Position numbers and translations under genes: made by a program
Shown: positions 1 through 36,903 of the stretch, piece by piece
Numbering within the stretch: position 1 is the stretch's first letter
Layout of the letters: every line of letters begins with the position of its first letter
Assembly (NCBI GenBank): GCA_029881495.1
Contig: JAOUMJ010000012.1
Span: 1-36,903 of the forward strand
Direction of reading: 5' to 3'
Source: Nitrospinota bacterium
GTDB lineage: Bacteria > Nitrospinota_A > UBA7883 > JACRGQ01
DNA: 36,903 nt
Notes under the pieces: generated by a model
What the model was told of the DNA's origin: nothing
The model's database searches: none
Seen by the model: only the letters and a program-made list of their open reading frames with translations

Positions 1-3000
1 CACCTTTGCCGTTAGCGAGCATCAGCGCGAGGAGATACTGCGCGCGGGGATAACCCTTCTCCGCCGCCATTTGGAAATATTTCGCCGCTTCCCTGCTGTC
101 TTTCTTCTTCAGCCCTCTACCGGTCAGATAGATGTGGCCGAGCCGGAACATCGCCTTTGAATGATCCTGCGCCGCCGCCATCGTATACCACGGCACCGCC
201 TTGCCGAACTCCCTCATCGGGTCTCGCCCCATGAAATATATCTCGCCAAGCTCATAGGCGGCGGCCCTGTGCCCTTTCTCCGCAGCCATTTTGTAATATT
301 TTATCGCCTGCTCGTATCCGCCGTCGGGAACCTCCGGCACGTTTGCGTATATTCCGGCAAGACGGTACTGCGCCTCCACCACTCCGCTCTCGGCGACAGG
401 GAGAAAATACTTTGCCGCCCTGGTGTAACTCCTCTTCACCCCTCTGCCGTCAAAATACATCCCGGCTATCTTGTACGAAGCCACGATATCGCCAAGAATG
501 GCGGCCCTCTCGTACCAGAACGCCGCCTTCGCGTCGTCCGGCTCTATCAGTTTTCCATCTTCAAATATCTCGCCGAGTCTTCGTGAGGCGGCGGAGACAT
601 TCTCAAGCGCGACAACTTCGTACCACTTGATCGCTTCAATGATGTTCCTGTCGACACCGTTTCCGGTTTCGTAGAGAGCTGCCATTTTCATCTGCGCGTC
701 GAGATTCTTCTGCTTCGCCGCCATGAAATACCATTTCGCCGCCTCTTTCATATCCCTCTTTCTTATTTCACCCTTTTCGTACATCAAGGCAACCCACATC
801 TGCGCGCCCAGATCACCCGCGCCAGCCGCCATCTCGTACCACTTCGCCGAAAGCGAAAGATCAGGTGAAACGCCGATACCTTCTTCGAATATTTTGGCAA
901 GCCTCAGCTGTGCGTCTATGTTCCCCTGCTCACCGACCTTTGTGTACCACTTGATCGCCATCTCCATCTCCGGCTTTTTTGTACCTTCGCCAAGCTCGTA
1001 CATCCTTGCGAGGAGATAAGCTCCGTCGAGGTTCCCCTGGTCGGAAGCGCGCTGATACCACTTTATGGCGCTCGTGTAATCACGATTGACCCCTTTACCC
1101 GTGTAATAGATGTCGCCTAGTTTTACCTGCGCGGCGGGGTCGCCCATCAGTGCGGCCTGCCTGTACCACCAGGAAGATCTCGTAAGGTTTTTGGGGATCG
1201 ACCCGCGATCCTCCGCCCAGAACTCCGCAAGGCTGTGCTCTATCTTGAAATACCTCGAACCGTTCACCGTATCGGTTTTCTTCTTTAAATCCTTGTCGGC
1301 CCTCAGCTCTTTTTCCGCATCCTTGTCCCCGGGATACGAAGGGGCATCCTTGTAACCGCTCAATGCCGTCTGATACCACTTCAAGGCGTTCTCGTAGCTT
1401 AAGGGTACTCCGTCTCCGGTCTCGAACAGCTTTCCTATCTCATACGCGCCACCCATCTCACCGCCGTCCGCCGCGGACTTGAAATAAATGTAGGCTGTCT
1501 TTGGATCCCTTGCCACCCCTTTGCCCGTCATATATATTCTTCCAGCGTTGAGGAGAGCCATGTTGTGCCCCTTCTCCCCCGCCTTCTCATACCATGAAAC
1601 CGCTTCAAAAATATCCTTGTTCACACCGCTACCTGTTTCAAGCATCAATCCAAGCGTGAACTGCGCTTCGGTATGACCCTTTACGGCCGCTTTCCTTATA
1701 AGGACGGCGGCGGCTCTTTCGTCTACCGCTATTCCGTCCCCTTCGCGCATCTTCCTGCCGAGCATGTATTCCGCTTCTACATAGCCGTGCGCCACCGATT
1801 TCTTATACCAGCCGATGGCGCTCTCCCCTTTTTCCGCTTTTGTGCGCCCCAGATCGATAAACTTCGCCAGTCGATACTCCGCTTCGGGATCCCCCTGCGC
1901 GGCGGCCTTCCGATACCAGCTTGCGGCCCTCAGGTAATCCCTGTATATCTTTACTTTTTTTTCTTTCCCTCTTTTATCTTCATCATCAAGGTCTGCCTCT
2001 TCCGGTATCGCCTCGCCGCTGTCCATGACCATCTTTACGAATTCGTCGCCGACCTCGTAACCCATTTCATATACGGCACCGAGCGTACGCTGTGCTTCTA
2101 CATGATTCTGCAGTCCCGCCTTCTCAAGCCACCCTATCGCCGCGACCGGATCCCTGTCGACATCGTCGCCATCCATGTATTTCATCCCGAGCCTGAACTG
2201 CGCCTCGGCATGCCCCAGCTCGGCGGCCTTTTGGTACCAGAAGATGTTCTCCAGCGGATCGCGTTTTGTCCCTTCCCCCTTGTCGAGAAGATCTGCGAGA
2301 GCGAACTGTGCGTCAGCGTTTTCATGTTCCGCCGCTTTTCTGAACAAATCGACCGCGTGGAAAGTAGCGCCATCCTCCAAACTGAGTTTCCCCAGGTAAT
2401 ACTCCGCGTCGCCCGAACCCTGCTCTGCCGCTTTTTCAAGCCAGAGCTTTGCTTCTACTCTGTCATTCTTTCCGCCTCGGCTGTAATACGCCTTTCCTAG
2501 GTTATACTGCGCGTCCATCAGGCCGGCCTTTGCCGATTCGAGATAAAGCGCTATAACCTTGTCGTAATTCTTTTCGCCCCCTTCGCTACTCTCCATTATC
2601 TTGGCAAGCCTGTTCTTCGCCCCGGCATGTCCCAAGTCGGACGCATGCCGGTACCATGTAACGGCGTTAGAATCATCCCGCGGTTCCAGCAATCCGAGGT
2701 CGTACAGCATCGCCAAACGGAAAGCGGACTCGGCATTGCCGGCGAGAGCCGCACTTTTGTACCACTCTTCCGCCTTGCCGAAATCCCTTATAACGCCTAT
2801 CCCTTTTTCATATGCCCTGCCTGTTTCCATCTGTGCTTCGATATGTCCCTGCGTGGCGGCTTTTTCATACCAGCTAGAGGCGGAAACCGGATCCTTGTCT
2901 AGACCTAGCCCCTCCGTAAAAATAGTGCCAAGCCTGAACTGCGATTCGACGTGTCCCTTGTCGCCCGCCTTCATATACCAGTACGCGGCGTTCAGAGAGT

Positions 3001-3949
3001 CCTGCGCTCCACCCTCACCCCTTGCAAGCATGTCGGCAATGAGGAACTGGGATTCCATATGCCCCTGCATGGCGGCCTTTTCATACCAGCTTCGGGCCGC
3101 CGGTTGGTTTCCGTCGCCGTAGTAAATCTGGGCCAATCGATATTGAGCTTCCGGGTGACCGCTTTCTGCCGCCTTGCCAAGCCAAAGCTTAGCCTCTTGC
3201 GCGTTGTCATCACCCAGCCTGTTGAAGTAAATGAAACCGAGCCTGTATTGTGCTTCCACCACACCCTGCTCCGCGGCCTTGCGGTACCACTCTTCAGCGC
3301 CCACGGAGTCGGGTCTCACACCGTCGCCGCTATCCAGCATTAACGCGAGCCTTGCTTGCGCGTCTGCAATTCCCTTTTCCGACGATTTGCGATACCACTT
3401 AACAGCCTCTTCATGGTTCGTGGCTGTCCCTGTCCCCTTGTCATACATGACCGCGACTTTATACTCGGCATCGGTAATGCCATGCTTTGCCGCCTTGAGA
3501 AGCCACTTGAAAGCTTGAACGTCGTTCTTTTCTACCCCCTGTCCCTTTTCATAGAAAATCCCGACACGGTATTGAGCCTCCGGCTTCCCCCAATCGGCCG
3601 ATCTCTTGAACCATTGAAAGGCCTCAACATGATCCTGGGGAACCCCTCTCCCCTGCTCATATATTTCACCCAGTGTATACTGTGCGAGGATATGACCGGA
3701 TATGCCGGCTTTTTTGTACCATTCGATCGCAGTTTGCATATCCATTTCCGGGTTTTTATCGCTACTGTAGAAATTCCCCATCAGGTACCGGGCCTCGGAA
3801 TCTCCGGCATTTGCCGATCTCTCCAGAAGAGCCAGCTCGCGGGGATCGGAAGGGATCGGCACGGAAATCTTCCCATAGCCGTTGGCATATGCGTGTTCGA
3901 CAGGCAAAAAACACGCTAATAGAGCAATTATCAATAGCCTGGACATCAT
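1..3949 (-). CDS. Giant secreted SEL1-repeat protein, C-terminus beyond the window
   Basis: The frame stays open for 1,316 codons from the start to the left window edge, so the C-terminus is missing. The N-terminus is a hydrophobic stretch ending in AYA before NGYGK, which reads as a Sec signal peptide; an internal LLAC makes a lipoprotein signal a weaker alternative. From about residue 40 onward I count roughly 33 SEL1/TPR-like repeats of about 36 residues. Typical features are AEQG at the helix start, EAQYRLG in helix A, a G-G turn and WY-KA in helix B. Two places break the period: a charged insert near residues 633-665 and an insert near residues 863-917. SEL1 solenoids are protein-protein interaction scaffolds; the partner is not visible here. 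Two in-frame ATGs lie at 3949 and 3946 behind GGAAGAGG; the second has the better spacing. The gene is divergent from gspL and has its own sigma28-like promoter. Confidence 0.93.
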   Translation of the reverse strand, partial: MMSRLLIIALLACFLPVEHAYANGYGKISVPIPSDPRELALLERSANAGDSEARYLMGNFYSSDKNPEMDMQTAIEWYKKAGISGHILAQYTLGEIYEQGRGVPQDHVEAFQWFKRSADWGKPEAQYRVGIFYEKGQGVEKNDVQAFKWLLKAAKHGITDAEYKVAVMYDKGTGTATNHEEAVKWYRKSSEKGIADAQARLALMLDSGDGVRPDSVGAEEWYRKAAEQGVVEAQYRLGFIYFNRLGDDNAQEAKLWLGKAAESGHPEAQYRLAQIYYGDGNQPAARSWYEKAAMQGHMESQFLIADMLARGEGGAQDSLNAAYWYMKAGDKGHVESQFRLGTIFTEGLGLDKDPVSASSWYEKAATQGHIEAQMETGRAYEKGIGVIRDFGKAEEWYKSAALAGNAESAFRLAMLYDLGLLEPRDDSNAVTWYRHASDLGHAGAKNRLAKIMESSEGGEKNYDKVIALYLESAKAGLMDAQYNLGKAYYSRGGKNDRVEAKLWLEKAAEQGSGDAEYYLGKLSLEDGATFHAVDLFRKAAEHENADAQFALADLLDKGEGTKRDPLENIFWYQKAAELGHAEAQFRLGMKYMDGDDVDRDPVAAIGWLEKAGLQNHVEAQRTLGAVYEMGYEVGDEFVKMVMDSGEAIPEEADLDDEDKRGKEKKVKIYRDYLRAASWYRKAAAQGDPEAEYRLAKFIDLGRTKAEKGESAIGWYKKSVAHGYVEAEYMLGRKMREGDGIAVDERAAAVLIRKAAVKGHTEAQFTLGLMLETGSGVNKDIFEAVSWYEKAGEKGHNMALLNAGRIYMTGKGVARDPKTAYIYFKSAADGGEMGGAYEIGKLFETGDGVPLSYENALKWYQTALSGYKDAPSYPGDKDAEKELRADKDLKKKTDTVNGSRYFKIEHSLAEFWAEDRGSIPKNLTRSSWWYRQAALMGDPAAQVKLGDIYYTGKGVNRDYTSAIKWYQRASDQGNLDGAYLLARMYELGEGTKKPEMEMAIKWYTKVGEQGNIDAQLRLAKIFEEGIGVSPDLSLSAKWYEMAAGAGDLGAQMWVALMYEKGEIRKRDMKEAAKWYFMAAKQKNLDAQMKMAALYETGNGVDRNIIEAIKWYEVVALENVSAASRRLGEIFEDGKLIEPDDAKAAFWYERAAILGDIVASYKIAGMYFDGRGVKRSYTRAAKYFLPVAESGVVEAQYRLAGIYANVPEVPDGGYEQAIKYYKMAAEKGHRAAAYELGEIYFMGRDPMREFGKAVPWYTMAAAQDHSKAMFRLGHIYLTGRGLKKKDSREAAKYFQMAAEKGYPRAQYLLALMLANGKG

Positions 3950-3987
3950 CCCTCTTCCGTTAAATGTAAGCAAACCCGTTATTCTGC

Positions 3988-4014
3988 TTATCGGCAAAAA
4001 GCATCAAATCCTGA
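3988..4014 (-). promoter_or_regulatory. Sigma28 (FliA)-type promoter for the SEL1-repeat gene
   Basis: Read on the minus strand, TCAGGATT is followed by an 11-nt spacer and GCCGATAA. The flagellar sigma28 consensus is TAAAGTTT-N11-GCCGATAA: the -10 element matches 8 of 8 and the -35 element 5 of 8, with the canonical spacer. The -10 box ends 38 nt before the first ATG of the SEL1 gene, a normal leader length. The match was made by eye, and the function is inferred. Confidence 0.6.
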
Positions 4015-4077
4015 GCAGATTATTATTTTCCCGATAAATTCATTTTGCACCAGCGGCGTGATAGAATCACTAGCGTT

Positions 4078-5505
4078 ATGCATAAAATCGCGGTTGTGGA
4101 TCCTAATGAGAAGTTCTCTTCATTCGCCGTTTTTTCCGAAAGTTTCCAAGGGGTTGCCCTTGAGAACACTGGACAGGTGAACGGCAATTTTCTGGATAAA
4201 GGTGAGACCGCGGCCAAACTGAAGGGGGAGCTTGAACGCCTCTGCCCTGAAGGATTCTCCCTCATCCTCCTCATTCCCCGGCATCTCGGGCTGGTGACTT
4301 CTGTCGCGATCCCGGCAAAATCTCCGGATATCATCGGGAAAATGATGGAATTTGAATTTCCCAGACATTTCCCCCTGAAAAAGGAGGAGTTGATCGCGGA
4401 TTATTACATCGCATCCCGAAATGAGGATAGCTTCGAAATAAACCTTGCGGGGATGAAACGGGAAGATTTCGAAAAATGGATGACTCTATCGAATGACGCG
4501 GGACTATACCCCGATGGAGTTTCGCTTTCATCCGCCGCATCCCTACCTGTGCCAACCGGCTACGCAAACGGCATCCCGGGAGGGGCGGAAATGCCATCCA
4601 AAAGAGTTTTTATCTCCATATCCGCTGAAGGGTTTGAGTTAAGCTTGGTGAAAAAAGAACGGATAATGTATTCCAGGTTCACCCGTTTCAAACCGCCGAT
4701 AGACGAAAAATACTTTTTTTCCGAAGAGCCGTGGGATGACTCAAGCGCAACCTCCGCCGCAAAACAGGTACAGGAAGAGTTTCAGCGCGTTCGCCTTGTA
4801 TCGGGAATAGAGGGGATAGATGATTATCTCCAAAGAATTTTCATCTCTGGCGGCGGGATGCTAAGGGGGAAGATCGCCTACAAGCTGGGGGGTATCCCTG
4901 AATTCACGAAATCCGACATTACAAAACTGCCGGGCAACGACAGCAAAAGCGGTTTCGACTATACGGCAGTCGCTCAGGGGATGCTGGGGATAGACGAGGG
5001 GGTAAGGTTCAACCTTATTCCGAAAAAACAGCGCAGATCGATGTTCGATCGTCTAAGAAAAAGGCTTCTCCTCACCGGCGGAGTTTTGGGAACTGCTCTA
5101 TTGATCTGGATTTCCACCGCCTGGGGGATCCAGTACTATCGGATAACAACTCTTGAGACGGAGCTTGCAAGATTAAGATCAGAGGCAACCAAATCAGAAA
5201 AAATGCTGTTGAAGGTTGACGAAATAGTCACATACCTTGGGAGCTTCATCAACTTTGCCAAGAGCCCCGCATTGACCATTGGGGTTTTTGACGCGATAAA
5301 TTCCGCGCTCCCAATGAACACTCACCTGACGGATATCGACCTTCGACGCGGAAAACTTACCATCGCGGGATTATCGGGCGATTCCTCCTCCCTTATCAAG
5401 ATGCTGGAAAACTCGGCGGCCTTTAAAAATGTACGGATGGTCGGTGCGGTAAATACCGCTATCGGCGGCGTGGAAAAATTCAAGATTGCGATGGAGCTTG
5501 AATGA
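4078..5505 (+). CDS. gspL: Type II secretion system inner-membrane protein GspL
   Basis: This 475-residue protein is built as an actin-like (PilM-type) cytoplasmic domain of about 320 residues, one membrane helix at about 330-353 and a periplasmic PilN-like domain. A predicted coiled coil (TLETELARLRSEATK) follows the helix. That fused PilM+PilN layout is diagnostic of GspL, which links the GspE ATPase to the periplasmic part of the secretion machine. FISGGGML near residue 261 resembles the conserved phosphate-binding turn of this fold. The ATG at 4078 is preferred to an in-frame TTG at 4045. Neither start has a clear Shine-Dalgarno sequence. The stop overlaps the gspM start by ATGA. No other gsp gene lies upstream: the neighbour is the divergent SEL1 gene. 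A type IV pilus-like role is possible, but pilM and pilN are normally separate genes. Confidence 0.82.
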   Translation: MHKIAVVDPNEKFSSFAVFSESFQGVALENTGQVNGNFLDKGETAAKLKGELERLCPEGFSLILLIPRHLGLVTSVAIPAKSPDIIGKMMEFEFPRHFPLKKEELIADYYIASRNEDSFEINLAGMKREDFEKWMTLSNDAGLYPDGVSLSSAASLPVPTGYANGIPGGAEMPSKRVFISISAEGFELSLVKKERIMYSRFTRFKPPIDEKYFFSEEPWDDSSATSAAKQVQEEFQRVRLVSGIEGIDDYLQRIFISGGGMLRGKIAYKLGGIPEFTKSDITKLPGNDSKSGFDYTAVAQGMLGIDEGVRFNLIPKKQRRSMFDRLRKRLLLTGGVLGTALLIWISTAWGIQYYRITTLETELARLRSEATKSEKMLLKVDEIVTYLGSFINFAKSPALTIGVFDAINSALPMNTHLTDIDLRRGKLTIAGLSGDSSSLIKMLENSAAFKNVRMVGAVNTAIGGVEKFKIAMELE

Positions 5506-6161
5506 GCAGATACGGAAGCGCCGATCTCGGCGGTGGCGGATTGCAGGGAATCAGCAGCAGACTGCGCGCAATACTTGCTCCGCTGACCGAGAGGCTGGAC
5601 AAGCTTCCGGAAAGGGATAAAAAGGTTATCGTCCTGGGTGGAGCGATCTCCGCGCTGATACTTCTATACTCCTTTCTGATAGACCCCTTATACATCCGCT
5701 ATGGGGAGATAAAAAACGAAGTCATTCGCACAACCGAAAAGGTAGAGAGGTTCAGATCAGTACTTGAAACTACCGAAGAAAATCAGGGGAAGCGTGAAGA
5801 GTACACAAGGGAGTTTGAATCGGCATTAAGACTCTGCTTTGAAGGCGAGACCGAAAGCATAGCGGCTGGAAAACTGGCCGAAACAGCAAGAGATATCGCC
5901 TCTGAGATCGGCCTGGTACTGAAATCCACAAAGGTTGAGAACAGCGTTATCGTTCCGGGATTCAGAACGCTCAATGTGGCGATCTCCTTCGACGCTTCAT
6001 TCCCTTCCCTACTCCGCTTCACGCAGAAGATCGGGGAGAGCGGAAGAAAGATAATGATAAAAGACGCTAAAATACATTCACTGAGAGAAACCTACCCAAG
6101 CAACCAGGAAGAGATACTCTCCGTGGAGCTGATCCTCTCCGGTCTGCAGTACGTTCAGTAA
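5502..6161 (+). CDS. gspM: Type II secretion system protein GspM (PilO-like)
   Basis: This 219-residue protein has a short cytoplasmic N-terminus, one membrane helix at about 45-63, a coiled coil (NEVIRTTEKVERFRSVLE) and a C-terminal ferredoxin-like domain. The layout and length fit GspM/PilO, the partner that stabilises GspL in the inner membrane. Assignment rests mainly on this architecture and on position: it overlaps the gspL stop by four bases, as in standard gspL-gspM pairs, because sequence conservation in GspM is low. It is followed after 20 nt by rimP on the same strand, so the pair is probably cotranscribed with rimP-nusA. Confidence 0.78.
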   Translation: MSRYGSADLGGGGLQGISSRLRAILAPLTERLDKLPERDKKVIVLGGAISALILLYSFLIDPLYIRYGEIKNEVIRTTEKVERFRSVLETTEENQGKREEYTREFESALRLCFEGETESIAAGKLAETARDIASEIGLVLKSTKVENSVIVPGFRTLNVAISFDASFPSLLRFTQKIGESGRKIMIKDAKIHSLRETYPSNQEEILSVELILSGLQYVQ

Positions 6162-6181
6162 CGGGCCAAAAGGAATAGAAA

Positions 6182-6640
6182 ATGGATATTGTAAAATCAA
6201 TTGCCGCACTGCTGACGCCTCTGCTTGAACGGGAAAAGCTCTCCCTGTACGACATAGAGATAGTCGGCGGGGCAACAAAGGCGATCATACGGGTGTACAT
6301 TGACAGCCCTTCAGGGATCACGCATGAAACATGTTCAAAGGTTTCGCGGCATCTCTCCACGCTTATGGAAGTGGAAGAGGTAGTCCCCGGGGAGTATCTC
6401 CTTGAGGTCTCATCTCCCGGGCTTACAAGGGCGCTGAAAAAGCCGGAACACTTCAGCAAAAGCATCGGCAAACTGATGAAAATAAATTTCCGCAACACAT
6501 ACGAAGGGGCAAAAAGCATCGTGGCAAAACTTATCAGCGAGGAAGACGGGATATTCACGGCGGAAGAGATACCGGGAAACCGTATTTACAAATTCAAATA
6601 TGACGACGTGGCAAAGGCAAGATTGGAGTTCGAAGAATGA
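6182..6640 (+). CDS. rimP: Ribosome maturation factor RimP
   Basis: This 152-residue protein is needed for 30S subunit maturation. Family features are visible: the N-terminal alpha/beta domain with LSLYDIEIVGG and RVYIDSPSGIT, the CSKVSRHLSTLMEVEE helix, the highly conserved LEVSSPGLTRALKKPEHF segment at about residues 78-95, and a C-terminal SH3-like barrel ending KFKYDDVAKARLEFEE. Length matches the family. The stop overlaps the nusA start (ATGA), the near-universal rimP-nusA arrangement. The only odd feature is upstream: gspLM in place of the usual start of the operon. Confidence 0.96.
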   Translation: MDIVKSIAALLTPLLEREKLSLYDIEIVGGATKAIIRVYIDSPSGITHETCSKVSRHLSTLMEVEEVVPGEYLLEVSSPGLTRALKKPEHFSKSIGKLMKINFRNTYEGAKSIVAKLISEEDGIFTAEEIPGNRIYKFKYDDVAKARLEFEE

Positions 6641-7677
6641 CTGAAAAAAATATCACCCCTCTGCTTGAAGAAGCCGCAACGGGGCGGGGCGTTTCCAAGG
6701 ATTTCATTGTAAAGGCGATAGAGCTTGGCCTCTCCCTGGCGGCGCGAAAGAAGGAGGGATTGGAAAACCTCGAAGCGCTCTTTAATGAAAAGACCGGATC
6801 CTTTGGCATGTATAAGATCAAAAGGGCCCAGGAACTGGTAAACGATCCTGAAGCGGAAATCTCCCTTGCGGATGCGCTGGTAACGGACCCTGAGTGCGAA
6901 ACCGGCAAAGAGGTAAGGATACCGTTCAACTACCCGGACATTGACCGCCTCACCGCGATGACCGTCCGGCGAATATTGAAAAAAAAGATAGATGAAATAA
7001 AAAGAGACAGCCTCCAGGAAGAGATGGAACTCTCCAGATGGAAAATGGTGGCGGCGACAGTGATAGGACGGAACGAAAAGGATGACCTCATCCTGAGCAT
7101 TGGACAGAAGCCGGCGCTATTGCCCAGACAGGAACAGGCTTTCAGGGAAGAGGTCGAGATAGGCGAGGTACTGCAAACCGTTATCATAGACGTAATCAGA
7201 CTTGCCAACGATCCGCTGTTCGTTGTCTCCCGTACTCACCCTCTCCTCCTCGGCGGGCTGTTCCGGCGCGAAATTCCGGAAATAAGCGATGGATACGTGG
7301 TGATAAAGGGGCTTGCGCGAGACACCGCGGGACGTTCCAAGATCGCCGTATTCAGCAAAAGGGATGATATCGACGCGATAGGCTCCTGCGTGGGACCTGC
7401 AGGCGAAAGGGTTCAAAGAATAATTAAGGAGTTGAAAGGGGAAAAGATCGACATCATCAAATGGTCCGAAACCCCTGAAGAGTATATCGCGGCGGCGCTC
7501 ACCCCCGCCAAGGTGACGGAAGTATTATGCGACAGGAAGACCGGCGAAGCGCTGGTAAAAACCGAGCCTGAACAGCATAAGATCGCGGTGGGTAAAGGTG
7601 GGCTGAATATTCGGCTCGCATGCCGTCTCACTCATTGGTCGATCAATATTGAAAAGGAAAAAACCTTTGGCAGGTAG
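6637..7677 (+). CDS. nusA: Transcription termination/antitermination factor NusA
   Basis: NusA binds RNA polymerase and nascent RNA and modulates pausing, termination and antitermination. At 346 residues it has the RNAP-binding N-terminal domain (about 1-125, including RRILKKKIDEIKRD), an S1 domain (about 130-200) and two KH domains. KH1 contains IGSCVGPAGERVQRIIKEL and GEKIDIIKWS; KH2 contains IAVGKGGLNIRLACRL. It ends straight after KH2, so it lacks the C-terminal acidic repeats of enterobacterial NusA. That short form is common outside gammaproteobacteria. The start overlaps the rimP stop. infB, which usually follows, is absent: the next 438 bases carry no long gene. Confidence 0.96.
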   Translation: MTEKNITPLLEEAATGRGVSKDFIVKAIELGLSLAARKKEGLENLEALFNEKTGSFGMYKIKRAQELVNDPEAEISLADALVTDPECETGKEVRIPFNYPDIDRLTAMTVRRILKKKIDEIKRDSLQEEMELSRWKMVAATVIGRNEKDDLILSIGQKPALLPRQEQAFREEVEIGEVLQTVIIDVIRLANDPLFVVSRTHPLLLGGLFRREIPEISDGYVVIKGLARDTAGRSKIAVFSKRDDIDAIGSCVGPAGERVQRIIKELKGEKIDIIKWSETPEEYIAAALTPAKVTEVLCDRKTGEALVKTEPEQHKIAVGKGGLNIRLACRLTHWSINIEKEKTFGR

Positions 7678-7910
7678 TTATAATCTTCCATATCTGTAAT
7701 TATAATTTTCCCCATTCCTGCAGGAGAATAGAGCTCTCCCTGGAAAAGCTCGGCAAGAGGCCGCATTATGCAAATTTTCAAAACAAAGCATAATTGGTTT
7801 CATTAAAATAATGGTATACTATAATACATATAGGAGATTGGAAAAACAGGCTTGCCTGAAGATTTCGTCATATTTGGGCGCCTTTTAAAAAGTACGGAAA
7901 TTTGTGTAGA

Positions 7911-7994
7911 ATGTCAGGTATAAGACTGCGTTCCTCCATTAAAGGAAAAGAAACTGATGAACAGGTAACGGAATGGTTTATTAACTCTTTATGA
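7911..7994 (+). CDS. Possible 27-residue peptide
   Basis: An ATG-initiated frame of 27 residues, beginning MSGIRLRSS and ending TEWFINSL. Upstream GGAA lies about 11 nt from the ATG, so a ribosome binding site is weak at best. The frame opens only at 7860 after a stop, so it cannot be much longer. It may be a leader peptide or the tail of a decayed gene whose earlier part is in the frame starting at 7852. I do not recognise it. Confidence 0.2.
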   Translation: MSGIRLRSSIKGKETDEQVTEWFINSL

Positions 7995-8042
7995 AATATT
8001 TACAGCATTCGTCACCGCAAGCAAAATGCGAAAACTCAAAAT

Positions 8043-8069
8043 TCAACTTTACCTTTTTTATACCGATAA
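8043..8069 (+). promoter_or_regulatory. Sigma28 (FliA)-type promoter for the chemoreceptor gene
   Basis: TCAACTTT (8043-8050), an 11-nt spacer and ACCGATAA (8062-8069) match the flagellar sigma28 consensus TAAAGTTT-N11-GCCGATAA at 6/8 and 7/8 positions. The predicted transcript start near 8077 leaves about 39 nt before the ATG at 8116. Chemoreceptors are standard late-class sigma28 targets, so match, spacing and gene function agree. Confidence 0.72.
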
Positions 8070-8115
8070 AATAAGACCGTGAAACACAACTGGAAATTTG
8101 GAGAGAGGAAGAAAC

Positions 8116-10941
8116 ATGTTTAAAAAAATGACCCTAGGCACTAAACTGCTCTTATCGTTCCTGATTGTCGGGATAGCTCCCTTTGCGGTTATCGGGATGC
8201 TCTCCGTTATGAAATCGAGTAGCGCCCTTAGCAGTGCATCATTTAACCAGCTGAAAGGGGTTCGCGAGATAAAACGCGCCCAGATAGAGCAGTTCTTCAA
8301 GGAGCGCGAGGGGGACCTCAATGTCCTCGCTGAAACCGTTAATACTCTCAGGGGAGAGGCATTCAGAAAGCTTGAAGCGGTTGGCAGTATTAAAGGAAAG
8401 CAAATTGAAGGCTACTTCAATGACCGGATCAACCTCATGCAAGACGTCCAGAAAAACCTCCGTTTCACAGGGGGGGTTACCGAATTTTCAAATGCCTTTG
8501 CAAAAGGGCTTCAAAGCCCTGAATACAAGGCCGTATTCGACAAGCGTTTTCCAGGCCTCAAAACATTCCAGCAGATCTTCGGCTTCTATGACGTATTCCT
8601 GATAGATATGAAGGGGAACGTCGTTTTCACTGTTGAAAAGGAGGGGGACTGGGGTGGAAATGTTGTAACCGGCTCCCTGAAGAACTCGGGACTTGGAAAA
8701 GCGTTCCAGGAAGGGAAGAGAGACACTGCGATAATAGACTTCAGCTGGTATGAGATCTCAAATGAGCCAGCCGGCTTCATAGCCACACCGCTCAAGGACG
8801 ACAGCGGAAACATCCTGGGCGTCGCCGCGTTCCAAATGTCACTAAAGCAGATAAACGAAATCATGCAGGAGCGCACCGGACTTGGAAAAACGGGTGAAAC
8901 ATACCTTGTCGGTTCTGATCTACTGATGCGCTCCGACTCTTTCCTCGATCCGAAATTCCACTCTGTAAAGGCTTCCTTTGCCGATCCTGCGAAGGGAAAA
9001 GTCGATACGGAAGCTACGAAAATTGCCTTTTCCGGCAAATCCGGCTCAGATGTAATTATCGACTACAATGGAAACCCGGTATTGTCCGTATGGCAGCCGC
9101 TCAATATCCCCGGCATTAAATGGGTAGCGATCGCGGAAATCGACGTAGCCGAGGCCTTCAACCCCATAGATGAGAGTGGCTCCGAGTACTATGCGAAGTA
9201 TGTGAAGAGTTACGGCTATTACGACCTCTTCCTGATAAACCCTGACGGTTACGTCTTTTACTCCGCGGCCAAGGAAGCCGACTACCAGACAAATATGGTG
9301 AACGGCAAATACAGCAGTTCCGGCCTTGGAAAACTGACCAGGAAAGTGCTCGAAAGCAAGAAATACGAAATACAGGATTTCGAGCCGTATGCTCCAAGCA
9401 ATGACGAACCTGCTTCATTCATAGCTATTCCCATTGTGGACAAAAGGGATAATGAGCTTGAATTGATCGTCTCGCTCCAGCTTTCGCTTGAAGCGATCAA
9501 CGCGATCATGCAGCAGCGCGAAGGGCTGGGACAGACCGGAGAGACATACCTGGTCGGCCCGAACAAGCGGATGCGCTCCGATTCATTCCTTGATCCCGAA
9601 TTCCATAGCGTTAAAGCATCATTCGCGAACCCTACGAAGGGGAGCGTGGATACCGAAGCGGCTAGGGACGCACTTGCCGGGAATACCGATGAAAATATAA
9701 TTATCGACTACAACGGGAACCCGGTACTTTCTGCCTATACACCTCTTAAGGTCGGCGACGTTACATGGGCTCTGCTCGCCGAAATAGACAAGTCGGAAGC
9801 GTTTGAGGCGGTAACTGCCATGGAGGTACTTATCGCCATCATAGCAGTCATAGGCGTTATCGCGATAATCATAACGGCAGTGATGATCGCCCGCTCCATC
9901 TCCAACCCGATAAACAAGATCGTGGAATCATTGAGAATAGGGAGCGAGCAGGTCGCCTCCGCCTCCGGCGAAATTTCATCCGCCAGCCAGTCTCTGGCCG
10001 AAGGGGCCACGGAACAGGCGTCGTCGCTCGAGGAGACATCCGCGTCCCTTGAGCAGATAGCCTCCATGACGAAACAGAACGCGGACAACGCGCTGACGGC
10101 GAATACCATGATGAGCGAGTCGCGGATCCGCGTTTCCGAAGGGGTATCATCGATGAAAGAGATGGTCACCGCGATGGATTCCATCAAGGAATCCTCGGGC
10201 GAGATATCGAAGATCATCAAGGTAATCGAAGAGATTGCGTTCCAGACCAACCTTCTCGCGCTTAACGCCGCGGTCGAAGCGGCGCGCGCCGGTGAGCACG
10301 GAAAAGGGTTCGCCGTCGTAGCCGAAGAGGTTCGGAACCTGGCGCAACGCTCGGCAACCGCATCCAAGGATACAGCCACCCTTATCGAAAACGCCGTGAC
10401 AAAGGCGAATCAGGGTGGAGAGATAGTCAAGAAAGCCGCCGCCGCGCTCGACTCCATCGCCGAAAGCTCAAAGAAGGTCGGCGACCTGGTAGGCGAGATA
10501 GCCGCCGCGTCGAAGGAGCAGTCGTCCGGCATCGACCAGGTGAACAGCGCGGTCAGCCAGATGGATCAGGTAACACAGAAGAACGCGGCTGTGGCCGAAG
10601 AGTCCGCATCGGCAAGCGAGGAACTAAACGCCCAGGCATCCAGCATGGATGACTCCGTAGGCGAGCTCTACTCGCTGGTGAACGGACAGGTGATGGGTCA
10701 CGACCAGCCAAAAGCACTTCTTCCGAAAAAAGGGAACGGCAATAAACCAGCGGCAGCGCCAGTGAAAAAACCGGCTTTCAGAGCAGAGCCTAGAACAGTT
10801 CATAACATACAGGGACTGCCAAAACCTGCTCCTGCGGTTCGGAAAGCGCCGGCGCCAAAACCTGCCGGCCAGGGGGCTAAGGATGCGGTCAATCCCGAAG
10901 ATGTAATCCCGCTGGATGACGACGACTTTAAGGATTTTTAA
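8116..10941 (+). CDS. Methyl-accepting chemotaxis protein with duplicated periplasmic sensor
   Basis: A 941-residue transmembrane chemoreceptor. TM1 is at about 11-33 and TM2 at about 568-595. Between them lies a very large periplasmic region with two homologous units, about 155-349 and 366-567. Each unit starts GFYDVF or GYYDLF and shares [24 protein letters not shown] and [11 protein letters not shown], so the segment is a tandem duplication of a CACHE-like sensor. A HAMP-like linker follows TM2. The signalling hairpin tip with [21 protein letters not shown] lies at about 708-728. The C-terminal tail is Pro/Ala-rich and ends DDFKDF, which fits the aromatic-x-x-aromatic pattern of CheR/CheB-tethering tails. 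The ATG at 8116 follows GGAGAGAGGAAG and is preferred to an in-frame TTG at 8098. The ligand is unknown. No che genes adjoin it. Confidence 0.95.
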
Positions 10942-10964
10942 CGACTGATATTTTGTTCCATACG

Positions 10965-10995
10965 CCCGGCGCCCTTATATGGGCGCCGGGTTTTA
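10965..10995 (+). terminator. Rho-independent terminator after the chemoreceptor gene
   Basis: A perfect 10-bp GC-rich stem, CCCGGCGCCC (10965-10974) pairing with GGGCGCCGGG (10981-10990), has a 6-nt TTATAT loop and is followed by TTTTAT. It lies 23 nt after the chemoreceptor stop and is the clearest intrinsic terminator in the window. Confidence 0.92.
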
Positions 10996-11132
10996 TCCCT
11001 TTCCCATATTCACCTTCCGCCATCTTGACGCCTCTGTATACTTCAGGCAAAACCTGCCGATGAATATAGAGAAAATCGCATAACCATATTTCCGGGGGTG
11101 ATTTTATTAACTTTTAAGTCGCGTTTTTTTAG

Positions 11133-11138
11133 TATAAT
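11133..11138 (+). promoter_or_regulatory. Perfect -10 hexamer close to the porin start
   Basis: TATAAT occurs only 8 nt before the ATG at 11147. No good -35 is found at 16-18 nt; TTAACT is present but 20 nt upstream. If this box is used, transcription would start at about 11145 and the message would be nearly leaderless for ATG 11147, or have an 11-nt leader for ATG 11156. Confidence 0.35.
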
Positions 11139-11146
11139 AAGCAACG

Positions 11147-12217
11147 ATGGAAATTATGAGGCAACCATTGTCATACAGAACAATATTTTTAATCGCAGTA
11201 ACTGTACTTTTCTTAACAGTTGGAATCCGTCCGGCCGGCGCGGCTGGTATCAACCTTGATGTCAGCGGTTTCGTCGATATGAGTTTTTCCGTTATAGATG
11301 ACACCAATGTAAACACATTTTCGGTGGATGAGTTCGAGCTCAATTTTGTCGGAAATCTCCCCGACATAAACGGCAAGGTTCGTGTTGACCTCCAGTTTCA
11401 CGGCACAGGCATCTCATCCATGGAACAGGGATACCTCGACATCCCTTATACTGATATGATCTCCTTCAGATTCGGCAGATTCAACGCTCCAATCGGGCTC
11501 GAAAAGCAGGATGCTCCCGACATGTATCAATATTCGCATTCCATGCTGTTCGATTACGGGCTCCCGACAAATCTTTCGGGCGTCATGATCTCGTTCAACA
11601 GGCCTTTTGCCGACCTGAAAATCTATTATGTAAACGGATGGGACGAAAATATCGACGATAATAATGACAAGAGTTTTGGAACCCGCCTCAGAATACATCC
11701 GACCGAATCCTTCAACTTTGGGATCAGCTATATTTCCGGCAAGGAAGGGGCGTTGGATGAAGGTTCGATACCCCCTAAGGAACCGGACCTTCTCAATATT
11801 ACCGATGCCGTTATTACATGGCAAGGCGAAAACCTAACACTGGGGGGGGAATACAGCATAGGGACATACAAAGATCAATCATTGATGTCGGACTGGAAGG
11901 GGACACCGGATTCAAACTGGAATGGGTGGATGGTGATGATGCATTATTATTTCAACGACACCTACGGCCTGACATTTAGATATGACGTATTCGACGACGA
12001 AGATGGCGAACGATTTACAAAATGGCGTCTCGGCGACCCGGTCGATGAATCCCGCAGAAGCTGGACCATTGCCCCGACTTTCCATATCACAAAGAACCTG
12101 AACGCGGTTGTGGAATTCAGGCAGTTCTATTCCGACCACGATGTATTCCCGGACACAAGGGGAAATCCTGAAAAGGATATGGAGACATACGCCGCCGAAC
12201 TCACCTATTCGTTCTGA
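11147..12217 (+). CDS. Outer-membrane beta-barrel (porin-like) protein
   Basis: This 356-residue protein has an N-terminal signal peptide (hydrophobic TIFLIAVTVLFLTVGI, then PAGAAG with cleavage near AGA/AG). The rest is alternating amphipathic strands rich in aromatic and Asp/Asn/Gly residues, with a C-terminal Phe (ELTYSF) that fits the BAM insertion signal. FRFGRFNAPIGLEKQDAPD resembles the strand and loop after the first hairpins in phosphate-selective-porin-like and related barrels. It probably forms a diffusion channel; the substrate cannot be read from the sequence. ATG 11147 and ATG 11156 are both possible starts, and neither has a strong ribosome binding site. It follows the chemoreceptor terminator, so it is its own transcription unit, and it converges on the tRNA. 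Confidence 0.82.
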   Translation: MEIMRQPLSYRTIFLIAVTVLFLTVGIRPAGAAGINLDVSGFVDMSFSVIDDTNVNTFSVDEFELNFVGNLPDINGKVRVDLQFHGTGISSMEQGYLDIPYTDMISFRFGRFNAPIGLEKQDAPDMYQYSHSMLFDYGLPTNLSGVMISFNRPFADLKIYYVNGWDENIDDNNDKSFGTRLRIHPTESFNFGISYISGKEGALDEGSIPPKEPDLLNITDAVITWQGENLTLGGEYSIGTYKDQSLMSDWKGTPDSNWNGWMVMMHYYFNDTYGLTFRYDVFDDEDGERFTKWRLGDPVDESRRSWTIAPTFHITKNLNAVVEFRQFYSDHDVFPDTRGNPEKDMETYAAELTYSF

Positions 12218-12249
12218 AATAAGTCTCCAAATCCTGTCATTCAAAGCTC

Positions 12250-12264
12250 AGGCTGAAGTAGCCT
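12250..12264. terminator. Weak hairpin downstream of the porin gene
   Basis: AGGCT-GAAGT-AGCCT forms a 5-bp stem 32 nt after the porin stop, with no U-tract on the plus strand. It lies in the convergent gap (12218-12435) between the porin gene and the tRNA. Nothing else is recognisable in that gap. Confidence 0.25.
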
Positions 12265-12435
12265 AAATTGAAAATATCCGTCCCCTGGAAATGATTCAAA
12301 ATCTCAACTTGTTGCAAGATCTTAAAAGCATAAAGCTCCCTCTCCGGTCGCGCCGGTGGCTCACTTTCGACTCCTCGGCAAAACTGCGCGGTTATCCAGA
12401 ATCTCTTTGATGAAAATTGCGGGGTGGTGAAAAAA

Positions 12436-12512
12436 TGGTGGGCCCACGAGGACTCGAACCTCGGACAACTCGGTTATGAGCCGAGGGCTCTAACCAACTG
12501 AGCTATGGGCCC
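12436..12512 (-). tRNA. tRNA with CAU anticodon (elongator Met or Ile2)
   Basis: On the minus strand this is a complete 77-nt cloverleaf with encoded CCA. The acceptor stem is GGGCCCA/TGGGCCC, the D-arm GCTC/GAGC, the anticodon stem CTCGG/CCGAG around loop CTCATAA, and the T-arm CGAGG/CCTCG with loop TTCGAGT. The anticodon is CAT. It is not the initiator: the 1-72 pair is G-C and the anticodon stem lacks three consecutive G-C pairs. Elongator tRNA-Met and lysidine-modified tRNA-Ile2 cannot be told apart safely by eye. It starts 23 nt after the rpoD stop on the same strand. Confidence 0.97.
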
Positions 12513-12535
12513 GCCGGAAACTTGGCTTCTTTTTA

Positions 12536-14233
12536 TCAGGTTTCGATAAAGCTCTTCAACCTTTTGCTTCTGCTCGGATGGCGAAGCTTGCGCAACGCTT
12601 TCGCCTCTATCTGCCGTATCCTCTCCCTGGTGACCTCGAAATCCTGGCCGACCTCTTCGAGCGTATACTCCGAGTTGAGACCTATACCGAACCTCTTCCT
12701 CAAGACCATCTCCTCGCGCGGCGCGAGCGACTGAAGCACCTTCGCTGTCTGCTCCTTGAGATTCATCTTTATGATCGCTTCCACGGGTGAGATCATCTTT
12801 TTGTCCTCGATGAAATCCCCCAGGTGGGAATCTTCTTCCTCCCCTATCGGGGTTTCGAGCGATATTGGCTCCTTTGCTATCTTCAACACGTTCCTTACCT
12901 TGTCGACCGGCAGTGACATCTTTTCGGCTATCTCTTCCGGCTTCGGCTCGCGCCCGAGTTCCTGGACGAGGTGCCTTGATGTGCGAATCAGCTTGTTGAT
13001 GGTCTCTATCATGTGCACCGGGATCCTGATGGTGCGAGCCTGGTCCGCTATTGCGCGGGTTATCGCCTGCCGTATCCACCATGTGGCGTATGTCGAGAAT
13101 TTGTATCCGCGCTTGTACTCGAACTTCTCTACCGCCTTCATCAGGCCGATATTACCTTCCTGTATCAGGTCCAGGAACTGCAATCCGCGGTTCGTATACT
13201 TCTTCGCTATTGAAACAACCAGCCTGAGATTTGCCTCAGCCAGCTCCTTTTTCGCCCTGCGGTCATTGATGCGGCTGACGTCAATATTTCTTTTCAAAAC
13301 AGAAAGGCTGTTGGAATCCATGCCGACCTTTTTCTCTATCTGTTTCATGCTCGAATTGCAGGAAGCCATGATCTTCTTCAACTCCTGCTTCGCCGCAGGG
13401 GTCATTTTCTTCCATGAATCGCCTTCCATCTTCTTTTCGATTTTTTTCACTTCAGCTTTGATCTTGATCCCTTGCTTGTTATACGCGCCTATCAGATCGA
13501 TGATCGCGTCTATCGTTAGCTGGTTCAGATTGACTTCCATGAACTTTTCATACAGAACTTCGAAACTTTTCTCCGCCTTTTTGACAAGTTTATCCCTTTC
13601 GGAAACTTTCAGCTTTTTCAGGTTTGCCTTTTTATCGCACTCCTGCCACGCTTTGAATGCCTGCTGAAGCTTAACTATGGATTTTGTAACCCTGACTGTT
13701 TCATTCTGAACCTTTGAAGAGGATGAATTTTCAGAAACGTCTTCAACATCACCCCAAACAACCATTGACTGAATAGGAATCTCACCTTTTTTCAGGAGTT
13801 CCTGCAATCTGACGATTTCATCCATGGTCACGGGACATCGGATAAGGTCGACTAATATATCCTTCTGCGCGGATTCGATCCTTTTCGCGATCGCGACTTC
13901 CCCTTCGCGGCTGAGAAGGGAAATGCTCCCCATCTCTTTCAAATACATCCTTACCGGATCCTCGGATGAAAGAGAAACGGATGAATCTACCGATTTCTTG
14001 GCTGCGAGCGCTTTCTTCTTTTTCAGTGTTGCCGAGGCCCTCGGAGAGGCATTATCCACCTTGATGCTGTCCTCCTCAAAGATGGCCATTATCTTCTCTT
14101 TTTTCTCAGCAGGAAAACGTTTCTCATCGGAAAGGGCATTATCAAGCTCCTTTTGGGAAACATTCCCCTTTTCCCTGCCGATTTTCAAAAGCTGGGCAAC
14201 CTCGGCCATCTCTCGTATTCTCTTATGTTTCAT
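12536..14233 (-). CDS. rpoD: Primary RNA polymerase sigma factor RpoD (sigma70)
   Basis: The 565-residue housekeeping sigma factor. A region 1.1-like segment lies at about 12-58, region 1.2 at about 90-120 ([21 protein letters not shown]) and a non-conserved insertion at about 125-330. Region 2 follows with [39 protein letters not shown] and [17 protein letters not shown]. Region 3 has [14 protein letters not shown]. Region 4 has [18 protein letters not shown], the -35-binding helix-turn-helix. The start ATG at 14233 has AGGAAACCT just upstream. It is the last protein gene of the rpsU-yqeY-dnaG-rpoD order. An 84-nt gap separates it from dnaG. Confidence 0.98.
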
Positions 14234-14317
14234 AGGTTTCCTGCACTCCTATCAAAAATGTAAACCAATTTAAATCTTCCGTCGTAAAGGCAGAAAATGA
14301 CTTTAGAGGATATCATA

Positions 14318-16057
14318 CTAATGTAGATTCCGTAAATCTTTTTCACGATTCAAATATTCTTCACGACTCTGTTTTTTGGCCGCTTCCACCATCCTTGTTA
14401 CATGTTTTCCCCTGTTTTTCCTTTCTAGATACTTCATGAAATCCTCTACGTTTTTCCCCCATGAACCTTCCTCATAGAGCGAATCTTCAAGCAACAGGGA
14501 TCTGATATGGCTTGAAAACTGCCCGTCACCTGCCTGTTCAGCCAGGTCCCCGACTTCCACCCCCCCTTTTAGGGCCAAATCCGACAAGGCGCCAAAAACC
14601 CCCCGGCAAGCGGCCGAATTGAAGTCCTCCGGCTTTAACTTCTCGGCTAGACCACCGATTATCTCGGGATGGTCGAGCATTATCCTGATGATGATCTTTT
14701 CAAGAGGGGGAGCCGACCGAATATCTTCCTCCCCTTTTGAAGATTTTTTTTCGCTCTTGGTGTACTCCTTCCCCATTCTCGGAAGGCTCAGCTCGATCCT
14801 TGAAACCGGAATCTTTGTCTTTGACGAAAGCGCTTCCACAGCGCCAGCCCTTACTATCGGATCGCTGATCTTGGACAACTCCGGTATGAGGGAGCGGATC
14901 GCATCCGCCTTCCCTTCGGGTGTTGAAATATCATGTTTCCTGCATGCCAGATCGATAATGTAGCTGAGATACGGCTTCGCCTCGGCCAGGGTCTTATTAA
15001 AGCTTTCCGCTCCGCCATCCCTGATGATATCGTCCGGGTCCTTTCCCTCCGGCAGAAGAACTACCTTCGGCCTGATATCGTTTTCCATCGCGGTTATGGT
15101 TGAACGCTCCGCCGCCTTTTTGCCCGCTTCGTCGCCGTCGAAGACCATTATCATCTCTTCCGCGTACCTCTTTAGCAGACGGCAATGGTAGCCCGTAAAA
15201 GCGGTTCCAGCAGTGGCAACCACTTCCAGAATACCCCCCTGCGCCAGGGCAAGGAGATCCATGTATCCCTCGACTATTAATACCCGTTTGCTCTTTCTGA
15301 TAAATTCAGCCGACCTGCTAAGACCGAACAGAAGCCTCCCTTTTCGGTAAATTGGGGATTCCGGGGAATTGAGATATTTCGGCCCTTTTCCGTCATCTCC
15401 AAGTGAACGCCCCCCAAAGGCTACCACCCTCCCCTTTTCATCAAGTATCGGAAATATAAGGCGTTGTCGGAAAGTATCTATAAGGTTCCCCTTTGAACTT
15501 CTTTTGGCCAGCCCCCCTTTTTCTATCTCGGCAGGGGAAAACCTTTTCGACTCTAGATGGTGAAGGAGGGAATCCCAGCTGTCGGGGGCGTAGCCGATGC
15601 CAAATTTTTCCAACATTTCGTCCGATATGGAGCGTCGCTTTACATATTCCCGCACGGTACTGCTGCCTGATGCCTCTTTCAGCTGTTGGTGGAAAAAGGC
15701 GGCGGCCTCGCGGTTGACATCGTACAGACGGGAATAATCTTCCGAAGGTCCGGTCGATGCCGAAGGGAGCTGAACCCCGCCCCTTTCGGCAAGCTCTTTT
15801 AATGCTTCAACGAAAGTGAGATTCTCGAATTTCATTACGAAGGAGATCACGTTTCCCCCTTCTCCGCAGCCGAAACAGTGAAATATCTGCTTCGACCTGT
15901 TTACGCTGAATGAGGGGCTTTTCTCCTGATGGAACGGACAGAGGGCCACGAAATTCGCCCCGCTTTTCCTTAATGACAGGTGCGAAGATATGACCTCAAC
16001 GATGTCATTGCTCTCCCTGACACGGTCAATAACATCACGCGAATAATTCAGCGCCAC
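14318..16057 (-). CDS. dnaG: DNA primase DnaG
   Basis: This 579-residue protein makes RNA primers at the replication fork. The N-terminal CHC2 zinc finger has C40, H43, C61 and C64. The RNA polymerase core follows with the YAPDSWDSLLHHLESK segment. The TOPRIM motifs are visible as VEGYMDLLALAQGG and VFDGDEAGKKAAERS. The C-terminal region (about 430-579) corresponds to the helicase-binding domain. Translation starts at GTG 16057, preceded by AAAGAGGGTGCC, a good ribosome binding site. The N-terminus (MALNYSRDVIDRVRESNDIV) matches the family start. It is the third gene of the macromolecular synthesis operon. Confidence 0.98.
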   Translation of the reverse strand: MALNYSRDVIDRVRESNDIVEVISSHLSLRKSGANFVALCPFHQEKSPSFSVNRSKQIFHCFGCGEGGNVISFVMKFENLTFVEALKELAERGGVQLPSASTGPSEDYSRLYDVNREAAAFFHQQLKEASGSSTVREYVKRRSISDEMLEKFGIGYAPDSWDSLLHHLESKRFSPAEIEKGGLAKRSSKGNLIDTFRQRLIFPILDEKGRVVAFGGRSLGDDGKGPKYLNSPESPIYRKGRLLFGLSRSAEFIRKSKRVLIVEGYMDLLALAQGGILEVVATAGTAFTGYHCRLLKRYAEEMIMVFDGDEAGKKAAERSTITAMENDIRPKVVLLPEGKDPDDIIRDGGAESFNKTLAEAKPYLSYIIDLACRKHDISTPEGKADAIRSLIPELSKISDPIVRAGAVEALSSKTKIPVSRIELSLPRMGKEYTKSEKKSSKGEEDIRSAPPLEKIIIRIMLDHPEIIGGLAEKLKPEDFNSAACRGVFGALSDLALKGGVEVGDLAEQAGDGQFSSHIRSLLLEDSLYEEGSWGKNVEDFMKYLERKNRGKHVTRMVEAAKKQSREEYLNREKDLRNLH

Positions 16058-16202
16058 GGCACCCTCTTTACTTGCAGATTAAAAAGAAAAATAGCCTTAA
16101 CCACAGAAAATCCGCTTCCCGATCCGGATGGAAAGACAACACACTTCAGAAGACACCACTCACAAAAAAATGACGACAATTAATTTATAAATGCCTCAAC
16201 GG

Positions 16203-16223
16203 AAAAACGCCTTCCACGCGGCG
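16203..16223 (-). terminator. Possible weak terminator/attenuator between yqeY and dnaG
   Basis: Immediately after the yqeY stop, on the minus strand, CGCC-N8-GGCG forms a short stem followed by TTTTT. Enterobacterial rpsU-dnaG operons have a terminator between these genes that sets low primase expression. A comparable role here is inference. The stem is only 4 bp, so confidence is low. Confidence 0.3.
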
Positions 16224-16224
16224 C

Positions 16225-16677
16225 TTACTTGCTTAAAGTTTCTTTAACGAGCCTGCTGACGAGCGATCCGTCCGCGCTTTTGCCGACCTCCGCCATCACC
16301 GATTTCATTACCTGCCCCATCGCCTTGATATCGACATTGCCAAGTTTTGCGATAACCGATTTTACCTTCTCCCGGACCTCATCTTCCGATAACTGAGCCG
16401 GAAGATATCTGGACAATGCCGCTATTTCGGCCTTCTCCTTGTCGGCCAATTCCTGACGTCCACCCTCTTCATATAGGCGAACCGACTCTTTCCCCTTTTT
16501 AATGAGGGTGCTTATGACATCAATTATCGCGTTGTCGTCCAGTTCACCGCTGGCGCCCTTGGCAACTTCGCGGGTTTTCATCTCGGATTTGACCATTCGT
16601 ATCGCGTCGGAGACAAGCCTGTCCCCTCCCTTCATGGCCTTTTTTAAATCTTCGTCCAGCGTGCTTCTTAGCGACAA
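16225..16677 (-). CDS. yqeY: GatB/YqeY domain protein
   Basis: This 150-residue, mostly helical protein of the YqeY family is related to the C-terminal domain of the GatB amidotransferase subunit and may bind tRNA; its cellular role is not well defined. Family signatures are MSLRSTLDEDLKKAMK, a KKGKESVRLYEEGGR helix, EKAEIAALSRYLPAQLSEDE, and MGQVMKSVM followed by SLVSRLVKETL. An in-frame rpsU stop (TAA) lies just upstream, leaving TTG 16677 as the only start that gives the full family N-terminus. AAGG about 12 nt upstream is a weak ribosome binding site, suggesting coupling to rpsU translation. It lies between rpsU and dnaG, a conserved position. Confidence 0.93.
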   Translation of the reverse strand: MSLRSTLDEDLKKAMKGGDRLVSDAIRMVKSEMKTREVAKGASGELDDNAIIDVISTLIKKGKESVRLYEEGGRQELADKEKAEIAALSRYLPAQLSEDEVREKVKSVIAKLGNVDIKAMGQVMKSVMAEVGKSADGSLVSRLVKETLSK

Positions 16678-16689
16678 ATCTGCAAAACC

Positions 16690-16872
16690 TTAAAATTGTC
16701 CAAGCTTTTTCTTTCTGGCCGCAAGTATCTTTTTCTTCTTGCGAACAGAAGGCTTTTCATATCTTTCCCTCTTGCGTATTTCCGATAGAATTCCGATCTT
16801 CTCACACTGTTTTTTAAAACGTTTCAGCGCGATTTCAAACGGCTCTTCAGACCTTACCTTGATTCCTGGCAA
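16690..16872 (-). CDS. rpsU: Small ribosomal subunit protein bS21
   Basis: This 60-residue basic protein of the 30S subunit has family hallmarks [37 protein letters not shown] and a lysine-rich tail. Length is normal. Translation starts at TTG 16872, preceded by GGAAGAGGTG with good spacing; no in-frame ATG is available. It is the first gene of the operon that continues to yqeY, dnaG and rpoD, with 12 nt to yqeY. Confidence 0.97.
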
Positions 16873-16949
16873 AAAAATTCACCTCTTCCCGTATATTTAT
16901 ATATTTTTCAACTATTTACACTTTTCGTATAAAAACACTAACTTCGCAG

Positions 16950-16979
16950 AGTCTAACATTGTTAAACTTTCCCGGTCAA
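16950..16979 (-). promoter_or_regulatory. Sigma70-type promoter for rpsU-yqeY-dnaG-rpoD
   Basis: On the minus strand, TTGACC (16974-16979), an 18-nt spacer and TAGACT (16950-16955) match the sigma70 elements at 5/6 and 4/6. The predicted transcript starts about 70 nt before the rpsU TTG and includes an AT-rich leader. The promoter lies in the divergent gap with the DUF2867 gene. Confidence 0.55.
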
Positions 16980-17099
16980 CCATATAATATGTGAAATATT
17001 CTCTCATTTAAAGGGCTAAAACCCGACAAAAAGGGACGCAAATTTTACAAAAAAACAGCAGATATTTCTTTATCTTGAGCGCAGAAGAGAGTTGGAAAT

Positions 17100-17603
17100 A
17101 TGGAATACAGCGAAAGAATTAGCGATTTAAAACCATTATTCAATAATGCAGATCATATTGACATAAAAAAAATCGAGGGAACAGTCTCCTTGGACCATTT
17201 TATCGCTTCAATGCTCAGCTATATGCCTTGGTGGCTGAGATTTCTATACCGTCTTCGTGCGTACCTTGTCAGGCTACTTGGAATGAGACAGGGGAAAATA
17301 GAATTCGAAAAAGCGCTTCAGCCCGAAGACATTTCCTTCAAAAAAGGGAAGAAGGCATTCTTTTTCACCGTTAAAGAAGCGAAAGAGGATTCATGGTGGT
17401 TCGCAGAAGCTACAGACAAACATCTCACCGCCTATCTCGGCGCTGTAGCCGAACCGCTCGGCGGAGAAAATAAACGCTTTCACGTTATTACAATCGTGCA
17501 TTACAGGCATTGGACCGGGCCGGTCTATTTCAACATAATCCGCCCGTTCCACCATCTTGTTGTCTCCGCCATGGCCCGCGCGGGTATTAAGAACAATCCC
17601 TAG
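17100..17603 (+). CDS. DUF2867-like protein
   Basis: A 167-residue protein without signal peptide or true membrane helix, although SMLSYMPWWLRFLYRLRAYL is markedly hydrophobic and amphipathic. The order of features fits DUF2867: LRAYLVRLLGM near residues 55-65, a central ATDKHLTAYLGAV segment, VHYRHWTGPVYFNIIRPFHHLVVSAM near the C-terminus. The family has no assigned reaction; some members resemble polyketide-cyclase/START-like folds. GAGAGTTGGAAAT precedes the ATG. It stands alone between rpsU (divergent) and the flagellar operon, whose sigma54 promoter lies 76 nt downstream, so it is probably not part of that operon. Confidence 0.72.
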   Translation: MEYSERISDLKPLFNNADHIDIKKIEGTVSLDHFIASMLSYMPWWLRFLYRLRAYLVRLLGMRQGKIEFEKALQPEDISFKKGKKAFFFTVKEAKEDSWWFAEATDKHLTAYLGAVAEPLGGENKRFHVITIVHYRHWTGPVYFNIIRPFHHLVVSAMARAGIKNNP

Positions 17604-17679
17604 TTTTGTAGAATCTGCCACTATAGCTTTACTACATCATTAACTGATTCCGCTCTTCCTCGCATATAACATTTCCGCA

Positions 17680-17696
17680 TTGGCATTCATTTTGCT
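17680..17696 (+). promoter_or_regulatory. Sigma54 (RpoN)-type promoter for the flagellar export operon
   Basis: TTGGCATTCATTTTGCT matches the sigma54 consensus YTGGCACGRNNNTTGCW at the invariant GG and GC, at the TTGC box and at most flanking positions, with exactly 10 nt between GG (17682-17683) and GC (17694-17695). The predicted transcript start near 17707 gives a leader of about 38 nt before fliO ATG 17745. Sigma54 control of flagellar export genes is established in several motile proteobacteria. The activator and its binding sites are not visible here. Confidence 0.72.
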
Positions 17697-17744
17697 TTAA
17701 GTAGTGAGTGAAGAGATTTTTTGACGGTTATTTTTGAGGTTAAG

Positions 17745-19007
17745 ATGAAAAAAGTATTAGTTTCGATTTTGTTGGGCTTCCTTTTCATGGTCATCGGAAA
17801 CAGCGCTGAGGCGATAGAGGGGAACAAATTTGAAAACTTCTCAGCCAACGCCGTTGGAGATGATTTCCGCCTCGAATTCACCTTTGAGAATACACCTGCT
17901 TCACAGATCAAAATAATGGACAAATCGGCGCAAATAGAGCTTAAAGGGGCCTATGTAATGCCCGCAAAGATGACTTATGAGCTGAATAAGGCCGGGGTCA
18001 AAGAGGTTTTCATTTACCAGTACGACAGGGAGACAATGCGCATCCGCATATTCCCCCAGGAGTCGATGGATATCCTGAAAAAGGCGATCTCATTCGTAAC
18101 TGAAAAGGGGAAGATCACCGCAAATATCAATACAAACGTCGCCGGGATAAAACCTATAAGCGAAACATATAAAGAGATAACAGCGTCAACAACCGGGAAA
18201 AGCGTCAAAATACCCGACGCGGTCGCAAAGGCCCCTGTCCCGCTTCTCAAGGATAATTCTGCGGCATTAATAGGAGATGGATTGCCCGAACCTGTAATAG
18301 AGGAACCTGCAAAAGAGGCAATCTCTGACAAACAAACTGCCGACCCTTCATCACCCGCAGACGGACTCTTTTCGAAGGTAAAGGGTGATGCGAGGATCTC
18401 GGATGACCAGAGCCTTGATTTCCTGAACTACAAGGATCCTGCCGCGCCTGAGGATGTTCCCTCAATGGGGAACGCGCTTCTGAAGGTCGGCAGCGCGCTA
18501 CTCATAGTGCTGTCGCTCATTTTCATCATAGCTTTCCTGGCAAAAAAGTACCTGAACGTCGCTGAAGGGAAGCTTGGCGGAAAGCGGGATATTAAGATAA
18601 TTTCCAGCCAGTATATCGGCGTTAAAAAGCAGGTAACAATGGTTGAGGTTGCCGGAGAGATACTTGTCCTCGGTGTCACCAGCCAGAGCATCAGCATCCT
18701 GGCACGCTACAACGACCCTGAAAAGATAGAGCAGATAAAGCTTGAAAACCGGTTGCCGAAAAAGCCGATCGGAGTGGCGAAGAAGATACCCGGCATGAAC
18801 TGGGGGGTAGGCTCCAAGAAAAAGCCCGCCAGGAAATTCGACCAGGAGATAGAGAACGTAAGCAAGAAGATGGACGAGGACGAGATCACAAGGGCGATAA
18901 ACAGCAAGGACAAGCTCATCTCAAGCGTTGCCGAGGAGATCGCCGCGAAGATGAAAGAGATGAAAAAGAACAGAAGCGCCGGATCGATGACAGAGGCGAT
19001 GGCATAA
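17745..19007 (+). CDS. fliO: Flagellar biosynthesis protein FliO with a large periplasmic domain
   Basis: This 420-residue protein precedes fliP, the classic fliO position. It has a signal peptide (VLVSILLGFLFMVIGNSAEA) and a beta-rich AMIN-like domain at about 28-130. A Pro/Ala/Asp-rich linker follows to about 240, then a membrane helix at about 246-266 and a short conserved FliO domain (KIISSQYIGVKKQVTMVEVAGEILVLGVTSQSISIL). The cytoplasmic tail is Lys-rich and charged. Canonical FliO is about 100-150 residues, so the N-terminal 240 residues and the long tail are additions. FliO helps assemble the FliP ring. ATG 17745 has GAGG six nt upstream and is preferred over TTG 17721. Confidence 0.87.
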   Translation: MKKVLVSILLGFLFMVIGNSAEAIEGNKFENFSANAVGDDFRLEFTFENTPASQIKIMDKSAQIELKGAYVMPAKMTYELNKAGVKEVFIYQYDRETMRIRIFPQESMDILKKAISFVTEKGKITANINTNVAGIKPISETYKEITASTTGKSVKIPDAVAKAPVPLLKDNSAALIGDGLPEPVIEEPAKEAISDKQTADPSSPADGLFSKVKGDARISDDQSLDFLNYKDPAAPEDVPSMGNALLKVGSALLIVLSLIFIIAFLAKKYLNVAEGKLGGKRDIKIISSQYIGVKKQVTMVEVAGEILVLGVTSQSISILARYNDPEKIEQIKLENRLPKKPIGVAKKIPGMNWGVGSKKKPARKFDQEIENVSKKMDEDEITRAINSKDKLISSVAEEIAAKMKEMKKNRSAGSMTEAMA

Positions 19008-19012
19008 CGAAA

Positions 19013-19765
19013 ATGAAAACGAAGATAATCCGATTTTTGCTTATCCTTCTCCCCCTCATACTCCTGTCGAGTATGGCGGCGGAAGCGGCCGGCATGCCGA
19101 CGATAAATATTGGCGTCTCGGATTCCAACGAGCCTGGGCAGGTGGCAACTTCGATGAAGATACTATTTCTTCTCACCATACTCTCCCTTGCGCCCGCAAT
19201 ACTTATCATGGTCACCTCGTTCGCAAGGATAGTCATCGTGCTCTCATTTCTGAGGCAGGCTATGGGAACCCAGCAAATGCCCCCGAACCAGCTCCTGATA
19301 GGGCTTGCGCTCTTCCTCACCTTCTTCATCATGGCGCCTGTATTCACCAAGATAAACAACGAGGCGATCCAGCCCTACTTCAGCAACCAGATAAGCCAGG
19401 ACGAAGCGATAAGGCTCGGCTCCGCCCCGCTTAGAAAGTTCATGCTCTCCCAGACGAGGGAGAAAGACCTTGCGATGTTCGTAAACCTTTCCAAGGAGGA
19501 GAGACCGAGAACGATAAACGATGTAGGCACACACCTAGTGGTTCCCGCGTTCATTTTGAGCGAACTTAAAACGGCATTCACCATCGGATTCATGATCTAT
19601 GTCCCGTTCCTTGTGCTGGACATGGTAATCGCCTCGGTGCTTATGAGCATGGGTATGATGATGTTGCCGCCTGTAATGATCTCACTCCCGTTCAAGCTTA
19701 TGCTGTTCGTCCTCGTGGACGGATGGTATCTGGTTGTCGGGTCACTTGTAAGAAGCTTCGGATAG
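19013..19765 (+). CDS. fliP: Flagellar export gate protein FliP
   Basis: This 250-residue membrane protein is the core pentamer of the flagellar type III export gate. It has a cleavable signal peptide (to about AAEA) and then MKILFLLTILSLAPAILIMVTSFARIVIVLSFLRQAMG. The PPNQLLIGLALFLTFFIMAP segment, the large periplasmic loop with EAIQPYF, and the C-terminal VPAFILSELKTAFTIGFMIYVPFLVLDMVIASVLMSMGMMMLPP are family hallmarks. Length matches. It begins 5 nt after fliO and is followed by fliQ after 12 nt. Confidence 0.98.
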   Translation: MKTKIIRFLLILLPLILLSSMAAEAAGMPTINIGVSDSNEPGQVATSMKILFLLTILSLAPAILIMVTSFARIVIVLSFLRQAMGTQQMPPNQLLIGLALFLTFFIMAPVFTKINNEAIQPYFSNQISQDEAIRLGSAPLRKFMLSQTREKDLAMFVNLSKEERPRTINDVGTHLVVPAFILSELKTAFTIGFMIYVPFLVLDMVIASVLMSMGMMMLPPVMISLPFKLMLFVLVDGWYLVVGSLVRSFG

Positions 19766-19777
19766 GAGAAAAAGGAA

Positions 19778-20047
19778 ATGACCCCTGAATATGTAGTTGA
19801 TTTTGCCAGAAGAGCGATGGAAGTCACCATAATGGTATCGGCGCCTATGCTCGGATTCGGTCTTATCATAGGGCTCGCCGTGTCCATATTCCAGGCGGTC
19901 ACCTCCATTCAGGAGATGACGCTTACATTCATCCCAAAAATCATCGGCGTCATGATAGCCATTATCGTATTCCTCCCCTGGATGATGCAGATAATGATCT
20001 CGTTCACATCCGGGATATTCCTCAGCATACCGACAGCTATCAGATGA
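19778..20047 (+). CDS. fliQ: Flagellar export gate protein FliQ
   Basis: This 89-residue, two-helix membrane protein of the export gate has helix 1 at about 17-38 (VSAPMLGFGLIIGLAVSIFQAVTSIQE) and helix 2 at about 50-72, joined by the conserved TSIQEMTLTFIPK loop. Length is standard. AGGAGAAAAAGG lies just before the ATG. The last codons overlap the fliR start by four bases (ATGA). Confidence 0.97.
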   Translation: MTPEYVVDFARRAMEVTIMVSAPMLGFGLIIGLAVSIFQAVTSIQEMTLTFIPKIIGVMIAIIVFLPWMMQIMISFTSGIFLSIPTAIR

Positions 20048-20823
20048 ACCTCTTCAATTTCGATATACCGGCTTTCCTGCAGTTCGTAATGGTATTCGTC
20101 AGGATAAGCGCCGTTGTATATTCGATCCCGATCATCGGCTCTCAAACGGTCCCTAAAACAGCGAAGATCGGCCTCGCCGCCGCAATTGCGTTCATCGCAT
20201 TCAGCTCCATAAAACTTCAGCCGGTAGACCTTTCAATGCCGATTATGAAACTCATACTAATGCTTCTTGGCGAAGTAGCCATCGGCCTGACCATAGGATT
20301 CGCGGCACAGCTCATATTTACCGCCGTTCAGCTCGCAGGTTCCGTGATAGGTTTTCAGATGGGCTTCGCGATCGTTAACGTTATGGACCCCGCCACCCAG
20401 GAGCAGGTATCTATCACCGCGCAGTTCCAGAACATCATGGCTCTCCTCATATTCCTCGCTATAGACGGCCACCACATGCTTATTAACGCGTCCGTAAGAA
20501 GCTTCGAGATGATCCCGTTACTCGGTTTCAATCCCTCCTCCGGGATAGTAGAGATAATGCTTCTCCTTACAAAAAACGTATTTATCTCTGCCATTAAAAT
20601 TGCCGCTCCGATAATGGCGGCGCTATTCCTTCTCAACGTTGCTCTCGGCCTGGTGGCTAGAACCGTTCCGCAGATGAACGTGTTTATCATCGGCTTCCCT
20701 CTACAGATTGCGGTCGGTCTTTTCATGATAGGGGCTACCGCGCCGATATTCGGATTGCTTTTTAAGAACGATTTCATGGAGCTGGAACACAGCCTGCACG
20801 CGATCTTTAGGCTTTTAGCATAG
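20044..20823 (+). CDS. fliR: Flagellar export gate protein FliR
   Basis: This 259-residue polytopic membrane protein caps the FliP5-FliQ4-FliR1 export gate. Multiple hydrophobic helices and family motifs are visible: GEVAIGLTIGFAAQLIFTAVQLAGSVIGFQMGFAI, DPATQEQVSITAQFQNIMALLIFLAIDGHHMLI, and VGLFMIGATAPIF near the end. Length matches. Its start overlaps the fliQ stop; flhB follows after 19 nt. Confidence 0.97.
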   Translation: MNLFNFDIPAFLQFVMVFVRISAVVYSIPIIGSQTVPKTAKIGLAAAIAFIAFSSIKLQPVDLSMPIMKLILMLLGEVAIGLTIGFAAQLIFTAVQLAGSVIGFQMGFAIVNVMDPATQEQVSITAQFQNIMALLIFLAIDGHHMLINASVRSFEMIPLLGFNPSSGIVEIMLLLTKNVFISAIKIAAPIMAALFLLNVALGLVARTVPQMNVFIIGFPLQIAVGLFMIGATAPIFGLLFKNDFMELEHSLHAIFRLLA

Positions 20824-20842
20824 GAAGGGGGTGAGGGTTTAA

Positions 20843-21916
20843 GTGGCTGATGATGACAAGGACCAGCGTACCGAAGAACCCACTGAAAAAAAACGTGGAG
20901 ACACGTTTAAAAAGGGGCAGACCGCGTCCTCGAAGGAGCTTAACTCCACCATTGTTCTCTTTGCCGCCGCCTCGCTCCTGTACGCAACGGGCGGAAGCAT
21001 AAGGGAAAACCTTTCTGAGATGATGGCAAACGGCCTTCGAACAGCCACGGAGAACGAACTGACTCTCTCTTCACTCCAACCGATGCTCCTTTACTACCTG
21101 GGGATCATAGGCTCCACCCTCGCGCCGATGATGCTCGCCATCATGGTGGCGGGTATCGCTTCAAGCGTTTTGCAGAACGGAGGGTTTATCCTCTCGCTAA
21201 ATCCGATTTCACCGAAATTCAACAAGCTGAACCCGTTGAAAGGTTTTGGGCGGTTCGTGAGCAAACAGGCTTTTATGGAGCTTTTCAAATCGTTTGCCAA
21301 GATAGGGATAGTCGGCTCCACATGTTATATGGTCGTTCAAAGCGAATGGGAGCGCATCCCGAATCTTTCGGGACAGGATATAGAGCAGACGATCCTGTTT
21401 ATCTCCATGCTCTGCATAAAACTTATCTTTTACACCCTTCTGATAATGATCTTTCTGGCGGGCGCAGATTTCATTTTTCAAAAACATACCTTCGAAGAAT
21501 CGCTGAAAATGACAAAACAGCAGGTGAAGGATGAAAGAAAGGATTCAGAAGGAAATCCGCAGGTAAAGGCGAAGATCCGGTCGACCCAGATAAGCATGGC
21601 GAGAAGGAGGATGATGGCCGATGTGCCAAAAGCCGAAGTCGTCATCACAAACCCTACCCACCTTGCCATAGCCATCGCGTACAACCGCGAAACAATGATC
21701 GCGCCTGTCATCGTGGCCAAGGGGGCAGGGCTCGTTGCTGAGAAAATAAAGGAAATTGCAAAAGAAAATAACATTCCGGTGGTCGAAGACAAGCCTTTGG
21801 CCCGAATCTTGTTTAAGACTATAGACATAGGACATGCGATACCTGAAGAACTCTTCAAGTCGATCGCGGAAATATTGGCGTATGTATACAGATTAAAGAA
21901 GAAAGTATTTAAATAA
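20843..21916 (+). CDS. flhB: Flagellar export switch protein FlhB
   Basis: This 357-residue protein sets substrate specificity of the flagellar export apparatus. The N-terminus (DDDKDQRTEEPTEKKRGDTFKKGQ) is the family signature. Four membrane helices follow, and the cytoplasmic domain carries the autocleavage motif NPTH at Asn270-His273, with cleavage after the Asn. The start is GTG 20843, preceded by GGAAGGGGGTGAGGG; no ATG gives the conserved N-terminus. It lies between fliR and flhA as in many bacteria. Confidence 0.97.
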   Translation: MADDDKDQRTEEPTEKKRGDTFKKGQTASSKELNSTIVLFAAASLLYATGGSIRENLSEMMANGLRTATENELTLSSLQPMLLYYLGIIGSTLAPMMLAIMVAGIASSVLQNGGFILSLNPISPKFNKLNPLKGFGRFVSKQAFMELFKSFAKIGIVGSTCYMVVQSEWERIPNLSGQDIEQTILFISMLCIKLIFYTLLIMIFLAGADFIFQKHTFEESLKMTKQQVKDERKDSEGNPQVKAKIRSTQISMARRRMMADVPKAEVVITNPTHLAIAIAYNRETMIAPVIVAKGAGLVAEKIKEIAKENNIPVVEDKPLARILFKTIDIGHAIPEELFKSIAEILAYVYRLKKKVFK

Positions 21917-21961
21917 CAAAGGCTTAGAAACATAAACGACATGAAAATTGGGGAAAAGAGA

Positions 21962-22015
21962 ATGAAATCGCACGCAGGTATTTTGACGTTTTCAGGGGGT
22001 AATTATGACGCCTAA
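21962..22015 (+). CDS. Possible 17-residue leader peptide overlapping the flhA start
   Basis: ATG 21962 has GGGGAAAAGAG directly upstream and opens a 17-codon frame (MKSHAGILTFSGGNYDA) that ends at TAA 22013-22015, 11 nt inside flhA in another frame. A longer version could start at ATG 21941. The overlap would allow ribosomes finishing the peptide to re-initiate at flhA. It may also be chance in the 88-nt flhB-flhA gap. Confidence 0.25.
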   Translation: MKSHAGILTFSGGNYDA

Positions 22016-24077
22016 GGACGGAATGCCGGCTTTCGCCAAATATAGCGACATTGGCCTGGCCCTGACTCTGGTGACGGTAGTGACCTTAATGGTCATACCA
22101 CTGCCATCGCTGATGCTCGATATTTTCCTCGCCTTCTCGATTACCCTGGCGATGATCATCCTCATGATATCGATATACATGAAATCGGCTCTTGAACTGA
22201 GAGCTTTTCCTTCGATACTCCTGATAATCACCCTTTTCCGCCTCTCCCTGAACGTTGCCTCCACGCGCCTGATCCTTACGCATGGAAACGAGGGGACTGC
22301 CGCCGCGGGAAAAGTCATCGAAAGTTTCGGAAGTTTTGTCGTGGGGGGCAACTACGTTGTCGGCGCGGTTATATTCATAATCCTCGTCCTCATCAATTTC
22401 ATAGTTATCACTAAAGGCTCCGTCCGTACCTCGGAAGTTGCCGCGAGATTCACCCTCGATGCCATCCCCGGCAAACAGATGTCGATAGATGCCGATCTCA
22501 ACGCCGGGCTAATCAACGAAGAGCAGGCAAGAAAAAGACGGAGAACTCTTGAAGAAGAAGCCGACTTCTACGGAAGCATGGACGGCGCGATCCGCTTCGT
22601 ACGCGGAGACGCGGTTGCGGGGATAATCATCACCATAATAAACATACTCGGCGGATTCGCCATCGGCGTGTTCCAGCAGGACATGACCGTAATGGACGCT
22701 ATCGGCGTATATACGATCCTGACCATCGGAGACGGCCTCGTTACCCAGATACCGGCCTTGATAGTTTCCACGTCATCCGGTCTTATCGTCACCCGTGCTA
22801 CATCAGACAAGGATATGGGTTCCGATATCGCGGGGCAGTTCCTCCTTCATCCGAAAGCGTTCGCCATTGCATCCGGCGTACTTGGATGTTTCGGCGTGGT
22901 ACCGGGCCTTCCGCATACAGCGTTCTTCTTCCTGGCCTTCCTCGCAGGCCTTATCGCCTACCTTACCCACCAGGCCGAGCTCGACATGATGAAGGCAAAG
23001 GAGATAGAAGAGAAAGAGAGAACCGAAGCCCCCGTTCAGGAGAAGGTGGAATCGCTCCTCCCTCTTGACGCGATGGAACTTGAGATAGGATATGAACTTA
23101 TTCCGCTTGTCGACGCATCGCAGGACGGGGAACTTCTCGACAGGATAAAATCTATCCGCAGGCAGTTTGCCCTTGAGATGGGATTTGTGGTTCCGCCGCT
23201 CCATATACGCGATAACCTCCAGTTGAAACCGAATGAATACTCCATCCTGATAAAGGGTGTAGAAATAGCCAAAGGCGAGCTTTGGATGAACCACTATCTC
23301 GCAATGGATCCGGGCACCGGCGTTGAGCCTATACCGGGCACCAGGACCACCGAGCCTACATTCGGACTCCCGGCGCTTTGGATATCCGAAGGGAACAAGG
23401 AGCGGGCGAAATCGGCCGGATATACCGTTGTCGACGTTGCCACTGTGCTCACGACCCACATTAAAGAGACGATTAAGAAACATGCCTCCGAGCTTCTCGG
23501 CAGACAGGAAGTGTACAACCTCATCGAGACCTTCAAGGAACACTCACCGAAGGTCGTCGAGGATCTTGTTCCGAATGTCCTTTCACTCGGACAGGTGCAA
23601 AAGGTTCTTCAATCGCTTCTTTCTGAGGAAATTTCCGTGCGCGATCTTGGAACCATTCTGGAAACCCTTTCCGAATGGGCGCCGATAATAAAGGACAGCG
23701 ACATACTCGCCGAATATGTAAGGCAGAATCTCGCAAGACCTATCACCAAACAGTTCCAGACAAGCGAAGGGAAAATACCGGTCATCGCGCTAAACAAACA
23801 TATCGAAGACAACGTAGCCGATGCCGTAAAACAGACTGCTCATGGCACATATCTTGCTCTTGAACCTGACATGGCGCAAAAACTGATCGATAAAATAAAA
23901 AAGGAGATGGAGAAATTCTCACTCCTCAACTACCAGCCGATACTCCTTACCTCCCCCGGCATAAGACTGCATCTGAAACGTCTTACCGAGAGGTTCATCC
24001 CGAATCTGGTAGTGCTCTCTCATAACGAAATACTCCCCTCAGCCGAGGTTGAGACCTTATCGGTGGTGAGCGGATGA
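22005..24077 (+). CDS. flhA: Flagellar export protein FlhA
   Basis: This 690-residue nonameric ring protein forms the ion-conducting and chaperone-docking part of the export apparatus. About eight membrane helices cover residues 18-310. The FHIPEP signature region reads RFTLDAIPGKQMSIDADLNAG, followed by EEADFYGSMDGAIRFVRGDA. The cytoplasmic domain (about 345-690) contains GYELIPLVD, VVPPLHIRDN and RQEVYNLIETFKEHSPKVVEDLVP. Length matches the family. AGGGGGTAATT precedes the ATG. The stop overlaps flhF by ATGA. Confidence 0.98.
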   Translation: MTPKDGMPAFAKYSDIGLALTLVTVVTLMVIPLPSLMLDIFLAFSITLAMIILMISIYMKSALELRAFPSILLIITLFRLSLNVASTRLILTHGNEGTAAAGKVIESFGSFVVGGNYVVGAVIFIILVLINFIVITKGSVRTSEVAARFTLDAIPGKQMSIDADLNAGLINEEQARKRRRTLEEEADFYGSMDGAIRFVRGDAVAGIIITIINILGGFAIGVFQQDMTVMDAIGVYTILTIGDGLVTQIPALIVSTSSGLIVTRATSDKDMGSDIAGQFLLHPKAFAIASGVLGCFGVVPGLPHTAFFFLAFLAGLIAYLTHQAELDMMKAKEIEEKERTEAPVQEKVESLLPLDAMELEIGYELIPLVDASQDGELLDRIKSIRRQFALEMGFVVPPLHIRDNLQLKPNEYSILIKGVEIAKGELWMNHYLAMDPGTGVEPIPGTRTTEPTFGLPALWISEGNKERAKSAGYTVVDVATVLTTHIKETIKKHASELLGRQEVYNLIETFKEHSPKVVEDLVPNVLSLGQVQKVLQSLLSEEISVRDLGTILETLSEWAPIIKDSDILAEYVRQNLARPITKQFQTSEGKIPVIALNKHIEDNVADAVKQTAHGTYLALEPDMAQKLIDKIKKEMEKFSLLNYQPILLTSPGIRLHLKRLTERFIPNLVVLSHNEILPSAEVETLSVVSG

Positions 24078-25372
24078 ACATAAGAAAATACCGCGCCGTA
24101 GACATGAAATCGGCCATCGCCAGGATAAAGGCGGACATGGGCCCGGACGCAGTGATACTCAGCACCAAACAGGTGACCAATACCAACGGGGCGTTCGGCA
24201 TTTTTGCCAGACCGCTCATCGAGATCACCGCCGCGCTCGACCCCGAAGGGAAAACCAAAAAGAGAGAAGAAAAGAATTACGGAGACGACACCTATAACGG
24301 AGAGAGCCTTAGAGAAAGCTCCCCCAGAAGGAACTCGTCATACAGAAGAAAAAGCGAGCCAGCCAGAGAAGAGAGCAAGAACGATATCGAATCGATGCTA
24401 AGCGTTCTGGAGCCGATATTCACGGAGATCACCGAGCTGAAAAGCATGGTCTCCTCCACCTCGCAGGCGGAGGCTATCGGGCGAACCGACCTGAAGAAAG
24501 CCGCAAGACTTTCTGATGAGCTTCAGGAAATGAAATCGATGTTCGGGATCATGCTGGAAGATTCGGCGTTTGTAAAAGGGCTGAACCTCGATACGAACTA
24601 CCTCCTCTGCTACCGGAAAATGCTTGAGCTCGGCATTGAGCCTCAATACGCTCTCCGCCTCGTTCAAAAGGTGCGGGATAACGTTCCCGGCGGGAGGGAG
24701 ATAGATATCAAAAGCATCTATTCCGAGGTGAAGAAAAACCTGGCCGAATCTCTCCTGATTGGCGAACCTATCAAACCGTATGTTGGCGGGCCAAGAGTCG
24801 TCTCCCTTATCGGACCGACAGGCGTGGGGAAAACGACCACCGTTGCAAAAATAGCCGCAGACCTCACTCTCGAAGGGAAGAAGGTCGGCCTTATCACGAT
24901 AGACACTTACAGGATCGCGGCGGTTGAACAGCTTAAAATTTACGCGGGGATACTGAACATACCTCTAGAAGTGGTTCTGACGCCGGATGAACTCGCTACC
25001 GCCATTTCGGACTTCTCGTCAAAGGATGTCATCATTATCGATACAGCGGGGCGGAGCCAGCGCGACAGCGAAAAGCTCGACGAACTCTCTTCGTTCCTCT
25101 CAGTAAGCGACCTCATCGAAAACTACCTGGTGCTGAGCGCGTCGTCCGACAGCGCGGTGCTCGACCAGTCGATAAACAATTTCGGCACTATCCCCATCAC
25201 TGGGCTGATCTTCACGAAAATGGACGAGACCCTCAAGCCGGGGGTGGTAATTTCGCAGAACTTCAAAACAGGGTTGCCGATAACCTATTTAACGAATGGA
25301 CAAAAAGTTCCGGAAGACATTGAAAAAGCTACTGCCGGAAGCATTGCCGACTCAATTTTTTCTAAAGATTGA
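24074..25372 (+). CDS. flhF: Flagellar placement GTPase FlhF
   Basis: This 432-residue SRP-type GTPase helps determine where and how many flagella form. An N-terminal basic B domain (about 1-150, with MNIRKYRAVDMKSAIARIKADMG and a charged low-complexity stretch) is followed by the N domain. The G domain has P-loop GPTGVGKTTT at 247-256, G2-like DTYRIAAVEQL, G3 DTAGRS and G4 TKMDE. It overlaps the flhA stop and is followed after 36 nt by its regulator flhG, as in polarly flagellated bacteria. This pairing suggests polar or otherwise position-controlled flagella (inference). Confidence 0.97.
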   Translation: MNIRKYRAVDMKSAIARIKADMGPDAVILSTKQVTNTNGAFGIFARPLIEITAALDPEGKTKKREEKNYGDDTYNGESLRESSPRRNSSYRRKSEPAREESKNDIESMLSVLEPIFTEITELKSMVSSTSQAEAIGRTDLKKAARLSDELQEMKSMFGIMLEDSAFVKGLNLDTNYLLCYRKMLELGIEPQYALRLVQKVRDNVPGGREIDIKSIYSEVKKNLAESLLIGEPIKPYVGGPRVVSLIGPTGVGKTTTVAKIAADLTLEGKKVGLITIDTYRIAAVEQLKIYAGILNIPLEVVLTPDELATAISDFSSKDVIIIDTAGRSQRDSEKLDELSSFLSVSDLIENYLVLSASSDSAVLDQSINNFGTIPITGLIFTKMDETLKPGVVISQNFKTGLPITYLTNGQKVPEDIEKATAGSIADSIFSKD

Positions 25373-25408
25373 TTTACATTAACATGATAATTTTGGGAGA
25401 ATAACAGT

Positions 25409-26263
25409 ATGGATCAGGCGGGAACGTTAAGAAAAATGGCAACCAGCGCCGAAGAAGCCGGAACTGAAAAACAGCATATCAAAGGGATTGCTGTTGCCAG
25501 CGGTAAAGGTGGCGTGGGGAAAACCAACATAGTGGCAAACACCGCCTTCGAACTTTGCCGCAAGGGGAAAAAGGTGCTCGTGTTCGACGCCGATATGGGA
25601 CTCGGCAATATCCATATCCTCCTCGGCCTCGCGCCCAAATATAACATCGGCCACGTCCTTACAGGCTCGAAAAAACTGCGCGACATCCTCGTTGAGGGGC
25701 CGGGCGGGATCGCTATCCTTCCCGCATCCACGGGAAATAAGAAATACAGCGAAATAACAACTGAAGAAAAACTCGTACTTAAAACAGAGCTCGAGATCCT
25801 GCAGAAGGAGTTTGACTACATAATCTTCGACATCGGCGCGGGGATATCGGCAAACGTCATGTTCTTCTGCTCTGCCGTTGAAGATGTCGTGGTTATCGCC
25901 ACTCCGGAGCCGACATCATTCTCCGATGCGTACGCAATCATGAAGGTTCTTTCGCGGGACTACCTCGTAAAGAAATTCAAGCTCCTCGTGAACATGTGCT
26001 ACTCGCGAAAAGAGGCTATAAGCATCTTCCAGAGGCTCGTTATGGTCGCCGACAAATTCGGACTCGGCATCAAGATCGATTTTCTCGGCCATATCATAGA
26101 CGATGATTCAGTCAGCAAGGCCGTAAGGAAACAGCAGCTGGTCTGCAACACCTTCCCGAACTCGGAATCTAGCAAATGCATCATAAACATCGCCGATACG
26201 CTTGAGAAGACCTTGACCGGCGGCGAAATAAGCTGGGCAAACGTTTTTAACGGTAGTGAATAA
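25409..26263 (+). CDS. flhG: MinD-like ATPase FlhG (FleN), flagellar number regulator
   Basis: This 284-residue MinD/ParA-family ATPase has the deviant Walker A motif KGGVGKT at 33-39, the DADMGLGNIHILLGLAP region, and a C-terminal part that in the family contains a membrane-targeting helix. The N-terminus, MDQAGTLRKMA, matches the DQAxxLR activator motif with which FlhG stimulates FlhF GTPase activity. Length is normal. GGGAGAATAACAGT precedes the ATG. Its stop overlaps the next small gene (TAATG). Confidence 0.95.
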   Translation: MDQAGTLRKMATSAEEAGTEKQHIKGIAVASGKGGVGKTNIVANTAFELCRKGKKVLVFDADMGLGNIHILLGLAPKYNIGHVLTGSKKLRDILVEGPGGIAILPASTGNKKYSEITTEEKLVLKTELEILQKEFDYIIFDIGAGISANVMFFCSAVEDVVVIATPEPTSFSDAYAIMKVLSRDYLVKKFKLLVNMCYSRKEAISIFQRLVMVADKFGLGIKIDFLGHIIDDDSVSKAVRKQQLVCNTFPNSESSKCIINIADTLEKTLTGGEISWANVFNGSE

Positions 26264-26517
26264 TGACCGGATATATCAAAAAAATCCCTGTCGCGGTATC
26301 GATGATATTCTTCTCGGTTGCCGCGTTCACCGCGCTCCTGTTCGGTTCCGATATCGGAGCTGCGCTCTACAAGGGGTTCATAGCGTCTGTGATCTCATTT
26401 ATATTCGCAGTACCGCTCGCATACGTCCTTTTTGAAGAGAAAATACCTGAACCGACACCCCCGGAAGGACTTGAAAAGCTCGCCGAAAAATTCAAAAGGA
26501 AAGAATATCCCGAATAG
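26263..26517 (+). CDS. Small two-helix membrane protein in the flagellar operon, uncharacterised
   Basis: An 84-residue protein whose ATG overlaps the flhG stop (TAATG), so it is very probably the last gene of the flagellar operon. Two hydrophobic segments lie at about 10-28 and 36-56, joined by a short GSDIGAALYKG turn, followed by a charged, Pro-rich cytoplasmic tail (EEKIPEPTPPEGLEKLAEKFKRK). I do not recognise a family. In many bacteria fliA (sigma28) follows flhG; here this gene does. A role in flagellar placement or assembly is suggested only by position. Confidence 0.75.
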   Translation: MTGYIKKIPVAVSMIFFSVAAFTALLFGSDIGAALYKGFIASVISFIFAVPLAYVLFEEKIPEPTPPEGLEKLAEKFKRKEYPE

Positions 26518-26623
26518 CGTTCCAGAATCCCAGTCTCACCTCCCCATTCCCCCGCACCGATAATCGTTTTAATTGCCTGAAAAATTTGGTATAAAAGTTA
26601 TGGGGAAACAGAGGTCTAACTAT

Positions 26624-27148
26624 ATGAAAATCGAAGAGAAACTAACTGCGTTCAGTTTGCCGGACGTAAGCGGCGAAACTGTATCGACAGACGACCTGGC
26701 TGGCAGGGAACTGCTTGCCGTCATATTCGGCTGTAATCACTGCCCTTACGTCAAGGCATACCTCGACCGTATCATACAGATCGAACAGAACTACCGCGAC
26801 AATGGCCTTGAAATACTGATGATAAATCCGAATAATGAAGAGACTTATCCCGCAGACTCCTTTGAAAACATGAAGGCCCTTGCGAAGGAAAAAGATTTCA
26901 AATTCCGGTATCTCCGCGACGAAACCGCCGGCGTCGCCCGGCAGTTCGAGGCAAAAGTAACGCCTGAAGTATACCTCTTCGATAAGAGCCGGGTACTGCG
27001 CTACAAGGGGAGGATCGACGACTGCTGGCACAGCCAGAAAGGTGTTCGGAAGCACGACCTGATCCACGCGCTCGACGATCTCATCGCGAACCGCGAGGTT
27101 GGGGTAAAATCCACCACCCCCATCGGATGCACCATCAAGTGGCCCTGA
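26624..27148 (+). CDS. Thioredoxin-fold redox protein (PRX-like/AhpC-TSA family)
   Basis: A 174-residue thioredoxin-fold protein with the catalytic pair in GCNHCPYVKAY near residues 34-44, the MINPNNEETYPADSFENMKA segment and VTPEVYLFDK with the cis-Pro. The YKGRIDDCWHSQKGVRKHDL region and C-terminal PIGCTIKW also fit the peroxiredoxin-like group that ends in GCxIKW. It probably acts as a cytoplasmic thiol-disulfide reductase or peroxidase; the substrate is unknown. ATG 26624 with GAGG nine nt upstream fits the family N-terminus (KIEEKLTAFSLPDVSG). In-frame upstream TTG 26573 and ATG 26600 have poorer ribosome binding sites. Confidence 0.85.
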   Translation: MKIEEKLTAFSLPDVSGETVSTDDLAGRELLAVIFGCNHCPYVKAYLDRIIQIEQNYRDNGLEILMINPNNEETYPADSFENMKALAKEKDFKFRYLRDETAGVARQFEAKVTPEVYLFDKSRVLRYKGRIDDCWHSQKGVRKHDLIHALDDLIANREVGVKSTTPIGCTIKWP

Positions 27149-27149
27149 G

Positions 27150-27176
27150 CCTGGGGCAAATCATCTCCTCCCCAGG
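27150..27176. terminator. Hairpin between the thioredoxin-like gene and nikR
   Basis: CCTGGGG (27150-27156) and CCCCAGG (27170-27176) form a perfect 7-bp stem with a 13-nt loop directly after the stop at 27148. No U-tract follows, so it may be a 3'-end-stabilising or factor-dependent end rather than an intrinsic terminator. Confidence 0.4.
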
Positions 27177-27249
27177 AAGCTGACAGCATCCCCTTCTTCC
27201 CTGATCTCGCCGTCCCGTGGTTGCAATTGCGAAAAGCCCGCTGGCGCCA

Positions 27250-27278
27250 TTGACTATCCTCCCCGATAGTATTACGAT
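27250..27278 (+). promoter_or_regulatory. Sigma70-type promoter of the nik operon
   Basis: TTGACT (27250-27255), a 17-nt spacer and TACGAT (27273-27278) match sigma70 elements at 5/6 and 4/6. Transcription would start near 27285, about 25 nt before nikR GTG 27310. The -10 element is covered by the inverted repeat described as the NikR operator. Confidence 0.5.
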
Positions 27279-27296
27279 TTAGACGGAAATAATACT
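27268..27296 (+). promoter_or_regulatory. Predicted NikR operator
   Basis: AGTATTA (27268-27274) and TAATACT (27290-27296) are perfect 7-bp inverted repeats separated by 15 nt. The E. coli NikR site is GTATGA-N16-TCATAC, so half-site sequence and two-turn spacing are alike. The site overlaps the -10 and the transcript start just ahead of nikR itself, where a repressor would act. Assignment is inferred from sequence and context. Confidence 0.65.
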
Positions 27297-27309
27297 GACG
27301 GGAGAAAAC

Positions 27310-27726
27310 GTGGACAAACTCGAAAGACTCAGCTTCTCGATAGAAAAAAAACTTCTCGGCAGGTTCGAAAAACTTTTCAAACAGAGCGGGTACGAAAACC
27401 GCTCCGAATTCATAAGGGACATGATCCGGGAAAAAATCGTCAGCGAAGAGTGGGAGAAAAACGAAGAGGCGCTCGGAACCATCACCCTCGTATACTCCCA
27501 CCACGGCAATACGCTCAGCAAAAAGCTCACCTCGCTTCAGCACAAATACCACTCCGCAATCATGGTCTCAACGCATCTTCACCTCGACAGTCATCTCTGC
27601 GCCGAAACTATCATCGTGAAAAGCAAGGCGGACACGATAAGGGAGATAAGGAATATGCTGGCAAGCCAGAAAGGGGTGTACCACGCCTCGCTCTCATTGA
27701 GCTCCACCGGAAAAAAACTGGCCTGA
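27310..27726 (+). CDS. nikR: Nickel-responsive transcription regulator NikR
   Basis: A 138-residue regulator. The N-terminal ribbon-helix-helix DNA-binding domain is at about 1-48 (LERLSFSIEKKLLGRFEKL, YENRSEFIRDMIREK). The C-terminal ACT-like metal-binding domain carries the expected square-planar nickel ligands H78, H89, H91 and C97, matching E. coli H76, H87, H89 and C95. With nickel bound it represses nickel uptake. The start is GTG 27310 after GGGAGAAAAC. The gene heads the nik transport operon and has a NikR-like palindrome over its own promoter, so autoregulation is likely. Confidence 0.96.
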   Translation: MDKLERLSFSIEKKLLGRFEKLFKQSGYENRSEFIRDMIREKIVSEEWEKNEEALGTITLVYSHHGNTLSKKLTSLQHKYHSAIMVSTHLHLDSHLCAETIIVKSKADTIREIRNMLASQKGVYHASLSLSSTGKKLA

Positions 27727-27739
27727 GCGGGAGAGAGAG

Positions 27740-28426
27740 ATGCATATCCCCGACGGATTTATTAACGGGCCGATCACTCTAGGCGGCTTCGCGGTTACGG
27801 CGGCTGTCTGCGGCGTTGCTATCGCTAAGGCAAACAGGGAGATGGAGGAAAAGGACCTTCCCCTACTGGGGGTCTGCGCTTCGTTCGTCTTCGCTTCTCA
27901 GCTCTTCAACTTCCCGGTCGCGATAGGCATATCGGGACACTTTCTCGGCGCGCTCCTTGCCGCTCTTCTTCTCGGCCCGCTCAACGCCGTTCTGGTAATG
28001 GCGGTCGTCCTCACTATCCAGTCGCTGTTATTTGCCGACGGCGGCGTGACGGCGCTCGGTATCAACATCTTCAATCTCGGCATTGTCGGAGGCGCAGCGG
28101 CCTATCTCGTGTTCCGCATCTTTTCGCTCATCCTTCCGAAAACCTCGAGGGGCTTCTACCTCTCTGCCGGGATAGCGTCGTGGTTTTCCGTCGTCGGCGG
28201 CGCCTCGCTCTGCGCCGTGGAGCTTTCGCTATCCGGCGTGCTTCCATTCGACTCCGCCTTCCCAGCCATCACGGGTGTTCACGCGATCATCGGCATCGCC
28301 GAAGGGATCATCACCACTACCGTTCTCTCGGCGATCATTGCTTCAAGACCCGATATCGTGAGGGGGTGGAGGCTCCATTACGGCAACGTACAGGTCATGC
28401 ATGAAAAGGGGGTCGAAGCGCATTGA
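27740..28426 (+). CDS. nikM: Nickel ECF transporter substrate-binding membrane subunit NikM/CbiM
   Basis: A 228-residue polytopic membrane protein starting MHIPDGF, the CbiM/NikM signature in which the free N-terminus and His2 bind the metal. Family motifs GISGHFLGALLAALLLGP, QSLLFADGGVTALGINIFNLG and the C-terminal GVHAIIGIAEGIITT are present. CbiM (cobalt) and NikM (nickel) are close paralogues; nickel is chosen because nikR is upstream and a NikR site controls the operon. AGCGGGAGAGAGAG precedes the ATG. Confidence 0.93.
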   Translation: MHIPDGFINGPITLGGFAVTAAVCGVAIAKANREMEEKDLPLLGVCASFVFASQLFNFPVAIGISGHFLGALLAALLLGPLNAVLVMAVVLTIQSLLFADGGVTALGINIFNLGIVGGAAAYLVFRIFSLILPKTSRGFYLSAGIASWFSVVGGASLCAVELSLSGVLPFDSAFPAITGVHAIIGIAEGIITTTVLSAIIASRPDIVRGWRLHYGNVQVMHEKGVEAH

Positions 28427-28680
28427 AAAGATTTTATTTCGCCGCGATTGCCGTGTCGCTCCTGATAGCATTCACGGCAACCTACTTTGCATCCACCTCC
28501 CCCGACGGCCTGGAAAAATATCTCTACGGCGAAATGTCCGCCGTCAGCGAAGAGCAGGACGAAAAAACGACAGCAGGGGGAGCGGTTGCCGGGACACTAG
28601 CCGTCCTTGCAATTACATTCACACTCGGAAGGCTTATCCTCGGATTCCGGCGAAACGGAAAGAGGGGGAAAAGAAATTGA
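28423..28680 (+). CDS. nikN: Nickel ECF transporter small subunit NikN (PDGLE domain)
   Basis: An 85-residue protein with an N-terminal membrane helix (about 5-23), the PDGLE motif at about 27-31 that names this family, and a second membrane helix (about 50-70) with a basic tail. It is the auxiliary subunit that works with NikM. The only reasonable start is TTG 28423, whose last bases overlap the nikM stop (TTGA), with GGGGG about 10 nt upstream. Its own stop overlaps nikQ in the same way. Confidence 0.9.
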   Translation: MKRFYFAAIAVSLLIAFTATYFASTSPDGLEKYLYGEMSAVSEEQDEKTTAGGAVAGTLAVLAITFTLGRLILGFRRNGKRGKRN

Positions 28681-29402
28681 GCCACCACTTCTTTGAAAAA
28701 TATTCCGGCATAGACAGCAGACTTCACCGTCTCGATCCCCGATCAAAGATACTCGCTTTCATACCGCTTCTCGCTCTCTGCGCAAATACTCCCGGTCAGC
28801 TCCATATCGCGTTTGCCGGTTATATCGCTCTCCTGCTGGCGCTTGCGTATATCTCCAACATCCCTGCACTATTCCTTGCTTCACGCATGATCGTCATCGC
28901 ACCGCTCATTCTCATGGCCGGAGTTTTCCTCCCCTTCTCTGAAAACAGTGTGCCGGGTATCGAACTCTTTACCGCCCTTCTCCTGAAATCCGGGACCGCG
29001 GTTTTTTGTGCGATACTCCTTATCTCCACCACCCCGTTTTCGGAAATACTTGGAGCGCTTGAGCGGCTCGGCATCCCTCGGCTCTTTATCTCCATCACCT
29101 CCTTTACCTATCGCTATGTTTTCCTCATCGCCGAGGAGGCCGGGAGAATGAAAAGCGCATCAACAGCGAGGGGGGGCTTCAGCGGAAAAAGGATCGCCCG
29201 ATTGAAGGGTATCGGTCACGCGGTGGCAAGCCTTCTGATACGGAGTTTCGAAAGGGCGGAAAGAATTTTCCTCGCCATGCTGGCGAGGGGATATTCGGGC
29301 GCAACGCCCAGCGGAAACACAAAACAGGGGATGCGCGCCAGCGACTACCTCTTCCCCCTGTTCGTGATCGCGTATGGTTCGCTCCTGAGGATATACGGAT
29401 GA
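28677..29402 (+). CDS. nikQ: ECF transporter transmembrane protein NikQ/CbiQ (T component)
   Basis: A 241-residue membrane subunit that couples the ATPase to NikM. The N-terminus (FFEKYSGIDSRLHRLDPRSKILAF) and the cytoplasmic coupling-helix motif ARGGFSGKR are typical, as is the second A-R-G element (LAMLARGYSGATP). About four to five membrane helices are visible. TTG 28677 overlaps the nikN stop (TTGA) and lies behind GAGGGGGAAAAG. The same frame is open upstream to 28401, but that part is shadow sequence of nikN and is not conserved. The stop overlaps nikO by ATGA. Confidence 0.92.
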   Translation: MSHHFFEKYSGIDSRLHRLDPRSKILAFIPLLALCANTPGQLHIAFAGYIALLLALAYISNIPALFLASRMIVIAPLILMAGVFLPFSENSVPGIELFTALLLKSGTAVFCAILLISTTPFSEILGALERLGIPRLFISITSFTYRYVFLIAEEAGRMKSASTARGGFSGKRIARLKGIGHAVASLLIRSFERAERIFLAMLARGYSGATPSGNTKQGMRASDYLFPLFVIAYGSLLRIYG

Positions 29403-30121
29403 ACGGAGATAGAAACTACATCCCCGCGGTAGAGTTCAATAACGTAAGCTACTCCTACCCCGACGGAGCGATGGCGCTGTCTGAAATATCGCTGACCATT
29501 TATCAGGATGAGCGGGTCGCCATACTCGGTGCCAACGGAGCGGGAAAATCTACCCTCCTTCTCCATATGAACGGCCTCATTAAGAGCGAAGGCAACGTTT
29601 CCGTTTTCGGCGTCCCTGTTGTAAAGAAGAATCTCCCGGCAATCCGTCGGCAGGTCGGCTACCTTTTCCAGAATCCGGACGATCAGCTCTTTTGCCCGAC
29701 GGTCTACGAAGATGTGGCGTTTGGGCCTAGGAACAGCGGCGTCAATGAGGAGGATATCGCTGAACTTGTCAGGGAGAGCCTGGCATCAGTGGGGTTGAAC
29801 GGCGCGGGGGCGCATCCCCCTTTCCATCTGAGCCTCGGGGAGAAAAAGCGGGCGGCTATCGCCACACTCCTGGCGATGAAACCGAAAATCCTCGCGCTCG
29901 ATGAACCTACCGCCTCGCTTGACCCGCGGGGAAAGAGGGAGATATCCGCGCTTCTGGAAAAGATAGGAGGGACGCAAGTCTTCGTAACGCACGATCTTGA
30001 TCTCGCGCGAAAGAGTTGCCAGCGGACAATCATCCTCTACAAGGGGCGTGTGAAGTTGGACGGCCCCACTGAAGATGTTTTAAAGGACCGTCAGCTCCTA
30101 ATTGAAACCGGCCTGGCATGA
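29399..30121 (+). CDS. nikO: Nickel ECF transporter ATP-binding protein NikO/CbiO
   Basis: A 240-residue ABC ATPase that powers the NikMNQ membrane complex. Walker A is GANGAGKST at 44-52, the Q-loop lies in QNPDDQLF, the ABC signature is LSLGEKKR at 144-151, Walker B is ILALDEP with D168 and E169, and the switch His follows in FVTHDLD. Length is that of a single-domain ECF A component. It overlaps nikQ and is the last gene of the operon; a hairpin follows. Confidence 0.96.
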   Translation: MNGDRNYIPAVEFNNVSYSYPDGAMALSEISLTIYQDERVAILGANGAGKSTLLLHMNGLIKSEGNVSVFGVPVVKKNLPAIRRQVGYLFQNPDDQLFCPTVYEDVAFGPRNSGVNEEDIAELVRESLASVGLNGAGAHPPFHLSLGEKKRAAIATLLAMKPKILALDEPTASLDPRGKREISALLEKIGGTQVFVTHDLDLARKSCQRTIILYKGRVKLDGPTEDVLKDRQLLIETGLA

Positions 30122-30132
30122 TAAGCAACCCT

Positions 30133-30166
30133 TCCCTCCACTTTTGCGCATAAGCGCAAAGAGGGA
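30133..30166. terminator. Hairpin after nikO, between convergent genes
   Basis: TTTGCGC (30143-30149) pairs with GCGCAAA (30154-30160) around an ATAA loop, extended by TCCCTC (30133-30138) with GAGGGA (30161-30166) across a 4-nt bulge. It lies 12 nt after the nikO stop in the gap between nikO and the convergent CDGSH gene. The lack of a U-tract leaves the type of terminator open. Confidence 0.5.
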
Positions 30167-30251
30167 ATTGAACCATCTACAAACATAAACGGCTTGTAGC
30201 ACCTCCTTATCTGGAGGATCTAGCCTTGCCCTTATGGTGTATCCTGCGGTT

Positions 30252-30491
30252 CTACTTAAGGCTCTTGTGCGTACCGTCGCAGAAGGGTGGGGTCTTCGTA
30301 TGTTTGCACATGCAGAGGGCGGCTGTGCGCTTCTCCGGCACATTGAATTCGACCGGCGAAAATCCCGTCCCCTTATGCGAGCCATCGCAGAACGGCTGAT
30401 TCTTCGACTTTCCGCACGCGCACCAGTAGTGTTTGCCCGCTTCCAATTCGATTACCTTTGGCGATCTTCCAGCTATAGTCGGTTCACCCAT
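30252..30491 (-). CDS. Double CDGSH-type iron-sulfur protein
   Basis: A 79-residue protein with two CDGSH iron-sulfur motifs. The first has C24, C26, C35 and H39 (CACGKSKNQPFCDGSH); the second has C60, C62, C71 and H75 (CMCKHTKTPPFCDGTH). Each C-x-C-x8-CDG-[ST]-H set binds a [2Fe-2S] cluster with three Cys and one His. Small bacterial double-CDGSH proteins are thought to act in electron transfer or cluster handling; the exact role is unknown. AGGAGAAGAGCA precedes the ATG. It is monocistronic, convergent with nikO and divergent from the 54-residue gene. Confidence 0.92.
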   Translation of the reverse strand: MGEPTIAGRSPKVIELEAGKHYWCACGKSKNQPFCDGSHKGTGFSPVEFNVPEKRTAALCMCKHTKTPPFCDGTHKSLK

Positions 30492-30509
30492 TGCTCTTCT
30501 CCTTTTGAA

Positions 30510-30538
30510 CTAATATTTCGTTGATGAATTGATTTCAA
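30510..30538 (-). promoter_or_regulatory. Sigma70-type promoter for the CDGSH gene
   Basis: On the minus strand, TTGAAA (30533-30538), a 17-nt spacer and TATTAG (30510-30515) match sigma70 at 5/6 and 4/6. The -10 lies 18 nt before the ATG at 30491, leaving a short leader that contains AGGAG. Confidence 0.45.
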
Positions 30539-30657
30539 TATTCAATATAGCACATCGTTAGTATTGCGGGAATGGTTGTTGCCGTTTCAATCTCCGTTTC
30601 GCCTCCATATCCGCCCAGTGAAAATGTTATAATCAGTACAGAAAGAGGAAAAAGAGC

Positions 30658-30822
30658 ATGAAAAAAGTCGAACACCTCTCCCCCGAAATGATATCCGGAC
30701 GTTCAAGATCGATCCCTAAGAGAAGGGTGCACAAGGTGATGCATCTTCACCCGGAAGGGTTGAAAGGTAAATTGAGAATCGCCCGGAATCCTCTCATACC
30801 GAGAGCGTTGCGGGGAAAATAG
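30658..30822 (+). CDS. 54-residue basic protein, uncharacterised
   Basis: A short gene with a convincing ribosome binding site (AGAGGAAAAAGAGC before ATG 30658) and a TATAAT box at 30628-30633. The product, beginning MKKVEHLSPEMISGRSR, is strongly basic: many Arg, Lys and His residues, few acidic ones, no Cys and no membrane helix. The pattern SIPKRRVHKVMHLHPEG and IARNPLIPRALRGK could suit a nucleic-acid- or ribosome-binding peptide. I do not recognise a family. It stands alone between the divergent CDGSH gene and the convergent fabH. Confidence 0.6.
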   Translation: MKKVEHLSPEMISGRSRSIPKRRVHKVMHLHPEGLKGKLRIARNPLIPRALRGK

Positions 30823-30904
30823 ATTTACCGTTTTATCCTTGCTTACTGCCGGATTAAAGAAGCGGTCATGCGCGGCGGGTGGGACAGGTGCAAATCCCCC
30901 CAGC

Positions 30905-31888
30905 TTAAAGGCGGAGGAGTATAGAGCCCCAGGTGAAGCCGCCGCCGAAGGTGACGAAAAGGACGAGGTCCCCCTTCTTTACCCTCCCCTCCTCGATGGC
31001 TTCATCAAGCGCGATCGGGATAGATGCCGCCGCAGTGTTTCCGTACTTCTGGATGTTCACGAAACATTTCGACTCTTCTATACCTAGCTGTTTCGCGACC
31101 TGCGCGATGATCCTGGTATTTGCCTGATGAGGTATTACAAGATCGATATCGGAAACCGAAAGGCCTGCTTCTTGGAGCGTCGCCTGCGCGGCGCTTATCA
31201 TGCTCTTTACCGCGACCTTGAATGTCCCCTGCCCGTTCATCGTAAGGCAGTATTTCTTTTCGCTTATCAGGTCCGGCGTAAATCTCCTCGCGCTCCCGCC
31301 GCCGACCGCGCTGAGGAAATCGGATTTACTGCCGTCGGAATAGATGTGCGTTGAAAGTATGCCGGACTTCCCCCCTTTGCCGTCCGCTTTCAGCACGACC
31401 GCGCCGGCGCCGTCGCCGAAAAGAACACAGGTCGTTCTGTCCTCCCAGTCGAGAATGCTTGAATATATCTCCGAGCCTATCACGAGGGCGTTTTTGAAAA
31501 GTCCCGATTTTAAATACTGGACAGCCGTCGCTAGCGAGAATGTGAATCCCGAACAGGCTGCGAGGAGATCGAATGCAACCGCGTTTGTAGCGTTTATCTT
31601 TGCTTGCACGAAGCAGGCCGTGGAGGGGAAGAGCATGTCGGGGGTGGATGTACCGACGATTATCAGTTCAATATCCTTTGCCTTCAGCCCTGCCGCCTTG
31701 ATGGCGTCCCTTGCCGCGGGCGCCGCCAGATCCGAAGCGCAGACCTCCTTTTCGGCGATCCTCCGCTCTTTTATCCCGGTGCGCTCGACGATCCACTCGT
31801 CGGAAGTATCAACGATCTTCGCGAGGTCGTGATTCGTCATCACCCGTTCGGGGAGGAACCGCCCGGTGCCGGCAATATACGGTTTCAA
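30905..31888 (-). CDS. fabH: 3-oxoacyl-ACP synthase III FabH
   Basis: This 327-residue enzyme condenses acetyl-CoA with malonyl-ACP to start fatty-acid synthesis. The catalytic triad is C112 (AACSGF), H254 (PHQANTRI) and N284 (YGNTAAAS). The N-terminal DEWIVERTGIKERRI and C-terminal FGGGFTWGSILLRL are family hallmarks. Length matches. The start is TTG 31888, preceded by AAGGAATAACTC, only three bases after the plsX stop. It is the last gene of the yceD-rpmF-plsX-fabH order. A pimeloyl or other starter-specific KASIII cannot be excluded. Confidence 0.96.
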   Translation of the reverse strand: MKPYIAGTGRFLPERVMTNHDLAKIVDTSDEWIVERTGIKERRIAEKEVCASDLAAPAARDAIKAAGLKAKDIELIIVGTSTPDMLFPSTACFVQAKINATNAVAFDLLAACSGFTFSLATAVQYLKSGLFKNALVIGSEIYSSILDWEDRTTCVLFGDGAGAVVLKADGKGGKSGILSTHIYSDGSKSDFLSAVGGGSARRFTPDLISEKKYCLTMNGQGTFKVAVKSMISAAQATLQEAGLSVSDIDLVIPHQANTRIIAQVAKQLGIEESKCFVNIQKYGNTAAASIPIALDEAIEEGRVKKGDLVLFVTFGGGFTWGSILLRL

Positions 31889-31891
31889 GAG

Positions 31892-32971
31892 TTATTCCTT
31901 TTTTTCCAGTTCATCGGCAGCAGCCGCAATGTCAAGATTTGCAAAAATGCCTTCGTGGTTCTCCATCGCCTTTTCTATCGCGATATTCCTCTCCATCCCT
32001 TCGCGTATCTTGTCGTTCACGCCATTCTTCACGAACGCCTCCGCGTGCTTGATCGCGTTTTTAATCGACTTCGCCTTTGAGGAGCCGTGACAGATAAAGA
32101 CCGTGCCGTTTAGCCCGAGAAGGGGCGCTCCGCCGTATTCGTGATAATCTATCCTCCTTTTGAACTCCTCAACATAGGGCTTCACGAGGAGGTATCCCAG
32201 CTTGCTTCGCCAGTTGGTTGCGAAAAGATTTTTCAGCGCCTTGGTAAACATCTCGGCCACCGATTCGCTCACCTTCAGGGTGATGTTCCCTACGAACCCG
32301 TCGCAGACTATAACATCGGCAGTGCCGCGATAGACTTCCTTTGCTTCCACGTTGCCCATGAAATTTATGGAACTCTGCCGCAACATCTCGCCGGTAAGTT
32401 TCGATATCTCGTTCCCCTTCCCTTCCTCCTCGCCGATATTCAGCAGGCCGGTTATCGGGGATTTTTTCTCAAGCACGTGCGAAGCGTAAACGGAGCCCAT
32501 AATGCCGAACTCGAACAGGGCCTGCGGTTTACAGTCCACGTTTGCCCCCGCGTCAAGAAGTACCGACCACCCCTTCTGGGTAGGGAGAAGCACGGTAATC
32601 GCGGCCCTGCTTATTCCCGGTATCAGCCTGAGGACAAGGGTTCCATGCGCCATGACGGCGCCTGTGTTTCCCGCGCTTACGAAGGCGGCCACCTTCCCCT
32701 CCTTGACGAGTTTTACCCCGACCATTATGGAGGAATCCTTTTTCTTGCGGTAGGCGACAGATGGGGATTCGCTCATCCCCACTACTTCGGAAGCGTGGAC
32801 TATCTCTATGGGAAGCGAGGCGGTATCATGCTTTTTCAGTTCCGCCTCTATAACATCCTTCGGGCCGACAAGTGTGATCTTCGTGCCGTATTCACGCGCC
32901 GCCAGGACAGAACCTTCAACAATCTCTCCAGGGGCGTTGTCGCCGCCCATGGCATCGACGGCGATTTTCAT
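31892..32971 (-). CDS. plsX: Phosphate acyltransferase PlsX
   Basis: A 359-residue enzyme that makes acyl-phosphate from acyl-ACP, the first step of phospholipid synthesis with PlsY. Family motifs: MKIAVDAMGGDNAPGEIVEG at the start, VSAGNTGAVMA, LLDAGANVDCKP, LLNIGEEEGKGNE, VCDGFVGNITLK and EYGGAPLLGLNG. The ATG directly follows the rpmF stop codon. Its stop is three bases from fabH, so the two lipid enzymes are cotranscribed. Confidence 0.97.
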   Translation of the reverse strand: MKIAVDAMGGDNAPGEIVEGSVLAAREYGTKITLVGPKDVIEAELKKHDTASLPIEIVHASEVVGMSESPSVAYRKKKDSSIMVGVKLVKEGKVAAFVSAGNTGAVMAHGTLVLRLIPGISRAAITVLLPTQKGWSVLLDAGANVDCKPQALFEFGIMGSVYASHVLEKKSPITGLLNIGEEEGKGNEISKLTGEMLRQSSINFMGNVEAKEVYRGTADVIVCDGFVGNITLKVSESVAEMFTKALKNLFATNWRSKLGYLLVKPYVEEFKRRIDYHEYGGAPLLGLNGTVFICHGSSKAKSIKNAIKHAEAFVKNGVNDKIREGMERNIAIEKAMENHEGIFANLDIAAAADELEKKE

Positions 32972-33154
32972 TTATACGTCTTCTACCGCGATTACTTCCT
33001 TATCGCCATACATTCCGCAACGAGGGCATACATGGTGCGGCATCTTCGTCTCCTGACAGTTCGGGCAGACCGAATAATTCGGCTGACTTACCTTGTCATG
33101 CGAACGCCGCATTCCGCGTTTGCTCCTGCTGGTTTTCTTTTTTGGTACCGGCAT
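32972..33154 (-). CDS. rpmF: Large ribosomal subunit protein bL32
   Basis: A 60-residue protein with the family start [20 protein letters not shown] and a zinc ribbon of two CxxC pairs (CPNC and CPRC). Length is standard. GAAAGGATAGGAAA precedes the ATG. It lies between yceD and plsX, the classical order, and its stop abuts the plsX ATG. Confidence 0.97.
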
Positions 33155-33166
33155 TTTCCTATCCTT

Positions 33167-33691
33167 TCAATTTTCCAGTTTATCTTTCAACTTCTGCAAA
33201 ACGGAGAGCCTTGCGTCTACTTCCCTTTCGGGACATTCGCAACTTGACTCGTTCCTGTCAATCCCGCACTTCGGGCAGAGACCCTTGCACTCTTCCTTGC
33301 ATAACTGCTTCAATGGTATCGCAAAAATCATGTTATCACGAATAAGCGTCGAAACTTCCAACTTGTCGTTTTCGTAAACATACGAATCGACGTCTATTAT
33401 TTCATCGCCCGCGCCCCCTTCGCCAACCGGCAGGAAGGTCGCGCCCAATTTTACGTCCAGTGTGTACTCATACTCTTTCAGACATCTGCCGCACTCCAGC
33501 CTGACTGTTCCAGAAGTTTTTCCGGTGACGAAATAGCTCTCGCCAGTCTGGCTGATATGGAGATTCGCCTCCATATCGCCAACTGCGTCTATTCCGTCGC
33601 TCGGCTCGAAAAAATCTGCGAATGCGCGCTTGACGTCGAGATCCAGTCCCGTAACCGGGTCAATATCGCGCAATTCAACGATAATTTCCAT
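33167..33691 (-). CDS. yceD: YceD/DUF177 protein
   Basis: A 174-residue YceD (DUF177) family protein, found next to rpmF and linked to 23S rRNA/50S biogenesis in some bacteria and plants. The CGRCLKEY motif (C67, C70) is the family signature. Further cysteines at 131, 135, 139, 142, 151 and 153 form an extra Cys-rich cluster near the C-terminus, possibly a second metal site. ATG 33691 has AGGAGCT just upstream and is preferred to a longer frame opening at 33724. Twelve nt separate it from rpmF. Confidence 0.93.
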   Translation of the reverse strand: MEIIVELRDIDPVTGLDLDVKRAFADFFEPSDGIDAVGDMEANLHISQTGESYFVTGKTSGTVRLECGRCLKEYEYTLDVKLGATFLPVGEGGAGDEIIDVDSYVYENDKLEVSTLIRDNMIFAIPLKQLCKEECKGLCPKCGIDRNESSCECPEREVDARLSVLQKLKDKLEN

Positions 33692-33741
33692 AGCTCCTGC
33701 CTGCCTGACTGATGCGATCAACAATTATCTGCTCTTCCAGT

Positions 33742-35709
33742 TTAAATAAGAACCGGCGCAATGACCAGCGAAACAATCGCCATCAGCTTGATAATGATGT
33801 TCATAGCCGGGCCGGATGTATCCTTGAAAGGATCTCCAACGGTATCCCCGATAACTGCGGCCTTGTGCGCTTCGGATCCCTTTCCGCCGTGGTTCCCTTT
33901 TTCGATATACTTTTTCGCGTTATCCCATGCACCTCCGGCATTTGCCATAAGGAGAGCAAGGAATACGCCCGTAATCGTCGAACCGGCCAGCATTCCGCCA
34001 AGAGCTTCCTTACCAAAAACCAAACCGATCAAGAGCGGAGTAGATACGCCGATAACGCCCGGAAGCACCATCTCACGTAAAGCCGCCTTGGTGGATATCT
34101 CAACGCACCTTGCTGAGTCAGGTTTTCCTGTACCTTCCATTAGACCCGGTATCTCGCGGAACTGCCTTCGGATCTCTTCAACCATCGCCATCGCCGCTTT
34201 GCCGACTGATGTCATGGTAAGCGCGGCAATAAGGAACGGCACTATTCCGCCGAGGAACATTCCAACAACAACAGTCGGGGAGAGGAGGTTGATCGATTCC
34301 AGTCCGACGACTTTCGCGTAGGCTGAGAAGAGGGCCAATGCTGTCAACGCCGCGGAACCGATGGCGAATCCCTTTCCGATAGCGGCGGTCGTGTTGCCGA
34401 TAGCGTCGAGCGAATCGGTGATCTTCCTTGTATCGGCTCCCAGTCCGGACATTTCCGAAATACCACCTGCGTTGTCGGCAATCGGCCCGTAGGCGTCCAC
34501 GCTCATCGTAATGCCGACCGTCGCGAGCATTCCAACAGCGGCAAGGCCTATGCCGTAAAGACCCGCAAGAGAAGCCGCGCCGAATGTAGCGAGCGCTATT
34601 ATCACTATCGGCATTGCCGTGCTTTCAAGGCCGATGGCAAAACCTGTGATGATCGTCGTCGCCGCTCCGGTCATGCTTGAATTCGCGATCCTCTTAACCG
34701 GCCCGAACATGCCGGTATAGTATTCGGTGATAAGCCCTATGGAAACGCCGGCAACCGTTCCGAGAACAAGCGCCCAGAAAATACCTATCGGAAGGTTCAG
34801 CCCGACGACAATGAATCTCGAAACTATGAGAAGGAGTATGGCCGCCAGTATGGTGGTATAGCGCAACACGCTCTCTGCACCCGCTTTTTCAAAAACCTTC
34901 ATGCTTGCAAGACCGATTATGGATGCAAGAAGTCCCGCCATTACTACCAGCATCGGTAGCATTACATGCGGCATGGACTGCATCGCCGCTCCGAGAGCGA
35001 TGGTTGCGATAACGGAACCGACATACGATTCGAAGATATCAGCGCCCATGCCCGCGGTATCGCCCACGCAGTCGCCTACGTTGTCCGCAATAACGCCGGG
35101 ATTTCTTGGGTCGTCCTCAGGGATACCTGCCTCTACCTTGCCGACAAGGTCGCTCCCTACGTCCGCCGCCTTTGTGTAAATACCGCCGCCGATACGGGCA
35201 AACAGCGCGATGGAGCTACCACCCATAGCGAATCCGCTCAAGTGGGAGATATTCTCAAAATCGCCGTACAGGATAAGGAATGTTCCGACTCCAAGAAGAC
35301 CGAGGCTGGCAACGGTAAGACCCATGACAGCACCGCCCGAGAAAGCTATCTCGAACGCTTTCTCCGCCCCCTTTTTGTTTGCCGCTTCGCACGTTCTTAC
35401 GTTTGCCCTTGTTGCCGCCTGCATGCCGATAAAACCGGCAAGCATCGAGCTAAGCGCTCCCGCCAGAAAGGCGTATGCGGTCTTATCCGCGATGAAAACA
35501 AAGAGAAGACCGAATACTATAACTATGAATACGGCTATCCGGATGTACTCGCTTTTAAGAAATACCATCGCGCCTTCGTGGATGGCATCCGAAATGTCTA
35601 TCATCTTCTGATTGCCAGGCGATTGCCTGTTAATCATCATGAAAAGAGCCAACGCTACAAAAAGTCCCAGTACACCAAATAGTGGCGCGTAATTTGCCCA
35701 GCTTTCCAT
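33742..35709 (-). CDS. hppA: Membrane-bound ion-pumping pyrophosphatase, K+-dependent type
   Basis: A 655-residue, roughly 16-helix membrane pyrophosphatase that couples PPi hydrolysis to H+ or Na+ pumping. Substrate-site motifs are clear: [55 protein letters not shown] and [14 protein letters not shown]. The K+ determinant [10 protein letters not shown] has Ala442 and a Gly three residues on, where K+-independent enzymes have Lys and Thr, so this is a K+-dependent form. H+ versus Na+ cannot be decided by eye. The gene sits 20 nt after pth and 50 nt before yceD on one strand. TACAGGGAGATTAT precedes the ATG. Confidence 0.96.
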
Positions 35710-35729
35710 ATAATCTCCCTGTAATCTCC

Positions 35730-36248
35730 CTAAAAGTTAAAAATCATCTGATAACAATCTTCTATAGATTGAGTAACCAAAACCTTTTCATCATTTCCAA
35801 ACGGCGACAGCACATAATCGGCGGTGTCGACCCCTTTCGGCGGTCTTCCAACGCCAATGCGGAGACGCCTAAAATCTCGCGTCCCGATTTCGTCAATTAT
35901 GGAGGCGATGCCGTTATGCCCTCCGGTTCCGCCTGTTTTCTTCTCCTTAACCTTGCCGAGCGGGATATCAACGTCGTCATGAACAACGGTTATATCCTCC
36001 GGCTTCAGTGAAAAATGCCCCATTAGGCCGCGCACCGCTATGCCGCTTCTGTTCATATATCCCTGGGGTTTAGCCAGAACAATTTCCTCGCCATCCCTTT
36101 TAAAAACCCCGACAAGGGAATTCTTGATCTTGCTCCTCAGCTCGGCGCCGTTCTCGCGTCCGATATAATCTACCGCCATGAAGCCGACGTTATGCCTCGT
36201 TGACGAGTAGTTCGCACCCGGATTGCCTAGACCAACAAACAATTTCAC
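35730..36248 (-). CDS. pth: Peptidyl-tRNA hydrolase
   Basis: A 172-residue esterase that recycles peptidyl-tRNA. The catalytic and substrate residues are in place: N9 (GLGNPG), H19 (TRHNVG), N66 (MNRSG) and D91 (HDDVD), with [15 protein letters not shown] and [11 protein letters not shown]. Length is slightly short but normal. It follows the bL25 gene after 38 nt, a common pair, and precedes hppA. Confidence 0.97.
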
Positions 36249-36286
36249 ATTCCTGTTTCAGCAGAGTTATTTTTCTCTCAGGGCCG

Positions 36287-36903
36287 TTACTTCTTCTTCT
36301 CTTCTCCGCCAGCCGCTTTGGCGCCAGCCGCCGGAGCCGCCGCTTTTGCGCCCTCTGCGTTTGCTGTATCGCCCTCTTTACCGCCCGGTCCCTGTTTTGG
36401 AGGAGCGATCGAAACAAGCGGGGTATCTCCGCTGTCAAGCGCCTTGATCCCTTCAGGCAGCGAAATGGTCGAGATCGTAAGCTTCTGATCGATATCAAGT
36501 TCGGAGATGTTTACTTCAACGGAAACCGGCATCGACTCCGGGATCCCTTCGAGCGTTATCTTGTCGTGATGCACGCGGAGAATACCACCTTTGATCTTTA
36601 CCCCCATTGCTACACCCTTGAAGATAACCGGCACCGATTTGACCAGCGGTTTTTTAATATCTATCTGAAGGAAATCGGCATGGAAGATCGTGTCGTTAAG
36701 CGGATGATACTGCAGTTCCTGGAGCAGCGCATGCCATGATGTTCCGCCGTCGAGACCAAGCTTGAGGATAACGCTTTTCCCGCTCGCTCCCGATAGGGCG
36801 CGAAATACTTCCTTGGAACTTACGGCGAGTTTTTCCTTCAAGCCGCCGCCATAGATTATCGCCGGCATAAGCCCTTTCTTCCTGAGGGTCCTGGAAGCCT
36901 TCT
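36287..36903 (-). CDS. rplY: Large ribosomal subunit protein bL25 (CTC family), N-terminus beyond the window
   Basis: The frame is open through the right window edge. Upstream of the first visible Met at 36868 it encodes KASRTLRKKGLMPAIIYGGG, the conserved N-terminal block of bL25, so the real start lies outside. The protein has the long CTC architecture: an N-terminal 5S rRNA-binding domain (LQELQYHPLNDTIFHADFLQ) and a TL5-like C-terminal beta domain (MPVSVEVNISELDI). It ends in an Ala/Gly/Lys-rich tail (AKAAAPAAGAKAAGGEEKKK). It binds 5S rRNA in the 50S central protuberance. It is probably the first visible gene of a run down to fabH. Confidence 0.94.
   Translation of the reverse strand, partial: KASRTLRKKGLMPAIIYGGGLKEKLAVSSKEVFRALSGASGKSVILKLGLDGGTSWHALLQELQYHPLNDTIFHADFLQIDIKKPLVKSVPVIFKGVAMGVKIKGGILRVHHDKITLEGIPESMPVSVEVNISELDIDQKLTISTISLPEGIKALDSGDTPLVSIAPPKQGPGGKEGDTANAEGAKAAAPAAGAKAAGGEEKKK

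Follow-up and report, generated by a model that had tools for sequence, protein, structure and literature searches.

A giant SEL1-repeat gene behind a likely sigma28 promoter in a Nitrospinota bacterium

At the edge of the window, the 36,903-nucleotide stretch of Nitrospinota DNA analysed here, a giant SEL1-repeat gene lies downstream of a promoter-like site that is likely a real sigma28 promoter. The explanation we favor as a whole, with moderate confidence, is that this gene encodes a Sec-exported periplasmic scaffold controlled by sigma28 and co-expressed with the late flagellar genes. The analysis supplies the sequence elements themselves, an encoded FliA, a promoter distance kept in an orthologue, a signal peptide, the repeats and an accessory distribution; FliA dependence, a periplasmic location and a scaffold role are what we infer. 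An initial annotation had read the site as placing under sigma28 a scaffold unlike any described flagellar component. Its promoter reading is supported by the orthologue box, the encoded FliA and other good sigma28 promoters, but neither the claim of unprecedented status nor a role as a flagellar component is supported.

The SEL1 gene and its product

The frame of the SEL1 gene (Table 1) is still open at window base 1, the end of contig C12, and its 3' end is cut off, so the full protein has at least 1316 aa and at least 35 repeats; compared with the orthologue described below, at least about 100 residues are missing at the contig end. Three lines of evidence agree that tandem SEL1 repeats are present: a Pfam Sel1 match (PF08238) with an E-value of 5.5e-204; a profile made from the protein's own repeats, which detects 35 of them (34 at i-E < 0.01), in line with the at least 33 counted initially; and an AlphaFold model of residues 1-800, computed with no alignment, that consists of paired helices all along (pLDDT 80.8, pTM 0.53) and whose closest matches by fold are SEL1 proteins. 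Solenoids of this family serve as scaffolds that bind proteins.

By eye, and as the initial annotation had it, the N-terminus reads as a cleavable Sec signal peptide, with a positive n-region, a hydrophobic core and an AYA cleavage motif; the orthologue's N-terminus reads the same way (MFFKALATLFLSFCLLPHLSYA, cleaved before G). A lipobox-like LLAC lies inside the signal peptide (window 3911-3922), and the orthologue has LSFC instead. Because LLAC is not shared, we consider a lipoprotein the less likely form.

Table 1. Coordinates of the SEL1 gene, its upstream elements and other features of the window
Feature	Position	Strand	Basis or remark
SEL1-repeat protein, giant, predicted exported, 1316 aa in the window	2..3949	-	Open reading frame and Pfam Sel1
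Predicted Sec signal peptide, MMSRLLIIALLACFLPVEHAYA, cleaved before N	3884..3949	-	Read by eye
Likely ribosome-binding site, purine run GGAAGAGGG	3950..3958	-	Directly before ATG 3949
-10 element GCCGATAA	3988..3995	-	8/8 match to the sigma28 consensus; ends 38 nt upstream of ATG
-35 element TCAGGATT	4007..4014	-	5/8 to consensus; 11-nt spacer to -10
Divergent neighbour, GspL/PilM-N-like gene with PilN domain	4078..5505	+	Pfam PilN, 4.4e-9
Sigma28-type promoter of the window MCP gene, TCAACTTT-N11-ACCGATAA	8043..8069	+	Trusted matrix site; leave-one-out 20.6 bits

The upstream site and the sigma28 promoters of the lineage

The box reported initially, TCAGGATT-N11-GCCGATAA on the minus strand at 4014-3988, is confirmed in its -10, spacer, -35 and distance to the start codon. 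Is such a site more than a chance match? Against the E. coli FliA-type consensus, TAAAGTTT-N11-GCCGATAA, it carries three mismatches, and the whole genome holds 67 sites with up to three mismatches versus 64 for the backwards pattern. Enrichment is confined to sites with at most two (14 versus 3), the class with exactly three giving 53 versus 61. Among well-placed intergenic sites with up to three mismatches the count is 17 versus 9 for the backwards control, so that about half are expected by chance. We therefore rejected consensus counting as proof: since the whole excess lies at one or two mismatches and the SEL1 site has three, the consensus alone leaves its reality about evenly balanced. 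The octamer GCCGATAA occurs 297 times in the genome versus 140 for its backwards reading, and by itself is thus weak evidence here.

The lineage's own promoters offer a sharper yardstick. FliA is encoded in the genome (C9:48688-49362; 270 bits versus a cut-off of 190), and the strong sigma28 sites of this lineage, TAAAGTTT or TCAACTTT followed by N11 and (T/A/G)CCGATAA, precede fliD, a FapA-motA-motB operon, flagellin, chemoreceptors, a rod-like protein and a FlgM-like protein, the last assigned by resemblance only, with no match in Pfam. We built a matrix on 12 trusted flagellar and chemotaxis promoters, leaving the SEL1 site out. The trusted sites score 16.5-26.0 bits in leave-one-out tests; the SEL1 site, with a -35 that matches TAAAGTTT at five of eight positions, scores 15.2 bits, below all 12 and far above background. 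Under a first-order Markov null for intergenic DNA, the chance of reaching 15.2 bits is P = 0.0007 per 100 nt upstream, or about two chance sites among an estimated 2,700 genes. Outside the training set seven sites reach this score, versus two in the control, and one of the seven lies before a FlaG gene that had no part in building the matrix. The TCA that opens the SEL1 -35 recurs at the promoters of the motAB operon and of the MCP gene in the window. The latter promoter, 28 nt upstream of the chemoreceptor frame (8098), is stronger than the SEL1 site. Before the orthologue is counted, these results make the SEL1 promoter fairly probable.

A long colinear match was found in only one of the 59 other genomes searched, G001, which belongs to the same family and another genus. 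This orthologue (G001:C11:34500-37850) is complete, with 1116 aa, 28 repeats and 43% identity, and the divergent GspL/PilN-like neighbour is common to both genomes. In G001 the SEL1 gene stands alone between one divergent and one convergent gene and therefore requires its own promoter. The initial annotation had looked to orthologues for conservation of the box, and in the one found it is conserved at a matched distance: TAATGAAT-N11-GCCGATTA lies 40 nt before the likely CTG start, versus 38 nt here, and the upstream DNA has otherwise diverged. That start was picked for its good ribosome-binding site (AGGAG, 7 nt upstream); a TTG 4 nt past the box was rejected for want of a suitably spaced ribosome-binding site. 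At this distance, the chance that a 21-nt window holds a score of at least 9.0 bits is 0.0034 by the Markov model and about 0.017 by the raw intergenic rate, a rate inflated by the very sites for which the loci were chosen. Conservation in the orthologue thus raises the SEL1 site to a likely promoter.

The competing explanation is that the box is a chance match, the SEL1 gene being read by another sigma factor or from a promoter that the consensus does not recognise, and the GCCGAT resemblance in G001 being a coincidence or an unrelated regulatory element. The unenriched three-mismatch class, the poor -35 and the roughly 50% background among well-placed sites at this stringency all fit it, but a lineage-matrix score near those of real promoters does not, nor does the retention of box, spacer and distance in G001 (P about 0.003-0.02), and the stretch between the SEL1 gene and its divergent neighbour holds no sigma70-type site. 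Overall, we judge a chance match unlikely. As a promoter for that neighbour, the plus-strand CCCGATAA near 4030 was rejected, with only 4.7 bits and a spacer of 10.

How active might a sigma28 promoter of this kind be? Compared with E. coli FliA promoters, the SEL1 site has an identical -10 octamer and spacer, whereas its -35 matches at only five of eight positions; the trusted sites of its own lineage have better -35 elements. FliA ChIP-seq peaks in E. coli include GCCGATAA sites with weak -35 elements, such as those of ves (AACGTAAA) and fliAYZ (TGCAGAAA), and only 14 of 52 FliA-bound sites showed significant expression changes (PMC4183435). At aer in E. coli, where the -10 of the sigma28 promoter is weaker, a single change in the -35 is enough to abolish activity (PMC2859248). 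In light of these data, the SEL1 site is plausible as a promoter that could be weak or dependent on an activator.

Other sigma28-type sites deserve mention. Upstream of fliD, one site points toward fliD and two strong minus-strand sites point away (L080:3269-3515, that is, G000:C11:57268-57514, and L204:1392-1634, that is, G001:C39:20115-20357). The outward sites lie 114 nt apart in this genome and 107 nt in G001, lead into no clear reading frame, and are candidates for sigma28-dependent small RNAs conserved in both. Well-placed sites of 16.6-21.0 bits also precede genes that lack an evident flagellar function, among them one for an HxlR-type regulator (L087, G000:C7:4777; L088, G000:C5:55081; L091, G000:C42:9615; L141, G000:C9:26929), and these genes are possible extra members of the sigma28 regulon.

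Distribution and described relatives

Among the ten FliA-bearing genomes of the family, two have the SEL1 gene and eight do not. In the phylum sample, FliA over the cut-off and flagellin occur together in 18 of 23 genomes, and the SEL1 gene in two. A core flagellar component would be expected in every flagellated member of the lineage; with only two of these 18 genomes carrying it, the gene is accessory, and any role as a flagellar component would thus be an accessory one at most. Six family genomes (G003, G004, G005, G008, G009 and G010) have the neighbour gene with no SEL1 gene beside it, and in three more (G002, G007 and G006, the last lacking FliA) neither gene was matched. Scans of broader genomes and viral contigs returned only unrelated large SEL1 proteins, from Gilliamella and others, or none. 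Nor do SEL1 genes as a class go with sigma28: when 49 SEL1 reading frames, taken from relatives and from other bacteria, were scored with the matrix, the values were weak (10.5 bits at best, 213 nt from the start), and the G001 orthologue is the one among them with this spacing. Large SEL1 proteins without sigma28-type boxes are widespread, in Gilliamella, Oxalobacter and Clostridia among others (stretches L014-L041 and L145-L175).

The initial annotation also held that no described flagellar component resembles this protein, which is too strong in view of two Vibrio precedents. MotX is an exported SEL1-repeat protein of the T-ring in the sigma28-dependent class IV (PMC9093738, PMC6504787), and SflA acts on flagellation through a periplasmic SEL1-like domain (PMC7226244). 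The protein described here resembles MotX of the sodium-driven polar flagellum in its SEL1 repeats and, as predicted, in its export, its periplasmic location and its place in a sigma28-dependent class; MotX, however, is a protein of about 210 aa that acts together with MotY, whereas this protein has at least 1316 aa and is accessory in its lineage. With SflA of Vibrio alginolyticus, which has an exported periplasmic domain of TPR/SEL1-like type (PMC7226244), it would share such a domain, but the transmembrane segment and cytoplasmic DnaJ domain of SflA were not found in it.

Could the protein be a functional counterpart of MotX, or of the disk proteins of epsilonproteobacteria, docking at a periplasmic part of the motor and holding stators or a ring? 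MotX itself being a sigma28-class periplasmic SEL1 protein (PMC9093738, PMC6504787) lends the idea some appeal, and solved MotX chains in the PDB are matched at an E-value of about 1e-7. That match, however, spans only about three repeats (104 residues), and generic SEL1 proteins match far better, the best at 8e-72. In place of a short SEL1 protein with close MotX homology we thus find one of at least 1316 aa with a weak MotX match, far below those to generic SEL1 proteins, and for that reason we do not class it as MotX. MotY_N was found in none of 23 genomes, the control genomes also giving no match; the lack of the SEL1 gene from most FliA-bearing family genomes is a further objection. A counterpart of MotX or of the disk proteins is, in our judgement, distinctly unlikely.

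The solved SEL1 proteins (6ok3, c5321/4bwr, LceB, LpnE and HcpC) share the repeat family and fold, and several have a signal peptide, but they have far fewer repeats than the protein here. To our knowledge, none of them has a link to sigma28. A different possibility is that the protein is exposed on the surface or secreted, serving adhesion or cell interaction, and is made during motility without contributing to the motor. Secreted SEL1 proteins (E. coli c5321/4bwr, LceB and LpnE) are indeed among the nearest solved relatives by sequence or fold, and a patchy distribution together with a shift in repeat number (28 versus at least 35) would suit a fast-evolving outer protein. Likeness among SEL1 proteins, however, tells little of location, and no outer-membrane export signal or anchor was seen in the protein; we regard a surface or secreted role as conceivable though rather doubtful.

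A proposed sigma28-controlled envelope scaffold

On the explanation that we prefer, a Sec-exported periplasmic scaffold under sigma28 control, the SEL1 gene would form a single-gene transcription unit read from the FliA promoter at 4014-3988. Once the hook-basal body is completed and FlgM has left the cell, FliA-RNA polymerase would be set free and would transcribe the SEL1 gene along with the flagellin, motAB, fliD and chemoreceptor genes. The product, exported through Sec, would be a very long SEL1 solenoid, helical throughout, acting as a scaffold or adaptor between proteins in the periplasm, so that an optional envelope scaffold would be produced in motile cells only. Its candidate partners include the motor, the pole and a secretion or pilus platform; nothing in our analysis connects the protein itself to the motor. 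More speculatively, a lineage-specific SEL1 solenoid in the late flagellar regulon might build a periplasmic structure unlike the described flagellar accessories, for instance a disk at the motor or a tether linking the flagellar pole to another envelope machine, an idea that we consider improbable.

The significance of the finding is limited by the MotX precedent and by the rarity of the gene within its own family. Extra periplasmic scaffolds, often on the flagellar motors of uncultured lineages, have come to light through imaging and not through sequence; a conserved sigma28 promoter before a predicted exported scaffold would provide one candidate flagged by sequence alone.
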